From Prochlorococcus sp. AG-409-K04 (GTDB lineage Bacteria; Cyanobacteriota; Cyanobacteriia; PCC-6307; Cyanobiaceae), in assembly GCA_003215555.1 (NCBI GenBank), contig QCKE01000002.1, positions 62,001 to 126,000 on the forward strand: a DNA stretch of 64,000 bases. The letters run 5' to 3'. Shown here piece after piece: positions 1 through 64,000 of this stretch (positions within the stretch are counted from its first letter, which is position 1; every line of letters starts with the position of its first letter). The notes below the pieces were generated by a model. That model had not been told where the DNA came from. It did not search any database and saw only the letters and a list, made by a program, of their open reading frames with translations. The position numbers were made by a program, and so were the translations under genes.

Positions 1-379
1 TTTGATTATATTTTATGGATTCTTTATGAAGCAGAGCTAAACCCTTTCCTAGCTTCTTTTCACTGCCTACATTTAAATCCATCCATGACATTAGCAATAT
101 TGCTGAATTTGATAATTGTTGAACAATTAAAGGTTCAGGAACTATTAAAAAGTCATGATTTATGTTTTTATTTAAGATGTGAAGTCCATCTGCTTCAAAA
201 CTAAGCATTGCAAACTTGTCGCGATGACAGGTTTTAGCGAAAAATTTTTGGCCAGTTTCCAAAATCAATTCCCAGGCCTGATGAATGCATCCACCAGTTA
301 CTGGATTTATTTTTTTGATCTTTTCTCTGTAAAGAGGTCCAGGACAGCTTTTCAATTCTTCCAGAATAGTTGCATCCAT
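1..379 (-). CDS. Fructosamine kinase family protein (N-terminal part, cut by window edge)
   Basis: Reading the minus strand from the ATG at 377-379 gives an open frame of about 126 codons that runs off the left edge without a stop. The protein begins MDATILEELK and carries GGCIHQAWEL at about residues 29-38, then FFAKTC, an FEADGLHIL segment and a PEP motif. These match the start of the fructosamine/ketosamine-3-kinase fold: the glycine-rich nucleotide loop, the ATP-anchoring Lys, and the F-E-A-x-G-L helix. Family members phosphorylate sugar-derived Amadori adducts on proteins or amines. The gene is divergent from crtD, with 34 bases between the two start codons, so both promoters must overlap. 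The exact substrate is unknown. The kinase catalytic loop lies outside the window. Confidence 0.8.
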   Translation of the reverse strand, partial: MDATILEELKSCPGPLYREKIKKINPVTGGCIHQAWELILETGQKFFAKTCHRDKFAMLSFEADGLHILNKNINHDFLIVPEPLIVQQLSNSAILLMSWMDLNVGSEKKLGKGLALLHKESIKYNQ

Positions 380-413
380 ATTGGGTTTGAGAAATTAGAT
401 TTGCTTGATCTTT

Positions 414-1925
414 ATGTCTGATCAAAAGATAATTGTGGTGGGAGGAGGTATTGCTGGTTTGACAGCAGGAGCTTTACTAGCTCATGAAGGGTTTGATGTG
501 ACTTTACTCGAAGCTCATGCTCAGGCTGGAGGTTGTGCCGGTACTTTTCGAAGAGGGCCTTATGTTTTTGATGTAGGAGCTACTCAAGTTGCTGGCTTGG
601 AAAAAGGTGGCATTCACGAACGAATATTTAGACATCTTGATTGGCCGCAACCTAAAGCAAAGATTTTAGATCCTGCCTGCATTGTGGATCTTGGGGATGG
701 GAAGAAGCCAATTCACCTATGGTATCAACCAGAAAAATGGGAAAAAGAGCGGAAAGAACAATTTCCTGGCAGTGAAATGTTTTGGTCTTTAATGAATCAG
801 TTACATAAGAGTAATTGGTTATTTGCAAACAATGATCCAGTCTTGCCTGCTCAGAATTTGTGGGATTTTCAGCAACTTATAAAGGCAACTCGACCAGGCA
901 ATTTCTTGAGTGCCTTATTTAGTAGATCATCTGTTGCAGATTTGTTATGGCTGTGTTCCTGTAGTAAGGATTTAAGACTTAGAAAGTTCCTAGATCTGCA
1001 AGTAAAGCTTTATTCGCAAGAGACAATCGAAAACACTGCTGCTTTGTATGGAGCGACTGTTCTTCAAATGGCTCAAGCTCCTCTTGGTTTATGGCATTTG
1101 AATAGCTCAATGCAAGAACTTAGTAATAATTTACTGTCGTGTTTTTGTAGAGATGGAGGTAGATTATTGACTAGACATAAGGTTGTAGGTTTAGTTGCGA
1201 GAGACAAAAAAAAATTGTGGAATGTAAATGTAATTAATCACAAGTCTGCTTCTCTTCAATTTGAAGCAACCGATGTGATTTGTACGCTTCCACCGCAGAG
1301 TCTTCTCGATTTAATGTCAGAAAAGACTGGTTTACTAAAAAATTATCGAATTAGATTAGAAAAATTATCAGAACCGTCTGGAGCAATTGTATTTTATGGA
1401 GCTATTAATCGAAATGCTTTGGCTTCAGATTATTCTGGCCATTTTCAATTAATTGATGAAAAGTTTGATTCTTTATTTTTGTCTATTAGTCAGGATGGTG
1501 ATGGACGAGCTCCTTTAGGACAAGCAACTATTATTGCTAGTGCTTTTACCGATGTTGATTTTTGGGCTTCTTTGAATGAAATTAATTATGCTCAACAGAA
1601 AAAAATTGCCTTAGATGCAATTGTAACTACATTAAATCTTCAATTAAGTATTGATTCTCAAAAATGGCTACATAAAGAACTAGCTACACCAAAAAGTTTT
1701 GCAAAGTGGACAGGTAGGCCTCGAGGAATTGTTGGTGGGCTTGGGCAAACACCAACAACTTTTGGTCCTTTTGGATTATCTAGTAGAACACCAATAAAAG
1801 GTTTGTGGTTATGTGGAGATTCCATTTACCCAGGTGAGGGTACTGCTGGGGTTAGTCAATCTTCTCTTATGGTATGTCGTCAATTATTGTCTGAATATGG
1901 CCTTCGATTGCATTTAATGAATTAA
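414..1925 (+). CDS. crtD: CrtD-like carotenoid desaturase / FAD-dependent amine-oxidase-fold protein
   Basis: The protein has 503 residues with a Rossmann FAD motif GGGIAG at residues 10-15, a following acidic strand end (LLEAH), and a C-terminal FAD-contacting segment GLWLCGDSIYPGEG near residue 460. This is the phytoene-desaturase/CrtISO/CrtD architecture and length. I chose the ATG at 414. An in-frame TTG at 405 would add only three residues before the conserved strand. Prochlorococcus homologues are usually annotated CrtD (C-3',4' desaturase), but a carotenoid isomerase or another carotenoid oxidoreductase role is possible from sequence alone. The gene is divergent from the fructosamine kinase and convergent with tyrA, whose stop lies only 4 bases beyond the crtD stop. 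Confidence 0.75.
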   Translation: MSDQKIIVVGGGIAGLTAGALLAHEGFDVTLLEAHAQAGGCAGTFRRGPYVFDVGATQVAGLEKGGIHERIFRHLDWPQPKAKILDPACIVDLGDGKKPIHLWYQPEKWEKERKEQFPGSEMFWSLMNQLHKSNWLFANNDPVLPAQNLWDFQQLIKATRPGNFLSALFSRSSVADLLWLCSCSKDLRLRKFLDLQVKLYSQETIENTAALYGATVLQMAQAPLGLWHLNSSMQELSNNLLSCFCRDGGRLLTRHKVVGLVARDKKKLWNVNVINHKSASLQFEATDVICTLPPQSLLDLMSEKTGLLKNYRIRLEKLSEPSGAIVFYGAINRNALASDYSGHFQLIDEKFDSLFLSISQDGDGRAPLGQATIIASAFTDVDFWASLNEINYAQQKKIALDAIVTTLNLQLSIDSQKWLHKELATPKSFAKWTGRPRGIVGGLGQTPTTFGPFGLSSRTPIKGLWLCGDSIYPGEGTAGVSQSSLMVCRQLLSEYGLRLHLMN

Positions 1926-1929
1926 GTAA

Positions 1930-2784
1930 TTAATTTAGATCTAAAAAATCAGATCTTCTTTGCTTCGTGTTTTGCAATTCTATTTCTAATTTTTGCCAGT
2001 TTTGAGTGCGGATTACTTCTTCTAATTGATTTAGTGATTCACGATAAGAATGAATGGAATTTAAAATTTCTGAATTATTATATTCAGCCATAGCAAGACC
2101 AAGATTAGGATTTCCTCCGCCAACTCTTGTTGTATCTGCAAAACCGCTGGAAGCAATTTTTTTTGCTAATGTTAGTAGCTGATTATTTTTTTCGTTGGAT
2201 ACAGCTTTCAGTAAAGAGGCGCTAATAAATACTGGTAAATGTGAAACTAGTGCAACTGCTTGATCATGAGTGTCCGCATCTGTTGTAATGCATTTGCTAC
2301 CGATAGAGGTTGCTAATTCCTTTACTAGGCTTAATGCGTGTTGGTTGGTTGTGTCATCTGGAGTAGTAATCCAAGGCCTGCCTACAAATAAATCTTTTTG
2401 ACCAGCTTCTACGCCTGATTGGATTGTGCCAGCCATAGGATGACCTGCTACAAAGTTTGGGTGTAAGTTTTTCCATGTTTTTATAATTGGTTTTTTTACT
2501 GACCCTACGTCTGTGACCACAGCATTAGTGGGTAAAGCATCTAGTAAGTCACGAGATGGATGGATCAGTTGTGGTAAAGGTAAAGCAAGAATTATTATTG
2601 AGCAATCAGCAATTATTTTTGGATCAGTACTTATAAACTGAGCTAAGCCTCTGTCTTTTGCTCTAGTTGCAGTTTCCTCTTTATGGGTCAGTCCACAAAC
2701 TTCATGACCTTGTTTTTGAAGGTCCAGTCCCATGGAACCACCAATTAATCCAAGACCTATGATTCCAATGCGATGTAAATCCAT
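1930..2784 (-). CDS. tyrA: Prephenate/arogenate dehydrogenase
   Basis: TyrA oxidatively decarboxylates prephenate or arogenate in tyrosine synthesis. Cyanobacterial enzymes commonly use arogenate and NADP. The 284-residue protein starts MDLHRIGIIG and has the dinucleotide motif GLGLIG at residues 10-15, the DVGSVK segment near 91 and the GHPMAG motif near 114, which holds the catalytic His. No ACT or chorismate mutase domain is attached, so this is the compact single-domain form. The gene faces crtD tail to tail and is divergent from the helicase-like gene at 2864. The other aromatic branch enzyme, pheA, is also in this window at 50729. Confidence 0.93.
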   Translation of the reverse strand: MDLHRIGIIGLGLIGGSMGLDLQKQGHEVCGLTHKEETATRAKDRGLAQFISTDPKIIADCSIIILALPLPQLIHPSRDLLDALPTNAVVTDVGSVKKPIIKTWKNLHPNFVAGHPMAGTIQSGVEAGQKDLFVGRPWITTPDDTTNQHALSLVKELATSIGSKCITTDADTHDQAVALVSHLPVFISASLLKAVSNEKNNQLLTLAKKIASSGFADTTRVGGGNPNLGLAMAEYNNSEILNSIHSYRESLNQLEEVIRTQNWQKLEIELQNTKQRRSDFLDLN

Positions 2785-2863
2785 TGTCCTTAAATCTGTG
2801 AGTTTTGTTGGATTTGCTTCTCAATATAGGGTGGAATTTTTGTTTCTTATGTAACCTTTCTAA

Positions 2864-4294
2864 ATGATTGAGGTATATGCTCATAATTATCTAAAGAACC
2901 TTCTAAAGAAGGATGCTTTACTTTGGCCTCATAACTTAACCTTGAGTAGACTTGTAGCACGAAGTTTGCGACGACGAGATAAATCAAATATTCTTTTAAA
3001 GACTAGTGATCACAATGAATGTTGGCCAGGAGTTCTTATACCTCTTTGTTTAAATAACTCGGATGTTGTATTGGTTCTAACCTCAGCACAAAAACGTAGG
3101 TTATTACAACTAGAAGTTCCACGATTAAAACAAGAGGGTTTAGATCTTGCGTTGTGGGAAGGCAATGAACCACCTATCAATGGACAAGTTTGGATATTAA
3201 ATCATATGGAACTGGTGGCTGCGTATCGCAAAGATTACCTTCTATTTAAACAATTGATTATACCAGAAGCAGATCTCTTCTCTAGACGATTAAGAGAGGC
3301 AATGTCGATAAAACTCTTATCCGCAAATTGGGATTCTTTAAGCAGGGCATATCCTTGTGCATCGTCTGCATTAGTCAATTTGCATGAACGTATAAGCCGA
3401 AAATTATTTTCCAATGCAACTAGACCTGATGCGATAGTGAGGATCGATTCGTGTGATTTGATTGCATTAAAAGATTTAATTGGAACATTGCCTCAGCCTC
3501 CGGAACCTTGGAATTCTTTGTTGAACATTTCGAGTCAAGATTGGGTGAGTTGGGCAGCTTTGGAGCATAAATTTCTTGACTGGAGCTGGCATTTTCAACC
3601 ATTAGAACCCTTGATCACTTTTCGTAAAGTTTTTAAAGAAAATCCATTCATTACTCTTGGAAGTTCATTCTCAAATGAATTGAATTGCCTTCATGAAATT
3701 TTCAATGTTAATGTCACACTAGGTGGTCCAATTAAGCAAGAGCCAATAAAATTATTTGTGCCATTTAGACAACCATTGCCTAACTCTGAATGTTTTGCTG
3801 AGCATTTATTAGAACAATCAAGACGTCTTATTCTTGGTAGACAAGGGTTAACAATAATTATTTTAGATGATGAGTCATTACTCAGAAAATTAACTGCACA
3901 ACTTGCCGCTGAATTTGGGAAAAGAGTTATTTACCAATCAACAGCTCCTGAGACCAATGGCGTTATATGTTGTTGTACGAGTTGGTGGCTGTCTTTTTCA
4001 GAAAAACTTCCTTCTGCGGAACAACTTGTATTTGCTCTTTTGCCAATTAGCAGCCTGGAATCCCCTTTAACGGCTGCCAGGGTTGAGGCATTTAAACGAC
4101 AAGGTTTGGATTGGTTTCGAGATTTGCTTTTGCCAGAGCTTTTAGTACTTATGCCTAAGATTGTTTTACCCCTTAGGCATAATCAAGGTCGCATTGCGAT
4201 TTTAGATGGACGCCTTCGCTCTAGAGCATGGGGAACGAAAGTTTTCGATATACTTCAGCCTTGGATACCTTTGGAGCGGCTTTTGCCTGATTAA
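2864..4294 (+). CDS. Helicase-like protein, degenerate
   Basis: A 476-residue protein with weak resemblance to superfamily II DNA/RNA helicases. Visible remnants are VLTSAQKRRLL near residue 70, a WILNHMEL strand, and IIPEADLFSRR near residue 130, which sits where a DEAD/DEAH Walker B box would be. I see no intact Walker A (GxGKT) sequence, so ATP hydrolysis is doubtful. Relatives in picocyanobacteria are annotated as DinG- or superfamily II helicase-related. The start ATG at 2864 is the first in a frame that is divergent from tyrA, with 79 bases between. It could be a structural DNA-binding relative of DinG rather than an active helicase. Function unassigned. Confidence 0.5.
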   Translation: MIEVYAHNYLKNLLKKDALLWPHNLTLSRLVARSLRRRDKSNILLKTSDHNECWPGVLIPLCLNNSDVVLVLTSAQKRRLLQLEVPRLKQEGLDLALWEGNEPPINGQVWILNHMELVAAYRKDYLLFKQLIIPEADLFSRRLREAMSIKLLSANWDSLSRAYPCASSALVNLHERISRKLFSNATRPDAIVRIDSCDLIALKDLIGTLPQPPEPWNSLLNISSQDWVSWAALEHKFLDWSWHFQPLEPLITFRKVFKENPFITLGSSFSNELNCLHEIFNVNVTLGGPIKQEPIKLFVPFRQPLPNSECFAEHLLEQSRRLILGRQGLTIIILDDESLLRKLTAQLAAEFGKRVIYQSTAPETNGVICCCTSWWLSFSEKLPSAEQLVFALLPISSLESPLTAARVEAFKRQGLDWFRDLLLPELLVLMPKIVLPLRHNQGRIAILDGRLRSRAWGTKVFDILQPWIPLERLLPD

Positions 4295-4351
4295 CTGAGC
4301 GCTTTGCAATTATTTACTTAGACTGTAAATAAATATAATTCAAAATGAATT

Positions 4352-4603
4352 ATGGGAGAAGCACGACGCAGAGCCCAAGAGGGTCTTACACCAAGAAAAA
4401 AAAGCTCTAAAAAAAAGAGAGATATTGTTGATTCTCCACGAGTGATTAGTTGGCTACCTCTCACCCAGAAACAAAGAGATCAGTTTTTTGATATCACTAT
4501 TAAAGGCGGCTGGATAGGCATCGGACTTTTAGTATTGATTTGGATCATGGTACGTTTTATTGGTCCTGCTGCTGGTTGGTGGGTACCCGCTGATTTGCAT
4601 TGA
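4352..4603 (+). CDS. DUF2839 family small membrane protein
   Basis: An 83-residue protein beginning MGEARRRAQEGLTPRKK. The first 35 residues are very basic (Lys/Arg rich), followed by a hydrophilic linker with WLPLTQKQRDQF and one strong membrane segment at about residues 52-70 (GWIGIGLLVLIWIMVRFIG). The order and length match the cyanobacterial DUF2839 family, of unknown function. By the positive-inside rule the N-terminus should face the cytoplasm. It ends 9 bases from the recA stop codon on the other strand. Confidence 0.8.
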   Translation: MGEARRRAQEGLTPRKKSSKKKRDIVDSPRVISWLPLTQKQRDQFFDITIKGGWIGIGLLVLIWIMVRFIGPAAGWWVPADLH

Positions 4604-4612
4604 TTTGGTGCA

Positions 4613-5752
4613 TTATGCAGCAGTAGAAACTTTTTTTATCGCAGCTGTTTCACTTGCATTTCTCGCTGCTGTTGCGAGGGGTCTCATTGAATTGGCACTG
4701 ACTTCTGATCCTTCGGTTAACTTTTGTCTGACTAGGGTCTCTATTGTGTCTTTTGCTTCTTTATTTTCTTCTAGCCAATTAATTGTATTATCACGACCTT
4801 GCCCTATATTGTCTCCATTATAGCTATACCAAGCACCTTTTCTGGTGACAATATTTGTTTCTTCTGCCATATCTAGGAGACACCCTAATGTACTAATACC
4901 TTTGCCAAATAGAATATCAAATTCCGCAATTCTAAATGGTGGAGCCACTTTGTTTTTGGCTACTTTGACTTTAGCGCGTATTCCATATTCCTCTGTACCT
5001 CTTTTGAGAGTTTGAATTCTACGTATGTCAAGTCTTACTGATGCATAAAACTTTAGTGCATTACCACCTGTAGTCGTTTCAGGGTTTCCATAAGTTACTC
5101 CTATCTTCAGGCGTAACTGATTTAAAAAGATTACAGTACATCCTGACTTCCCTATGTTCCCTGTGATCTTTCGCATGGCTTGGCTCATTAGTCGTGCTTG
5201 ACTTCCTACTGCATGGTCCCCCATTTCTCCTTCAATTTCAGACCGAGGAGTCAGCGCTGCTACTGAGTCAACAACAACTAGATCAACAGCTGTTGATCTA
5301 ATTAATTGATCAACAATTTCTAATGCCATTTCCCCTGTGTCTGGCTGCGATACTAGAAGATTTTCAATATCTACGCCTAGAGATGCTGCATATATCGGGT
5401 CAAGAGCGTGTTCTGCATCAACAAAGGCAGCTACACCTCCACGTTTTTGAACCTCTGCTATCGCATGTAGCGTAAGAGTCGTCTTACCTGAACTTTCTGG
5501 ACCATATACTTCGACAACTCGTCCTTTGGGATAACCTCCACCAAGTGCAAGGTCGAGTGTCAGAGCTCCAGTAGATATAGTTTCTACTCGCATTTTCGAG
5601 GCGTCTCCTAAACGCATTATTGACCCTTTGCCAAAGTTTCGTTCGATTTGCCCTAGAACAAGGCTTAGTGCTTTATCTCTTTCTCCAGAGTTTTCGTGAT
5701 TACTACGATTATCTGAATTGGAGGATTGTGGTTTTTTGATTTCAACTGGCAT
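4613..5752 (-). CDS. recA: Recombinase A
   Basis: RecA coats single-stranded DNA, drives homologous pairing and stimulates LexA-type autocleavage. The 379-residue product has the Walker A motif GPESSGKT at residues 84-91, the [12 protein letters not shown] Walker B strand near 160, the L1/L2 DNA-binding loops around 175-225 (including [20 protein letters not shown]), and a C-terminal regulatory domain. The N-terminal 28 residues are an Asn/Ser/Gln-rich extension before the usual start of homology ([18 protein letters not shown]), as seen in other cyanobacterial RecAs. No Shine-Dalgarno sequence is evident before the ATG. No intein or frameshift is present. Confidence 0.98.
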
Positions 5753-5863
5753 TGTTGTTGATTATTTAAATTGAACGAAAAATGTGGCAAGTTAGCGTGG
5801 ATCGTAAATCCATCATTCTCAGCTTGTCTCTTGCTGCCATTAGTACACACGTACCCTAGCGAG

Positions 5864-6643
5864 TCAAGACCACTTAGCCAATGGTGACATTAAATTTTCT
5901 GGTTTTAATAAATGAATATTTGATGGAAGATCTTTAGTGTCATCTGGTTTGAGATAACCCCAACTTGCCAAATAAAGAGGAATAGAATTTAGATCGGGGG
6001 TTTTTAGAACAGTTTCAAGTGTCGCTCGGCGGTCCTCTAGAAAGCCTGCGATAGTATGATTTTTAGACATTTGACGTAAGAGATCGGTCTTTTCTCCTGC
6101 TTCGTGACCATATAAAAGTTTTGGATGAAGATTTAAATAATTCAAAAGCTCTGCAGTAAATTGAGTGCTTTTAGTTGTTAATACTGCAAAATCAATTTTT
6201 TCAACCGTAACCAGTTGATTAATTCGTTTTTGTAATCCTGGGAATGCAACATGACTTTTTAGCCACTTGTCTTTATTTATATTTATAGTTTCTTTGCGAA
6301 CTCTATCTAGAACATTTTGTAGTTGATCAGGATTCCAGCCCCATTCGTTAAGAGCTTTTTTGCAATTTATTTTATAGTTATTAGCAAAATTTTTTACTCC
6401 TGCTGTTACGAGAGGACTTTCATGCCTTGTTAGTTCTGCTGTAATTAAAACCATTTCCCATCCATTCTTAACCCATGGTCGTAATTGTTGGAAGGCTGAT
6501 GGTACGTTTTTTGGTAAACGAGGTACTGTGCTTTTCTCTTTTAGTAATTCCAATAATGCTTTTCGAGAACTATTCCAGTACTCAACTCTTCCGTCAACGA
6601 TTACTCCATCAAAGTCAAACACAAAAATGGATTGTTGAGCCAC
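5864..6643 (-). CDS. HAD-superfamily hydrolase-like protein
   Basis: A 259-residue protein with HAD motif I at its N-terminus, FVFDFDGVIVDG, giving the nucleophile and acid/base aspartates D10 and D12. A later AVLTTKST segment near residue 152 serves as motif II and GFLEDRRATLE near residue 210 as motif III/IV. A long helical cap lies between motifs I and II. This fits a phosphatase or phosphoglycolate-phosphatase-like enzyme of the DhaM/YqaB style, but no feature identifies a substrate. It lies between recA and tRNA-Gln on the same strand, and its start codon is 18 bases from the 3' end of the tRNA gene. Confidence 0.75.
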   Translation of the reverse strand: MAQQSIFVFDFDGVIVDGRVEYWNSSRKALLELLKEKSTVPRLPKNVPSAFQQLRPWVKNGWEMVLITAELTRHESPLVTAGVKNFANNYKINCKKALNEWGWNPDQLQNVLDRVRKETININKDKWLKSHVAFPGLQKRINQLVTVEKIDFAVLTTKSTQFTAELLNYLNLHPKLLYGHEAGEKTDLLRQMSKNHTIAGFLEDRRATLETVLKTPDLNSIPLYLASWGYLKPDDTKDLPSNIHLLKPENLMSPLAKWS

Positions 6644-6661
6644 ACAACAAAATTGAAAGAA

Positions 6662-6733
6662 CTGGGGCGCTAGGATTCGAACCTAGGAATGCCGAGACCA
6701 AAACCCGGTGCCTTACCGCTTGGCGACGCCCCA
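6662..6733 (-). tRNA. tRNA-Gln (anticodon TTG)
   Basis: On the minus strand a 72-base cloverleaf can be drawn. The acceptor stem TGGGGCG pairs with CGCCCCA, with discriminator G. The D arm is GCC/GGC. The anticodon arm CCGGG-TTTTGGT-CTCGG has TTG at the centre, and the T arm is CCTAG-GTTCGAATC-CTAG-like with the invariant TTCGAAT loop. The CCA end is not encoded. The first base pair is the weak U1-A72 pair that is typical of glutamine tRNA. Confidence 0.97.
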
Positions 6734-6880
6734 ATGAAATGTCAGAAGAACACTTCTATTTAGTTATACAAAATAATTGCACATTGTGGACCAACCGCGT
6801 TCATCTCATCACGACATGAATTTGATTGAATTGTGTTTCTGTTGGTTTATTTTGCCTGTGTGGGTAATTGATGCATTCGT

Positions 6881-7906
6881 TTAGTCCTGAGGAAATTTCT
6901 TCTCTAACCATGGATTAATTAGTTCTTTTGCAACTTTGAGTGCTTGTTCCCAGCCTTCTGGCCATTCGATTAGTTTTTTATTTTTTATTTTGGCTTCTAT
7001 TAAGAACGGTTGTATCAATTTTCGAGCAATTCCTCCAAATGCAATCCCTGCTACTTCATTTTTTTTATCTAAGTGACAGATAGTTTGTTGATTTGTACCT
7101 CCGGCAAGCTGAAGAGGCCCAGGAGGGGCTATTGAGCGCATATTGTGTAAAAGTTTTATTGCCGCTCTTGAAGTTCCTACACCAATATCGCTACTCATAG
7201 GTCTTCCATCAAGTTGCCAGATTGGTTTTTGACTATATCGCCGTAAGCATTGGTGTCGAGACCATAACTCTTGAGAAAGCTGATCTTTCGAAATTCCATG
7301 ACCTTCTAAACCACAACTAACAGCAATTCTTTTGAGTGGAACTTTAGATTCTAAAATTGATTGAATTGCATTTTCAAAGGCTTTAATTCTTCCTGGTGCA
7401 GTATGAATTTCAACAGCATCTGGTTTAGTTTTTGAAATTAGATCACCAAAATTTTCTATTGCTAAACGATGATTTTTTTCAGTTATAAATTGGAAGGGGC
7501 AGATAGGTAAACAACGACCACAGCCATAACAAAGATCTTCAACTATTCCATCTTTGATATTTATTGCATTAGTGGGACAAATTTTTTCACAAGGCCTTGA
7601 GCAGTCTTTTGGGCAGATTTGTGGATTAAAAAATGCTTTTCTAAAGTGAATATCTGTTCCATCACTCACAGATACCATTAACCATGGTTTTACTCCAAGT
7701 TTGTTTTCCGCCCAATTTAGACCTTCTCTGGCAGCATTAATAACAGCGACATCTGCGGCTAAATCTATACAATTCACACCGGCTGCAGCGTATACTGCGC
7801 ATAAATCAGTGATAGAAGTTAAATCTTCATTACTTGCTCCGCAGATAAATTTAACCCAGGTTCCTTTTCGAAGAGCTATTTCATGTAAGCAACGATTGTC
7901 CTTCAA
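6881..7906 (-). CDS. ldpA: LdpA, iron-sulfur protein linked to circadian light input
   Basis: LdpA was described in Synechococcus elongatus as a light-dependent period protein. It carries redox-sensitive Fe-S clusters and modulates the circadian input pathway. This 341-residue protein has the family start (WVKFICGASNEDL near residues 17-29) and a CIDLAADVAVI strand. Residues about 98-137 hold a double ferredoxin-type cluster site: CxxxCxxxCxxxCP followed by CxxCxxCxxxCP (CYGCGRCLPICP). The C-terminal half is a barrel-like region rich in VEIHTAPGR and GGTNQQT segments. It begins 6 bases after the ndhN stop, so the two are almost surely cotranscribed. Confidence 0.9.
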   Translation of the reverse strand: MKDNRCLHEIALRKGTWVKFICGASNEDLTSITDLCAVYAAAGVNCIDLAADVAVINAAREGLNWAENKLGVKPWLMVSVSDGTDIHFRKAFFNPQICPKDCSRPCEKICPTNAINIKDGIVEDLCYGCGRCLPICPFQFITEKNHRLAIENFGDLISKTKPDAVEIHTAPGRIKAFENAIQSILESKVPLKRIAVSCGLEGHGISKDQLSQELWSRHQCLRRYSQKPIWQLDGRPMSSDIGVGTSRAAIKLLHNMRSIAPPGPLQLAGGTNQQTICHLDKKNEVAGIAFGGIARKLIQPFLIEAKIKNKKLIEWPEGWEQALKVAKELINPWLEKKFPQD

Positions 7907-7912
7907 TGAATT

Positions 7913-8386
7913 TTAAAAATTTCTAGATTGACTTAAAAATGAGCGCATCGATTGCCAATGCAGTGTTCTTGCACCTCCTATCTCAATGACGATTTTTAAT
8001 CGAGGCTCCCTATCACAAAGATCACAAAGTGAAACCAATTCAGAACGGGATAATACTTGGCCTTCGATCAACCAAAGAACCATTGATTTGTTTTCATTAA
8101 TTAATTCGTGTAATTGAGGTATAACCTGCTGGACTTCTCCTAAGGCTCCATTTCTCCCAATATTTTGGTGCCCTAGATGAGGGGGTCTGATCCCATGCAA
8201 TTGAAAAAGAAAAATTTCTGGATCTCCAAAACCTCGTGCAGAAGTTATCTGAGTTTTATAACCAGCTGTTTTTAACCTTCTTAATAATCGAGTTTCTGAA
8301 CCTCCTTCTAAAGGGGTTTTTATTGCAAGACAACCAAAATTTTCGAGTTCATCGCGAAATTTTTGGCCCGAAAGCAAAAGAGGCAT
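7913..8386 (-). CDS. ndhN: NAD(P)H-quinone oxidoreductase subunit N
   Basis: NdhN is one of the oxygenic-photosynthesis-specific subunits of the thylakoid NDH-1 complex, which moves electrons from ferredoxin to plastoquinone in cyclic and respiratory flow. The 157-residue protein begins [21 protein letters not shown] and contains [21 protein letters not shown] and [20 protein letters not shown], all typical of the family. Length matches the usual 150-160 residues. It is a peripheral stromal-side subunit without membrane segments. Its start faces the rplC leader, and ldpA follows after 6 bases. Confidence 0.95.
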
Positions 8387-8769
8387 TTCAATGAATTTGT
8401 TTGTTTTAGAGTTTGGCAGCTAAAAGGAAGGCTTTTTAGGTACGTGTTGGTGTATCCTAGTAAATTGCAGTGTTTATCTGTGCCCGTATTGTGCTAGCCG
8501 GGCCTCCAGAAGCAATGCAGTTTCAACGATTGCGTTGGATCCATTGGTTTAAGCATGAAAGATTGATGTCTTTCTTGTAGAGAAACTAATCGAATTAATT
8601 TTAGTTCGAGAAAGTCTCAACCAGCTGATTTTGCTAGCTTTTCTAGAACAAGATTTTAAATCCTTTCATTTTATTGGGTTGAATTTTTTGTTAATTAGGT
8701 AGCAGTAAATCAGTTTATTAATACTCTCCAAATCACTTGGAGATTTAACAAGCTGGCCTTATTGAATCT
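8387..8769. other. 383-base intergenic region: ndhN promoter side and structured rplC leader
   Basis: No convincing protein gene is visible. The interval must hold the minus-strand ndhN promoter and the promoter and leader of the ribosomal cluster. Several inverted repeats are present: GCCCG/CGGGC at 8482-8503 (12-base loop), CAACG/CGTTG at 8524-8537 (4-base loop), GAAAG/CTTTC at 8557-8574 and TCTCCAA/TTGGAGA at 8725-8743. The part at 8480-8545 is clearly richer in GC than its surroundings. A frame from GTG 8470 to TAG 8580 (36 codons, with ATG at 8515) exists, but its codon use is unlike the neighbouring genes. Confidence 0.6.
8725..8743 (+). promoter_or_regulatory. Leader hairpin 26 bases before rplC
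   Basis: A perfect 7-base-pair inverted repeat TCTCCAA / TTGGAGA with the 5-base loop ATCAC lies just upstream of the rplC start. No T-run follows, so it is not a typical terminator. It could shape translation initiation or act as part of an r-protein autoregulatory leader. The regulator is not known from sequence. Confidence 0.35.
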
Positions 8770-9426
8770 ATGTCAATTGGCATCTTAGGTAAAAAGCTTG
8801 GCATGTCCCAGCTTTTTGATGATCAAGGCAAGTCCGTACCTGTCACTTTAATTGAGGCTGGACCTTGTCGTATCACACAAATAAAAAGTTCTGCAACCGA
8901 TGGTTATTCTGCTGTTCAGATTGCCTTTGGAGTTGTTCGAGAAAAATTGGTTAACCGTCCATCAAAAGGACATCTTTCAAAATCTGGCGAAGACCCTCTT
9001 CGCCACATACGTGAATATCGTGTAGATGATTTGGAGGGATATAAGTTAGGTGCACAAGTAACTGTTGGTGATTTCGAAGCTGGGCAAAAGGTAGATGTCA
9101 GTGGCACAAGTATGGGGCGAGGTTTTTCTGGTTATCAGAAGAGACATGGTTTTAGTCGTGGCCCAATGAGTCATGGTTCTAAAAACCATCGTGAACCTGG
9201 TTCTACTGGTGCTGGTACAACTCCTGGAAGGATTTATCCTGGGAAAAGGATGGCTGGCCGATATGGAGGGAAAAAAATTACAACTAGGGGTTTGATGATT
9301 ATGAAAATTGATAGCGATCACAACCTGTTGGTCATTAAAGGCTCTGTCCCTGGTAAACCTGGTTCCTTATTAAATATTCGACCTGCAAATTGTGTTGGCT
9401 CCAATTCAATTAAAGGAGGTCGCTAG
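8770..9426 (+). CDS. rplC: Ribosomal protein L3
   Basis: L3 nucleates assembly of the 50S subunit near the peptidyl-transferase centre. The 218-residue product begins [16 protein letters not shown] and contains the central loop [32 protein letters not shown], split over residues about 117-148, which reaches into the ribosome core. It is the first gene of the cluster because rpsJ, which normally precedes it in bacteria, lies after tuf at 48751. It ends in Lys-Gly-Gly-Arg, and those codons form the ribosome-binding site for rplD. Confidence 0.98.
9413..9420 (+). promoter_or_regulatory. Strong Shine-Dalgarno for rplD inside the rplC C-terminus
   Basis: AAGGAGGT is a full anti-16S match in a genome where most starts lack one. 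It lies within the final Lys-Gly-Gly codons of rplC, 8 bases before the rplD ATG at 9429, and suggests tightly coupled translation of L3 and L4. Confidence 0.8.
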
Positions 9427-9428
9427 TT

Positions 9429-10064
9429 ATGGCAAATTGTTCAGTTCTGAATTGGGATGGCAAAGAAGCCGGCAAAGCCAAACTCAATTTAAAAGTAGCC
9501 AAAGAATCTACTGCTGTTGATTTAATGCATAGAGCAGTTTTACGTCAGCAGGCTCATTCACGACAAGGCACTGCAAGTACTTTAACTAGGGCAGAAGTTA
9601 GAGGAGGAGGACGCAAGCCTTATAAACAAAAAGGTACTGGTAGAGCTAGACAGGGTTCAATCAGAACCCCTCTTCGTCCAGGTGGTGGAATTATTTTTGG
9701 GCCAAAGCCAAGACAATATAATTTAGCTATGAATCGAAAGGAGAGAAGATTAGCTTTAAGAACAGCTTTGATGGCAAGATTTCAAGATGTGATAGCAGTT
9801 AAAGATTTTGCTTCCACCATTGCAGTTCCTAAAACCAAGGAAATTACAGATTTCTTAGCTCGTTTAGGAATTGCTGCAAATTCTAAGGTTCTAATTATTC
9901 TTACTGATCCTTCAGAGGTTATCAAGAAGTCTATTAAGAACTTAGAAAGGGTAAAGTTAATTTCAGCTGACCATCTTAACGTTTTTGACTTGTTAAATGC
10001 TAATTCGTTGATTATTGGCGAAGATGCTTTGGCAAGGATTCAAGAGGTTTATGGAGATGACTGA
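9429..10064 (+). CDS. rplD: Ribosomal protein L4
   Basis: L4 binds 23S rRNA domain I and lines the exit tunnel; in some bacteria it also represses its own operon. The 211-residue protein has the tunnel loop around residues 55-95, with [20 protein letters not shown] and the [17 protein letters not shown] segment. The C-terminal alpha/beta domain has [12 protein letters not shown]. The rplC stop is only 2 bases upstream. The end of the gene overlaps the start of rplW by 8 bases. Confidence 0.97.
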
Positions 10065-10365
10065 AATGTTTAAAAACCGCCTTGCAGACGTAATTCGTCG
10101 TCCATTAATTACAGAAAAGGCTACAAGAGGTCTTGATTTAAATCAGTACACTTTTGAAGTCGATCATAGAGCTGCAAAACCTGAAATAAAAGCTGCAATA
10201 GAGCATCTCTTTGATGTCAAAGTAGTTGGAATTAGTACAATGAACCCTCCTCGAAGAACAAGAAGAGTTGGACGTTTTTCAGGTAAAAGACCACAAGTTA
10301 AAAAGGCCATTGTGAGATTGGCTGAAGGTAGTTCTATACAATTGTTCCCTGATTCTGAAGATTAA
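10057..10365 (+). CDS. rplW: Ribosomal protein L23
   Basis: L23 sits at the mouth of the exit tunnel and docks trigger factor and SRP. I set the start at the ATG 10057 ([16 protein letters not shown]), giving 102 residues, because that aligns with other picocyanobacterial L23 proteins (M-x-x-hydrophobic-F). An ATG at 10066 is an alternative. The conserved RPLITEKAT motif and the [22 protein letters not shown] extended loop are present. The start overlaps rplD by 8 bases. Confidence 0.94.
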
Positions 10366-10370
10366 AAAAA

Positions 10371-11234
10371 ATGGCAATTCGTTCTTTCCGTCCTTATACC
10401 CCTGGTACTCGAACAAGAGTAGTCACTGATTTCAGTGAGGTAACAGATCGCAAACCTGAGCGTTCTCTTGTTGTTTCAAAGCACCGTTTCAAGGGTCGCA
10501 ATAACAGAGGTGTTATTACATGTAGGCATAGAGGTGGTGGACATAAAAGGCAATATAGAATTGTTGATTTTCGAAGGGACAAACATGGTATTGCGGCTAA
10601 AGTAGCGGCTATTCATTATGACCCACATCGAAATGCAAGATTAGCTTTGCTTTTTTATAAAGATGGTGAAAAGCGGTATATTTTAGCTCCAGCAGGAGTC
10701 ATTGTTGGCCAAGAATTGATCTCAGGACCAGACACTCCAATTGAAAATGGTAATGCAATGCCATTGTCAGCTGTTCCTTTAGGTTCAAGTGTTCATTGTG
10801 TTGAACTGTATCCTGGTAGAGGTGGGCAGATGGTTCGTTCTGCGGGAGCCAGTGCCCAGGTTATGGCTAAAGAAGGTGATTATGTTGCATTAAAACTTCC
10901 GTCTACAGAGGTTAGGTTAGTTCGTTGTGAATGTTATGCCACTTTAGGAGAGGTAGGTAATTCAGAAATTAGAAATACTAGCTTAGGTAAAGCTGGTAGA
11001 AAACGCTGGTTAGGCAGAAGACCTCAAGTGAGAGGTAGTGTAATGAACCCTTGTGATCATCCTCATGGAGGAGGAGAGGGCCGTGCCCCAGTTGGCCGAG
11101 CTGGTCCTGTCACTCCTTGGGGAAAGCCAGCTCTTGGGTTAAAGACTCGAAAGCGTAATAAGCCTAGTAATAGGTTTGTTCTAAGGAAACGTCGTCGAGT
11201 CTCCAAACGGAGTCGAGGAGGGCGTGATTCTTGA
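10371..11234 (+). CDS. rplB: Ribosomal protein L2
   Basis: L2 is needed for subunit joining and peptidyl transfer. The 287-residue protein begins [14 protein letters not shown] and holds [20 protein letters not shown] near residue 45, the VGQELISG loop, and the C-terminal signature [16 protein letters not shown] near residue 225. The His of that signature contacts the catalytic centre. The tail is highly basic ([16 protein letters not shown]), as expected. Confidence 0.98.
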
Positions 11235-11276
11235 TGTTCTTCATAGTCATGTATTTCTTCTCTTAAATTCTCCATC

Positions 11277-11552
11277 ATGGGACGTTCACTTAAAAAAGGC
11301 CCTTTTATTGCCGACAGCCTTCTTAAAAAGGTTGAAAAACAAAATAATGAAGATGACAAGTCTGTCATTAAGACTTGGTCAAGAGCTTCTACAATCCTTC
11401 CACTAATGATTGGTCATACTATTGCTATTCATAATGGCAAGTCGCATGTACCTGTTTTTATTACTGAGCAAATGGTTGGCCATAAGTTAGGAGAGTTTGC
11501 TCCTACAAGAACTTATCGAGGCCATATGAAAGATAAAAAAGGAGGTCGCTAA
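11277..11552 (+). CDS. rpsS: Ribosomal protein S19
   Basis: S19 binds 16S rRNA in the 30S head together with S13. The 91-residue product starts [16 protein letters not shown] and contains [30 protein letters not shown] and [16 protein letters not shown], the family signature. It ends Lys-Lys-Gly-Gly-Arg, and these codons contain the ribosome-binding site of rplV. Confidence 0.98.
11539..11546 (+). promoter_or_regulatory. Strong Shine-Dalgarno for rplV inside the rpsS C-terminus
   Basis: AAGGAGGT within the Lys-Gly-Gly codons at the end of rpsS lies 7 bases before the rplV ATG at 11554. It repeats exactly the arrangement seen between rplC and rplD. Confidence 0.8.
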
Positions 11553-11553
11553 A

Positions 11554-11928
11554 ATGACGGAATCTTCACTCGCACATGCTCACGGTCGATTTATTCGAGG
11601 CTCAGCTTCTAAGGTACGCCGAGTCTTAGATCAAATTCGTGGTAGAAGTTATCGAGATGCATTGATTATGCTTGAATTTATGCCTTATCGATCTACTGGA
11701 GCAATAACTAAGGTGCTTAGATCCGCTGTGGCTAATGCAGAGAATAATCTTGGATTAGATCCTTCTTCATTAGTAATTCAAACTGCTACGGCAGACATCG
11801 GACCTGCTATGAAACGTTATAGACCAAGAGCACAAGGAAGAGCATTTGCTATTAAAAAACAAACTTGCCATATCAGTATTAGTGTGGCTTCTTCTACTGA
11901 ATCAACGACAACGGAGGCTTCTGACTGA
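11554..11928 (+). CDS. rplV: Ribosomal protein L22
   Basis: L22 lines the exit tunnel with L4 through a long hairpin. The 124-residue protein contains [23 protein letters not shown] near the start and the hairpin-forming [28 protein letters not shown] near residues 85-112. The C-terminal dozen residues are Ser/Thr/Glu rich and form a short extension. The stop and the rpsC start overlap in TGATG. Confidence 0.97.
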
Positions 11929-12659
11929 TGGGACATAAAATTCATCCAACAGGCTTACGCTTAGGGATTACTCAAGAACATTCTTCTCGTTGGTATGCTT
12001 CTAACAAGACATATCCTTTACTTCTGCAGGAAGATGATCGAATCAGGGTCTTTATCCAGAAGAAATATGGGGCTGCTGGAATAAGTGACGTTCTTATTGC
12101 TCGGAAAGCTGATCAATTAGAAGTGGAATTGAAAACTGCTCGACCAGGAGTGATCGTTGGACGTCAAGGGAGTGGAATTGAAGAATTGAGATCAGGAATA
12201 CAGAAAACAATTGGAGATCGAGCTAGGCAAGTTCGTATTAACGTTGTTGAAATTGAGCGAGTTGATGCAGATGCGCATCTTTTGGCCGAGTATATAGCTC
12301 AACAACTTGAGAAAAGAGTAGCTTTTCGACGGACCATTCGAATGGCAGTTCAGAGAGCTCAAAGAGCTGGAGTTTTGGGTTTAAAAATTCAAGTTGGAGG
12401 TCGTTTAAATGGTGCAGAAATTGCAAGATCAGAGTGGACTCGAGAAGGCCGTGTTCCATTGCACACCCTCCGGGCCGAGATCGATTATGCAAATAAGACA
12501 GCTAATACAACTTATGGAGTTCTAGGCATTAAAGTATGGGTTTTTAAAGGTGAGGTCTTATCTAAGGAAGAACAACCGATTCCTGTCGGAGCAAATCCGA
12601 GAAGGAAAGGTAATCGTAGACCTCAACAATTTGAGGATAGATCCAATGATGGAAAATAA
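11928..12659 (+). CDS. rpsC: Ribosomal protein S3
   Basis: S3 forms part of the mRNA entry channel. The 243-residue protein begins [24 protein letters not shown]. It has the KH domain with the glycine loop [17 protein letters not shown] near residues 72-88, and the C-terminal domain signature [29 protein letters not shown] at about 152-180. The tail after residue 215 is basic and low in complexity. It overlaps rplV by one base. Confidence 0.98.
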
Positions 12660-12665
12660 GGAGGT
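12658..12665 (+). promoter_or_regulatory. Strong Shine-Dalgarno for rplP overlapping the rpsC stop
   Basis: AAGGAGGT begins in the TAA stop of rpsC and ends 7 bases before the rplP ATG at 12673. It is a full-strength site that fixes the rplP start. Confidence 0.75.
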
Positions 12666-12672
12666 TTAAATC

Positions 12673-13188
12673 ATGCTTAGTCCAAAACGTACTAAATTCC
12701 GCAAACAGCAACGTGGCCGTATGAGAGGTGTTGCTACTAGAGGCAACAAAATAGCTTTTGGTCAGTTTGCATTGCAGGCCCAGGAATGTGGATGGATCAC
12801 TTCTCGTCAGATTGAAGCGAGTCGAAGAGCTATGACACGCTATGTCAAAAGAGGTGGTCAGATTTGGATTCGCATTTTTCCTGATAAGCCAGTCACGATG
12901 AGACCTGCAGAAACTCGAATGGGTTCGGGTAAAGGCAACCCAGAATTTTGGGTTGCTGTCGTGAAGCCTGGGCGCATATTGTTTGAAATGGGTGGAGAAG
13001 AAATTACTGAATCAATTGCAAAAGAGGCAATGCGCTTGGCTCAGTACAAGTTACCTATTAAAACAAAGTTTATTTCTTTGCCAGTAGGTGAGTTGCCCAC
13101 GCAGCAAGGTAAGGCTTCTGCTGCTGCATTAAGTTCCAATGACTCCAATGAGTCAACGGAAGAATCAGTTTCCCCTGTGGAGTCTTAA
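12673..13188 (+). CDS. rplP: Ribosomal protein L16
   Basis: L16 helps position the A-site tRNA. The 171-residue product starts [19 protein letters not shown] and contains the signature [25 protein letters not shown] near residues 80-105. The bacterial core is about 136 residues. The last 30 or so residues are a Ser/Asn/Glu-rich tail ([18 protein letters not shown]), a flexible acidic extension that resembles those in other marine picocyanobacteria. Confidence 0.97.
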
Positions 13189-13191
13189 AAC

Positions 13192-13404
13192 ATGGCTGAA
13201 TCAGAAAAACTAGACCTGGCAAAATTGTCAGACATTGAGCTTAATGAAAAGATTGATCTCATACGACGTGAGTTGTTTGATCTTCGCTTTCAAAGAGCTA
13301 CAAGACAGTTGACTGAAACGCATCGTTTTAAAAAAGCTCGTGTCCAGTTAGCACAGCTTTTAACCATTCAGAGTGATCGTAGTCGCTCAAATTCTTCAAC
13401 TTGA
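13192..13404 (+). CDS. rpmC: Ribosomal protein L29
   Basis: L29 is a helical-hairpin protein near the tunnel exit. The 70-residue product has [29 protein letters not shown], the family signature, followed by [13 protein letters not shown]. It begins 3 bases after the rplP stop. A short Ser/Arg-rich tail replaces the usual end. Confidence 0.96.
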
Positions 13405-13420
13405 AAATCTTTTAAAAATC

Positions 13421-13687
13421 ATGGCTCTTAAGGAAAGGTTAGGAACTGTCGTCAGTGACAAGATGGATAAAACAGTTGTGGTTGCGGTTATTAATCGCTT
13501 CCCGCATTCCATCTATCAAAAAACTGTTAGTAGAACAACTCGCTATAAAGCGCACGATGAAAATAATAATTGCAAGATTGGAGATAGAGTTCGAATTACT
13601 GAAACTCGACCGCTTAGTGCTACTAAAAGATGGACTGTTGCTGAGGTTTTAAATGCAAATAATACGAATCAGGAGGCGGTTCAATGA
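13421..13687 (+). CDS. rpsQ: Ribosomal protein S17
   Basis: S17 is a primary 16S binder with an OB fold. From the ATG at 13421 the product is 88 residues, [23 protein letters not shown], with the signature [20 protein letters not shown] near residues 52-71. The upstream in-frame ATG at 13373 would add 16 residues inside rpmC and has no family support. The stop overlaps the rplN start by 4 bases (ATGA). Confidence 0.97.
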
Positions 13688-14049
13688 TTCAACAGGAGAC
13701 ATTCCTTACTGTTGCGGATAACAGTGGTGCAAAACGTTTGCAATGTATTAGAGTTCTTGGCTCTAATCGTAGATATGCGCATGTGGGTGATGTGATAGTC
13801 GCAGCTGTAAAGGATGCTGTGCCAAATATGGGAGTTAAAAAATCGGATGTTGTAAAGGCAGTCGTAGTACGTACAAGAGCAACCCTTCGGAGAGATACAG
13901 GTAATTCAATTCGATTCGATGATAATGCCGCTGTATTAATCAATGAGGATAAAAATCCTAGAGGTACAAGGGTGTTTGGTCCAGTTGCTCGTGAATTGCG
14001 CGAACGTAATTTTACAAAAATTGTTTCTCTTGCCCCAGAGGTGATTTAA
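13684..14049 (+). CDS. rplN: Ribosomal protein L14
   Basis: L14 forms an intersubunit bridge. The 121-residue protein is of standard length, starts [26 protein letters not shown] and contains [38 protein letters not shown], the signature region. A good ribosome-binding site, AGGAGG, lies within the end of rpsQ about 8 bases before its start. Confidence 0.98.
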
Positions 14050-14050
14050 A

Positions 14051-14416
14051 ATGTTGAACTCTTCAAATTCAAAGCAAACAAAAAAACCTTCCTCGCCAAT
14101 TAAAATGCGAATTAGAAAAGGAGACACAGTTCAAGTTATTAATGGGAAAGAGAGAGGTAAAACTGGTGAAGTTTTAAAAACTTTGCCAATTGAAAATAGA
14201 GTCATTGTAAAAGGAGTGAATCTTCGTACTCGGCACGTCAAACCAACTCAAGAGGGGGAATCTGGTCAGATAGTGACTGAGGAGGCTTCACTCCATGCCT
14301 CTAATGTAATGATTTATTCCACTCAAAAAAAAGTTGCAAGTCGTGTTGAGATTGTTATTGCTAAAGATGGTTCAAAAAAACGAAAACTTAAAAAGACTGG
14401 TGAATTGATTGATTAA
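14051..14416 (+). CDS. rplX: Ribosomal protein L24
   Basis: L24 initiates 50S assembly. The 121-residue product has a 20-residue Ser/Lys N-terminal extension before the KOW motif [23 protein letters not shown] at about residues 19-41, then [19 protein letters not shown]. The ATG at 14051 follows the rplN stop by one base, which supports it, although a shorter start at the internal Met (KMRIRKGD) would be closer to the E. coli length. Confidence 0.95.
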
Positions 14417-14514
14417 TTTGCTTCATTCATTCAGTCTTTGATTCACTGATTGTTTTCTCTCAATCTTTTCTTTCATCAATTCTGACAACGACCAGAATTT
14501 TATTTTCATCAACC

Positions 14515-15054
14515 ATGTCACTTAAAAATCGCTATCGAGAGACTATTAGGCCTAAATTATTGAAGGATTTAGGATTTTCTAATATTCATCAAGTTCCAAA
14601 GGTTGTCAAAATTAATGTTAATCGTGGGCTAGGAGAAGCAGCTCAAAATTCAAAAGCCCTAGAAGCTTCTCTTTCAGAAGTTTCTACTATCACTGGCCAA
14701 AAAGCTCTTGTAACAAGAGCTAAAAAGGCTATAGCTGGCTTTAAAATTCGCCAAGGTATGCCAATTGGTTGTGCGGTTACTTTGCGTGGTGAGAGAATGT
14801 ATGCGTTTTTGGAAAGATTGATAAATCTTGCTTTGCCAAGAATTAGAGATTTCCGTGGAGTGAGTCCTAAAAGTTTTGATGGACGTGGAAATTTCACACT
14901 TGGTGTTAAGGAACAATTGATTTTTCCTGAAATTTCTTTTGATAAAATTGATGCTATCAGGGGTATGGATATAACCATTGTTACTAGTGCCAGAACCGAT
15001 GAGGAGGGCCGTGCTCTTCTTAAGGAGATGGGAATGCCTTTCCGGAGTAATTAA
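14515..15054 (+). CDS. rplE: Ribosomal protein L5
   Basis: L5 binds 5S rRNA and bridges to the 30S head. The 179-residue product starts [16 protein letters not shown] and contains [41 protein letters not shown] and [30 protein letters not shown]. It follows rplX after a 98-base gap, wide for this cluster, that shows no clear terminator. In most bacteria rpsN comes next; here rpsH follows after 4 bases. Confidence 0.98.
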
Positions 15055-15058
15055 AACT

Positions 15059-15460
15059 ATGGCTAATCACGATCCAATTTCAGACATGCTTACTCGTATT
15101 CGAAACGCGAGTGAAAAGAGACATGAGAAAACATGTGTTCCTGCTTCTCGTATGTCTAGAAGTATTGCGAGAGTTCTTCAAAGAGAAGGCTTTATTTCCC
15201 AAATAAGCGAAGAGGGAGAAGGAGTTAAAACTCAATTGATTCTTGAATTGAAATACAGCGGTAAGCATCGCCATCCAACCATTCGTTCTATGCAGCGAGT
15301 CAGTAAACCAGGTCTTCGCATTTATAAAAACAACCGAGGTTTGCCTAAGGTTTTAGGTGGCCTTGGAGTGGCTATTATCTCTACCTCTAAAGGTGTAATG
15401 AGTGATCGCGATGCGCGAAAGCAGGGTATTGGCGGAGAAGTTCTCTGCTACGTCTATTAA
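15059..15460 (+). CDS. rpsH: Ribosomal protein S8
   Basis: S8 binds the central domain of 16S rRNA and in E. coli represses the spc operon. The 133-residue protein starts at the ATG 15059 ([17 protein letters not shown]). A longer frame from 14978 lies inside rplE and has no family support. The C-terminal signature [27 protein letters not shown] is intact. Confidence 0.97.
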
Positions 15461-15477
15461 ATCAGGAGCTTTTTATC

Positions 15478-16017
15478 ATGTCTCGTATTGGCAAAAAACC
15501 TATACCAGTGCCTGAAAAGGTAGAAGTGATTCTGGATGGACTTTCAGTAACTGTGAAGGGACCTAAAGGTGAGTTGACTAGAACTCTTCCTGAAGGAGTT
15601 AATATTAGTCAAGTTGACGGATCAATTGTAGTTTCTGCGGATAACGATAAAAGAAAATCTCGAGAAAGGCATGGTTTATCTAGAACATTAGTGGCCAATA
15701 TGGTCGAAGGAGTAAATAATGGTTTTTCTAAACAGCTTGAAATTGTAGGTGTAGGGTCTCGTGCTCAAGTTAAAGGTAAAACACTTGTTGTGAGTGCTGG
15801 TTATAGCCATACTGTTGAGATTGCACCACCCGAAGGGATCACATTTAAAGTTGAAAGTAATACAAATGTATTCGTGTCTGGTATTGATAAAGAGCTAGTT
15901 GGGAATGAGGCAGCGAAAATTCGTGGAATACGTCCCCCAGAGCCTTATAAAGGAAAAGGAATTAAGTATGCTGGAGAACATATTGTTCGCAAGGCTGGTA
16001 AATCAGGGAAGAAATAA
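15478..16017 (+). CDS. rplF: Ribosomal protein L6
   Basis: L6 contacts the sarcin-ricin loop region used by the GTPase factors. The 179-residue product has two repeated domains and the signature [26 protein letters not shown] at its end. It starts [15 protein letters not shown], preceded by an AGGAG ribosome-binding site about 10 bases upstream. Confidence 0.98.
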
Positions 16018-16051
16018 ACAATTTCTTTGATTTCATAATTTTTCTTTACTC

Positions 16052-16420
16052 ATGTCAAATCTCTCCAGAAAACAAAAAACTCAGAAGCGTCATAGACGGC
16101 TTCGTCGCCACTTAAGTGGAACAGATCAACGTCCTAGGTTATCTGTTTTTCGTTCTAATAATCATATTTATGCACAAGTGATAGATGATGCTGCTCAAAA
16201 TACACTTTGTTCAGCATCTACTCTAGAAAAGGAGTTTCTATCTAATAGTAAAGTGAATGCCAGTACCTGTGCAGCATCAACAGCTGTCGGTGAACTGCTT
16301 GCAAAACGGGCTCTTGAGAAAGGGATCAAGCAAGTGGTTTTTGATCGTGGGGGCAGTCTTTATCATGGCAGAGTGAAGGCTTTGGCTGAATCTGCTCGTC
16401 AAGCTGGTCTTACATTCTGA
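16052..16420 (+). CDS. rplR: Ribosomal protein L18
   Basis: L18 binds 5S rRNA with L5. The 122-residue product has the basic N-terminus [18 protein letters not shown], the strand [20 protein letters not shown], and the C-terminal [26 protein letters not shown]. The length and order are standard. Confidence 0.97.
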
Positions 16421-16428
16421 TTTTTACA

Positions 16429-17055
16429 ATGACTGACTCTAAAACCAAAAATAAAACAAACGACAATTCATCGTCTTCTGCATCTGCATCTTCTGAGACA
16501 CAACAGGAGCAACGCAAAGGTCGAGGGGGAGATCGTAGAGGTAGACGCTCTGACAGAAGGAATCAAGAGAGAGACTCTGAATGGCAAGAAAGAGTAATTC
16601 AGATTCGAAGGGTTTCGAAGACGGTTAAAGGAGGGAAAAAAATGAGTTTTCGCGCAATAGTTGTTGTAGGCAATGAGAAAGGTCAAGTAGGAGTGGGAGT
16701 AGGTAAAGCTGGAGATGTAATAGGAGCAGTTAGGAAAGGAGTGGCTGATGGAAAGAAGAATCTTGTCCGAGTACCTTTAACTCCCAGTAGTTCAATTCCT
16801 ACTCTTTCTAATGGAAGAGATGGTGCCGCAAGTGTTTTAATTCGTCCTGCTGCACCTGGAACAGGAGTTATTGCGGGTGGCTCTATTCGTACTGTTTTAG
16901 AATTAGCAGGAATTAAAAATGTTCTTGCGAAGCGCTTAGGGAGTAAGACTCCTTTAAATAATGCTCGTGCTGCAATGGTAGCTTTGTCGCTTCTAAGAAC
17001 TCATAAAGCTACTGCTAAAGAACGAGGAATCTCTCTTGAGCAGATTTATTCTTGA
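16429..17055 (+). CDS. rpsE: Ribosomal protein S5
   Basis: S5 shapes the mRNA entry site and decoding accuracy. The core begins near residue 48 ([33 protein letters not shown]), with the S5 signature [18 protein letters not shown]. Before it lies an unstructured extension of about 47 residues: a Ser/Asn run followed by an Arg/Gly-rich patch ([16 protein letters not shown]). The total of 208 residues exceeds the E. coli 167 because of this extension. In bacteria rpmD (L30) usually follows; here rplO follows after 7 bases. Confidence 0.97.
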
Positions 17056-17062
17056 TTTTATT

Positions 17063-17512
17063 ATGACTATTAAACTCGATTCTTTAAAGGCTAATAAAGG
17101 AGCCCGAAAAAAAAAGTTGCGCAAAGGTAGAGGTATTGCAGCTGGTCAAGGTGCAAGTTGTGGTTTTGGTATGAGAGGGCAAAAGTCCCGCTCTGGAAGA
17201 CCTACTAGACCTGGATTTGAAGGTGGTCAAATGCCTTTATATAGAAGAGTGCCTAAGTTGAAGCACTTCCCTTTAGTCAATCCTAAGTTTTATACGATTA
17301 TTAATGTCTCAGATTTCAATGAATTGAAGGATGACACCGTTGTTAATTTAGATTCCTTAGTAAAAGCTGGATTGGTTACTAGCCCTAAATACCCTCTAAA
17401 AGTTTTAGGTAATGGAAAACTAAAAGTTAAGCTATCTGTTCAAGCTGCTGCATTCACTGCTTCTGCTAAGAAAAAAATTGAAGAGGCAGGTGGCACTTTT
17501 GAAGTTTTTTAA
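17063..17512 (+). CDS. rplO: Ribosomal protein L15
   Basis: L15 is a late-assembly 50S protein. I chose the ATG 17063 ([24 protein letters not shown]), giving 149 residues; an upstream in-frame start at 17036 overlaps rpsE and adds nine unsupported residues. The Gly-rich [20 protein letters not shown] and the [16 protein letters not shown] motif are present, and a C-terminal ribosomal L15e-like fold completes it. Confidence 0.97.
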
Positions 17513-17554
17513 TAAAATCTAATTTTGTGCTTTTGAAGTTTATTATTCAAGTTC

Positions 17555-18874
17555 ATGTTTGTTACTAGAGGTCGTAACCCGAGTGCTTCAGAAGTAGCTT
17601 CTCAGCTTGTTTTAAATAAAGAGCTGAGAGCTAGGGTTTTGACTACTTTAGGCATTCTTTTGTTTGTTAGATTGGGGATATATATTCCGGTTCCTGGGAT
17701 TGATAGAGAAGCTTTTAAGGAGTTTATACAACAAGGAGGACAACTAATAGGCTTCTTGGATATCTTTACAGGAGGAGGAATTTCTACTCTTGGTATTTTT
17801 GCACTTGGCATTCTCCCTTTTATTAATGCTTCTATAATTATTCAATTATTGACGGCAGCATTGCCTCAATTGGAGGATTTGCAAAAAAATGAAGGGGAAG
17901 CAGGTCGTAGGAAGATTTCTCAAATCACCCGTTATGTAGCTCTTGGGTGGGGTTTGATGCAAAGTATTGTATTTGCACTAATTCTTAGAAAATATTCAAT
18001 TGAAAGTTTAGGAGAAGTGGAATTTGTTTTTCAGACAGCAATTGCATTAGTTACTGGTTCAATGATTGTAATGTGGCTTAGTGAAATCATCACTGAAAAA
18101 GGTATAGGGCAAGGGGCTTCATTAGTTATTTTCTTGAATATTGTTGCAACACTTCCTAAAGCACTTAGTTCTACTATTGAAAAAGCACAAACTGGAGATA
18201 GGAATGATGTTTTTGGAATAATTGTACTTTTAATAGTTTTTTTAATTACTATTGTTGGAATCATTTTTGTGCAAGAGGGTTCAAGAAGAATTCCTATTGT
18301 TAGCGCAAAAAGACAGATAGGAGGAACTGCTTTATTGCCAACTAGACAAAGCTATCTTCCTTTGAAGTTAAATGCTGGTGGTGTAATGCCCATTATTTTT
18401 GCTTCTGCTTTGATTTTTCTTCCTATCACAATTGCTAATTTTACTAAAAGTCCTTTTTTGATTCAAGCAGCAAGTTCATTAAACCCAAGTGCATCAAATC
18501 CTTGGCCATATGCACTTACATTTTTCACTTTAATACTTGGATTTGCATATTTTTATGCTTCTTTAACAATCAATCCCATTGATATTGCCGCAAATTTAAA
18601 AAGAGGTGGTGTTGCAATTCCGGGGGTTCGTCCTGGTAGTGCTACTGCAAAACATCTTTCAGGTGTGCAAAACAGATTGACTTTGCTAGGGGGTGTTTTT
18701 TTAGGTTCTGTTGCAATTGTCCCTGCTGCTGTTGAGAGGGCAACAAATGTTCAAACATTTCAAGGATTAGGAGCTACTTCGTTATTAATTCTTGTTGGTG
18801 TTGCTATAGATACTGCTAAGCAGGTTCAAACTTATGTGATTTCTCAAAGGTATGAGGGTTTAGTCAGACAATGA
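17555..18874 (+). CDS. secY: Preprotein translocase subunit SecY
   Basis: SecY is the channel of the Sec translocon; in cyanobacteria it serves both plasma and thylakoid membranes. The 439-residue protein has ten hydrophobic segments. The plug/TM2 region is VPGIDREAFKEFI...GGGISTLGIFALGILPFINASIIIQLL, the cytosolic loops carry RRIPIVSAKRQIGG (loop 8-9 region) and the end is VISQRYEGLVRQ. It follows rplO by 42 bases and precedes adk, the usual spc order. Confidence 0.98.
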   Translation: MFVTRGRNPSASEVASQLVLNKELRARVLTTLGILLFVRLGIYIPVPGIDREAFKEFIQQGGQLIGFLDIFTGGGISTLGIFALGILPFINASIIIQLLTAALPQLEDLQKNEGEAGRRKISQITRYVALGWGLMQSIVFALILRKYSIESLGEVEFVFQTAIALVTGSMIVMWLSEIITEKGIGQGASLVIFLNIVATLPKALSSTIEKAQTGDRNDVFGIIVLLIVFLITIVGIIFVQEGSRRIPIVSAKRQIGGTALLPTRQSYLPLKLNAGGVMPIIFASALIFLPITIANFTKSPFLIQAASSLNPSASNPWPYALTFFTLILGFAYFYASLTINPIDIAANLKRGGVAIPGVRPGSATAKHLSGVQNRLTLLGGVFLGSVAIVPAAVERATNVQTFQGLGATSLLILVGVAIDTAKQVQTYVISQRYEGLVRQ

Positions 18875-18910
18875 TTTATAAACGATCTTTTTTTTTTCTA
18901 ACTAAATAAA

Positions 18911-19459
18911 ATGAAAAATCGACTGTTGTTTTTAGGACCTCCTGGCGCTGGTAAAGGTACTCAGGCTGATTTGATTTGTAATAATCAAGGATTATTGCAT
19001 TTGTCTACAGGAGATTTGTTGCGCGAAGAAGTTTTTTCTGGAACTGCACTTGGGAAGGAAGCTGAAATTTTAATGAATAAAGGAGAGTTGGTTAGTGATC
19101 AGATTGTCTTATCAATAGTTGAGAAAAGACTACTAAAACATAATGAAGGTTGGCTTTTAGATGGATTTCCAAGAAATCTTCCTCAGGCTGATTTGCTGGA
19201 AATTTTGCTTCAAAAAGTTTCCCAGCCTATTGAGGCTGTGTTGTTTATCGAAATAGATGATCATACTTTGATCAAACGCATGCTTTCAAGAGGTCGGAAA
19301 GATGATAATGAAAAAGTGATCAGTAATAGACTGAAAATATATCGTGAACAAACTGCTCCTCTTGTTAATCATTACAAAAAACTTGGGATTTTGGAGGCTG
19401 TTGATGGTTTTGGGTCAGTTGAAGATGTTAATAGGCGGATCAAAAAAGTTTTAAATTAA
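18911..19459 (+). CDS. adk: Adenylate kinase
   Basis: Adk interconverts 2 ADP with ATP and AMP. The 182-residue enzyme has the P-loop GPPGAGKGTQ at residues 9-18, the AMP-binding STGDLLREE near 36 and DGFPRNLPQA near 84. The LID region is short (SRGRKDDNEKVISNRL) and has no zinc-binding cysteines, so this is the short-form enzyme. A T-run of nine bases lies in the secY-adk spacer without a clear hairpin. Confidence 0.97.
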   Translation: MKNRLLFLGPPGAGKGTQADLICNNQGLLHLSTGDLLREEVFSGTALGKEAEILMNKGELVSDQIVLSIVEKRLLKHNEGWLLDGFPRNLPQADLLEILLQKVSQPIEAVLFIEIDDHTLIKRMLSRGRKDDNEKVISNRLKIYREQTAPLVNHYKKLGILEAVDGFGSVEDVNRRIKKVLN

Positions 19460-19505
19460 GCGGTGTAGTAACATTGGAGTTTGCAAATAAGGACAGCCTC
19501 ACCCT

Positions 19506-19622
19506 ATGAAGGTGCGTGCCTCAGTCAAAAGAATGTGTGACAAATGTCGGGTGATTCGTCGCCGTGGCAGGGTAATGGTGATTTGTACCGCTACTCAAAA
19601 GCACAAACAACGCCAAGGTTGA
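19506..19622 (+). CDS. rpmJ: Ribosomal protein L36
   Basis: A 38-residue zinc-ribbon protein, [17 protein letters not shown] and then [21 protein letters not shown]. Cys11, Cys14, Cys27 and His33 give the complete metal site of the zinc-binding (C+) form. It lies between adk and rpsM, its usual place. The infA gene that often sits here is absent. Confidence 0.97.
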
Positions 19623-19744
19623 TTCTGATTCTTTGGCAACTATCTAAATAAAAAGGTTTAACATCCCATTGACTCTTTTTATTTAAATCATTTACTTCCA
19701 CTAGAATTTAGTGGTTTTTCTATCCTTCGGTTTCAAGTTTTTAA

Positions 19745-20110
19745 GTGGCAAGAATCGCCGGCATTGACATACCCCGTGAAAAACGGGTCGAAATCGCCCT
19801 CACCTATATCTATGGGATTGGATTAACCCGAGCCCAAAACATCCTTGAGGAAACAGGGGTAAACCCTGATATTCGAGTCAAGGATTTAGATGATAGTGAT
19901 GTGCAAAAACTCAGAGTGGCGTCAGAAGCCTTCACTATTGAAGGTGATTTACGTCGACAAGAAGGAATGGCGTTGAAGAGATTGCAAGACATTGGATGTC
20001 TTCGTGGTCGACGCCATAGAATGAGTCTCCCAGTGCGTGGTCAGCGTACTAGGACAAATGCTAGAACTCGTAGAGGTTCTCGCAAGACTGTTGCAGGTAG
20101 GAAAAAATAA
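19745..20110 (+). CDS. rpsM: Ribosomal protein S13
   Basis: S13 contacts the 50S subunit and the P-site tRNA from the 30S head. The 121-residue product begins with GTG at 19745 ([26 protein letters not shown]). The helix-two-turn-helix core is followed by the basic tail [24 protein letters not shown]. No ATG alternative exists near the start. A 122-base spacer separates it from rpmJ. Confidence 0.97.
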
Positions 20111-20180
20111 TTATTAGTTCTTTCACTTTTGCCTATTAATATAGGTTCCTTTCCCTTTTACCCAATCAGGCCCCAGGCTA

Positions 20181-20573
20181 ATGGCCACACCAGCAAAGAA
20201 AACAGGTTCTAAAAAGTCTAAGCGCAATGTGCCAAATGGCGTTGTGCATATTCAAAGCACCTTTAACAACACAATTGTTTCCATTACTGATAGTAACGGA
20301 GAAGTTATCTCATGGTCATCAGCTGGTGCAAGTGGCTTTAAAGGAGCTCGAAAGGGGACACCATTTGCTGCCCAAACTGCTGCTGAAGCAGCGGCTAGAC
20401 GTGCACTTGATCAAGGCATGCGACAAATTGAAGTTCTTGTACGTGGACCAGGTTCTGGTCGTGAAACGGCCATTCGTGCATTACAAGTTGCTGGTCTTGA
20501 GATTACATTAATTAGAGATGTAACTCCTCTTCCTCATAATGGTTGTCGAAGAGCAAAACGCAGGCGCGTTTAA
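20181..20573 (+). CDS. rpsK: Ribosomal protein S11
   Basis: S11 lines the mRNA exit on the 30S platform. The 130-residue protein has [50 protein letters not shown], split over residues 20-70, and ends [18 protein letters not shown], the S11 signature. Its length is standard. Confidence 0.98.
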
Positions 20574-20624
20574 CCTTTTTCACTTATTGTGAAGTTCTTT
20601 AACTCTTTTTTCTCGATTTAGCCC

Positions 20625-21563
20625 GTGCTGCCATACCAGATTGACCGGATCGAACATCAAGTTTCTGATGATCGTTCTCAAACAGGAATATTCCTAGTCG
20701 GCCCTTTAGAAAGAGGCCATGCTACTACTTTGGGCAATTCTCTTAGGCGAGTCCTGATGGGAGGCCTGGAAGGGAGTGCGGTGACTGCTGTTCGGATTTC
20801 TGGAGTTAACCACGAATATGCAACTATTCCTGGCGTTCGTGAGGATGTATTAGATATTTTGTTAAATTGCAAAGAGTTAACCGTAAATAGTCGAAGTCAA
20901 GAATTAGAAATTGGTCGATTAGTAGTCAATGGACCCGCTGAAGTAAAAGCTCGTGATGTTCAATTTTCTTCTCAAGTACAAATAGTGGATGTTGATCGTC
21001 CAATAGCCACTGTTCAGGCTGGTCATAGTCTTGAATTAGAACTTCATGTTGAAAGAGGAGTTGGATATAGGCCTGTAGAAAAGAAAAATGATGAGACAAG
21101 TGCAATTGATCTTTTGCAAATAGATGCGGTATTTATGCCCATTAAAAAAGTAAATTTTACTATCGATGAAACTGCAGTTTCTGAGGGTGGCACTGCTCGA
21201 GAAAGATTACGTTTAGAAATTGTTACTGATGGTTCAATAACTCCAGATGATGCTATTTCCGAAGCGGCAAATCAACTTATTGAGTTATTTCAACCCTTGG
21301 CTACTGTCACAATGGTTGAGGAAATTCCTCAAGAGCCAGAACCAACAGCAGAAGCTCAAATACCTTTGGAAGAATTGAATTTATCAGTAAGGGCCTATAA
21401 TTGTCTTAAGAGAGCACAAGTTAACTCTGTCTCTGATTTAATGGGATTCAGTTATGAAGACCTTTTGGAAATCAAAAACTTTGGATCGAAATCAGCTGAC
21501 GAAGTTATAGAAGCTTTAGAGCGAATAGGAATTTCTATTCCTCAGAGTAGAACTTCTTCGTGA
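20625..21563 (+). CDS. rpoA: RNA polymerase alpha subunit
   Basis: RpoA dimerises to begin assembly of RNA polymerase and contacts activators and UP elements. The 312-residue product starts with GTG at 20625 ([16 protein letters not shown]). The N-terminal domain has [36 protein letters not shown]. The C-terminal domain at about residues 245-305 carries [20 protein letters not shown] and the helix-hairpin-helix [17 protein letters not shown]. The linker, residues 228-245, is Glu/Pro-rich. Confidence 0.98.
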
Positions 21564-21596
21564 AGCACATTTTCAAGTTTAGGACTTTTTTATACC

Positions 21597-21947
21597 ATGC
21601 GTCATCAACTGAGAATTTCACAACTTGGTAGGCCAGCTGATCAGAGAAAAGCACTTTTGCGAGGCTTAACTACACAGTTAATTCGTGAGGGTAGGGTAAC
21701 TACAACAAAAGCACGGGCAAAAGCTTTGCGAGATGAAGTAGAAAGAATGATTGGATTGGCTAAAGATGGCAGTTTGGCTTCTAGAAGAAGAGCTATTGGA
21801 TATATATATGATAAAAAGTTAGTTCATTCACTCTTTGAAAAAGCTCAAGAACGTTATGGAGATAGACAGGGAGGATATACCCGAATTGTAAGAACAGTTT
21901 CCAGACGCGGAGATAACGCAGAAATGGCAATTATTGAGCTTGTTTGA
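21597..21947 (+). CDS. rplQ: Ribosomal protein L17
   Basis: L17 lies at the bottom of the 50S near the tunnel exit. The 116-residue product starts [45 protein letters not shown], the standard family start, and ends [25 protein letters not shown]. It closes the alpha-operon order rpsM-rpsK-rpoA-rplQ. Confidence 0.98.
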
Positions 21948-21974
21948 TTATTTATAAAAGTTGCTTAAATATTC

Positions 21975-22820
21975 ATGGCAACTGACTTAACAGCTAGAAG
22001 AATAGCCTTATCAATTCAATATCAAGGAACAGAATATAATGGATGGCAAAGCCAAAAGCAGGGAAAAAGTATTCAACAAGTCTTAGAAGATGCTATTTAT
22101 TCCCTAGAACCATATAGACCAGTGAAGGTTGTTGCAGCAGGAAGAACAGATGCTGGAGTTCATGCGGCGGGACAGGTGGTTCATTTTGATTCTGTTGGTC
22201 AAATTCCAGTCAAAAGATGGGTTTCAGCATTGAACGGAAGATTGCCAGCTTCAATAAGAATTCGTGATTCAAGTGAGCAATCAGTTGAATGGCATGCATG
22301 CCATTCTGCTCTATATAGAAGATATCGATATACAATTTATAATGGCAAAACTCCTAATCTTTTTTTAACTCCTTGGACTTGGCATCGCTATAGCTATCGT
22401 TTAGATGATGAAGCTATGTCGAAAGCTATTAAGCCGCTAGTTGGTTTGCATGACTTTTTTGCTTTCCAAAGAAGTGGGAGCAATAGAGCAAATGCATTTA
22501 CAACAATTCAAGAAATACAATTAGAAAGAAGAGGGGACTTACTTTTTTTTGAGATTCAGGCAAGTGGTTTTTTGTATGGCATGGTTAGATTATTAATAGG
22601 ACAATTGGTCACAGTTGGAGAGCATAGGTTGTCCATTGATGATTTTGAAAAGCGTTGGAAGGAAAGACGCAGATCTGAGGTGAAAGAAGCTGCTCCTGCT
22701 AGAGGTCTTTGCTTTGTTCGTGCAGGTTATAAACAAAAGGTTTTTAGAGAAAATATAGTTTTTGATAGCTTTCCAGTTCTTTCTCTTTTGACTGATGATT
22801 CTCCAAAGAGTTTGTTTTAA
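21975..22820 (+). CDS. truA: tRNA pseudouridine synthase A
   Basis: TruA makes pseudouridine at tRNA positions 38-40 in the anticodon arm. The 281-residue enzyme has the catalytic motif [16 protein letters not shown] with the nucleophile Asp59. It also has the RYRYTIYNG strand and the [17 protein letters not shown] motif near residue 196. It follows rplQ by 27 bases and is followed by a 154-base leader before rplM. Confidence 0.96.
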
Positions 22821-22930
22821 GTCAATAAATAGATTCGATTTTTTGTATATTTTTTAAAAAATCATCCTTCAAAGTGTAAAATAAAAAATTGAGTTGTAGA
22901 TCATTGAAATGGTCTGACTCTCACTGAACA

Positions 22931-22970
22931 ACCCTTGTTATGACAGGGGTATACTTAACCGGCAAGCCGG
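22931..22970 (+). promoter_or_regulatory. Two tandem hairpins just before rplM
   Basis: The first hairpin pairs ACCCTTGT (22931-22938) with ACAGGGGT (22943-22950), 8 base pairs with one G-T, around the loop TATG. The second pairs CCGG (22959-22962) with CCGG (22967-22970) around CAAG and ends 4 bases before the rplM ATG. Neither has a T-run, so they look like a leader that could control access to the start codon. L13-dependent control is an inference from other bacteria. Confidence 0.4.
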
Positions 22971-22974
22971 ATAG

Positions 22975-23415
22975 ATGAACAAGACAATTACTCCCTCAAT
23001 TGACTCGATAAGCCGCCAGTGGTATCTAGTTGATGCTGAAAATCAGACACTTGGAAGATTGGCTACTGAAGTAGCTTCTGTTCTTCGTGGTAAGAACAAG
23101 CCTAGTTTCACTCCTCATTTAGATACTGGTGATTTTGTTGTTATTGTAAATGCTGAAAAGATACAAGTTACTGGTAAGAAGGGAAGTCAGAAATTATATA
23201 GACGTCACTCTGGTCGTCCTGGTGGAATGAAAGTAGAAACTTTTAATTCTCTTCAAGAACGTATTCCAGAAAGGATTATTGAGAAAGCTATTAAAGGGAT
23301 GCTGCCTCATAATGCTTTAGGAAGGCAGTTATTTAGAAAATTAAAAGTTTACAAAGGTTCAGATCATCCACATGCTGCCCAAAATCCTCAGGTTCTTTCC
23401 ATTTCTTCTAACTAA
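22975..23415 (+). CDS. rplM: Ribosomal protein L13
   Basis: L13 is an early 50S assembly protein. The 146-residue product holds [54 protein letters not shown] in its first half and [34 protein letters not shown] near its end. The order rplM-rpsI is the usual bacterial pair; the spacer to rpsI is 9 bases. Confidence 0.98.
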
Positions 23416-23424
23416 ATCATCAAA

Positions 23425-23835
23425 ATGAATAGCTCTACGAAAAATACAGTTGTTTATTGGGGAACTGGTAGAAGAAAAACCTCAGTAGCCAGAGTTAGAT
23501 TAGTACCTGGTAATGGCAAAATTACAATTAATGGTCGGCCAGGAGATCATTATTTGAATTTTAATCCAGCATATATATCAGCTGTTAGAGCTCCTTTAAT
23601 TACTCTTGGCTTGGGAGATGCTTATGATGTACTTGTCAATGTTTATGGCGGTGGTTTAACAGGTCAATCAGATGCCATAAAACAGGGAGCTGCAAGAGCT
23701 TTGTGTGAGCTATCTGCTGACAATCGCAAGCCTTTGAAGACTGAAGGTCATTTAAGTAGAGACCCAAGAGCTAAAGAAAGACGCAAATATGGATTGAAGA
23801 AAGCTCGCAAGGCTCCTCAGTTCTCTAAACGTTAA
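23425..23835 (+). CDS. rpsI: Ribosomal protein S9
   Basis: S9 reaches the P-site tRNA with its C-terminal tail. The 136-residue product contains [29 protein letters not shown] near the start and [19 protein letters not shown] in the middle. It ends [17 protein letters not shown], with the invariant KR tail that contacts tRNA. Confidence 0.98.
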
Positions 23836-23876
23836 AATATTAAATTACAACGTTTTTCTTATTTTTCTAATTCAAA

Positions 23877-24149
23877 ATGCCTAAAAAAGATATCCACCCA
23901 AAATGGTATTCCGATGCAAAAGTCATTTGCAATGGAGAAGTTGTTATGACGACTGGATCAACTCAGCCAGAGATTCATGTTGATGTTTGGAGCGGCAACC
24001 ATCCATTTTTTACTGGAACACAAAAGATTCTTGATACAGAAGGTAGGGTTGATCGTTTTATGAGAAAGTATGGTATGGCTAACCCAAATAACGAAACAAA
24101 CGATTCGATACAAGATAGTTCTTCAGATTCATCTACAAAGGGGTCCTGA
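23877..24149 (+). CDS. rpmE: Ribosomal protein L31
   Basis: L31 bridges the subunits. The 90-residue protein starts MPKKDIHPKWYSDAKVICNGEVV and contains SGNHPFFTGTQKILDTEGRVDRFMRKYG. It has a single Cys (VIC) and lacks the zinc-binding cysteine set, so it is the zinc-independent type common in cyanobacteria. The last 20 residues are a Ser/Asp/Asn tail. Confidence 0.96.
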   Translation: MPKKDIHPKWYSDAKVICNGEVVMTTGSTQPEIHVDVWSGNHPFFTGTQKILDTEGRVDRFMRKYGMANPNNETNDSIQDSSSDSSTKGS

Positions 24150-24190
24150 TTTTTTTCTATATACAACATATGAAAAAGAGTTGATGTGTT

Positions 24191-25288
24191 ATGGACACCT
24201 CAACCCTTAAAGCAAGACTTGATACTGCAACTGCCAGTTTCAAAAGTTTGGAATTGCAGTTAGCAGATCCAGATGTAGCTTCTGATCCCAAACGCTTGGA
24301 AACTATTGCTAGAGAAAGAGCTCGGTTAGAGCCTTTGGTTTTAGATTACGAGGCATTGAAGGCTATTGATGCAGAGGCTCTTGATGCCAAGCAATTATTG
24401 CGAGAGAGTAAATCAGACAAAGAAATGGAATTATTAGCTCAAGAGGAATTGCAAAGATTAGAGAATCTTGAAAACATTTTAGTTAGTCGATTAACCTTGG
24501 CTCTTCTGCCAAAGGATCCAAGAGATGAAAGAAGTGTAATGTTGGAGATTAGAGCTGGTGCTGGAGGAGATGAAGCTTGTATTTGGGCAGGAGATTTAGC
24601 AAGAATGTATGAACGATATGGTTTTAAAGTCGGGTGGAATGTCAAGCCAATTAGTTCAACTGAGGCAGATTTAGGAGGTTTTCGCGAATTAATTATTTCA
24701 GTAAAAGGAGATGCAGTTTTTAGTCAGTTGAAGTTTGAGGCAGGTGTTCATCGAGTTCAGCGTGTACCTGCTACAGAATCCCAAGGACGAGTTCATACTT
24801 CGACAGCAACAGTTGCTGTAATGCCCGAGGCTGATCCAGTTGAGGTTAAACTAGATCCTACGGAGTTGGAAATTAGTACCGCCAGATCTGGAGGTGCTGG
24901 TGGTCAAAATGTTAACAAAGTTGAAACTGCTGTTGATTTATTGCACAAGCCAACTGGGATAAGAGTTTTTTGTACTCAGGAACGATCGCAACTTCAAAAC
25001 CGAGAAAGGGCTTTGGAAATTTTGAGAGCCAAGTTATTAGAGAAGGAAATAGAGGAAGCAAATGCTAAAGAAAGATCGGCAAGATTGGCACAGGTGGGAA
25101 CTGGAGATAGAAGTGAAAAAATTCGTACCTATAATTACAAAGATAATCGTGCTACTGACCATCGCTTAGGACTAAATTTTCCTTTAGAAAATGTACTTGA
25201 AGGTCAATTAGATGATTTGATTAATGCTTGTATTGCAGAAGAACAAAGACTGAAAATGGAAGAATTGGGTTCACATGATACTGATTGA
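24191..25288 (+). CDS. prfA: Peptide chain release factor 1
   Basis: RF1 ends translation at UAA and UAG. The 365-residue protein has the RF1 codon-reading tripeptide PAT ([10 protein letters not shown], near residue 192) and the peptidyl-hydrolysis GGQ in [19 protein letters not shown] near residue 237. The tail has [26 protein letters not shown]. There is no frameshift site, unlike prfB. It ends the long plus-strand cluster, and a minus-strand HNH gene follows tail to tail after 6 bases. Confidence 0.98.
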
Positions 25289-25294
25289 ATTTTA

Positions 25295-25798
25295 TTAATT
25301 CCAACCAATTACGTATTTTTTCCATTCTGCATGATTACCTAAATTAATTTGTTTGTTGGCTTCAAAATTTAGTGTATTCAAAGGTTTATGAGGAATATTT
25401 TTTAGTTTCATATTTGCTTCTTTTGGAGTTCTATTGCCTTTTTCTATGTTGCATGAGATGCATGCAGTTGTTACATTCTCCCACTTGTCTTCCCCACCTC
25501 TGCTTTTAGGAATTATATGGTCAATAGTTAATTTTTCTCCTTTATATCCGCAGTATTGGCATGAGTAGTTATCTCGCTGGATCAGATTTTTTCTATTGAG
25601 TGTTAATTCTCTATATGGGACTTGGATGAAGTATCTCAGACGGATCACTGTTGGAAGTTTGATATCTTTCCTAATGTTGTGATTTGAATCTTCTTCTAAA
25701 GTCTCAGCTTTACCTTTAATCGTCAGCACAGTGGCTCTTTGCCATGTTGTAATATTTAAAGGCTCATATGAAGCATTTAATACTAGTACCTGGCTCAT
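25295..25798 (-). CDS. HNH endonuclease family protein
   Basis: A 167-residue protein. After a 70-residue N-terminal part (VLVLNASYEPLNITTWQRA, a common start in bacterial and phage HNH proteins) comes CQYCGYKGEKLTIDHIIPKSRGGEDKWENVTTACISCN, split over residues 79-117. This has two CxxC pairs for a structural zinc, the DH of the HNH motif and the Asn/His-like catalytic positions. A short GNRTP tail follows. The gene is single, without a partner methylase or toxin-like gene. Such stand-alone HNH proteins are conserved in cyanobacteria, so it is probably a housekeeping nuclease rather than a mobile element. Target unknown. Confidence 0.85.
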   Translation of the reverse strand: MSQVLVLNASYEPLNITTWQRATVLTIKGKAETLEEDSNHNIRKDIKLPTVIRLRYFIQVPYRELTLNRKNLIQRDNYSCQYCGYKGEKLTIDHIIPKSRGGEDKWENVTTACISCNIEKGNRTPKEANMKLKNIPHKPLNTLNFEANKQINLGNHAEWKKYVIGWN

Positions 25799-25869
25799 GC
25801 GAGCTAAGTAATTTTATATCATCATACTTGCATTAGAGGAATACTGCTGTTTTATTGATTGCAAGTGCT

Positions 25870-27015
25870 ATGACTTTAGAAAATATTGATTTTCGTCAAA
25901 GAGCTTGGGTCGAGGTTTTTCCTAAAGCAATTAAATCCAATACTGAAGTAATTAGGAATCTGATTTCAAACAACTGTTTATTGATGGCAGTTGTGAAAGC
26001 TGATGGTTATGGTCATGGATCCGTTACCGTTTCTCAAGCAGCTTTAGAAGGAGGAGCTTCTAGTTTAGGAGTCGCAACTTTGCAAGAAGCCTTGGATTTA
26101 AGAAAATCCGGAATTGCTTGTCCCATACTCATTCTTGGGAATTTAGTAACTAGGGAAGATTTTAACTTTTGTCTTGATTGGGATCTAATGCCTACTTTAA
26201 GTGATTCTCGAGAAGCTCTTCTTTGTCAAAAACTAGCTGAATCTAAAAATAAATCTTTTGATGTGCATATAAAAATTGATACTGGTATGACAAGATTGGG
26301 ATGTGATTTAGATGCTGCGACAGGCTTGATCGCCCTTGTTGATCAATTGAAGAACCTTTCTCTTCAAGGAATTTATAGTCATCTTGCTTTGGCTGATGCT
26401 GAATTAGATAGTTGTGCTGACATAGAGACACTTAACCAGAAAGCAAAATTTGAATCTGTTTTATTAGATATAAAAGGAAGAAAAAAGAAAATTTGTAGGC
26501 ACTTGGCTAATTCTGCAGGCACTTTCAGAGATAAAAGTCTTCATTTTGATATGGTCAGAGTCGGTTTAGCCCTATATGGATATAGTCCTTTTGCTAATTC
26601 CAATAAAGATTGTATTTTGCAGCCTGCGCTGGCTGTTAGAGCAAAGGTAACGCTAGTGCGAGATGTACCCTCTCAAACTGGAGTGAGCTATGGACATTCT
26701 TTTAAAACTCAACGTCCAAGTAGACTTGCAGTTGTTGGTATTGGCTATGCGGATGGAATTAGTCGAGCTTTGTCTGGAGCGATGAAAGTCTTAATCGATG
26801 GAAAAACCTATCCTCAGGTAGGCTCGATTACCATGGACCAATTGGTAATTGATATCACAGAAAATCCTGGTATTAGAGTAGGTAGCATTGTTACTGTGCT
26901 TGGTGAAGATGGAAATTCTTCTATAACGCCATATCAATGGACTGAAATTACTGGGTCAATTCCTTGGGAAATATTATGCGGTTTTAAATACCGGCTTCCA
27001 AGGGTTGTGATTTGA
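25870..27015 (+). CDS. alr: Alanine racemase
   Basis: Alr is a PLP enzyme that makes D-alanine for peptidoglycan. With the ATG at 25870 the product is 381 residues. The cofactor lysine is K43 in MAVVKADGYGHGS, and the second catalytic base is the Tyr in GVSYGHSF near residue 274. The barrel strands (DVHIKIDTGMTRLGCD, GIYSHLA) and the C-terminal beta domain (VGSITMDQLVIDIT) are present. A TTG at 25855 in frame would add five residues. Confidence 0.96.
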   Translation: MTLENIDFRQRAWVEVFPKAIKSNTEVIRNLISNNCLLMAVVKADGYGHGSVTVSQAALEGGASSLGVATLQEALDLRKSGIACPILILGNLVTREDFNFCLDWDLMPTLSDSREALLCQKLAESKNKSFDVHIKIDTGMTRLGCDLDAATGLIALVDQLKNLSLQGIYSHLALADAELDSCADIETLNQKAKFESVLLDIKGRKKKICRHLANSAGTFRDKSLHFDMVRVGLALYGYSPFANSNKDCILQPALAVRAKVTLVRDVPSQTGVSYGHSFKTQRPSRLAVVGIGYADGISRALSGAMKVLIDGKTYPQVGSITMDQLVIDITENPGIRVGSIVTVLGEDGNSSITPYQWTEITGSIPWEILCGFKYRLPRVVI

Positions 27016-27083
27016 ACTTCCTGAAGAATTAGGGTGTAATGCTTTTATTTTTAGTATCCTCTTGATAAGGTATTGATGCTACT

Positions 27084-27172
27084 GGAGAGGTGGCTGAGTG
27101 GTTGAAAGCGGCTCCCTGCTAAGGAGTTACAGAAGGCAACTTCTGTCGAGGGTTCGAATCCCTCCCTCTCCG
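27084..27172 (+). tRNA. tRNA-Ser (anticodon GCT)
   Basis: An 89-base class II tRNA: acceptor GGAGAGG pairs with CCTCTCC, discriminator G. The D arm has GGCTGAGTGGTTGAAAGCG, the anticodon arm is GCTCCCTGCTAAGGAG with GCT, the long variable arm is ACAGAAGGCAACTTCTGTC, and the T arm holds GGGTTCGAATCCC. The long variable arm is the serine identity element. It reads AGC and AGT codons. Confidence 0.98.
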
Positions 27173-27189
27173 TTGAATTTTTGGCTTTA

Positions 27190-27214
27190 ATTAGTTCACA
27201 AAGATTGAACTAAT
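27190..27214 (+). terminator. Hairpin after tRNA-Ser, probable terminator
   Basis: A perfect 9-base-pair inverted repeat ATTAGTTCA / TGAACTAAT with a 7-base loop begins 17 bases after the tRNA-Ser gene. The bases after it (AGTTTGATTG) form only a weak T-run, so it may be a 3' end or processing signal rather than a strict intrinsic terminator. Confidence 0.5.
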
Positions 27215-27391
27215 AGTTTGATTGAAAAACGTGTTCAATTTAATTTGGTTTTCTCTTCCTCTCAGTAACTTATATTTTTGAATTAGTGTGATAAATGTAT
27301 TTATGTTCCTAAAAAACTATCCTTTTAAGGGTTAAAGGATATAAGTTTTGATCTAAAGATTGAACTTTTTAAAGAGAATAGATTATATAAA

Positions 27392-27424
27392 AACTCCTGT
27401 AAGGAAATTTACCTTACAGGAGTT
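27392..27424 (-). terminator. Terminator of psaI-psaL
   Basis: A perfect 13-base-pair stem, AACTCCTGTAAGG with CCTTACAGGAGTT, and a 7-base loop lies 28 bases past the psaL stop codon. On the minus strand it is followed by TTTATATAAT. It is the obvious 3' end of the psaI-psaL transcript. Confidence 0.75.
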
Positions 27425-27452
27425 GCAATTAGGACAGTATATTTTTATAGAT

Positions 27453-28052
27453 TTAACCAGCTGCCCATACACCTTTAACGATTGGCATAATTGTATCGAG
27501 ATGAAGGGTTCCACAAAGCAACCAAGCAAACACAGCTCCACCGCAACCTCCTAACCAGAAGCCACTTGTGAAGTCGGCCCATCCTGATCTAGTGAATAAA
27601 TCAGCTGGTGGATTATCTATTGTGCAATCTGAAGGCTGTATATTTGGAGCTTTTCCTGGAGCATTATACAAAACTAATAAAGCAGTAAGAATATGAACTG
27701 CTCCAATAGTTCCTAATAAACCTGCTGTAAGAGCAAATTCAGTAGTTCTTAGAGGTCCTGTCATTGCATATGGACCATAAAGTAAATAACCAAATGCGGC
27801 TCCTACTTCTAAACCACGAAAATTTGGAGAAAGTCCAGCTCGATAAAAGGGAAGATTGTTTAAAAAAGCTTTAGTGAAATAACCACTGTTCACTGGTGTC
27901 GACAAATTGCCAACACAGGGATCGGAAACGGGATTCACAGCCCATTGATCGACAATTCCTATGTCACCAGGGCGAACTGAGCTGTCAACGTATTTCTCGT
28001 TGAATTTCACAGGCTCAGATGACTTTAAAAAGGGGTCTTGAAATTCAGTCAT
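27453..28052 (-). CDS. psaL: Photosystem I subunit XI (PsaL)
   Basis: PsaL is needed for trimer formation of photosystem I in the thylakoid membrane. The 199-residue protein has a hydrophilic N-terminus of about 80 residues ([37 protein letters not shown], split) followed by membrane segments near residues 82-105 and 110-135, and a final one near 165-190 ([20 protein letters not shown]). The loop between the last two carries a polar insertion around [13 protein letters not shown]. psaI lies 45 bases upstream on the same strand. Confidence 0.97.
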
Positions 28053-28097
28053 GGGCGTATAAAGAACTTTGTTTACTTAAAAGAAACAAAACGTGTT

Positions 28098-28214
28098 TCA
28101 GTCAGTTGCTGTGATGTAGCGACCAACAAGAACAATAAAAACTGCTGGAGTTACTAACCCTATAAGAGGGACGAAAACAGCAGGAAGCCAGGTCGCGGCA
28201 AACTCGCTAGACAT
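28098..28214 (-). CDS. psaI: Photosystem I subunit VIII (PsaI)
   Basis: A 38-residue single-span thylakoid protein. It reads MSSEFAATWLPAVFVPLIGL then VTPAVFIVLVGRYITATD from the ATG at 28212-28214. The form W-L-P-x-x-F-V-P-x-x-G and one membrane helix ending in an acidic, polar tail are the PsaI signature. PsaI sits next to PsaL in the trimer core and helps bind it. It is upstream of psaL on the same strand, the common cyanobacterial arrangement. Confidence 0.95.
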   Translation of the reverse strand: MSSEFAATWLPAVFVPLIGLVTPAVFIVLVGRYITATD

Positions 28215-28254
28215 TGGGTGTACCAAAAGATCCACTCTTACTGTATAGAGTTAA

Positions 28255-28273
28255 CGTGTAATAGATACGTAAA
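28255..28273 (-). promoter_or_regulatory. HLR1-like repeat in the psaI promoter region
   Basis: On the minus strand the sequence TTTACGTATCTATTACACG holds two TTAC-centred half sites, upstream of a possible -10 (TATACA at 28242-28247). HLR1, the RpaB site in photosystem I promoters, is two (G/T)TTACA repeats two bases apart after each 8-mer. Here the repeat distance is 11 rather than 10 and the first half has one mismatch, so the match is imperfect. Confidence 0.25.
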
Positions 28274-28339
28274 CACCTCATTGGTGACATAAAAGTTCAA
28301 TCCAATGCCACGAATCAGAATTTTTCCGCCCTTGAAAAC

Positions 28340-28807
28340 ATGAGTCAGTTCTTAGCAGTAACTACAACAATGGTGCTTACCATAATGCTATGGGGCTTTG
28401 GTAGAAAGCTTAAAACCCCTTTTGCTAGCAAGGCTTCTACTGGTTTTCAGCCAAGTCAAACTGAATTAGCTGTTGATTTTGGAATTGATTCTAATAAGTC
28501 ATCTGACAGATCTTTCGGGAAAATGTCTTTTCCAATGCCAAAGAATTCAAGAGAAAGAATTTTGCTGAAAAAACATTTTAAAAAACTTATGTCTTTTGGG
28601 CCAGACGAGAAATTGCTTGTTATGGAGCACGCTATTTCATGGGGAGACCCATCAGTTATTCCTTTGTTAAAGCAGGGACTTAAAGATATGGATAGTCGTG
28701 TGGTGATTAAAGCTGCTGAAGCTATCTCTAAATTTAGGTCTTACCCACCATCATCAACGAAAAAGAAATTACGAGTTTACCCTCTTAATGTTTTTCTAAT
28801 GCGATAA
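28340..28807 (+). CDS. Membrane-anchored HEAT-repeat protein, conserved hypothetical
   Basis: The 155-residue protein has an N-terminal membrane segment (FLAVTTTMVLTIMLWGF, residues 4-20), a polar linker to about residue 85, then one clear HEAT/PBS-like pair: KLLVMEHAISWGDPSVIPLLKQGLKD and MDSRVVIKAAEAISKF. Such repeats mediate protein contacts; no catalytic motif is seen. The last 31 bases overlap the 3' end of the opposing glycosyltransferase gene, so the final 10 residues (PLNVFLMR) may not be conserved. Role unknown; it lies close to psaI. Confidence 0.6.
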   Translation: MSQFLAVTTTMVLTIMLWGFGRKLKTPFASKASTGFQPSQTELAVDFGIDSNKSSDRSFGKMSFPMPKNSRERILLKKHFKKLMSFGPDEKLLVMEHAISWGDPSVIPLLKQGLKDMDSRVVIKAAEAISKFRSYPPSSTKKKLRVYPLNVFLMR

Positions 28808-29727
28808 ATTGGTCTACCTTGGCTTTCATGATAAGTACGTATTTGTAATTCACCTAGCAGACCAAAACAAAATAGTTGTACACCAGCAATACCAAGAATC
28901 AAAGCAAATGTGAGAAGAGGACGATTGCCAATATCTTCTCCAGATATTTTGGCTATTAATAAATATATAGTAGCTAAAGAGCTACTTAATATTGCAATAA
29001 TTCCACCAAAACCAAAAACATACATAGGCCTCGTTAAAAAACGATTTAAAAACCAAATAGTCAATAAGTCCATCATTACTCTAAATGTCCTATCAATTCC
29101 ATATTTACTTTTTCCATATTTTCTAGATCTATGATTTACTTTCATTTCTGTAATTCTGCCACCTTCAATATTTGCTAAGACTGGTAAGAAGCGATGAAGT
29201 TCTCCATACAAATTCATATCAGAAAGAACTTCTCGACGATATGCTTTTAATGAGCAACCGTAATCATTTAGATGAACTCCTGTGACTTTTCCAATAAGTT
29301 TGTTTGCAATTTTTGATGGTAATTTCCTTCTAAATTGCGAATCTTTGCGCTTGTACCTCCAGCCACTAACTAAATCAAATCCTTCTTTTAACTTGTTTAT
29401 TAGAAGAGGTATATCCGCAGGGTCATTTTGAAGATCACCATCAAGACTAACAATTATTTCACCACTAGAAATATCAAAACCTGCTGCCATTGCAGATGTT
29501 TGACCATAGTTTTTTCTCAGTAAAACAGAAATTAGTTCTGGTACTTGTTTGATTAGATCTGATAGAACTTGCTCACTTTTATCTTCAGATCCATCATTGA
29601 CAACGATGATTTCAAAACTTTGTTGCGTTTTTTTCATCGCATTTAATACTTCTTGAATTAATTGAGCAATACTTTCTTCTTCATTGAAGATTGGTATGAC
29701 AATGGATATATCTACTTTTTTTCTCAT
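28777..29727 (-). CDS. GT2 glycosyltransferase, polyprenyl-phosphate type
   Basis: A 316-residue protein with the GT-A fold start VDISIVIPIFNEEESIAQLI and the metal/nucleotide site LDGDLQNDPADI near residue 97. The SGWRYKRKDSQFRRKLPS stretch is seen in DPM/GtrB/ArnC relatives. Two C-terminal membrane segments lie at about 235-260 and 270-300. The family moves a sugar from a nucleotide donor to undecaprenyl phosphate at the cytoplasmic face. The gene begins 4 bases after the NlpC/P60 hydrolase stop, so the two form an operon with a likely envelope role. Sugar unknown. Confidence 0.85.
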   Translation of the reverse strand: MRKKVDISIVIPIFNEEESIAQLIQEVLNAMKKTQQSFEIIVVNDGSEDKSEQVLSDLIKQVPELISVLLRKNYGQTSAMAAGFDISSGEIIVSLDGDLQNDPADIPLLINKLKEGFDLVSGWRYKRKDSQFRRKLPSKIANKLIGKVTGVHLNDYGCSLKAYRREVLSDMNLYGELHRFLPVLANIEGGRITEMKVNHRSRKYGKSKYGIDRTFRVMMDLLTIWFLNRFLTRPMYVFGFGGIIAILSSSLATIYLLIAKISGEDIGNRPLLTFALILGIAGVQLFCFGLLGELQIRTYHESQGRPIYRIRKTLRG

Positions 29728-29731
29728 AGAT

Positions 29732-30484
29732 TTAATCTAGGGCAGTACTATCATGGCAAGATTCAACTCTACCTGCGCCACGTAAAATAGAGAGATAATG
29801 AGACGAAATAGCATTGTTGTTTATTATTTTTAAACTATCTATACCAATTCCATCCCTACCAAACTTTTCCCCTGAACTGTGCCAATAGGATCCATTTCCA
29901 ATATATATTGCTACATGAGAGCAACATGCATTGCTTCCAAAAAACAGTAAATCTCCTGCAAGAATTCCTTGGAAAGAAGTTTTATCAAATTCTATATTTC
30001 GGCAAAATTTTTCTTGTTGATATGCATCACGTGGAATCCAAATTTCTTCTATAGCAAAGGCAGTTTGGATTAACCCTGAGCAGTCAAAATTTGGTCCTAT
30101 CGTTCCTCCCCATAAATATTGGTTAGGTTGCTTAGATGCTTTTTCTATCCAATCCAGAATTTTAGGAATTTTATTTTTTATTTTCGCTTTTGTGAATAAT
30201 ACAGGCGTGAAATTGTTGATTGGTTCAATCTTCTTGTCTATATCTTTTGTTTCAATCCAACAAATGTAACTATCTTCTAAGAGCTTGATTTTGATTCGTT
30301 GTGTTTCGCTTGAAGAAGCCGCCGCACTGCGACCAGAAGTTATTTCAAATTTTCTACCAGAGATAATTTGCGTAGAAAGTTCATTGCCTTCACTGTATTT
30401 ATATCCTTCAATACTATTATTTAATAACCACTTGCTTCCAGGGGTGAAAATTTTATTTCTGGGATTTGTTTGCAATTGAGACAT
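29732..30484 (-). CDS. NlpC/P60 peptidoglycan hydrolase
   Basis: The 250-residue protein has an N-terminal SH3-like half, residues about 30-95, and a C-terminal NlpC/P60 domain. The catalytic Cys is in NFDCSGLIQTAF near residue 133, the His in CSHVAIYIG near residue 190, and the third polar residue is the His of SYWHSSGEKFG. These enzymes cut peptidoglycan stem peptides between D-Glu and the diamino acid. No clear signal peptide is visible at the N-terminus, which is unusual for a periplasmic enzyme. It is the first gene of an operon with the glycosyltransferase and divergent from the serine hydrolase at 30503. Confidence 0.85.
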   Translation of the reverse strand: MSQLQTNPRNKIFTPGSKWLLNNSIEGYKYSEGNELSTQIISGRKFEITSGRSAAASSSETQRIKIKLLEDSYICWIETKDIDKKIEPINNFTPVLFTKAKIKNKIPKILDWIEKASKQPNQYLWGGTIGPNFDCSGLIQTAFAIEEIWIPRDAYQQEKFCRNIEFDKTSFQGILAGDLLFFGSNACCSHVAIYIGNGSYWHSSGEKFGRDGIGIDSLKIINNNAISSHYLSILRGAGRVESCHDSTALD

Positions 30485-30502
30485 TGATTACTTGAAAATT
30501 CG

Positions 30503-31399
30503 ATGAGCTTCTACATTCATGATTCTCAAATGGAAGGTTTTTTAAACCAATTAATTGAACGTTTTGGGAAGGAATCGAGACTAGATCTTCATAATAATCT
30601 TTCCTTGACTTGGATTCTTTATAACAACCAAAACCCTCAGCCATGCAGCGGAATTGGAGCAGGTTGGTTGGAAGATAAACTCATATATCCTGCAAGTGTC
30701 GTGAAGTTATTTTATGCATGTGCTATAGAAACTTGGTTGGAAAGAGATTTAATTTTGGAATCGAAAGAACTTAACAGGGCAATGTATGAAATGATAGTTA
30801 ATTCAAGTAATGATGCAACTAGTTTTATTGTCGATCTCCTTACTGCAACTACAAGTGGTCCTTGTTTAAACGGTGAGAAATGGGAAATATGGAAGAAGCA
30901 AAGAAATTGGATTAATGATTGGATTCATAGTTTGAACGGCCCTGAATTTAAATCTGTTAATTGTTGCCAAAAAACGTGGACTGATGGCCCTTTTGGTCGT
31001 GATTTTGATTTTTATGGTGTTGCTAATAGCAATCGAAATGCTTTAAGTACTGATTCAACCGCCAGATTATTGGAATCACTTATGACGGGCGCTTTGTTAA
31101 AAGTTAGTGCAACAACAAAATTAAAAAAAATTTTGTTTCGATCCTTAGATCTTATGAAACGAAAATCAGATCCAGCAAACCAGGTTGATGGATTTTTAGG
31201 AGAAGGTTTGCCAGAAGGTACAAAATTGTGGAGTAAAGCAGGTTATATGAGTGAAGTTCGACATGATGCTGCTTGGTTTAATACACCTCAAGGTAAAACA
31301 ATGTTGTTGGTAGTTTTTTCTCAGGGAGAAATTTTATCAAAAGATAGTTTTTTATTACCTGCTTTAGCAAGTCAATTAAGTCAATGGGAATTTAAGTAA
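30503..31399 (+). CDS. Beta-lactamase-fold serine hydrolase
   Basis: The 298-residue protein contains the SxxK tetrad SVVK at residues 65-68 (YPASVVKLFYACA), an SxN-like SSN at about 101-103, and a KAG (LWSKAGYMSEVRHDAAW) near residue 250 in place of KTG. This is the class A beta-lactamase/PBP-like fold; the missing Glu166 loop motif cannot be placed with certainty. It may be a carboxypeptidase-like or cyanobacterial non-resistance relative, and resistance is not implied. No signal peptide is obvious. It is divergent from the NlpC gene, with 18 bases between the starts. Confidence 0.7.
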   Translation: MSFYIHDSQMEGFLNQLIERFGKESRLDLHNNLSLTWILYNNQNPQPCSGIGAGWLEDKLIYPASVVKLFYACAIETWLERDLILESKELNRAMYEMIVNSSNDATSFIVDLLTATTSGPCLNGEKWEIWKKQRNWINDWIHSLNGPEFKSVNCCQKTWTDGPFGRDFDFYGVANSNRNALSTDSTARLLESLMTGALLKVSATTKLKKILFRSLDLMKRKSDPANQVDGFLGEGLPEGTKLWSKAGYMSEVRHDAAWFNTPQGKTMLLVVFSQGEILSKDSFLLPALASQLSQWEFK

Positions 31400-31400
31400 A

Positions 31401-31432
31401 AACCCCCGCTAACCAATTAGTTAGCGGGGGTT
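31401..31432. terminator. Strong terminator between the serine hydrolase and psaB
   Basis: A perfect 13-base-pair stem, AACCCCCGCTAAC with GTTAGCGGGGGTT, around the 6-base loop CAATTA. It lies between two genes that end towards each other. T-rich sequence follows on the plus side and the AAAAA of the plus strand gives a T-run on the minus side, so it can serve both, including the psaA-psaB transcript. Confidence 0.85.
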
Positions 31433-31463
31433 CCTTTCCTTCAACTCTCAATTATTCAAATTA

Positions 31464-33692
31464 TTATCCAAACTTGCCTGAGGTCGACGCGATAACAAAA
31501 GCACCAAAGGTGACAAAATTACCGACCGTAAAATGGGTTAATCCAACAAGTCTAGCCTGAACAATAGATAAAGCTACAGGCTTATCTCTCCATCCAACCA
31601 AGTTGGCAATTGGAGTTCTTTGATGAGCCCATACAAGAGTTTCAATAAGTTCTTGCCAATACCCTCTCCATGAAATTAGGAACATAAATCCAGTTGCCCA
31701 GATTAAATGACCAAACAAGAACATCCAAGCCCAAGGAGATAGAGCATTAACTCCAAACGGATTGTATCCATTAATCAGCTGAGAACTATTTAGCCAAAGA
31801 TAATCTCTGAACCAACCCATTAGATATGTGCCTGATTCATTGAATTGGGCAACATTTCCTTGCCAAATTGTTAGATGTTTCCAATGCCAATAGAAAGTAA
31901 CCCAAGCAATAGTATTAAGTGCCCAGAACATTGCAAGGTAAGTTGCATCCCAAGCAGAACTATCACATGTACCACCTCTACCAGGCCCATCACAAGGGAA
32001 AGCATAACCAAAGTCTTTCTTGTCAGGAATTAACTTTGATCCTCTAGCATCTAGAGCTCCTTTAATAAGGATTAATGCTGTTGTATGTAGACCAAGAGCA
32101 ATTGCATGGTGGACTAAGAAATCGGCAGGCCCAATAGGAAGGAAGTTGGTTAGGGCATCTTGCCGATTAATCATATCCATCCAATAGTGATTCCCAGGCA
32201 TACTATTTGCTGCCATGGTTGCAGAACTATTGGCATTGGCGAGCAGTGCGTTAATGCCATACATGACTTTACCGCTAAAGGCCTGGAGTGCTTGAGCGAA
32301 AACTGGTTCTACTAAAATTTGCTTTTCAGGATTACCAAACGCAACTACAACATCGTTGTGAACGTATATTCCTAAAGTATGGAAGCCTAATAGCATAGTC
32401 ACCCAACTTAAATGACTTATTAGAGCCTCTTTAGTTTCTAGTACTCTTGCAAGAACATTCCCTTTATTTAGTTCAGGATCGTAGTCTCTTACAAAAAATA
32501 TTGCTCCATGTGAGAAAGCCCCAACCATCAGGAACATAGCTATGTACTGATGATGCGTATAAAGAGCTGACTGAGTCGTATAATCCCTTGCAATAAATGC
32601 ATATGAAGGCAGAGCACCCATATGCTGAGCAACTAAACTACATACTGCACCTAATGATGCGAGAGCTAAACCTAATTGAAAGTGGAGTGAGTTGTTAACT
32701 GTCTCAAAAATGCCATCATGATTAACACCAAAATGACCTGTATGAGGATCATTTGGATTATTGGTGTTATGGGCTTCTGTTATTTCCTTGAGAGTATGTC
32801 CAATACCAAATGTATTTCTATACATATGGCCGGCAATAATGAACATTACACCAATTGCCAGATGATGGTGGGCAATATCGGTAAGCCATAGAGATTCACT
32901 TTGAGGGTGAAGACCTCCTAGGAAAGTAAAGATTGCAGTACCAGCTCCCTGCGTTGTGCCAAATACAGCATCAACAGAGTCAGGATTCTGTGCATATGCC
33001 CCCCAGTTTAATGAGAAGAATGGAGCAAGCCCTTCAGGATGAGGTAGCACACTTAACCAATTGTCCCAGCCAACATGCTGGCCTCTGGACTCAGGAATAG
33101 CTACATGGACTAAATGTCCCGTCCAAGCAATACTGCTAAATCCAAATAGAACTGCTAGGTGATGGTTTAATTGAGCTTCTGCATTCTTAAACCATGCCAA
33201 GGAAGGCCTGAACTTTGGTTGCAGATGTAACCAGCCAGCAAATAAAAGCCAGCAAACAAGAATATTTAAAAATATCGCACCTTGGAACAGTTGTGCATTG
33301 GTTCTCATGCCAATGGTGTACCACCAATGATAAAGACCAGAATATGCAATATTTACAGGAGATGTTGCACCTGCTTGTGTTAAGGCATCTGTAATACCTT
33401 GTCCAAAGTGTGGATCCCAAATTGCATGCGCAATTGGGCGAATATGCAGTGGGTCGGTAACCCACTGTTCAAAGTTGCCTTGCCAGGCGATGTGGAACAG
33501 GTTACCTGCAACCCATAAGCCAATAATGGCTAGGTGACCAAAGTGAGTAGCAAATAGCTTCTGATAAAGCTGCTCTTCAGTCATTCCGTCATGACTTTCA
33601 AAGTCATGAGCGGTTGCTATGCCGTACCAAATACGACGGGTTGTAGGGTCCTGTGCCAGACCCTGGCTGAACGATGGAAATTTCGTTGCCAT
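31464..33692 (-). CDS. psaB: Photosystem I core apoprotein A2 (PsaB)
   Basis: PsaB with PsaA binds P700, the chlorophylls A0, phylloquinone and the FX iron-sulfur cluster. The 742-residue protein has the standard eleven hydrophobic spans and many conserved His ligands. The FX loop [18 protein letters not shown] lies near residues 563-580 and supplies two of the four cluster cysteines. The C-terminal domain begins [18 protein letters not shown]. It follows psaA by 22 bases in a two-gene operon and ends at the strong terminator at 31401. Confidence 0.99.
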
Positions 33693-33714
33693 GAAGGGAG
33701 AGGTTCAGGAAAGG

Positions 33715-36036
33715 TTAGCCGAGCCCAATAAGGCGGGCGTGGAAGAATGCCCAGGTGGTAGCGATTCCACCTAGAAGGAAGTGAGCAACACCAACTGCTC
33801 TACCTTGAGTAATTGAAAGAGCTCTTGGTTGAATGGTTGGAGCCACTTTTAGTTTGTTATGTGCCCAGATTATGGACTCAAATAGCTCCTGCCAGTAGCC
33901 TCTGCCACTGAATAGGAACATTAGGCTAAAGGCCCAAACGAAATGAGCAGCAAGGAACATCAGGCCATACATGCTAATGGGTTGACCATAGCTAGTTAAA
34001 ACCTGAGAAGATTGAGCCCAAAGGAAATCACGAAGCCAACCATTTATTGTGATGGAACTTTGAGCAAAGTTTCCACCAGTTAGACCCCAGACATCACTTT
34101 GCATTTTCCATGAGAAATGGAAGATAACAACAGATATTCCGTTGTACATCCAGAAAAGGCCAAGGAAAACATGGTCCCAGGAAGATACTTGGCATGTACC
34201 TCCTCTACCTGGTCCATCGCAAGGGAATCTGAAACCAAGTTGAGCCTTATCAGGAATAAGTCTTGAACTTCTGGCGTAAAGTACACCTTTAAGAAGAATT
34301 AGAAGTGTTACATGAATTGTGAAAGCATGAACATGATGAATCATCAAGTCAGCAGTTCCTAGAGGAATAGGTCCTATAGCAACTTTGCCTCCAACCTCTA
34401 CAACATTTCCATTAAAGACTTCACTTAAAACGCTGCCAGGTAGATTGCCTGCTCCAACTAATTCACCTGTGCCAACAGCACTTTGCTGAAGGTTCTGAAC
34501 CCATTGGGCCAAGAATGGTTGTAATTGAATACCTGTATCACTAAACATATCCTTTGGCCTTCCAAGAGCACGCATTACATCATTGTGAATGTAAAGACCA
34601 AAGCTATGGAATCCTAGCCACATGCAAACCCAATTCAAGTGACTGATAATTGCATCGCGCGCTTTGAGAATACGATCAAGAACGTTATCTATATGAACTG
34701 CAGGATCATAGTCTCTAATCATTGCTATACCTGCATGAGCTGCAGCACCGCAAATAAATAGACCACCAATCCACATGTGATGAGTAAACAGTCCTAGAAC
34801 TGTTGGGTAATCAATTGCTATATAAGGGTATGGAGGCAAAGCATACATATGATGTGCAACAACAATGCTGGCTGATCCGACCATGGCAAGATTAATGCTT
34901 AATTGACCATGCCAACTGTTGCTTAGGAATTCAAATATTCCTTCATGGCCTTTTGGAGCTGGAAAAAGAATTGGATCACCTTTATGGATATCCATGATTT
35001 CTTTCATACTGTGACCAACACCATGCACATTGTTTCTCCACATATGTCCACCAAAGATGGCAAATACACCAAATGCTAGATGGTGGTGGGAAATATCTGT
35101 CATCCAAAGGCTTCCTGTGACAGGATTTAGCCCACCTTTATTGGTCAGGATATCGCTGAAAGCCCACCAATTAAGTGTGAAGAAGTTTTCTACTGTTCTG
35201 CCTGCAAGACTAGGGAAAATCTGACTTGCTACAGCTGGATCACAAAGTCTTGGTGCAAGAGTTGTAACGTCTGCTGCACTAGCAATAGTGACACCATCAA
35301 CAACCAAGGGATTGCCTGCATCTATAGCATCCAAAAGTGCCGCAACAGGAGCACCAATATGAATTAAATGGCCAGCCCATGCAATAGAGCCTAAGCCAAT
35401 TAAAGCAATTTGATGATGCTGAAGCATAGGTTCTATTTTTTGGAACCATTCAAGCTTCGGTGCAGCCTTGTGGTAGTGGTAAATACCTCCGTGAAGCATT
35501 AAGGCAGCCATAATGACGCCACCTATGGCTAATGCCATTAGCTGCACTTCGCTGGTAATACCCCAAGCTCGCCACATTTGGAAAATTCCTGATGTGATCT
35601 GGAGGCCTTGATAGTTACCTCCTAAATCAGCATTGAGAATCTCCTGACCAACTATTGGCCATACAACCTGGGCTCCAGGCTTTACGTTTATGGGATCGGC
35701 TATCCAGCCGGCGTAATTAGAGAAGCGTGCTCCGTGGAAAAAAGCAGCACTCATCCATATAAAGACAACTGCTAAATGTCCAAAATGAGCAGAAAAGATC
35801 TTTCTACTGGTCTCTTCTAGATCACCTAGATGAGTATCAAAGTCGTGAGCGTCAGCGTGGAGGTTCCAAATCCATGTTGTGGTTTTTGGACCTTTTGAAA
35901 GCTTTGAAGACCAGAACCCAGGTTTATTGAGTTTTTCGTAGTCAACAGGAGCATGGTCCCTATCAACAGGCTGGTCATAAGGGGTGGGTGCTCCCCCTTT
36001 CGCTTTCTCCCCACGTTCTGGTGGGCTAATGGTCAT
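33715..36036 (-). CDS. psaA: Photosystem I core apoprotein A1 (PsaA)
   Basis: PsaA is the partner of PsaB in the photosystem I reaction centre. The 773-residue protein begins [15 protein letters not shown], has eleven membrane spans and the FX loop [19 protein letters not shown] near residues 605-620. The core is longer than many PsaA proteins because of luminal-loop additions such as the Asp/Ala-rich run around residues 238-275 ([19 protein letters not shown]), a picocyanobacterial feature. The start is followed by a conserved basic N-terminal domain. The ribosome-binding site overlaps a 12-base palindrome. Confidence 0.99.
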
Positions 36037-36465
36037 CGAGATTTTTCCTCGAGGAATGGTTTCTGGTGGTGGGTTTCCACCTGGTTGTCAATAATGAAAT
36101 AGAGAAAAATCCATCTCAAAATTGATTAAAGGATCCCTATTTAAAGGATCTGATTTAAGAAGCATAGATCCGAGAGCCAGTTACTACGTGTTCAAGTAAC
36201 AAATGTTCTACCCAGCGAATCTTGTTTTTTTTAAAATCCAAACTTTTTACTTACTTTCCTCTATGACTTGAAACAAAGACCTGGACAGGGTTTTCCGATA
36301 TAAAATTGTCATTTTCAGATCAATCATTAAGATCAACTATGAATAAAAAGTAATTTTTATATCAACGAGACCTTCTTAAATTCTTTACAAACGAGCCAAA
36401 TTATTTCCTCTTTCAAACCAAATCAAAAAATTGCGATTGGATTTTCTGCTTCTGCATACGATCTT
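36037..36465. other. 429-base region: psaA promoter/leader and start of the CbiG-CobJ frame
   Basis: The psaA promoter and 5' leader must lie here on the minus strand. A perfect 12-base palindrome TTCCTCGAGGAA at 36045-36056 contains the GAGGA ribosome-binding site of psaA. A GTTAC/GTAAC inverted repeat occurs near 36181-36202. I found no pair of HLR1 repeats. The right part, from 36343, is open in the frame of the next gene and appears to encode its true N-terminus. Confidence 0.5.
36045..36056 (-). promoter_or_regulatory. Palindrome covering the psaA ribosome-binding site
   Basis: TTCCTCGAGGAA is a perfect inverted repeat 8 bases upstream of the psaA start codon (36034-36036). In RNA it can form a 4-base-pair stem TTCC/GGAA with TCGA loop that holds part of the GAGGA Shine-Dalgarno sequence. 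It may be a simple coincidence of a good site or a translational control element. Confidence 0.3.
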
Positions 36466-38235
36466 TTGCTGAGACTTAAAACCAATGGATTTGCAAATGT
36501 ACTTGCATTAACTCCTGGTGCAGCATCTAAGCTAGATCTGCTTTCAGATAGCTTTGAAGTTGATAGAGCAGATTCGATTTTTAGAAAGTATTGGTCTTCT
36601 GATGCAATTTTTCTTGTTATTGGTTCAGTTGGTGCTGTTGTAAGACTTATTGCACCTTTAATTGAAAATAAAGAGAGTGATCCTGCAGTTCTTGTAATGG
36701 ATCCTCTGGGAAAGAATATAATTCCTCTTTTAGGTGGTCATATAGGTGGTGCTGAAGAATTAGCCAGTGAATTAGCTGAACAACTAGCAGGAAATTCTAT
36801 TTTCACAGGATTTTCAAGGACATTAGAAAAGATTTCAATAGATAGTTTTGGCGAAGTCTGGGGCTGGAAGAGATCAGGAGATATTTCTTCTTGGAACAAA
36901 TTGATGATTAAGTCCTCGAAAGATATACCAATATTAGTTTCTCAAACATCTGGTTCAAATTTTTGGAAAAATTCTCGGGGCGCAGAAAATACTTTTGACC
37001 ATACAAAAATACGTGAAAAGGATGTGCCATTTCAGCTGCCAGATCTGAATATAGGTTCAAAGGCTTTGTCTGCTTGCTGTTGGCATCCAGCCACTTTATG
37101 GGTTGGGATTGGTTGTGAAAGAAATACAAGTCATAGTCTTTTAGAAAGGGCGTTTGAAGAATCACTTTTAGAAGCTTCCTTGGCAAAAGAAGCTGTTGCA
37201 GGTTTTGCGACAATTGACATTAAATCAGATGAAATTGCTATCAAAGCTTTGGTAATGAAAGAAGGCCTACCACTACGTTTGTTTTGTTCTAAAGATCTTA
37301 AAAAAGTTAATGTCCCCAACCCATCGGAATTGGTTAATAAAGAAGTAGGAAGCCCATCAGTTTCAGAAGCATCTGCATTGTTAGCAGCAGGGGCTAAGGG
37401 GAATTTAAAATTTACGAAGCACGTATATAAATCTCAAAGGAATGAACAAGGCGCTGTGACTATTTCTATAGCAGAATCAATAGAACCTTTTGCTCCACAA
37501 AGGGGAGAATTACATCTTGTTGGAAGTGGCCCAGGTGATCTCAAATATTTAACAAATGATTCTCGAGCAGCTCTTTCAAGAAGTGCAATTTGGATTGGTT
37601 ATAAAAGGTATTTAGATTTACTTGAACCATTGAGAAGATTTGATCAAGTCAGAATTGATGGTGCTCTTAAGCATGAACTTGATCGCTGTCAGTTAGCTTT
37701 GAAATTAGCCACACAAGGTATCAAAGTATCTCTTATTTCTTCAGGCGATAGTGGTATCTATGGAATGGCTGGGTTAGCCTTAGAGGTTTGGTTATCTCAA
37801 TTAAAATCAGAAAGACCAGGTTTCAAAGTACATCCTGGCATAAGTGCTTTTCAGATCGCAGCTTCTAAAATAGGCGCACCTTTAATGCATGATTTTTGTT
37901 CGATTAGTCTCAGTGATTGCTTGACACCATGGGCAAAGATTCAAAAACGTATTGAAGCAGCAGCAGCTTCAGACTTTGTGATTGCTTTTTATAATCCAAG
38001 GTCTCAAGGCCGCGATTGGCAACTCCAAAATGCAATTGATATATTGTTGAAATTTCGAACAAAAACGACGCCGACAGTTGTCGCTCGTCAACTTGGAAGA
38101 GAACATGAAAACATTGAAGTTCATCTACTTGGATCTGTTCCTATAGATACAATTGATATGCTTACATTGGTCTTGGTTGGGAATAGTACAAGCTTTTTCA
38201 AAGATAAATTTATAGTAACTCCTAGAGGTTATTGA
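36466..38235 (+). CDS. cobJ: CbiG-CobJ fusion, cobalamin biosynthesis
   Basis: The frame joins a CbiG-like half (about residues 1-330, cobalt-precorrin-5A hydrolase) to a precorrin-3B C17-methyltransferase domain starting near residue 345 (GELHLVGSGPGDLKYLT, with the SAM site GDSGIYGMA near 425 and FYNPRSQGRDWQL near 505). Both act in ring contraction of the corrin ring. The first usable start in frame is TTG at 36466 (MLRLKTNG), 589 residues. The codons just before it encode KIAIGFSASAYDLL, which look like the true first strand of CbiG. The frame is open back to the TGA at 36340 but has no ATG, GTG or TTG, so initiation is unclear. Confidence 0.85.
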   Translation: MLRLKTNGFANVLALTPGAASKLDLLSDSFEVDRADSIFRKYWSSDAIFLVIGSVGAVVRLIAPLIENKESDPAVLVMDPLGKNIIPLLGGHIGGAEELASELAEQLAGNSIFTGFSRTLEKISIDSFGEVWGWKRSGDISSWNKLMIKSSKDIPILVSQTSGSNFWKNSRGAENTFDHTKIREKDVPFQLPDLNIGSKALSACCWHPATLWVGIGCERNTSHSLLERAFEESLLEASLAKEAVAGFATIDIKSDEIAIKALVMKEGLPLRLFCSKDLKKVNVPNPSELVNKEVGSPSVSEASALLAAGAKGNLKFTKHVYKSQRNEQGAVTISIAESIEPFAPQRGELHLVGSGPGDLKYLTNDSRAALSRSAIWIGYKRYLDLLEPLRRFDQVRIDGALKHELDRCQLALKLATQGIKVSLISSGDSGIYGMAGLALEVWLSQLKSERPGFKVHPGISAFQIAASKIGAPLMHDFCSISLSDCLTPWAKIQKRIEAAAASDFVIAFYNPRSQGRDWQLQNAIDILLKFRTKTTPTVVARQLGREHENIEVHLLGSVPIDTIDMLTLVLVGNSTSFFKDKFIVTPRGY

Positions 38236-38300
38236 CATTATTTCTTGAATAAAATGACTTTGATTATTCTCTCTTTCTATAATTTTTTTAATTTTGGAGA

Positions 38301-39176
38301 ATGAGTATTAATAAGCCCGATTGGTTAAGAGTAAAAGCACCTCAAAAGGAACGAATTGGAAATGTATCTAATTTGTTGAGTGATTTAAAGTTGAATACTG
38401 TATGTCAAGAAGCTAGCTGCCCAAACATAGGAGAGTGTTTTGCTGGAGGCACAGCTACTTTTTTAATAATGGGGCCAGGTTGCACTAGAGCATGTCCCTA
38501 TTGCGATATTGATTTTGATAAAAGTGTACGTGCATTGGATCCCTCAGAGCCTTATCGCTTGGGTGAAGCTGTCAAAAGACTTGGTTTAAAACATGTGGTG
38601 ATAACTTCTGTTAATCGTGACGATTTAGAAGATGGAGGTGCTAGTCAATTTGTTCGTTGTATTGAATCAGTAAGAGAAAGCTCGCCAGACACAACAATTG
38701 AATTATTGATTCCAGATTTTTGCGGTAATTGGGATGCTTTGGCAATTGTTATGAATGCTTCACCTGATGTCTTGAATCATAATATTGAAACTGTTCCAAG
38801 ATTATATAAAAAGGCTAGGCCTCAAGGTATATATGAGCGATCTTTGGAATTGTTATTTCGAGTAAGAAAAGAATCTAACAAAGTATATTCCAAGTCAGGA
38901 CTAATGGTTGGTCTTGGGGAATCAGATGAGGAGGTTTTTCAGGTTCTTTCCGATCTTCATGATCATAAAGTTGATATAGTTACGATCGGCCAATATTTGT
39001 CCCCCGGACCTAAACATTTGAGAGTAGATAGGTTTGTGACCCCTAATCAGTTCGAAAAATATAAAATAGAAGGAGAAAATCGTTTTGGTTTTTTACAAGT
39101 AGTTAGTTCTCCTCTGACTCGTAGTAGTTATCATGCTGGGGAGGTTGAGCGACTTATGAAAATTTATCCTCGTTAA
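38301..39176 (+). CDS. lipA: Lipoyl synthase
   Basis: LipA is a radical SAM enzyme that inserts two sulfurs into octanoyl groups on lipoyl-dependent enzymes. The 291-residue protein has the auxiliary cluster motif [12 protein letters not shown] at about residues 35-46 and the radical SAM triad CTRACPYCD near residue 61-68. It also contains [18 protein letters not shown] and the C-terminal [14 protein letters not shown] with the conserved final Ser. It ends inside the opposing YciI-like gene by 23 bases. Confidence 0.96.
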
Positions 39177-39486
39177 ATATGTCTAACAGATTTTTTGACA
39201 AAGGTATATATTGATGAAGCTCCCATTCCACTAATTTGTTCTTAATCATTGGGTCTGTTTTTATTATAGTTTCGGCATTTTGAAAATTTATAGATTCTAG
39301 TATAAGAATTCCTCCTCCCCCCGGGAGACCATTCTTGTCAATAAGATAACCTGAGAATATCCTTAGTCCAGTTTTTTTTATAGACTTAACCCACAATTTA
39401 TGCTCATTTATATATTCTTTTCTTTTACTTGGTATTAAAGAAAGTGTATATTTTGTAAACTTTTCTGTTTTAATAAAAAAAGACAT
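39154..39486 (-). CDS. YciI-like protein
   Basis: A 110-residue protein with the small alpha/beta ferredoxin-like YCII fold: [28 protein letters not shown], then [22 protein letters not shown], then [22 protein letters not shown]. The His of the NEHKLW helix corresponds to the conserved catalytic-like His of YciI. The C-terminus ([14 protein letters not shown]) overlaps lipA on the other strand by 23 bases. It follows gltB on the same strand by 16 bases, so it may be cotranscribed with it. Function unknown. Confidence 0.75.
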
Positions 39487-39502
39487 TAATAAATAAAATT
39501 CT

Positions 39503-42500
39503 TTAAATCAAACCAACTCTTTTTTGTTCACTTGGAGGTACTAAAACCTTAAAAAGTTTTTTACTTATGTTCCAATTATTAATAATTTGCTCGGCTTTTA
39601 TGCTTTGCGTCTGTATTGCATGCTCTTGAATTAATGGCTTAAGAATGTTTTCTTGCTGTTTAGTTGATAAAGGGTGTATTTCTACAATTTCTTTATTTAC
39701 TAGTGATTCTGCTTGGTTCTTGTCATCGAATAGGAAAGTTAATCCACCAGTCATGCCAGCTCCAACATTTCTGCCTGTTGATCCAAGAACAACAACTATT
39801 CCACCTGTCATGTATTCACAGCAATGGTCGCCAGATCCTTCTACAACTGCTTCTGTTCCACTATTCCTCACTGCAAAACGTTCTCCTGCGATGCCAAGAG
39901 CAAATAATTTCCCTCCAGTGCCTCCATATAGACATGTATTCCCTAATATCACTTGATCAGAGGCATTAGCTGTCTTGGCTGGAGGAACTATTGTTATTAC
40001 ACCACCATTGATGCCTTTCCCAACATAATCATTTGCTTCGCCTATAAGTTTAATATTCATTCCTTGTAGAAGAAATGCTCCAAAACTTTGTCCTGAAAAA
40101 CCTTCAAAAGTTAAATTTAGATTACCTTTGAAACCTTTGTTTCCATGAATTTGAGCAATTTCTCCAGCAATTCTCGCACAAACACTACGGTCAGTATTAA
40201 TTATCTTTATGCTGCGATTAACTGATTTATGTTCAATTATTGCATTTTTTATTTCTTGATCTTTTAGTAATTCATCCTCTAAAACATTTCCATTAGTATG
40301 AGCCTCATTTTCATGATTCAACCAAAATCTGTTAGTTGAATTATTTATTGGATTTAGTAGTGAGGATAGGTCTATACTTTTTGTCTTTGGAATCTCTAAG
40401 TTTCGTGATTGAAGGAGATCTATTCTACCAATAATTTCTTCTAGATTAGAAAAACCTAATTCACTCATTATTTGTCTTACTTCTTCCGCAACAAATAGGA
40501 AAAAATTAACCACATGTTCTGGCAAACCTGGGAATCGCTGCCTTAAGGCTTCTTGTTGTGTAGCTATTCCAACAGGACATTTGTTTGTATGACAGATACG
40601 AGCCATTATGCATCCTTCAGCAATCATTGCAATTGAACCAAAACCATATTCCTCGGCACCTAGGAGTGCTGCTATGACAACATCCCAGCCAGTTTTTAAT
40701 CCACCATCCGCTCTCAATAAAACTCTATCTCTAAGACCATTCTCTAATAGAGATCTATGCACTTCAGTAAGGCCCAACTCCCAAGGTAATCCAGCATGTT
40801 TGATCGAGCTAAGAGGGGATGCTCCCGTTCCTCCATCATGTCCGGAAATTTGAATAACATCTGCATTTGCTTTTGCTACGCCTGCAGCAATTGTTCCTAT
40901 ACCAATTTCTGCTACTAATTTTACACTTACTTTGGCTTTTGGATGTACTTGATGCAGATCGTGAATTAATTGAGCTAAATCTTCTATTGAATAAATATCG
41001 TGATGAGGTGGTGGCGAAATTAATGCGACACCAGGCTTACTATTTCTTAGCTTTGCAATATATTTATCTACTTTAGGTCCAGGCAACTGGCCACCTTCGC
41101 CTGGTTTTGCTCCTTGAGCTACTTTGATTTCTAATTGTTTTCCACTTCTTAAGTATTCAGGTGTAACTCCAAATCTTCCAGAAGCTATTTGTTTAATTGC
41201 AGAGCAAGCAGTGTCACCATTTTCCAGTCCTTTTAGATTGGGGAATGAATTTGAAATTTTTTGTTCATTGACATCACTAAGAATTTGAAATCTTGTTGGA
41301 TCTTCTCCACCTTCCCCACTATTGCTTTTGCCTCCAATTCGATTCATTGCTATTGCTAGAACTTCATGTGCTTCTCTAGATAGTGCACCTAAACTCATTC
41401 CACCTGTGCAAAATCTTTTGCAAATACTCTCTACACTTTCAACTTGATCAATTGGTAATTTTTTTCTTCTATTTGTGAATGTAAGCAAATCCCTTAGAGC
41501 AGTTGGAGTTCTGGATTCAAGAAGTGACTTGTATGTTGAAAAGTGATCATATCCTGGCCCTTCTCTAACTGCTGCATGAAGTGCTTTAGACATTGATGGA
41601 TTGTTTAAATGAAATTCCCCTCCGCTTCTGTATTGAACAAAACCAAAGAATTCAAGCTTTTTCTTATCCATTTCAGGGAATGCTTTTGAATGGAAGGTAA
41701 GTGTTTCATTGGCTAATTCTTTTAAACTTAATCCTGCAATTCTGCTAGTTGTTCCTTTAAATGCGAGGTCAATAATATCTGCTCCTATTCCTATGGCTTC
41801 AAAGATTTGGGCACCATGGTAACTAGCTAAAAGAGAAATGCCTATTTTTGACAGTATCTTTCTTAATCCATTTTCCAATGCCTCCTTTAAATTTTCCTGT
41901 GCCTTAGCGATAGTTAAATCTTTGAAAGTATTTGTCTCAATTTGTTTTTGAGTTTTAGGACTATGCCACCAATGTCGTGTAGTTTCCCAAGTCAACCAAG
42001 GACAGATAGCACTGGCTCCGAATCCGATTAGACAAGCAACATGATGAGTACTCCAGCATTGGGCCGTTTCCACAACAATTGAAACATCAAGTCTTAGTTG
42101 ATGTTTGAGTAAATGATGGTGTACTGCTCCAACTGCAAGCAGAGGAGGAATGTATGTTTTATTTGTACTTATTCCTCGATCTGAAAGTATTAAAATTTTA
42201 TTTCCATTTTTCACCGCAGATGATGCCTCATTGCAAATGCTTGTAATACCTTTTTGAAAACCTTCTATTGCATCATCTATTGAAATGAGTGTAGATATTT
42301 TGATTGCTTTTAAGTGTTGCTTTGATAAAAGATCTAATTCTGCTTCGTTAATAATTGGAGATTTCAGACTGATTACTGAAAAGGAATTTTCTTTAGGCTT
42401 TAATGGTGATCCTCTCTTTCCTAAATGCATCTCAATACTCATTACAAGCTTTTCGCGTAATGGATCTATTGGAGGATTTGTTACTTGAGCAAATCTTTGC

Positions 42501-44068
42501 TTAAAGTAGTCATATAAAAGGTGCGCTTTATTAGAAAGAATTGCTAAGGGGATATCATCACCCATGCAATAAGTAGGTTCTTTTGCACTACTTGCCATGG
42601 TGTCAATAATTATATCTAGATCCTCAATAGAAAATCCAAATGCACTTTGCTTTTGCAGTAAATCTTTCCTTTCTAAATTTCTTTGAGTTAGCCAGGGTTG
42701 GGGAGTTAAATTTAGTTGATTGTGGGAAAGCCACTTTTTGTATGGATATCTATTTGCTGCTTCTTTTTTAACATCCCAGTTTCTTAAAAGCCTTTTTTCT
42801 TTAAGATCAACTGCTAGCATTTGACCTGGTCCTAGACGTCCTTTTTCTATTACATTGCTATCTTTAATATCGACTACTCCAGTTTCGGAGCCCATTATTA
42901 CGAAGTTATCTTTTGTAACACAATATCTTGCAGGTCTCAGCCCATTTCGATCAAGAGTGGCTCCTATAAAACATCCATCAGAAAAAACTAAAAGAGCAGG
43001 ACCATCCCATGCTTCTTGAGTGCAGGCTGAATATTCATAAAATGCATTTATTTCGGGTTGTTTTTTTAAAGCTGGCTGATCACGAAAAGCTTCTGGAACT
43101 AGAGTTAGAAGACTATCTGTTATTGGACGACCACTTCTAACTAGTAATTCTAGTGTTGAATCAAGATTTGCTGAATCACTAAATGATGGATCAACGACAG
43201 GACTTAAGTCTTTTGCCGTTTCATTCCAAATTTCTTCAAGATGTACTTCGGTTGCTTTTGCCCAATTTAAATTTCCTAAAAGAGTATTTATTTCTCCATT
43301 ATGTCCAAGGAGACGCATAGGTTGGGCAAGAGGCCAACGAGGAAGAGTATTTGTACTAAATCTTCGATGGTAAATAGCAAATGATACTTCAAACTTCGGG
43401 TTCTTTAGATCGAGAAAAAATTCAGATAATACTTTTGATCTAACCATTCCCTTATATACAACTGTTCGACCACTTAATGACGCTAAATATGGTTTCTCAG
43501 ATAGATCAATGCTTGCACTGGAAAATCTGCTTTGGATTCGTTTTCTTAATCGAAATAGTAAGTTTTCAAACTCCTCTGCCTGTAAATTTTTTTCTAAAAG
43601 CCATTGCTCAATAAATGGCGCTGTTTCTTTAGCTTGAGGGCCAAGAACTGAAGAATTTATAGGAACTTCTCGCCATCCTATAGATAATAAACCAAGTTTA
43701 TTGGCTTCTTCTTCGAAAAGCTGCTTACTTTTCTCGCGCTGTTTAACATCCTTAGGCAGAAAAACCATGCCTAAACCTTTTGAGCAATTTGATTCATTAT
43801 TTATTTCAGGCCAAATAGTTTGAAAAAATCCCCAAGGTATTGCGCATAAGATCCCTGCTCCATCTCCTGAATCGCCATCACCGCCACAACCTCCTCTATG
43901 TTCCATGCACTCGAGACCTTTAAGTGCTTGTTGTAAAACCCAATGGCTTGCAATACCTTCAATTTGCGCTAAAAAACCTACCCCGCATGCATCCTTTTCA
44001 TCTTTAATGGCATTCGGTGGACTGCTGTCACAGTATGGCCAATTTTCAATATGTGTTTTTTGAGGCAT
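39503..44068 (-). CDS. gltB: Ferredoxin-dependent glutamate synthase (GltS/GlsF)
   Basis: This enzyme converts glutamine and 2-oxoglutarate into two glutamates with reduced ferredoxin. The 1521-residue chain is the full single-polypeptide length. After a 27-residue propeptide comes the class II amidase nucleophile Cys28 (DACGVGFLAQ). The central and FMN domains follow with LRADGGLKTGWDVVIAALLGAEE, and the 3Fe-4S site CIMARICHTNKCPVG near residue 1155. The C-terminal GXGXG beta-helix has CLYGGTGGKLFALG. There is no NADPH-type small subunit in the window, so it is the ferredoxin form. Confidence 0.97.
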   Translation of the reverse strand: MPQKTHIENWPYCDSSPPNAIKDEKDACGVGFLAQIEGIASHWVLQQALKGLECMEHRGGCGGDGDSGDGAGILCAIPWGFFQTIWPEINNESNCSKGLGMVFLPKDVKQREKSKQLFEEEANKLGLLSIGWREVPINSSVLGPQAKETAPFIEQWLLEKNLQAEEFENLLFRLRKRIQSRFSSASIDLSEKPYLASLSGRTVVYKGMVRSKVLSEFFLDLKNPKFEVSFAIYHRRFSTNTLPRWPLAQPMRLLGHNGEINTLLGNLNWAKATEVHLEEIWNETAKDLSPVVDPSFSDSANLDSTLELLVRSGRPITDSLLTLVPEAFRDQPALKKQPEINAFYEYSACTQEAWDGPALLVFSDGCFIGATLDRNGLRPARYCVTKDNFVIMGSETGVVDIKDSNVIEKGRLGPGQMLAVDLKEKRLLRNWDVKKEAANRYPYKKWLSHNQLNLTPQPWLTQRNLERKDLLQKQSAFGFSIEDLDIIIDTMASSAKEPTYCMGDDIPLAILSNKAHLLYDYFKQRFAQVTNPPIDPLREKLVMSIEMHLGKRGSPLKPKENSFSVISLKSPIINEAELDLLSKQHLKAIKISTLISIDDAIEGFQKGITSICNEASSAVKNGNKILILSDRGISTNKTYIPPLLAVGAVHHHLLKHQLRLDVSIVVETAQCWSTHHVACLIGFGASAICPWLTWETTRHWWHSPKTQKQIETNTFKDLTIAKAQENLKEALENGLRKILSKIGISLLASYHGAQIFEAIGIGADIIDLAFKGTTSRIAGLSLKELANETLTFHSKAFPEMDKKKLEFFGFVQYRSGGEFHLNNPSMSKALHAAVREGPGYDHFSTYKSLLESRTPTALRDLLTFTNRRKKLPIDQVESVESICKRFCTGGMSLGALSREAHEVLAIAMNRIGGKSNSGEGGEDPTRFQILSDVNEQKISNSFPNLKGLENGDTACSAIKQIASGRFGVTPEYLRSGKQLEIKVAQGAKPGEGGQLPGPKVDKYIAKLRNSKPGVALISPPPHHDIYSIEDLAQLIHDLHQVHPKAKVSVKLVAEIGIGTIAAGVAKANADVIQISGHDGGTGASPLSSIKHAGLPWELGLTEVHRSLLENGLRDRVLLRADGGLKTGWDVVIAALLGAEEYGFGSIAMIAEGCIMARICHTNKCPVGIATQQEALRQRFPGLPEHVVNFFLFVAEEVRQIMSELGFSNLEEIIGRIDLLQSRNLEIPKTKSIDLSSLLNPINNSTNRFWLNHENEAHTNGNVLEDELLKDQEIKNAIIEHKSVNRSIKIINTDRSVCARIAGEIAQIHGNKGFKGNLNLTFEGFSGQSFGAFLLQGMNIKLIGEANDYVGKGINGGVITIVPPAKTANASDQVILGNTCLYGGTGGKLFALGIAGERFAVRNSGTEAVVEGSGDHCCEYMTGGIVVVLGSTGRNVGAGMTGGLTFLFDDKNQAESLVNKEIVEIHPLSTKQQENILKPLIQEHAIQTQSIKAEQIINNWNISKKLFKVLVPPSEQKRVGLI

Positions 44069-44323
44069 GAATGCAAGTACCCTTTAGATCCCTCTAAATA
44101 GACTGAAAATCAGTGCCATAGGTATTAAATTATCCTAATGGAAGATTGTGTCTAATTGTTTTAAAACTCGAAAAGGTGATAAATCAATTGATTGGCCTCT
44201 TTTATCTATTGTTTTTGAATTTTAAGCAATGCTTTTAGAAAAAAGCTCTCTTATTTGCCCTTGAACTAGTAGAATAGAAGATTATTGATAAGGGTCCAAA
44301 TTTTTTGACCTTGTTGATCTTCG

Positions 44324-44698
44324 ATGCCAACTATTCAACAACTTATTAGAACTGAGCGACAGCGTTTAACTCGCAAAACAAAGTCGCCAGCATTGAGAGC
44401 ATGCCCAGAAAGGAGGGGGGTTTGTACAAGGGTTTATACTTCAACGCCTAAAAAGCCAAACTCTGCTTTACGTAAAGTTGCAAGAGTTCGTTTGACTTCT
44501 GGTTTTGAGGTTACTGCTTATATACCTGGTATTGGGCACAATCTTCAGGAACATTCAGTTGTTCTTTTGAGAGGAGGTCGAGTTAAAGATCTTCCAGGTG
44601 TTCGTTATCACATTATAAGAGGAACCCTAGACACTGCAGGAGTTAAAGATCGGCGTCAATCTCGCTCTAAGTATGGGGCTAAAGCCTCCAAATCATAA
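44324..44698 (+). CDS. rpsL: Ribosomal protein S12
   Basis: S12 lies in the decoding centre. The 124-residue protein starts [24 protein letters not shown] and has the conserved [13 protein letters not shown] near residue 44 and [18 protein letters not shown] near residue 85. Lys44 and Lys88-type positions of streptomycin resistance are the wild-type residues as far as I can align them. It begins the str operon 255 bases from gltB on the other strand. Confidence 0.98.
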
Positions 44699-44734
44699 AT
44701 AAATCTTAATTTACTATTCATTCATTTAGTACTT

Positions 44735-45205
44735 ATGTCTAGAAGAAACGCTGCAGAAAAAAGACCAGTTTTACCTGATCCTCAATTTAATAATCGCCTT
44801 GCAACAATGATGGTTGCAAGGTTGATGAAACATGGCAAAAAGTCCACAGCTCAGAAAATCTTGTCACACGCGTTTGGTCTGATTAATGAACGTACAGGAT
44901 CTGATCCAATAGAACTCTTTGAAACAGCTATTAAGAATGCCACTCCTTTAGTTGAAGTCAGAGCAAGGCGTGTAGGGGGTGCTACATATCAGGTGCCTAT
45001 GGAGGTTCGTCAAGAAAGGGGTACTGCAATGGCACTGAGGTGGCTCGTTAATTTTTCAAGATCTAGAAATGGTAGAAGTATGGCGCACAAGCTTGCAGGT
45101 GAATTAATGGATGCTGCCAATGAAGCTGGAAATGCTGTCCGCAAACGTGAGGAAACTCATAAAATGGCAGAAGCAAATAAGGCATTTGCTCATTATCGTT
45201 ATTGA
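44735..45205 (+). CDS. rpsG: Ribosomal protein S7
   Basis: S7 organises the 30S head and in bacteria can repress its own operon. The 156-residue product starts [22 protein letters not shown] and contains the signature [27 protein letters not shown] and [43 protein letters not shown]. Length is standard. Confidence 0.98.
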
Positions 45206-45298
45206 ATCTTTGAGATATTTTCTCAAAACCCTTTCGCTTTTGCCTATTGCCCTGTAGAGTCACTTCCGCCTTAAACTATTGAACCTGGAGACATCGTT

Positions 45299-47374
45299 GT
45301 GGCTCGTGCCTTCCCCCTAGAACGCGTAAGAAATATTGGTATTGCAGCGCATATAGACGCTGGAAAGACCACAACAACTGAAAGGATTCTTTTTTATTCA
45401 GGTGTAGTGCACAAGATTGGTGAGGTTCATGATGGTGCCGCTGTTACTGATTGGATGGCCCAAGAACGTGAGCGAGGAATAACAATCACAGCAGCTGCAA
45501 TATCAACAAGTTGGCAAGATCATAGGATTAATATTATTGACACTCCAGGCCACGTCGATTTTACTATTGAAGTTGAAAGGTCGATGAGAGTTTTGGATGG
45601 TGTAATAGCAGTATTTTGTGCTGTTGGAGGCGTTCAGCCGCAATCTGAAACTGTTTGGAGGCAGGCAGATCGGTATTCAGTGCCAAGGATGGTTTTTGTA
45701 AATAAGATGGATAGAACAGGGGCGGATTTTTTAAAAGTTTATGGACAAATCAAAGATCGGTTGAAAGCCAATGCAGCTCCTATTCAACTTCCTATAGGAG
45801 CGGAGGGAGAATTGTCAGGCATTATTGATTTGGTTGGTAATAAGGCTTTCGTTTATAAAAATGACCTTGGAACTGATATTGAAGAGACTGCTATTCCAGC
45901 TGAAATGGAAGACGAGGCTGCTGAATGGCGCAGTAAATTAATGGAAACTGTTGCCGAAACAGATGAAGACTTAATAGAAGCTTTTCTTGAAAATGGAGAA
46001 TTGACTACAGAGCAGCTTAAAAAGGGAATTAGAGAAGGAGTGCTGAATCATGGTTTAGTCCCAATGTTATGTGGCTCAGCATTTAAAAATAAAGGAGTTC
46101 AACTTGTTTTAGATGCGGTTATTGATTATTTGCCTGCACCAATAGATGTGCCTCCCATACAAGGACTTCTGCCAAATGGTGAAGATGCTGTCAGGCCCTC
46201 AGAAGATCAGGCACCTTTCAGTGCTCTAGCTTTCAAAGTCATGGCTGATCCATATGGAAAATTGACTTTCGTGAGAATGTATTCGGGGATTCTTGAAAAA
46301 GGAAGTTATGTGTTGAACTCAACTAAAGATGCTAAAGAGAGAATTTCTAGATTGGTTGTACTAAAAGCAGATGATCGTGAGGAAGTGGACCAATTACGAG
46401 CAGGAGATCTAGGCGCAGTTCTTGGTTTGAAAAATACAACTACTGGTGACACATTATGTTCAACAGATGAGCCAATTGTCCTTGAGACTCTTTTTGTACC
46501 AGAGCCTGTTATTTCTGTTGCTGTTGAGCCCAAGACCAAAGGAGATATGGAAAAGCTTTCAAAGGCTTTGATTGCTTTAGCAGAAGAAGACCCTACATTC
46601 AGAGTCAGTACTGATCAAGAGACTAATCAAACCGTTATAGCGGGGATGGGAGAACTACATTTAGAGATACTTGTAGACAGAATGCTTAGAGAATTTAAAG
46701 TTGAAGCTAATATTGGTGCCCCACAAGTTTCGTATAGAGAGACGATTAGATCAAGTTCAAAAGGTGAAGGAAAATATGCTCGTCAGACTGGTGGTAAGGG
46801 ACAATATGGTCATGTAGTAATTGAAATGGAGCCTGGAGAACCTGGTTCAGGCTTTGAGTTTGTTAATAAAATCGTTGGTGGAGCTGTACCTAAAGAATTT
46901 ATTGGACCTGCTTCAAATGGTATGAAAGAAACTTGCGAGTCTGGGGTTTTGGCTGGATATCCTTTGATTGATGTAAAAGTTACGATGGTTGATGGTTCTT
47001 TTCATGATGTTGATTCATCAGAAATGGCATTTAAAATTGCAGGATCTATGGCTTTTAAGGATGGGGTTAAGAAATGTAATCCAGTTCTTCTTGAGCCAAT
47101 GATGAAGGTTGAAGTCGAATGCCCAGAGGATTTCTTAGGATCAATTATTGGAGATTTATCTTCTAGGAGAGGTCAGGTTGAAGGGCAATCTATTGATGAT
47201 GGAGTATCAAAGGTTCAATCCAAAGTACCTTTAGCAGAAATGTTTGGTTACGCCACTCAACTGCGTTCTATGACGCAAGGTAGAGGTATATTCTCAATGG
47301 AGTTCAGTAAATACGAGGAAGTACCTCGTAATGTTGCTGAAGCAATTATCTCTAAGAATCAGGGTAATTCCTGA
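45299..47374 (+). CDS. fusA: Elongation factor G
   Basis: EF-G drives translocation. The 691-residue protein starts with GTG at 45299 ([31 protein letters not shown]) and has G1 AHIDAGKT, switch 1 RERGITI, G3 DTPGHVDF and G4 NKMDRTGA. Domains II-V follow with GGKGQYGHV and the C-terminal [13 protein letters not shown]. It is the standard bacterial-type EF-G1. Confidence 0.98.
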
Positions 47375-47420
47375 TATCTTCGACATCAATCGTCTATTAT
47401 TAAACTGATTCTTTAAACAA

Positions 47421-48614
47421 ATGGCCAGAGAGAAGTTCGAAAGAAACAAGCCTCATGTCAACATCGGGACTATCGGGCATGTTGATCATGGCAAAACTAC
47501 CCTTACTGCTGCTATCACAAATGTGTTAGCTAAAAAAGGGCAGGCTCAAGCGCAAGATTATGGTGATATTGATGGTGCTCCAGAGGAAAGAGAGCGCGGT
47601 ATCACAATAAATACTGCTCATGTTGAGTATGAGACAGAGGGTAGGCATTATGCCCATGTTGATTGCCCAGGACATGCTGATTATGTGAAAAACATGATCA
47701 CAGGTGCGGCGCAAATGGATGGGGCGATTTTAGTTTGTGCTGCTACCGATGGCCCTATGGCTCAGACTAAAGAGCATATCCTGTTAGCAAAACAAGTTGG
47801 TGTTCCTGCGCTTGTTGTTGCTCTCAATAAATGTGACATGGTCGATGATCCTGAAATCATAGAACTTGTTGAAATGGAAATTGGAGAACTTCTTGAAGGA
47901 TATGGTTTCAATGATGTTCCAATTGTTCAAGTTTCTGGTTTAAAGGCTTTGGAAGGAGAGGCTGAATGGGAAGGCAAGGTAGAAGAGTTAATGAAAGCTG
48001 TTGATGACTCCATTCCAGAACCTGAAAGAGAAGTGGACAAACCTTTCTTAATGGCTGTAGAAGATGTTTTTTCTATTACAGGCAGAGGGACAGTAGCAAC
48101 AGGTAGGATTGAAAGAGGAAAGGTAACTGTTGGAGAAGAAGTAGAGATTGTTGGAATTAAAGACACTCGACTTACAACAGTTACTGGTGTTGAGATGTTT
48201 CGCAAGCTCTTAGATGAAGGGATGGCAGGAGATAATGTTGGATTGCTGCTTCGAGGTGTTCAAAAAGAAGATATTGAACGTGGAATGGTTTTAGTTAAGA
48301 AAGGTTCTATTACTCCACACACACAATTTGAGGGAGAGGTTTATGTCTTGAAAAAAGAAGAAGGTGGAAGACATACCCCTTTCTTTGCGGGTTATAGACC
48401 TCAGTTTTATATTCGAACCACAGATGTTACTGGACAAATAACTGCATTTACAGCTGATGATGGAAGTTCTGTTGAAATGGTGATGCCAGGAGATAGGATT
48501 AAAATGACAGGTGAATTGATTTGTCCTGTGGCGATTGAGCAAGGGATGAGATTTGCTATTAGAGAAGGGGGAAGGACGATAGGTGCAGGAGTAGTTTCAA
48601 AGATTATTAAGTAA
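47421..48614 (+). CDS. tuf: Elongation factor Tu
   Basis: EF-Tu delivers aminoacyl-tRNA. The 397-residue protein has [14 protein letters not shown] at residues 18-31, [48 protein letters not shown] and the C-terminal [16 protein letters not shown]. It follows fusA by 46 bases and is followed by two hairpins, so it normally closes the transcript ahead of rpsJ. Confidence 0.98.
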
Positions 48615-48621
48615 ATCTTTT

Positions 48622-48651
48622 CTTATGGCTAGATTTAAATCTAGCCATAAG
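48622..48651 (+). terminator. 30-base perfect palindrome after tuf
   Basis: The sequence from 48622 reads the same on both strands for 30 bases: CTTATGGCTAGATTT followed by its exact reverse complement. It begins 7 bases after the tuf stop. No long T-run follows directly. As RNA it can form a very stable hairpin with a small loop, and probably serves as a terminator or 3' stabiliser. Confidence 0.6.
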
Positions 48652-48665
48652 TTAGATTTATACTC

Positions 48666-48688
48666 AGGCTTTTTTAAGAAAGCCTTTT
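48666..48688 (+). terminator. Second hairpin after tuf, with T-run
   Basis: AGGCTTT pairs with AAAGCCT around a 6-base loop, followed by TTT. It lies 15 bases beyond the palindrome, and the pair look like tandem terminators of the str operon. Some read-through into rpsJ is possible. Confidence 0.65.
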
Positions 48689-48750
48689 GAACCTTGAAAA
48701 TTCATTTTTATCCTTTTTTCTTAAGGAAGCACTTTTACTGATTTATTCTT

Positions 48751-49071
48751 ATGACAACGGCTATAGTTCAGCAGAAGATTCGAATACGCCTTAAAGCTTT
48801 TGATAGGCGTATGTTAGATCTTTCTTGTGAAAAAATTATTGAAACGGCTGATAATACAGCGGCTACTGCCATTGGACCTATTCCTTTACCTACTAAAAGA
48901 AAGATTTACTGTGTTTTACGTTCTCCCCATGTAGATAAGGATTCTAGAGAACATTTTGAAACACGCACCCATAGAAGAATTATTGATATTTATAGCCCTT
49001 CAGCAAAAACGATTGATGCTTTGATGAAGCTTGATTTGCCTAGCGGAGTTGATATTGAGGTTAAACTTTAA
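48751..49071 (+). CDS. rpsJ: Ribosomal protein S10
   Basis: S10 is a 30S head protein that also binds NusB in antitermination. The 106-residue protein has [21 protein letters not shown] at the start and [36 protein letters not shown] as the signature. In most bacteria it starts the S10 operon; here it follows tuf and is separated from rplC by nearly 40 kb in this window, the cyanobacterial arrangement. Confidence 0.98.
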
Positions 49072-49134
49072 TGTTGGAAAACTCTCATTTGCTTAAAGAT
49101 TTAAGTATCATTTAGATATGTTAGAGAGTGTTCC

Positions 49135-49797
49135 GTGACCGATATTTCTGTCAGGGAGTTGCCGCTATTCCCTCTTCCTGATGTTGTTCTTTTCCCTCAG
49201 GAAGTATTACCGCTTCATATCTTTGAATCTAGATATAGAATGATGCTGAAGACTGTTTTGGAGACAGATAGTCGTTTTGGAGTTGTTAGATTAAATCCCC
49301 AGACGAAGAAGATAGAAGATGTAGGTTGCTGTGCTCAAATTATTAAGCATCAAATATCTGATGATGGCCGAAGTAATATAGTTACAATGGGCCAACAAAG
49401 ATTTAGGATTTTAGAAATTATTCGAGAAGCTCCTTTTTATACAGCCTTAGTTAGTTGGATCGATGATCAAGCTACTGAAAATCAAGAGGATTTAGATGAA
49501 CTTTCAAATACAGTTTTGGTTGCATTAAAAGATGTTGTTTCTTTAACTGGAAAGTTAACAGATTCTGAAAGGCGCCTGCCTGAAGAATTGCCTAAGATAG
49601 CGAGAGAATTGTCCTTTTGGATTGCTTCACATCTAGGCGGACCAGCTGCTGAAGAGCAGCAGAGATTACTAGAAATGTTAGACACCACTGCAAGATTAGA
49701 ACGTGAATATGAAATGCTTGATCATACGCGCAAGCAGTTAGCAGCTCGAACAGCATTAAAAGAATCACTATCGAATGCAGATCAGAAGAATAATTAA
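49135..49797 (+). CDS. Lon N-terminal domain protein (non-proteolytic)
   Basis: The 220-residue protein starts with GTG at 49135 and contains ELPLFPLPDVVLFPQEVLPLHIFESRYRMM, the LON substrate-binding domain start, and a helical part with RLEREYEMLDHTRKQLAARTALK at its end. There is no AAA+ or peptidase domain. Cyanobacteria carry such stand-alone LON-domain proteins; function is unproved. The stop overlaps the next start (TAATG), so translation with the methyltransferase is coupled. Confidence 0.85.
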   Translation: MTDISVRELPLFPLPDVVLFPQEVLPLHIFESRYRMMLKTVLETDSRFGVVRLNPQTKKIEDVGCCAQIIKHQISDDGRSNIVTMGQQRFRILEIIREAPFYTALVSWIDDQATENQEDLDELSNTVLVALKDVVSLTGKLTDSERRLPEELPKIARELSFWIASHLGGPAAEEQQRLLEMLDTTARLEREYEMLDHTRKQLAARTALKESLSNADQKNN

Positions 49798-50726
49798 TGT
49801 TTGTTAATGTGTTCTTGCTTACTATATCTTTAGTAATTGTTATTTTGTTTTTTTGGCTGATTAACGATCGAAAATATACATCCATTAAAACGGTATCTGA
49901 ATCTTATGATTCATGGACTAATGATAAATTATTAGAAGCATTGTGGGGCGAACATATTCATCTTGGGTATTATAAAAACCCTTCAAAAAATCAGGATTTT
50001 AGACAAGCAAAAATTGACTTTGTTCATTGTTTGGTCAAATGGAGTGGCTTAGATAAGCTACCCAAAGGATCTCGAATTCTTGATGTTGGATGCGGAATTG
50101 GTGGTAGCTCTAGAATTTTAGCTTTATATTATGGATTTGAAGTTATTGGAATAACTATTAGTAATGAGCAGGTTAAAAGAGCTAATGACTTAACACCAAA
50201 TAATGCTAATTGTAGTTTTAAAATAATGAATGCACTAAATTTAGAATTCGATGATGGAAGTTTTGACGGCGTTTGGAGTGTTGAAGCAGGGGCTCATATT
50301 TCAGATAAATATAAATTTGCTGATGAAATGCTTAGAGTGTTAAGGCCAGGAGGAGTTTTAGCTGTAGCTGATTGGAACAGAAGAAATTATGAACATGGAA
50401 AATTAGGAATAGTTGATCATTTATTAATGAAACAACTTTTAAATCAATGGTCTCACCCTGAATTTTCAAGTATTGAAGATTTTCGAGAAAATTTGTTAAA
50501 TAGTACTTATTGTTCAGGAAATGTTGAAATTGATGATTGGACAAAATTCACTATACCATCTTGGAATGATTCCATTATTGAAGGTATTAGAAGACCAATG
50601 CTTTGGATAAGATTAGGTCCAACTTCTTTAATTAAAGGTTTGCGAGAAATACCAACTATATTAATGATGAAATGGGCATTTTCTAAAGGTCTAATGAAAT
50701 TTGGAGTTTTTAGGGCTAGAGGTTGA
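49797..50726 (+). CDS. MPBQ/MSBQ methyltransferase (plastoquinone and tocopherol synthesis)
   Basis: The 309-residue protein has an N-terminal membrane anchor (FVNVFLLTISLVIVILFFWLI, residues 2-22), then WGEHIHLGYY and the SAM motif ILDVGCGIGGSSRILA near residue 97. It also has GITISNEQVKRA, WSVEAGAHI and LRVLRPGGVLAVADWN. The series is very close to the Synechocystis Sll0418 enzyme that methylates 2-methyl-6-phytyl(solanyl)-benzoquinol in tocopherol and plastoquinone synthesis. Its 3' end is convergent with pheA, 2 bases apart. The gene symbol is left open because Prochlorococcus homologues have not been tested here. Confidence 0.85.
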   Translation: MFVNVFLLTISLVIVILFFWLINDRKYTSIKTVSESYDSWTNDKLLEALWGEHIHLGYYKNPSKNQDFRQAKIDFVHCLVKWSGLDKLPKGSRILDVGCGIGGSSRILALYYGFEVIGITISNEQVKRANDLTPNNANCSFKIMNALNLEFDDGSFDGVWSVEAGAHISDKYKFADEMLRVLRPGGVLAVADWNRRNYEHGKLGIVDHLLMKQLLNQWSHPEFSSIEDFRENLLNSTYCSGNVEIDDWTKFTIPSWNDSIIEGIRRPMLWIRLGPTSLIKGLREIPTILMMKWAFSKGLMKFGVFRARG

Positions 50727-50728
50727 GA

Positions 50729-51574
50729 TTATTCTAAATTTAATTGAGTATTTTTATAAGAACCAAAGTAAATTAGATTCTCACATAAAGGTTTTAACAG
50801 ACTGTTTAATTTATTTTTTATATTATTAGTTTTTTCTTTTAATTCAATATCGATGAAGAAAATGTATTCACCCAACTCTCTTTTGGATGGTCTCGATTCT
50901 ATTCTGCTCATGTTCAGCCCTAGCTCAGCGATACATTTTAAGGCTTCTAATAATGCACCAGGAGTGTTGGCATGCAGCGAGAATGCAAAACTAGCAATGT
51001 CAGTAAATGGATTATCCTTCTCTTCATTTGTTAAAAGTACAAATCTAGTGCAATTTCCTGGCACATCATTAATAGGAAAAGCAATGTTTTGCACCCCTGA
51101 AAAGGAAGAAGAATCTTTTGATGCTATGGCGGCACGAAACTTACTGCCTTGGACCATTCTGACAGCTTCTGATGTTGAATTAGTGGGTAATTGAAGAGCA
51201 TCAGGAAGGTTTGTATTTAGCCAATTGCTACATTGAGCAAGTGCTTGAGGATGAGACAAAACTTCGGATATTTCAGAAATATTGCCACTGCTAATTAATG
51301 CATGGCGAATTGGTAAGACTAATGCTCTTTGAATAAATATGTTGGGATAAGTCCATAGAGAATCTAAGGTTCCTGTGACCCCTCCTTCGACCGAGTTTTC
51401 TATAGGTACTACAGCAGCTTCACAATCTTTATTGGCAAGATGTTCAACTACTGACTTAAGCCCTTTACAAGCTACAAATTCAGGCTCTGAGAGCTTTTCG
51501 AGCTCTGCTAAAGAGCAAGCTGCTTGTTCAGCAAAGGTCCCTTTGGGTCCGAGATAGGCCACTTGAGTTGGCAT
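50729..51574 (-). CDS. pheA: Prephenate dehydratase
   Basis: PheA forms phenylpyruvate in phenylalanine synthesis. The 281-residue protein has the dehydratase domain (AYLGPKGTFAEQAA, then the VPIENSVEGGVTGTLDSL segment, and the TRF motif in GNCTRFVLL near residue 180). A C-terminal ACT domain at about 198-272 has the regulatory GALLEALKCIAELGLNMSRIESRPSK, so feedback by phenylalanine is likely. No chorismate mutase is fused. Confidence 0.96.
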   Translation of the reverse strand: MPTQVAYLGPKGTFAEQAACSLAELEKLSEPEFVACKGLKSVVEHLANKDCEAAVVPIENSVEGGVTGTLDSLWTYPNIFIQRALVLPIRHALISSGNISEISEVLSHPQALAQCSNWLNTNLPDALQLPTNSTSEAVRMVQGSKFRAAIASKDSSSFSGVQNIAFPINDVPGNCTRFVLLTNEEKDNPFTDIASFAFSLHANTPGALLEALKCIAELGLNMSRIESRPSKRELGEYIFFIDIELKEKTNNIKNKLNSLLKPLCENLIYFGSYKNTQLNLE

Positions 51575-51628
51575 TAGTGAAAAAAGAGTGCAAGTGTCGA
51601 TAGGATCATGACGCTTTAGTTGAGAATT

Positions 51629-52144
51629 ATGTCCCTGGCTTTTAATGCTAGACAGAAAATTGACTTACCTGTCACAAAAAATATTCAGCGACTTCCTGAT
51701 TATCTATTACAACAGGAAAGGGTTGTTGGAGCAATGCTTGAGCCAAAGAAACTAGTTTCTTTGGGACAAGGGGCTTTTCGATACAATGTCACTAGCTTCA
51801 AGGTTTTTCAATTAGAAGTCAATCCGGTGGTATCAATTGCAGTAGTTAACACTGAGGGAAACAAATTGCAAATGCACGCAACTGATAGTGAGCTTGATGG
51901 CTTGGGTATTGTTGATGATTTTGAATTGATGCTTGATGCAACATTAATTGCCACTGAAAAAGGTTTAATTGGTGAAGCTTTTCTTGGTGTAAGTGTTAGT
52001 CAACCTCCTTTGTTGCGATTAATACCTCCCAAATTATTGGAATCCACAGGACATTCAATCTTGAATGGCATTTTGTTGGGAATTAAAGCTAGAGTTGGTC
52101 AGCAATTGACAAAAGATTTTTCTAATTGGTGTGATGAAAATTAA
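51629..52144 (+). CDS. DUF1997 family protein
   Basis: A 171-residue protein with the start [15 protein letters not shown], then [33 protein letters not shown] and a middle of beta strands ([15 protein letters not shown]), with [35 protein letters not shown] near the end. This resembles the DUF1997 (START/lipid-binding-like) proteins of cyanobacteria and plastids. Function unknown. The ATG 51629 is favoured over a TTG at 51620. Its last 4 bases overlap the rnhB stop region on the other strand. Confidence 0.75.
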
Positions 52145-52734
52145 TAGCTAATCGTCGTTTTAGATTTTATTTTCGAGATGAAAGTTTTTCTGTGTAAAGG
52201 TGTTTCACCTGATTGAATTAATTTCATGCGATGAAAGTATGTTCCATATCCAGCATTTTTTTCAAGACCATAATTGGGAAATTTGATAGCTAACCTTTGG
52301 ATAAGAGAATCTCTCGCAACTTTTGCAATCACGCTAGCTGCTGCAATGGCGGCAGATTTATCTTCTCCTTTGATTAATGTTTGTTGTTCTCCTTTCCATA
52401 GCCTTAAAGGTAGATTTCCATCAATAAGAAGAATTTCTGGCTGAGGATTTAATCGATGTATTGCTCGAATCATTGCTTTCTCTGTAGCTAATCGTATTCC
52501 TAGAAAATCTATTTCTCTTGCTGAAGCTTGCCCAATTCCCCAATTAGTAGCCAGTGTTTTAATAAGGGGAACCATTGAGGTTCTTTTTTTAGGGGATAAT
52601 TTTTTGCTATCTTTAAGTCCTGCATTAATCAACTTCAGTTCTGCTTGTTTATTTAAAATAACAGCTGCCGCAAATACTGGGCCAAACAAAGAGCCTTTTC
52701 CTACTTCATCTATTCCAGCAATTTTCGAAAACAT
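52141..52734 (-). CDS. rnhB: Ribonuclease HII
   Basis: RNase HII cuts RNA in DNA-RNA hybrids and removes single ribonucleotides. The 197-residue enzyme has the acidic pair D9-E10 in [21 protein letters not shown], the third Asp in [10 protein letters not shown] near residue 102, and the [17 protein letters not shown] motif near 125. It follows rne after 5 bases. Confidence 0.96.
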
Positions 52735-52739
52735 AAATA

Positions 52740-54551
52740 TTAATTTGTGGCTGAAGAACGGCGCCTTCTTCTTCGTGGGTCTTCTATTTCGTCTTCTGCA
52801 ATTATGTTTTTATCTGATTGATCTAAGGAAGGATCTTGTATTTCATTTAATGAATTAGAATTTTCCTTAGAGTCAATAGTTAAATTGGTTTCATCTTCTA
52901 TTTTATTATTTTCATTATTTAAAAGATTATTTTTTTTATCTAAGCTTTCTTCACCATTTAAATTAATATTTAAGGATGAATCTATTGGACTTAAATCTTG
53001 ATTTATTTTTTCAGAATTTTTGTCATCAGATAATTTAACCTCAATTGAAAAATTATCCGTTTCAGGCTGATTTTGCAATATTAAAATAGGATTCAATCCT
53101 AGCTCACTATATACATATTGATGCTCTTCATCCATCTCAATAATAATATTATCCTTTTCTTCTTTTTTATTTGTGCTTTCTGAATTATTGATTTTTTTTG
53201 TAATTACTCCTTGACTATCTTCAATAACACTTTCATTTTGTTTGTTTGGATTTGTTATAGATATTGATGCTTGTAAATTTACTTCATTCTTTGGTAATCC
53301 AGCATTAGCTTCTAATGTTTGAGGTTTTCCTTTTTCTGGAATGCTAGGGATGTGACCTAATCCTGAACAATTGCTGCATTCTGTGCTAAATAATTCATAA
53401 ATATTTTGGCCCTGTCTTTTCCTTGTAAGTTCAACTAACCCTAATTCCGTTAATTGAGATATTTGAGGTCTTGAAGAGTCATCTTTGATGGCAGCTGTAA
53501 AATATTCCAAGAGCTGTAGTTGGTCTCTACGTGATTCCATATCAATAAAATCAATAATAATTACTCCTCCGATATTTCTTAATTTGAGTTGTCTAGCTAT
53601 TTCTACAGCTGCTTCACAATTTGTCCAAAGAACTGTTTCTCTTGAATTTGCAGAGCGCGTGAAAGATCCTGAGTTTACATCTATTACAGTGAGCGCTTCT
53701 GTTGGCTCAATAATGATATAGCCTCCAGAAGGTAAATCTACTCTAGGTTTTAAAGCATTTAAAATTGCTATATCGATTTTAAAATGTTCTATTAAATTAC
53801 TTGTTTCAAGCAATTGTTCTATTTTTACATGTGACTTTTCTTTTGCGAGAAAACCTTGCGCTTTTTCTTTTCCTTCATTCGTTTCAACTATAATTTCAGA
53901 AACTTCTGAATTTATATGATCACGAAGTACTCTGTGGATAAAATCTTCATCTCGTCTTAGGAGAGTAGGTGGATTAGCACGTTCTGATGCTTCTTGAATC
54001 GATTCCCACTTTTTGATTAGTTGTTCTAGGTCATCAATTATAAATTCTTCTGATACTTCTTCTGCTTCAGATCTCAGTAAAATGCCTGTGCCAGGAGGTT
54101 TAATTAATACTCCTAAAGCTTTTAGGCGATTACGTTCGTTTTCAATATTAATTTGGCGAGATACATTTACACCTTGTCCATTTGGTTGAAGAACAAGATA
54201 TCTTCCAGGAAGTGAAATATTACCTGTTAGTCGAGGCCCTTTATTTCCAGTAGGCTCTTTCATGACTTGTACTAAAACTTTTTGTCGAGGTTCTAGTAAT
54301 TCGGTAATACTCCCAGCATTTTTTTTGAGCTTGAGCGGGCCTAAGTCAGTGACGTGAATAAAACCATTCTTTTCACTTGCACCTATATTTACAAACGCTG
54401 CATCTATGCCTGGTAATACATTTTCTATGGTTCCAAGAAATATATCTCCAATTTGGTAATGACCCTGTGCAACAATTAGTTTCTCTACTCGGCCATCGGA
54501 AAGCAAAGCGGCGATTCGCTCTTGCTCTGCAATGATGATTTTTTGGGGCAT
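52740..54551 (-). CDS. rne: Ribonuclease E/G
   Basis: RNase E starts mRNA decay and processes rRNA, tRNA and sRNA. The 603-residue protein has the S1 domain (residues 35-115, [23 protein letters not shown]), the RNase H-like and 5'-sensor parts, and catalytic aspartates in VIDVNSGSF near 292 and [15 protein letters not shown] near 334. The zinc-link CSNCSGLGH lies near 394. After residue 415 comes a long Asn/Glu/Ser-rich low-complexity tail ending [18 protein letters not shown]-terminal Arg-rich motif of this kind binds PNPase in cyanobacteria. Confidence 0.96.
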
Positions 54552-54787
54552 ATAAAAAATTAGAGTCCGTTCACTCTGTGTTTGAAAAATTGGCAGTGAA
54601 ACTGCTTGAGTTAGTTAAAATCAAATACTAAGGTTTTTGGAAGGGATGAGGTGAGAGCTTTAGCTCTTATAGAAAGTTGATTACTTTTGATCCGGATATA
54701 ACTTGCCGGATATTTTGAGTGGAAACGTAATTTTCTTCCAAATTCACTTAGGTCAATTTAGCTCTGCTGAGCTTTCTTCTAACCCAA
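54552..54787. other. 236-base rne leader region with hairpins
   Basis: The interval lies between rne and the large radical SAM gene, both on the minus strand. Hairpins are present: AGAGC/GCTCT at 54654-54667, TCCGG/CCGGA at 54691-54710, and AGCTC/GAGCT at 54760-54773. Long 5' leaders with hairpins are known for rne in other bacteria, where they let RNase E control its own mRNA. Whether that holds here is inferred. Confidence 0.45.
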
Positions 54788-57499
54788 TTAAATTTTAGCA
54801 CTTTTTAAGATGAGTTCCTTTCTTTGAATGTTTTTTATTTCTAACGTATTTGAAAGAATTTGAGAGAGCCAATGCTGAATATGAAGAGGTTTGATGCTTT
54901 GACCGTTTGAGGAGATAAGGCTGTGTAATTCGATAGACACAAATTTTTCAGAAGAAAAGTCTTGCCAACTGATTAAGTTTATTTTTTCTAACATAGGTCG
55001 AAAATCTCTTTCTCTATAACGCCCTTTCTTATCAGTATCTTTCCAAATTAATGTTTTGGATTGGGTAATTTTTTGTATAGCAAGGTTCCATGTTTCTATA
55101 GAACTTTTCTCATTGGATTGGCTGATTAAGTCAAAAGTCCAATGTGATTGGATAAGCTCTTGCGCCAGACTGATTTTTGTTATCGGAATGGCTTTTACTT
55201 CTAATAGATTAATTCCTTGAGGCAATACTTTTTGAAGTTGCTCTTTAATTAACAATGGATTGATTTCCTCAAAGAAATCAATATTCATCCATTCTCCTAA
55301 TCCTTCTATTCCTAAGGGTAATGCAAGGGCAATTTGCAGACGAGGAAGAGGGTGAAATCCTCCTGTATAACTCACAGGTAATTGACTTCGTCTTAAGGAT
55401 CTTTCGAGTAAACGAATGAGATCTAAATGACTAATGAGATGTAAGGGTGTGATTTTTGCAAATTTTACTCTAACTCTCAATTTTTTTTCAGTCTTTAACT
55501 CTTTAGGCTCGTGTTTTATTGGGATTTGGTTGGGACTTATCACTTCATTTGCTCCTAGTTCTGGCCCACATACCCCACAACTACTGCATTCATGAAATGA
55601 GCAATCAGGAACTGTTGTTTGCTGTAGTGCATGTTGGAGATCTTTTATGAGCCATGTTTTTTTGATTCCCGTATCTATGTGGTCCCATGGTAAAGGTTGT
55701 AAGCAACGTGTAATTAGATCATTTGTTTTTAAACTCTGTACTGAGCCCCAGGTTCCCATTTCTAGTTTTCGAAGTTGTGTAGCAAGACCTGCTTTTGCAA
55801 TTGCTTGAGACCAAGCCTCGTATGTACGTTCTTGTGATTCAAACCATGCATCCATACCGGCACCATTTTTCCATGCAGACTCGATTACAGGAGCCAATCT
55901 TCTATCTCCGCGACCGAGAAAATCTTCTATGGCAGATATTCTGATATCAGTAAAATTAACTTTTATGTTTCTAATTTTCAGATTAAAAAATGAATCCTTC
56001 AATAGTTGTTGTCTTCTTAATAGCTCGACATGTGAGACACTATGCCATTGAAATGGAGTATGAGGTTTTGGGGTAAAGTTGCTAATTGTGATATTTAATT
56101 TTAATTTCCCGAGACTTCTACATTCTTCTTGTAGCCATTTGCATGTATTTGCAATGGCTACAATGTCTTCGTCCTCTTCGCCTGGAAGACCAATCATGAA
56201 ATACAGTTTGATTTTTTGATATTTGTGCTCCATTGCTTTCGTTATGCCAGCAAGCAGATCTTTATCTGTAAGACCTTTGTTGATTATGTCTCGAAGGCGT
56301 TGACTACCTGCTTCGGGTGCAAAGGTAAGTCCAGGTTGACGCCCACCGCCAACAATATGAGCAATATTTTCATCAAATCTATCTACTCTTTGACTAGGTA
56401 GTTGTAATGTAATATTCTCACCATTGAATTTATTCTTGAGATTAACTCCTACCTCAGGTAGTGATAGGTAATCACTACAGCTTAAAGAGAGGAGTGAAAA
56501 GTCGCTATAACCTGTCTCTTTTATGCCATTTTCTACGGCTTTGATGATTTTATCTGGAGCTACGTCTCGGGCTGGCCGAGTGAGCATTCCTGGTTGGCAA
56601 AAGCGACATCCTCGAGTGCATCCGCGTCTTATTTCAATTGTAAGTCGATCATGTATTGTTTCAATATTTGGAACCAATCCCATTGAATAACTAGGCATGG
56701 GTGTAGCAACACGTCGAATAATTCTCTTGGCTACGGATGGGGAGATTGGTTTGATTGAAGAGAAGTCTGGTAATGGTTTGTACAGTGATGGAACATATAC
56801 ACCAGGGATTTCGGCGAGGCTGAACAGTGTTTCTGATCTTTTAAGTCCTAATTTCTTAGACTGAGATATTATTAGACCTATTTCTGGGAGTAGCTCTTCT
56901 CCATCTCCCAAAGCAAAAAAATCAAAAAAATCTGCGTAAGGTTCTGGATTGCTTGTTGCTGTAGGCCCTCCGGCAAAGATTAGTGGTTGTGATTTTGGAT
57001 CATTTAGTGAAAGGTCTTGACGGTTTTTTGCGTAGATATTTATTTCAGCTAAATCAAGCATTTCTAGAATATTTGTTGCACCAAGTTCATAACTGAGACT
57101 GAAACCAAGCAGATCAAAATGTTTTAGTTCAATCCTTGTTTCAACTCCAAATAAAGTTGAAGAGCTGGACCTTAAACGTTTTGCGAAATCAGATTCTGGA
57201 AGATACGCTCGATCACAAAGTTGATTTGGGATATTATTGAGTATTGAATATAAAATGATGTGGCCAAGATTGCTTGCACCTACTTCGTATAGCTCTGGAT
57301 AACTAAGTGCCCAGTGTACGTTAGTTGCCTCCCAATTACGTATCTTTGTACCAAGTTCTTTACCCATGTATTGAGCTGGTTTGTGGATTTCACTATCCAC
57401 TAATTTCTCAAAATGAATTGGTTTAAAAAAATTTTCTCTATCTATCGAAGAGGTTCTATTAGAAGACACAGTAGAAAAACTTTTTTCTATCGTATTCAA
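54788..57499 (-). CDS. TIGR03960-type radical SAM protein with a C-terminal DUF2344 domain
   Basis: The 903-residue protein has a B12-binding-like N-terminal domain (to about residue 240), the radical SAM site CTRGCRFCQPGML near residue 295, a Cys-rich linker (CSFHECSSCGVCG) near residue 640, and a C-terminal DUF2344 region from about residue 675 (VRVKFAKITPLHLISHLDLIRLLERSLRRSQLPVSYTGGFHPLP, split). This combination matches the family found upstream of rne in many bacteria. The reaction is unknown; tRNA or RNA modification has been suggested by gene neighbourhood. It is divergent from dapL, with 62 bases between. Confidence 0.85.
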   Translation of the reverse strand: MNTIEKSFSTVSSNRTSSIDRENFFKPIHFEKLVDSEIHKPAQYMGKELGTKIRNWEATNVHWALSYPELYEVGASNLGHIILYSILNNIPNQLCDRAYLPESDFAKRLRSSSSTLFGVETRIELKHFDLLGFSLSYELGATNILEMLDLAEINIYAKNRQDLSLNDPKSQPLIFAGGPTATSNPEPYADFFDFFALGDGEELLPEIGLIISQSKKLGLKRSETLFSLAEIPGVYVPSLYKPLPDFSSIKPISPSVAKRIIRRVATPMPSYSMGLVPNIETIHDRLTIEIRRGCTRGCRFCQPGMLTRPARDVAPDKIIKAVENGIKETGYSDFSLLSLSCSDYLSLPEVGVNLKNKFNGENITLQLPSQRVDRFDENIAHIVGGGRQPGLTFAPEAGSQRLRDIINKGLTDKDLLAGITKAMEHKYQKIKLYFMIGLPGEEDEDIVAIANTCKWLQEECRSLGKLKLNITISNFTPKPHTPFQWHSVSHVELLRRQQLLKDSFFNLKIRNIKVNFTDIRISAIEDFLGRGDRRLAPVIESAWKNGAGMDAWFESQERTYEAWSQAIAKAGLATQLRKLEMGTWGSVQSLKTNDLITRCLQPLPWDHIDTGIKKTWLIKDLQHALQQTTVPDCSFHECSSCGVCGPELGANEVISPNQIPIKHEPKELKTEKKLRVRVKFAKITPLHLISHLDLIRLLERSLRRSQLPVSYTGGFHPLPRLQIALALPLGIEGLGEWMNIDFFEEINPLLIKEQLQKVLPQGINLLEVKAIPITKISLAQELIQSHWTFDLISQSNEKSSIETWNLAIQKITQSKTLIWKDTDKKGRYRERDFRPMLEKINLISWQDFSSEKFVSIELHSLISSNGQSIKPLHIQHWLSQILSNTLEIKNIQRKELILKSAKI

Positions 57500-57561
57500 T
57501 TTTTCTTCACTTAGTTACCTTTTCGAGGCAGTATATAAAAGTGGGTTAATTATTTTTTCTC

Positions 57562-58788
57562 GTGGTTCAAGTCAACAGTAATTATTTAAAGCTTAAAGCT
57601 GGTTATCTATTCCCTGAGATTGCTAGGCGGATTAATGCTTTTTGTAAGCTGCATCCTGAAGCAAATCTTATTCGGTTGGGGATAGGTGATGTTACTGAAC
57701 CTTTGCCTGATGCTTGTTGTAAGGCGATGCAGCACGCAATTCAAGAAATGGCGACCCAAGATGGTTTTCATGGCTATGGACCTGAACAAGGCTATTTGTG
57801 GCTTCGAGAAGCAATAGCTCAAAATGATTTTCAGAGTCGTAGTTGTAACATCTCAGCGGAAGAGATTTTTGTTTCAGATGGATCCAAATGTGACAGTAGT
57901 AATATTCTTGATATTCTTGGCCCCGGAAATCGTATTGCAGTAACCGATCCAGTATATCCAGTATATGTAGATAGCAATGTAATGACTGGACATACTGGTG
58001 ATGCTTCTTCGTTAGGCCATTATGCAGGTTTAACTTACATACCTTTAAATGCTGAAAATGGTTTTCAAGCTGAGCTTCCTTCTAAGCCGGTGGATTTGAT
58101 TTACCTTTGTTTTCCTAATAATCCCACTGGTGCTATTGCAAATAAAGATCAATTGGCTAAATGGGTAGATTATGCTCGAAGGAATCAGTCATTAATATTA
58201 TTTGATGCGGCTTATGAGGCTTTTATTCAAGATCCTTCTTTACCACATTCAATTTTTGAAATCGAGGGCGCTAGAGAATGTTCAATTGAATTTCGGTCAT
58301 TTTCTAAAAAAGCTGGTTTTACAGGAACTCGCTGTGCATACACCGTAATTCCAAAATCTCTTAAAGGAAAAACTGAGAATGGGGAAATAATCGATTTATG
58401 GTCATTATGGAATCGAAGACAAAGCACTAAGTTCAATGGAGTTAGTTATATTGTTCAGCGAGGAGCTGAAGCTGTTTTTTCCTTAGAGGGGCAATCTCAA
58501 ACAAAGAAACTTGTTCGTTTCTATATGGATAATGCTGCTCTTATTAGAAATAAACTTTCCAACGCAGGTTACAAAGTATATGGAGGGCAGCATGCTCCCT
58601 ACGTTTGGGTCGAAGCTCCTAATGGTTATGATTCCTGGAAATTTTTTGACTTTTTACTGAATGAAGCCAATGTAGTAGGTACACCAGGAAGTGGTTTTGG
58701 TGTTGCTGGAGAAGGTTTTTTTCGCTTATCAGCTTTTAATAGTCGGGAAAATGTTGAACAAGCAATGAAACGGATAATTAGTATTTGA
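57562..58788 (+). CDS. dapL: LL-diaminopimelate aminotransferase
   Basis: DapL converts tetrahydrodipicolinate directly to LL-diaminopimelate and bypasses the acylated steps of lysine synthesis; it is the pathway of plants and cyanobacteria. The 408-residue class I aminotransferase begins with GTG at 57562. It contains [31 protein letters not shown], and the [10 protein letters not shown] loop near residue 185. The PLP lysine lies in [12 protein letters not shown] near residue 250, and GTPGSGFG is at the end. It supplies meso-DAP for peptidoglycan together with alr. Confidence 0.95.
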
Positions 58789-58850
58789 TTTTGATTTTGT
58801 TATAAACTCTTTATTACTCTTAGAGTTTGGCTGAATAGTCAGTATCACAC

Positions 58851-59162
58851 ATGGTGAGAAATTTAAGCAGTAGCCCTGGTGGTGCAGCAGTTGTAGAGAA
58901 GAAAGTTGAACGAGTGAGAAAGAAATCTCCTCGGTATAAGGTTTTGTTACATAATGATCCTGTTAACACCATGGATTATGTTGTAAAAACTTTGCGTCAA
59001 GTTGTACCCCAGCTAAGTGAGCAAGATGCAATGGCAATTATGCTTGAAACGCATGAAACGGGGATAGGATTAGTTATTATTTGCGATTTGGAACCGGCTG
59101 AGTTTTATTCAGAATCTTTAAAAAGTAAAGGATTGACAAGTACCATTGAATTGGAAAATTGA
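58851..59162 (+). CDS. clpS: ATP-dependent Clp protease adaptor ClpS
   Basis: ClpS brings N-degron substrates to ClpAP/ClpCP. The 103-residue protein has an N-terminal tail (residues 1-28) and the core KSPRYKVLLHNDPVNTMDYVVKTL with the conserved ND-x-x-x-T. Further on are EQDAMAIMLETHETGIGLVI and a C-terminal GLTSTIELEN. Its stop shares bases with the next start. Confidence 0.95.
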   Translation: MVRNLSSSPGGAAVVEKKVERVRKKSPRYKVLLHNDPVNTMDYVVKTLRQVVPQLSEQDAMAIMLETHETGIGLVIICDLEPAEFYSESLKSKGLTSTIELEN

Positions 59163-60076
59163 TTAATTCAATTTCTGTTTATTGGAAACATTGGGTGCTT
59201 CAGCGTCGTCTTTGGGTCCCGACAATTTTACTGTTTCCTTTTTTATATTTGTTGGGTTGGGTTTTAGCCCAACCTTTTTTATTTCTTTCATTTCCATTTA
59301 GCATTGATTCCAATCAGGTATCTATTTTAGGAACAGTATTCACATTTTGTTCGTTTTTATTAGTTCTACCAAGCTGGGGCAAGTTGAGATGGAAGAACCG
59401 ACATCCTTTGTTCTTATTGGGATTAAGAAGCACTAATTTTAAAGCATCTTTGAATTCGTCGATGCATGGCTTTCTCTGGGCTTTGGTTTTTTTGTTATGT
59501 GTTATGACACCTGTTTTTTTTGGTCCTGGTGTAAAGTTTCAAGGAATTCTTAGAATTTCAGATATTGCAAATGCGATCATCTTAGGCTTTGGAGTTGGAT
59601 TTGCGGAAGAATTAATTTTTCGTGGTTGGTTGTGGAAGGAATTGACTTTTTTGTTTGGGCCAAAACGAGGCCTTGTTTTTCAGGCAATGATTTTTAGTTT
59701 GGCACATCTGGTTTCGTTGTTAAAGTCCAATTTAGACTGGATTGAATTACTAGCTCTTTTAGTTGGCTTGTTTTTGTTAGGATTAGTTCTTAGTTTGAGA
59801 CGTATTTTAGACAAAGGTTTTTTAGGAGGGTGTATTTGCTTACATGGAGGGCTTGTAGGGCTATGGTTTTATCTTAATGCAGGTTTGATAGGTATATCAG
59901 ATAGTACGCCTAGATGGATGATTGGTCCTGGAGATGTTTCCCCTAACCCTATTGGAAGTTTTATCAGCATTTTTTGTTTGCTATTAACTCTGTTTTATTA
60001 TCGAACTGCTTTTGCGATTGCTGGACGCCCTTGTAAAGGTGATCGTAGTGCTTCCTCTAAAGGAGCAATCCCATAA
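59159..60076 (+). CDS. CPBP family intramembrane metalloprotease
   Basis: A 305-residue protein with about eight membrane segments. The active-site motif FAEELIFRGWLWKEL (EExxxR) is near residue 155, followed by FSLAHLVSLL with the second His. This is the CAAX prenyl-protease/bacteriocin-processing (CPBP, also called abortive-infection) family. The start is TTG at 59159, overlapping the clpS stop; the next in-frame ATG is 100 codons on. The last 79 bases overlap the end of the opposing radical SAM gene, so the C-terminal tail (PCKGDRSASSKGAIP) may not be functional. Substrate unknown. Confidence 0.8.
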   Translation: MINSISVYWKHWVLQRRLWVPTILLFPFLYLLGWVLAQPFLFLSFPFSIDSNQVSILGTVFTFCSFLLVLPSWGKLRWKNRHPLFLLGLRSTNFKASLNSSMHGFLWALVFLLCVMTPVFFGPGVKFQGILRISDIANAIILGFGVGFAEELIFRGWLWKELTFLFGPKRGLVFQAMIFSLAHLVSLLKSNLDWIELLALLVGLFLLGLVLSLRRILDKGFLGGCICLHGGLVGLWFYLNAGLIGISDSTPRWMIGPGDVSPNPIGSFISIFCLLLTLFYYRTAFAIAGRPCKGDRSASSKGAIP

Positions 60077-61641
60077 TCTCTTTCTAAAAGTTTGATAACT
60101 GTTCGCCCAAAATTATTTGGGCACAATTCAAATGCTTCCAGGCAAATTCTGCCGAAGACTTTCCCCATTGGTTCTGGATTCCACAATAATTTACGAGCTG
60201 TCCATGGCATCATGCTCATAGGGTTGTATCCAGGTTTGATTAGTCCTTGGTCAAAACCGTATTGTTCAAGATGAGTATGAGGTTGGAGTCCAATAAAGAA
60301 AATTGCTGGTTCAACTTTTTCAGCACCAAAAATTCGTTCTAGTTCTCTGTGGTATGAGATGGTTTGACGAATAGTCTCTGGTTTCTCATCAATAACATTG
60401 AATGAATAATTTACTGAGACATGGTCTTTAAAACCAGCATTAGATAGTAATTTACAATTATCTAATACAGTTCTTAAGTTATAACCCATACGCATTTTTC
60501 TAACTAATTCTTGTGAACCAGAGGTGATACCTATTTCAAAATAACTCATGCCTGTTTGCACCATTAACTTGGCTAGTTCGGCATCAAGGTTGTCAGCTCT
60601 TATGTATGCAGCCCAGCGCATGTCTAACATATTCTCTTGTTTAATTCCCTTGAGAAGCTCTTTTGCATCTTCGATATAACGCTTAGCAGGAATAAATTGT
60701 GCATCTGTAAACCATATATTTCGGACACCTAATTCATACAATTGTCGAATTTCCTTAACAACTTCATTAATTGGATTGACTCTTACTTGTTTTCCTTCAA
60801 CAACCGTATAGACACAATAACAACAGTTGTGCGGACAACCTCGTTTTGTTTGAACCCCGATGTAAAAATCTCCACCATCTAGGTACCAATGTATTTGAGA
60901 CCAGATTGAGCATATATATGAATAGTTGCAAGCAGTTTTGATAGCACTAATGGGTTGTTCATGTATGAGTCCAACTCTGGGTTTTTCTCCAGCTATAAAA
61001 CATCTTTCTTTATCAATGGCTTCACCTAAAAGTAATTTTTGCAATAAAGGCTCACCTTCTCCTATGGAAACAATTGTTCCTGCTGGCAAAGATTTACCTA
61101 GTTGCTCATAAAAAACACTTACGGCGCCTCCTCCTACAACAGCTTTTGCATCACTGACAAAAGTCTGCGCTTGCTTCAGTCCTTTTCTTATTAATTTCTG
61201 GTTTCGCCATAATTCTCCATAATGACTTTTCATTAGTCTCAAACCTCCAAATGCTCCTCGTAATTTTTTTAAAGGATTTGGAGAGTAAAAAACTTCAAAA
61301 GAATGTTGCAGGGGATTTCCTCCTCTCCCATCAACTGGCGCATAGATTTGAATATCTCTCCAGGAGAAGACTAGAATTGAAGGTTGAAAGCTATTAATAG
61401 TAGATATTAAAACTCGTTCAACATCAACAACTGGTAGGGCTGCAAGATCTAATATTTTTTGTTGTAGCGTTGGAAAGCATTTGTGTAGATGATCTGCAAG
61501 ATAAATGGGACCAATAGGAAATATTGGATTACATGGGAGTCTAATAATTAATACTTTGGCCTTTTCCAAAATAGAAGAGCTAGATTCGCTCATCTGTTGT
61601 GACTTTGATTCTATGTAACTCATGGTTGACTTTACTTGCAT
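59998..61641 (-). CDS. B12-binding-type radical SAM protein (BchE/P-methylase-like)
   Basis: The 547-residue protein begins with a Ser-rich stretch and a cobalamin-binding-like domain (KVLIIRLPCNPIFPIGPIYLADHLHK, residues 27-52). The radical SAM site CPHNCCYCVYTVVEG lies near residue 270, then FTDAQFIPAKRYIEDAK, YFEIGITSGSQELVRKMRMG and a C-terminal helical part. It has the plan of BchE, HpnP and related methylases/cyclases of the B12-radical SAM class. I cannot assign its reaction. Several Met codons near the start (61641, 61623) make the true N-terminus uncertain. The gene ends inside the CPBP gene by 79 bases. Confidence 0.8.
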   Translation of the reverse strand: MQVKSTMSYIESKSQQMSESSSSILEKAKVLIIRLPCNPIFPIGPIYLADHLHKCFPTLQQKILDLAALPVVDVERVLISTINSFQPSILVFSWRDIQIYAPVDGRGGNPLQHSFEVFYSPNPLKKLRGAFGGLRLMKSHYGELWRNQKLIRKGLKQAQTFVSDAKAVVGGGAVSVFYEQLGKSLPAGTIVSIGEGEPLLQKLLLGEAIDKERCFIAGEKPRVGLIHEQPISAIKTACNYSYICSIWSQIHWYLDGGDFYIGVQTKRGCPHNCCYCVYTVVEGKQVRVNPINEVVKEIRQLYELGVRNIWFTDAQFIPAKRYIEDAKELLKGIKQENMLDMRWAAYIRADNLDAELAKLMVQTGMSYFEIGITSGSQELVRKMRMGYNLRTVLDNCKLLSNAGFKDHVSVNYSFNVIDEKPETIRQTISYHRELERIFGAEKVEPAIFFIGLQPHTHLEQYGFDQGLIKPGYNPMSMMPWTARKLLWNPEPMGKVFGRICLEAFELCPNNFGRTVIKLLERDYGIAPLEEALRSPLQGRPAIAKAVR

Positions 61642-61755
61642 TGACAGTTGAGATGCATCTAAAGAATTGAGGTAGGGATTTAAATTGAGAAACTTTTCTT
61701 TTGTTCATACAACCTTAATATATTTTTAATCAGTTGGTTTAGAGTTTGGTCTTTG

Positions 61756-62115
61756 ATGAAATTTCAACTAATACATATTGGCATCAAAGAAAAAAGGTTA
61801 AAAGGCTTTAGGTATAAGCGTTTAATTAATTCTGGGATTTTTAGAGGTAACGATACACGTCAAAAATTAATTGATTGCCAAGGCCCATTTCATGGCTGGA
61901 CGAATGCTTCTGCTAAGAATTGGGTTTACGCAAGAGTGAGGGAGCAAAAGGAAGGTAGAAAAGTACACATAGTGTGTGATTGTTGCGATACAAGATGCAT
62001 GTCTAGTAGTTGTGAACATACATTAATGGATAAAAATACTGAAAACAGAAGAAATCCCAATTGCTATGGACAAGAACTGGTAGATTTGATTATTGATTTA
62101 GCTAAACAAAATTAG
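61756..62115 (+). CDS. Small Cys-rich protein, unassigned
   Basis: A 119-residue protein from ATG 61756 (MKFQLIHIGIKEKRLKGF); a TTG at 61753 adds one Met. It is basic in the first half (KRLKGFRYKRLINSGIFRG). A CHx-like cluster of Cys residues lies at about 71-86 (VCDCCDTRCMSSSCEH), then a hydrophobic C-terminal helix (GQELVDLIIDLAKQ). CDCC/RC/SC-H can bind a zinc or a small iron-sulfur cluster. No homologue is recognised from memory. Codon use looks like the neighbours. It starts 114 bases past the divergent radical SAM gene. Confidence 0.55.
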   Translation: MKFQLIHIGIKEKRLKGFRYKRLINSGIFRGNDTRQKLIDCQGPFHGWTNASAKNWVYARVREQKEGRKVHIVCDCCDTRCMSSSCEHTLMDKNTENRRNPNCYGQELVDLIIDLAKQN

Positions 62116-62329
62116 TTCTTGGTTAACAGATGTTTCTTATTAAATATCTTTAATAGAAAGGTTTATTCATTTTTTTTAATTTTTAAAAGACTTTCTAATA
62201 CCTTTGACCACAAACGAATTCCTTCGATTACTTCAAACTTCTTATTATCTCCCTATGCGAATGAAAATGCAATGCGCATAAAAGCTGATTGCGTTGAGAG
62301 GGTGACAAGGGTAAAAATATGAATATCGA

Positions 62330-62651
62330 ACTCAGAGGCGCCTTATGACGGTAGACACTCCACCTGAGTATTTGCTTGAAGCAGACTGACTTCTGGCTCC
62401 TGCTCCAACAGTCTCAATAATCAGTGGGCTTTCGTCTGAAGCGACAAGGATCAATGATTTAGGTGCGTCAATTCAGTCGATACTCCTCTTGCATCGTTTA
62501 GGTGCCCTTATAGGAGAATAAGCCTAACCCCTAGAAACTTGGCCCCAGGTGCCTGTATCCAGAAGCTTCTCAACTCTCCTGATTAATTGTTGCTAAGCAT
62601 TGGTAAATAAAACGATCAGCAAGAAAGGAGCTCTTTTTGAGCTCCTTTCTT
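62330..62651 (+). ncRNA. Candidate structured small RNA ending at a rho-independent terminator
   Basis: The stretch contains long-range pairing: GGCGCCT (62337-62343) with AGGTGCC (62500-62506), then ACGGT (62347-62351) with ATCGT (near 62494-62498), GAGTAT (62375-62380) with ATACTC (62479-62485), and GACTGA (62384-62389) with TCAGTC (62473-62478). They nest into one long interrupted hairpin with an asymmetric central bubble. That layout resembles 6S RNA, but I cannot confirm the family. No tRNA-like arm (GGTTCGAATCC), RNase P core or tmRNA tag is present. The exact ends are not known; the region from 62510 to 62620 may belong to a longer precursor. Confidence 0.4.
62621..62651 (+). terminator. 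Strong rho-independent terminator
   Basis: A perfect 13-base-pair stem AAGAAAGGAGCTC / GAGCTCCTTTCTT around a TTTTT loop, followed by AATTTTTAC. The T-run points to termination of a plus-strand transcript from the 62330 region. The minus-strand tRNA-Thr transcript would also run into this hairpin. Confidence 0.85.
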
Positions 62652-62718
62652 AATTTTTACTATTTTTTCTAGAAGATATTTTTTGTATGGACTTTCACTA
62701 GTAAACTAGATTTGAGAA

Positions 62719-62790
62719 TGCCGGTGAGCGGAATTGAACCGCTGACCTACTGGTTACGAATCAGTTGCTCTACCTCTGAGCTACACCGGC
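62719..62790 (-). tRNA. tRNA-Thr (anticodon CGT)
   Basis: On the minus strand: acceptor GCCGGTG with CACCGGC, discriminator A; D arm GCTC-AGAGGTA-GAGC; anticodon arm ACTGA-TTCGTAA-CCAGT with CGT; T arm AGCGG-TTCAATT-CCGCT. The fifth pair of the anticodon stem (31-39) is A opposite C, an unusual mismatch. Everything else is regular. The CCA end is not encoded. Confidence 0.95.
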
Positions 62791-62808
62791 TTAAATAGCA
62801 ATTTTACC

Positions 62809-63042
62809 TTGAATTTAGATCCAAATCTTCGTAAAAAACTTCTAAATGAGTCGCAAAATCCTTTTAGAGGTGTTAGAAGAGTCATATGGGTTGCTTTAAC
62901 TTCTTCTGCAGGAATAGGTCTTTTGATAATGGGCGTTAGATTTTTTTCTGGTGAAGATGTTTTGACTAATGATATTGCAATTCAACTGATTGCTTTTATT
63001 TTGTTTTCTACATTATTTGTTTTAGATCGCTCTAAAGATTAG
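62809..63042 (+). CDS. DUF3493 family small membrane protein
   Basis: A 77-residue protein beginning with TTG at 62809 (MNLDPNLRKKLLNESQNPFRGVRRVIW) and having two membrane segments at about residues 25-44 and 56-72. The pattern PFRGxRR followed by two helices matches the DUF3493 family of cyanobacteria and plastids, some plant members of which affect photosystem II assembly. The first 9 codons fall 18 bases after the tRNA-Thr 5' end. Function here is unknown. Confidence 0.75.
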   Translation: MNLDPNLRKKLLNESQNPFRGVRRVIWVALTSSAGIGLLIMGVRFFSGEDVLTNDIAIQLIAFILFSTLFVLDRSKD

Positions 63043-63108
63043 CGAACATTTGGATGATTTTGTTTTCTATTCGGCAAAAATCTTTTGCACTTCCTTTTTG
63101 TTTGATTG

Positions 63109-64000
63109 TTATGTAGTTAATTTTCTTCGTTGAGTTACCAATTTATATCCTTCAATAAGATCACCTTCTTTCCAATTTGCAAATCGATCGCACCCTATGC
63201 CACATTCAAAGCCATTTGCTACCTCTTTAACTACATCTCTATTACGTCGCAAAGAGTCAAGATCTCCTTCAAAAACAATTTGACCTGATCGTTTGACCTT
63301 TACTTTGCAATTACGTTGGAGTTTTCCATTTGTAACATAACAGCCTGCCACCGCACTTTTGCCGATAGAGAAAATAGCTCTAACTTCAGCTTCACCAGTT
63401 TTTTCTTCTACCAAATCAGGTTCAAGTAATCCTTCCATTGCAAGTTGTATGTCTTCAAGAAGCTTGTAAATAACTTCATATTCACGAACATCGACACTGT
63501 TTGCATCGGCTGCTCTTTTGGCTCCAGATGCCATCGAGGTATTAAATCCAATAATTACTGCTCCAGAAGCTGCAGCAAGATCGACATCGGTTTCAGTGAT
63601 TTCACCTGGTGCAGATAGAAGAACTCTGACTTGAACTTCATCTTTTGGTAATTGCTCTAATGATCCGAGTATTGCTTCTACACTTCCTTGAACGTCAGCT
63701 TTAAGAATTAGATTTAGTTCTTTTAGCTCCCCTTCATTTGCTTGCCCCGACATTGCTGCAAGTGATACTCTTCGTGATGCCATTTGTTGAGCAAGTCGAG
63801 TGGCTCTGGCATCTGAAGCTTTTACTCCAACTACATTTCGTGCAGATTTCTCATCTGGATAAACTTCAAACTCATCTCCTGCTGTAGGCACTTCGTTGAA
63901 ACCAAGAGCCTCTACAGGGCATGAAGGACCAGCTTCTTTGAGTCTTTTACCATTTTCGTCAACCATTGCTCTAATCTTTCCGAGAACTGCGCCTGCTGCT
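63109..64000 (-). CDS. infB: Translation initiation factor IF-2 (C-terminal part, cut by window edge)
   Basis: IF-2 is the GTPase that recruits initiator tRNA. The frame is open to the right edge and ends at a stop at 63109. The visible 296 or so residues begin with [28 protein letters not shown] and continue through domains III and [43 protein letters not shown], and the tRNA-binding end [11 protein letters not shown]-like AVAGCYV and CGIGCDRF segments. The G domain is outside the window. One substitution, GPSCPVE for the more common GPS-T/Y-PVE, is visible. Confidence 0.95.

What the first reader, a model, noticed from the sequence alone, without database searches (positions are those of the whole stretch)
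62300..62655. GC-rich, long-range-paired region with strong terminator: probable unassigned ncRNA
In a low-GC genome the stretch at 62330-62520 stands out by composition and has a series of nested complementary blocks (GGCGCCT/AGGTGCC, GAGTAT/ATACTC, GACTGA/TCAGTC) that form one long interrupted hairpin with a central bubble, followed at 62621 by a perfect 13-base-pair terminator. There is no usable protein frame. The plan is like 6S RNA but no family signature settles it. Three AGGTGC repeats (62470, 62500, 62560 areas) offer alternative pairing partners and may indicate switching.
Basis: partly seen in the sequence, partly recalled or inferred. Interest (0 to 1): 0.7.

Follow-up and report, generated by a model that had tools for sequence, protein, structure and literature searches.

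The report
Abundant ocean RNA hiding a micro-gene
The stretch is the window's copy of Yfr103, an RNA reported as the most abundant one in some marine picocyanobacteria, and comparison of many species suggests that this supposedly non-coding RNA also carries a tiny conserved protein-coding frame at its start.

Summary
The ncRNA is real and on the + strand, but it is not 6S. It is the window's copy of Yfr103 (290-328 nt, function "enigmatic", PMC5069720). Support: conservation in the genus; a palindrome placing +1 at about 62324; a terminator at 62621-62651; 16 of 38 base pairs with compensatory changes over 48 sequences. A core profile finds seven loci in the genome whose length (recalled) is that of CC9605, where the paper counts seven paralogs.

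New here: the RNA starts like an mRNA. A ribosome-binding site and an in-frame start precede an 8-25-codon frame, usually with D-T-P-P-E, in 70 of 70 BLAST-chosen copies with data. Changes in that five-codon core fall on codon positions 1/2/3 as 4:2:18. MED4 Yfr8, described as ncRNA, has the same promoter spacing and a like frame (MIDSPPEI) before a largely different body. A third high-light RNA has MIDSLPEISE. Against: 2 of 7 CC9605 copies are frameshifted, and the ribosome-binding site is predicted mostly paired. Translation is inferred, not shown; the function is open.

The parts
62269..62292 (.). promoter palindrome GCAAT...ATTGC (possible regulator site), centre 43.5 nt upstream of +1
   Evidence: both halves in 62 of 71 rows (of the 9 others, two are cut by a contig end); matches the -29 to -58 palindrome reported for Yfr103 (PMC5069720); same centre-to-+1 offset in MED4 Yfr8
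62312..62318 (+). -10-like box TAAAAAT (inferred)
   Evidence: position relative to +1; aligned with TAATGAT / CAAAGAT in relatives
62324..62655 (+). Yfr103 RNA, about 330 nt (5' end inferred, 3' end at the terminator)
   Evidence: palindrome offset; terminator hairpins; literature length 290-328 nt
62334..62338 (+). Shine-Dalgarno-like AGAGG
   Evidence: GGAGG (40) or AGAGG (30) in 70 of 70 rows with data, 4-9 nt before the start codon
62345..62389 (+). micro-ORF, 14 codons, MTVDTPPEYLLEAD*
   Evidence: in-frame start in 70 of 70 rows; changes 4:2:18 at codon positions 1:2:3 of D-T-P-P-E; in-frame length changes M(T)VD / MDD / MTAD (rows selected by motif)
62378..62382 (+). P1 5' arm GAAGC, overlapping the last codons of the micro-ORF
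   Evidence: pairs with 62565-62569, 97.9% of cells paired, A-U to C-G double changes in 4 sequences; stop codon ends from 4 nt before to 16 nt after the start of this arm in 67 of 70 rows
62565..62569 (+). P1 3' arm GCTTC
62399..62409 (+). near-invariant internal-loop strand CCTGCTCCAAC; CCTG pairs with CAGG 62546-62549 (P2)
   Evidence: CCTGCTCCAACA in 71 of 71 BLAST-chosen rows; A1 rows were selected for this motif and for GCCCCAG, so P2 is invariant there partly by construction; broken in two CC9605 copies; high-light relatives carry ACTG with CAGT (sequences)
62434..62478 (+). hairpin P4 with the Prochlorococcus-type loop AAGGATCAATGATTTAGG
   Evidence: 7 of 9 pairs with double changes; the hairpin is at the 3' end of the RNA in high-light relatives
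62482..62516 (+). hairpin P5 with apical stem GCATC/GGTGC
   Evidence: 4 of 5 outer pairs with double changes; GCAYCG..AGGTGCCC in 71 of 71 rows
62540..62549 (+). conserved TGGCCCCAGG, 3' side of the P2 internal loop
   Evidence: GGCCCCAG in 71 of 71 rows
62621..62651 (+). intrinsic terminator, symmetric, so it may also serve the tRNA-Thr on the - strand (62719-62790)
   Evidence: sequence-varied terminator hairpins in relatives

Best explanation
The element is the window's yfr103 gene. From a promoter with a conserved palindrome it makes an RNA of about 330 nt in two parts: a 5' mRNA-like arm (start codon at +22, ribosome-binding site, micro-ORF of usually 8-14 codons) and a multi-helix domain closed by P1 and ended by a terminator. 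Shown here: conservation, structure by covariation, codon-position bias, and a like arm on Yfr8 and a third high-light RNA. Inferred: ribosomes initiate on the arm and terminate at the base of P1 (the stop lies within -4 to +16 nt of the P1 5' arm in 67 of 70 rows), so that translation both yields a micropeptide and holds or opens the structured domain, stabilising it or setting its activity. The structured domain, with its conserved CCTGCTCCAAC / TGGCCCCAGG loop, would carry the main dosage-dependent function, probably binding a protein. Likelihoods: identity as Yfr103 0.97; selected, translated micro-ORF 0.8; ribosome-coupled RNA as its main mode 0.35.
For: Identity: features match PMC5069720 (passages). 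RCC307, a strain listed there, is hit by name at two loci. Seven R1 matches, the same number as the reported paralogs, in a 2,510,659-base genome, the length recalled for CC9605. Structure: 94.7% of cells paired, 16 pairs and 69 cells with double changes against shuffled means of 6.4 and 18.2. Micro-ORF: start in 70 of 70 rows (14% of shuffled leaders; rows are related); 4:2:18 by codon position, p = 4e-5, and 0 of 147 overlapping fifteen-column stretches of the body as periodic. The frame is kept in 47 high-light loci (some from the same genome; selected by leader and ATG) and in 6 Yfr8 loci as MIDSPPEI* (selected by leader and ATG). In one search bases 25-80 of the Yfr8 query also match the third RNA's locus (22 such matches listed, one of them from base 19). 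The mapped 5' end of Yfr8 (339952, PMC2518516) lies 43.5 nt from its palindrome centre, the offset reported for Yfr103. Dosage: near-identical paralogs (98.9-100% in the three pairs compared). Stability: Yfr8 decay 19.7 min against a genome median of 2.6 and an ncRNA median of 3.3 (PMC2897979).
Against: Two of the seven CC9605 copies carry a one-base deletion in the micro-ORF block and a damaged CCTGCTCCAACA; they may be decaying. Other copies change the motif (MRDDGPTEQ..; MIDSLPA..), so polyproline stalling cannot be general. The peptide C-terminus is unconstrained. The Shine-Dalgarno region is predicted mostly paired (mean unpaired probability 0.22 free, 0.26 constrained), partly with the TPPE codons themselves, so part of the conservation could be RNA pairing. 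The 71 rows were picked from the better BLAST matches to a query that contains the frame, which favours copies that keep it. No ribosome, peptide or mutant data were available. BLAST found no copy in 98 of 400 family genomes, 52 of 251 well-assembled ones; divergence, incompleteness or true absence were not told apart.
Confidence: 0.6

Rival explanations
1. Purely non-coding structural or regulatory RNA: the 5' arm is conserved as RNA (for example an arm in which GAGG pairs with CCACCTGAG), and the reading frame is a by-product.
For: CCACC and the AG of GAG are invariant at nucleotide level in A1. The model pairs SD columns with columns 39-45. Two CC9605 copies lost the frame.
Against: The D and T codons, largely outside that pairing, vary at third positions (1:0:9 and 2:2:4). 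The start codon is kept in 70 of 70 although its distance to the SD varies from 4 to 9 nt. High-light RNAs changed the nucleotides (CTGCCTGAA, CCGCCTGAA) but kept a frame.
Confidence: 0.2
2. An mRNA for a functional micropeptide, in which the 3' domain only stabilises the message and ensures its abundance.
For: Codon-level constraint on D-T-P-P-E. A like arm precedes different bodies (Yfr103, Yfr8, third high-light RNA).
Against: The 3' domain is more elaborately conserved than a stabiliser needs. Only 5-7 residues are conserved, the C-terminus is free, and motif variants exist.
Confidence: 0.2
3. 6S-like regulator of RNA polymerase.
For: Length and abundance only.
Against: Separate 6S at C5:48463-48643; no 6S match here at E<=10; multi-branched fold rather than one long hairpin with a central bubble.
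Confidence: 0.02
4. Leader (attenuator or riboswitch) of a downstream gene.
For: A terminator follows the structured domain.
Against: The neighbours differ between copies: tRNA-Thr on the opposite strand in the window and in 6 of 15 relatives' loci, no tRNA found in the other 9. Paralogs sit at scattered sites, and it was reported as a discrete 290-328 nt RNA.
Confidence: 0.02

Closest known systems
Yfr103 (marine picocyanobacterial ncRNA; PMC5069720, passages read)
   Same: length, palindrome position, multiple paralogs, strain distribution, conserved structure
   Different: nothing that excludes membership; the passages seen there mention no micro-ORF in Yfr103 and name no high-light strain, whereas here a micro-ORF and a rearranged high-light relative are found
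Yfr8 of Prochlorococcus MED4 (PMC2518516, section 7 and passages read)
   Same: 5' arm: palindrome at the same offset, GTTGAGTT leader, GGAGG, micro-ORF MIDSPPEI*; stretches like GCGACAAG (by eye)
   Different: rest of the body differs; strong BLAST matches only in genus g17 in the sample searched; antisense RNA Yfr9 overlaps it (PMC2518516)
Bifunctional RNAs (SgrS/SgrT, RNAIII/delta-haemolysin; named in PMC2518516)
   Same: short frame within a structured RNA
   Different: the frame here has 8-25 codons with only 5-7 conserved residues; RNA targets unknown
tmRNA (works-like comparison only; recalled)
   Same: mRNA-like part joined to a structured domain; ribosome contact inferred
   Different: no tRNA-like domain, no tag frame; ARAGORN and Rfam find no tmRNA here
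6S RNA (RF00013)
   Same: abundant housekeeping-type RNA of similar size
   Different: different fold; separate 6S gene in the genome

Membership tests
Yfr103 | discrete RNA of 290-328 nt with its own promoter and terminator | tested here: met
   about 330 nt from the inferred +1 to the terminator; transcription itself not testable here
Yfr103 | imperfect palindrome at -29 to -58 of +1 | tested here: met
   62269-62292, centre -43.5 if +1 is 62324; the same offset is found with the mapped 5' end of Yfr8. +1 of the window copy is itself inferred from the palindrome
Yfr103 | seven paralogs in Synechococcus CC9605; homologs in listed strains such as RCC307 and SS120 | tested here: met
   7 R1 matches in a genome of 2,510,659 bases (length of CC9605 recalled); RCC307 named by the tool; SS120 by recalled length (G001)
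Yfr103 | published sequence and consensus structure (Figure S3 / Voigt 2014) | not testable with these tools
   no look-ups in supplements allowed, 2014 paper not held
Yfr103 | very high expression | not testable with these tools
   no RNA-seq available; literature only
6S RNA | match to the 6S covariance model | tested here: not met
   no 6S match at E<=10; the genome's 6S is elsewhere
tmRNA | tRNA-like domain and tag frame | tested here: not met
Bifunctional (dual-function) RNA | selected reading frame within a conserved structured RNA | tested here: met
   exceptions
Bifunctional (dual-function) RNA | peptide made and each part functional on its own | not testable with these tools
   needs profiling and mutants
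Yfr8-like RNAs sharing the 5' arm | like arm (palindrome offset, SD, M-I-D-S-P-P-E) | tested here: met

The most novel reading that the evidence does not exclude
Yfr103, Yfr8 and a third high-light RNA form one family of ribosome-engaging RNAs. Initiation on a portable SD-plus-micro-ORF arm, ending at the foot of P1 in Yfr103, lets translation status control the structured domain, so that the most abundant transcript of these picocyanobacteria acts as a translation-state sensor or ribosome reservoir.
Probability: 0.2. Interest if true: 0.85.

Novelty: new variant of a known kind. Interest (0 to 1): 0.6.

Why it matters
[quoted passage not shown] A conserved micro-ORF, an architecture supported by covariation and a link to Yfr8 would turn 'enigmatic' into testable questions: is it translated, does translation open P1, and what binds the conserved internal loop? 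It would also extend the family to high-light Prochlorococcus, where that passage names no homolog.

Tried and rejected
Single-sequence folding: uninformative. 6S, tmRNA, RNase P, SRP: no match. A second mini-frame ATG-ATT-TAG in the P4 loop: rejected, because relatives carry ACG or lose the stop (alignment). A GTG frame after the first AGGTGC: rejected, frame broken in L010. Polyproline stalling as the general mechanism: weakened by DGPTE and DSLPE variants. Leader GGCGCC with GGTGCC pairing as a switch: 89% of cells paired but no double change; left open. Phage carriage: no match in the phage collection; one exact 19-mer absent from viral contigs, a narrow test. A first helix P3 was off by one column and corrected. 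One search selected rows by motif and mis-anchored 12 high-light rows ('no start'); re-read the high-light rows. A parsimony count on a regex-selected set (4:2:22) was replaced by the BLAST-chosen set (4:2:18). Outside the family, 1 weak R1 match (G486, E 7.6e-4) was judged chance, though three genomes inside the family match as weakly (E 2.8e-4 to 9.2e-4); of G486 only an unrelated 100-base stretch was fetched (L202). Papers: PMC5069720 passages; PMC2518516 section 7 and passages; PMC7368042 outline and part 1 of section 9; PMC2897979 passages. 'Not in print' means only that searches of this library, seen as listings, showed no report of the frame; Voigt 2014 and all supplements were not seen.

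Full report
1. What is there. The region 62260-62570 has a match in 8 of 13 genus relatives, including all three well-assembled ones. Of the 9 relative loci, 6 are syntenic (tRNA-Thr and infB side), two copies of one genome lie elsewhere, and one ends at a contig edge. In 7 of 9 loci the element aligns on its own at 84-87%, against 80-82% for infB in the four of these that hold it. The other two merge with flanks; they are 88% (infB 82%) and 82% (infB 83%). Within the family, 302 of 400 genomes have a BLAST match at E<=0.01, 199 of 251 well-assembled ones. With a 73-position profile (R1; 5 base pairs, so mostly a sequence profile; rows selected by two core motifs), 62 of 388 class genomes match, 61 of them in the own family; the one outside is weak. 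Copy number is 1 to 8 in the matching genomes. The three paralog pairs compared are 98.9-100% identical over 431-620 bases, which fits concerted evolution or recent duplication.

2. Identity. PMC5069720 (passages) describes Yfr103: 290-328 nt, seven paralogs in Synechococcus CC9605 making 55.2% of its mdRNA-Seq reads, homologs in SS120, NATL1A/2A, MIT9303/9313, RCC307 and others, an imperfect palindrome at -29 to -58, function enigmatic. Here the palindrome is at 62269-62292, the RNA is about 330 nt, RCC307 is hit by name at two loci, and the genome of 2,510,659 bases (length recalled as CC9605) has seven R1 matches. I therefore file the element as Yfr103.

3. Structure. On 48 aligned sequences (A1; chosen from 59 found by the motifs CCTGCTCCAACA and GCCCCAG; 11 near-duplicates or rows with long insertions were left out) a structure of P1 (GAAGC/GCTTC and CTG/CAG), P2 (CCTG/CAGG, CC/GG), P3, P4 and P5 has 94.7% of 1824 cells paired. 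Sixteen of 38 pairs have a double change (shuffled mean 6.4), with 69 double-change cells (18.2), reached by 0 of 500 shuffles. Slid versions pair 28-41%. P2 never varies in A1, partly by construction; the high-light relatives carry ACTG with CAGT there (sequences), a single supporting change. In the 71 BLAST-chosen rows CCTGCTCCAACA, GGCCCCAG and GCAYCG..AGGTGCCC are present in 71 of 71. Two CC9605 copies break the first.

4. The micro-ORF. The 71 rows are the window, 9 genus loci, 21 top loci and 40 regions I picked from its listed matches to spread over genera; none was chosen for a frame, but all are among the better matches to a query that contains it. One row is cut by a contig end. All 70 others have GGAGG or AGAGG, and all 70 have an in-frame start (65 ATG, 5 TTG) 4-9 nt later; shuffled leaders keep one in 14% (rows are related, so this is not a probability). 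Lengths are 8-25 codons, 67 of 70 between 8 and 14. The stop ends from 4 nt before to 16 nt after the start of the P1 5' arm in 67 of 70, and 37-49 nt after it in three. In the D-T-P-P-E block, parsimony changes at codon positions 1:2:3 are 4:2:18 (p = 4e-5). None of 147 overlapping fifteen-column stretches of the body reaches a comparable bias. Length changes before the block are in frame (MTVD, MVD, MDD, MTAD, rows selected by motif). In 47 high-light loci, selected by leader and ATG and some from the same genome, the frame reads MIDSLPEISE (39), MIDSLPAISE (5) or three single variants. Against: of the seven CC9605 copies five keep a frame, namely MTADTPPEQIPEAD, MRDDGPTEQTSEAS, MRDDGPTEQIQEAD twice and MTDDTPPQQTKEAD (read from the sequence). 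Two, alike where printed, have a one-base deletion in the block and a damaged CCTGCTCCAACA.

5. Link to Yfr8. The MED4-length genome (1,657,990, recalled) at the published coordinates of Yfr8 (339952..340241, PMC2518516 Table 1) reads GTTGAGTTAGGAGG... ATGATTGATAGTCCGCCTGAAATTTAG: MIDSPPEI*. Its mapped +1 lies 43.5 nt from the centre of its palindrome, the same offset as reported for Yfr103, which puts +1 of the window copy at 62324. Yfr8-like DNA matched 30 of 300 family genomes; 23 strong matches are listed, all in genus g17, and six genomes outside g17 match only weakly (E 5e-4 or worse). In the same call bases 25-80 of the query match the third RNA's locus in 22 listed places (in one the match starts at base 19). 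PMC2518516 (section 7 and passages) lists Yfr8 as an ncRNA and reports peptide frames for Yfr6 and Yfr9. Yfr8 decays slowly (19.7 min against a median of 2.6; PMC2897979). A third high-light RNA (MED4-length genome at 979,808-980,211) has the arm, the P5-P2 core, and the P4 hairpin with its AAGGATCAATGATTTAGG loop moved to the 3' end.

6. How it may work. Shown: a conserved promoter palindrome, a conserved SD and frame under codon-level constraint, a structured domain whose outer helix P1 begins where the frame ends, and terminator hairpins. Inferred: translation of the arm ends at the foot of P1, so ribosomes can protect the 5' end or hold P1 open, while the conserved internal loop binds a partner. 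The SD region is predicted largely paired (mean unpaired 0.22 free, 0.26 constrained, over 48 sequences), partly with the TPPE codons. This could be a regulatory hairpin or could mean little translation. The micropeptide itself may be functional, but only 5-7 residues are conserved.

7. Verdict. What is new is the evidence that its 5' arm is an mRNA-like module, with like arms on Yfr8 and a high-light relative.

Noticed in passing
L073, L078 and other high-light loci: In genus g17 the P4 hairpin with loop AAGGATCAATGATTTAGG lies at the 3' end of the RNA instead of the middle, with different stems around a conserved loop, which suggests a portable binding module.
   Followed up: partly
MED4-length genome 339887-340241 (L166): By the published coordinates, the antisense RNA Yfr9 (complement 339887..340176) covers the promoter palindrome (339896-339921), leader and micro-ORF of Yfr8, so it could block the arm.
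   Followed up: no
G097:C1:429339-440224 and other g56 genomes: Where two copies are listed on one g56 contig they lie 4.5-26 kb apart, mostly 10-12.6 kb; in the one pair compared the identity runs past the RNA (620 bases), a possible recombination or duplication boundary.
   Followed up: partly
window 62621-62651 and 62719-62790: The terminator is symmetric and may also end the tRNA-Thr(CGT) transcript coming from the opposite strand.
   Followed up: no
window 61753-62115 (+): A 120-residue ORF with several cysteines (DCCDTRCMSSSCEH...) lies upstream; it was not identified.
   Followed up: no
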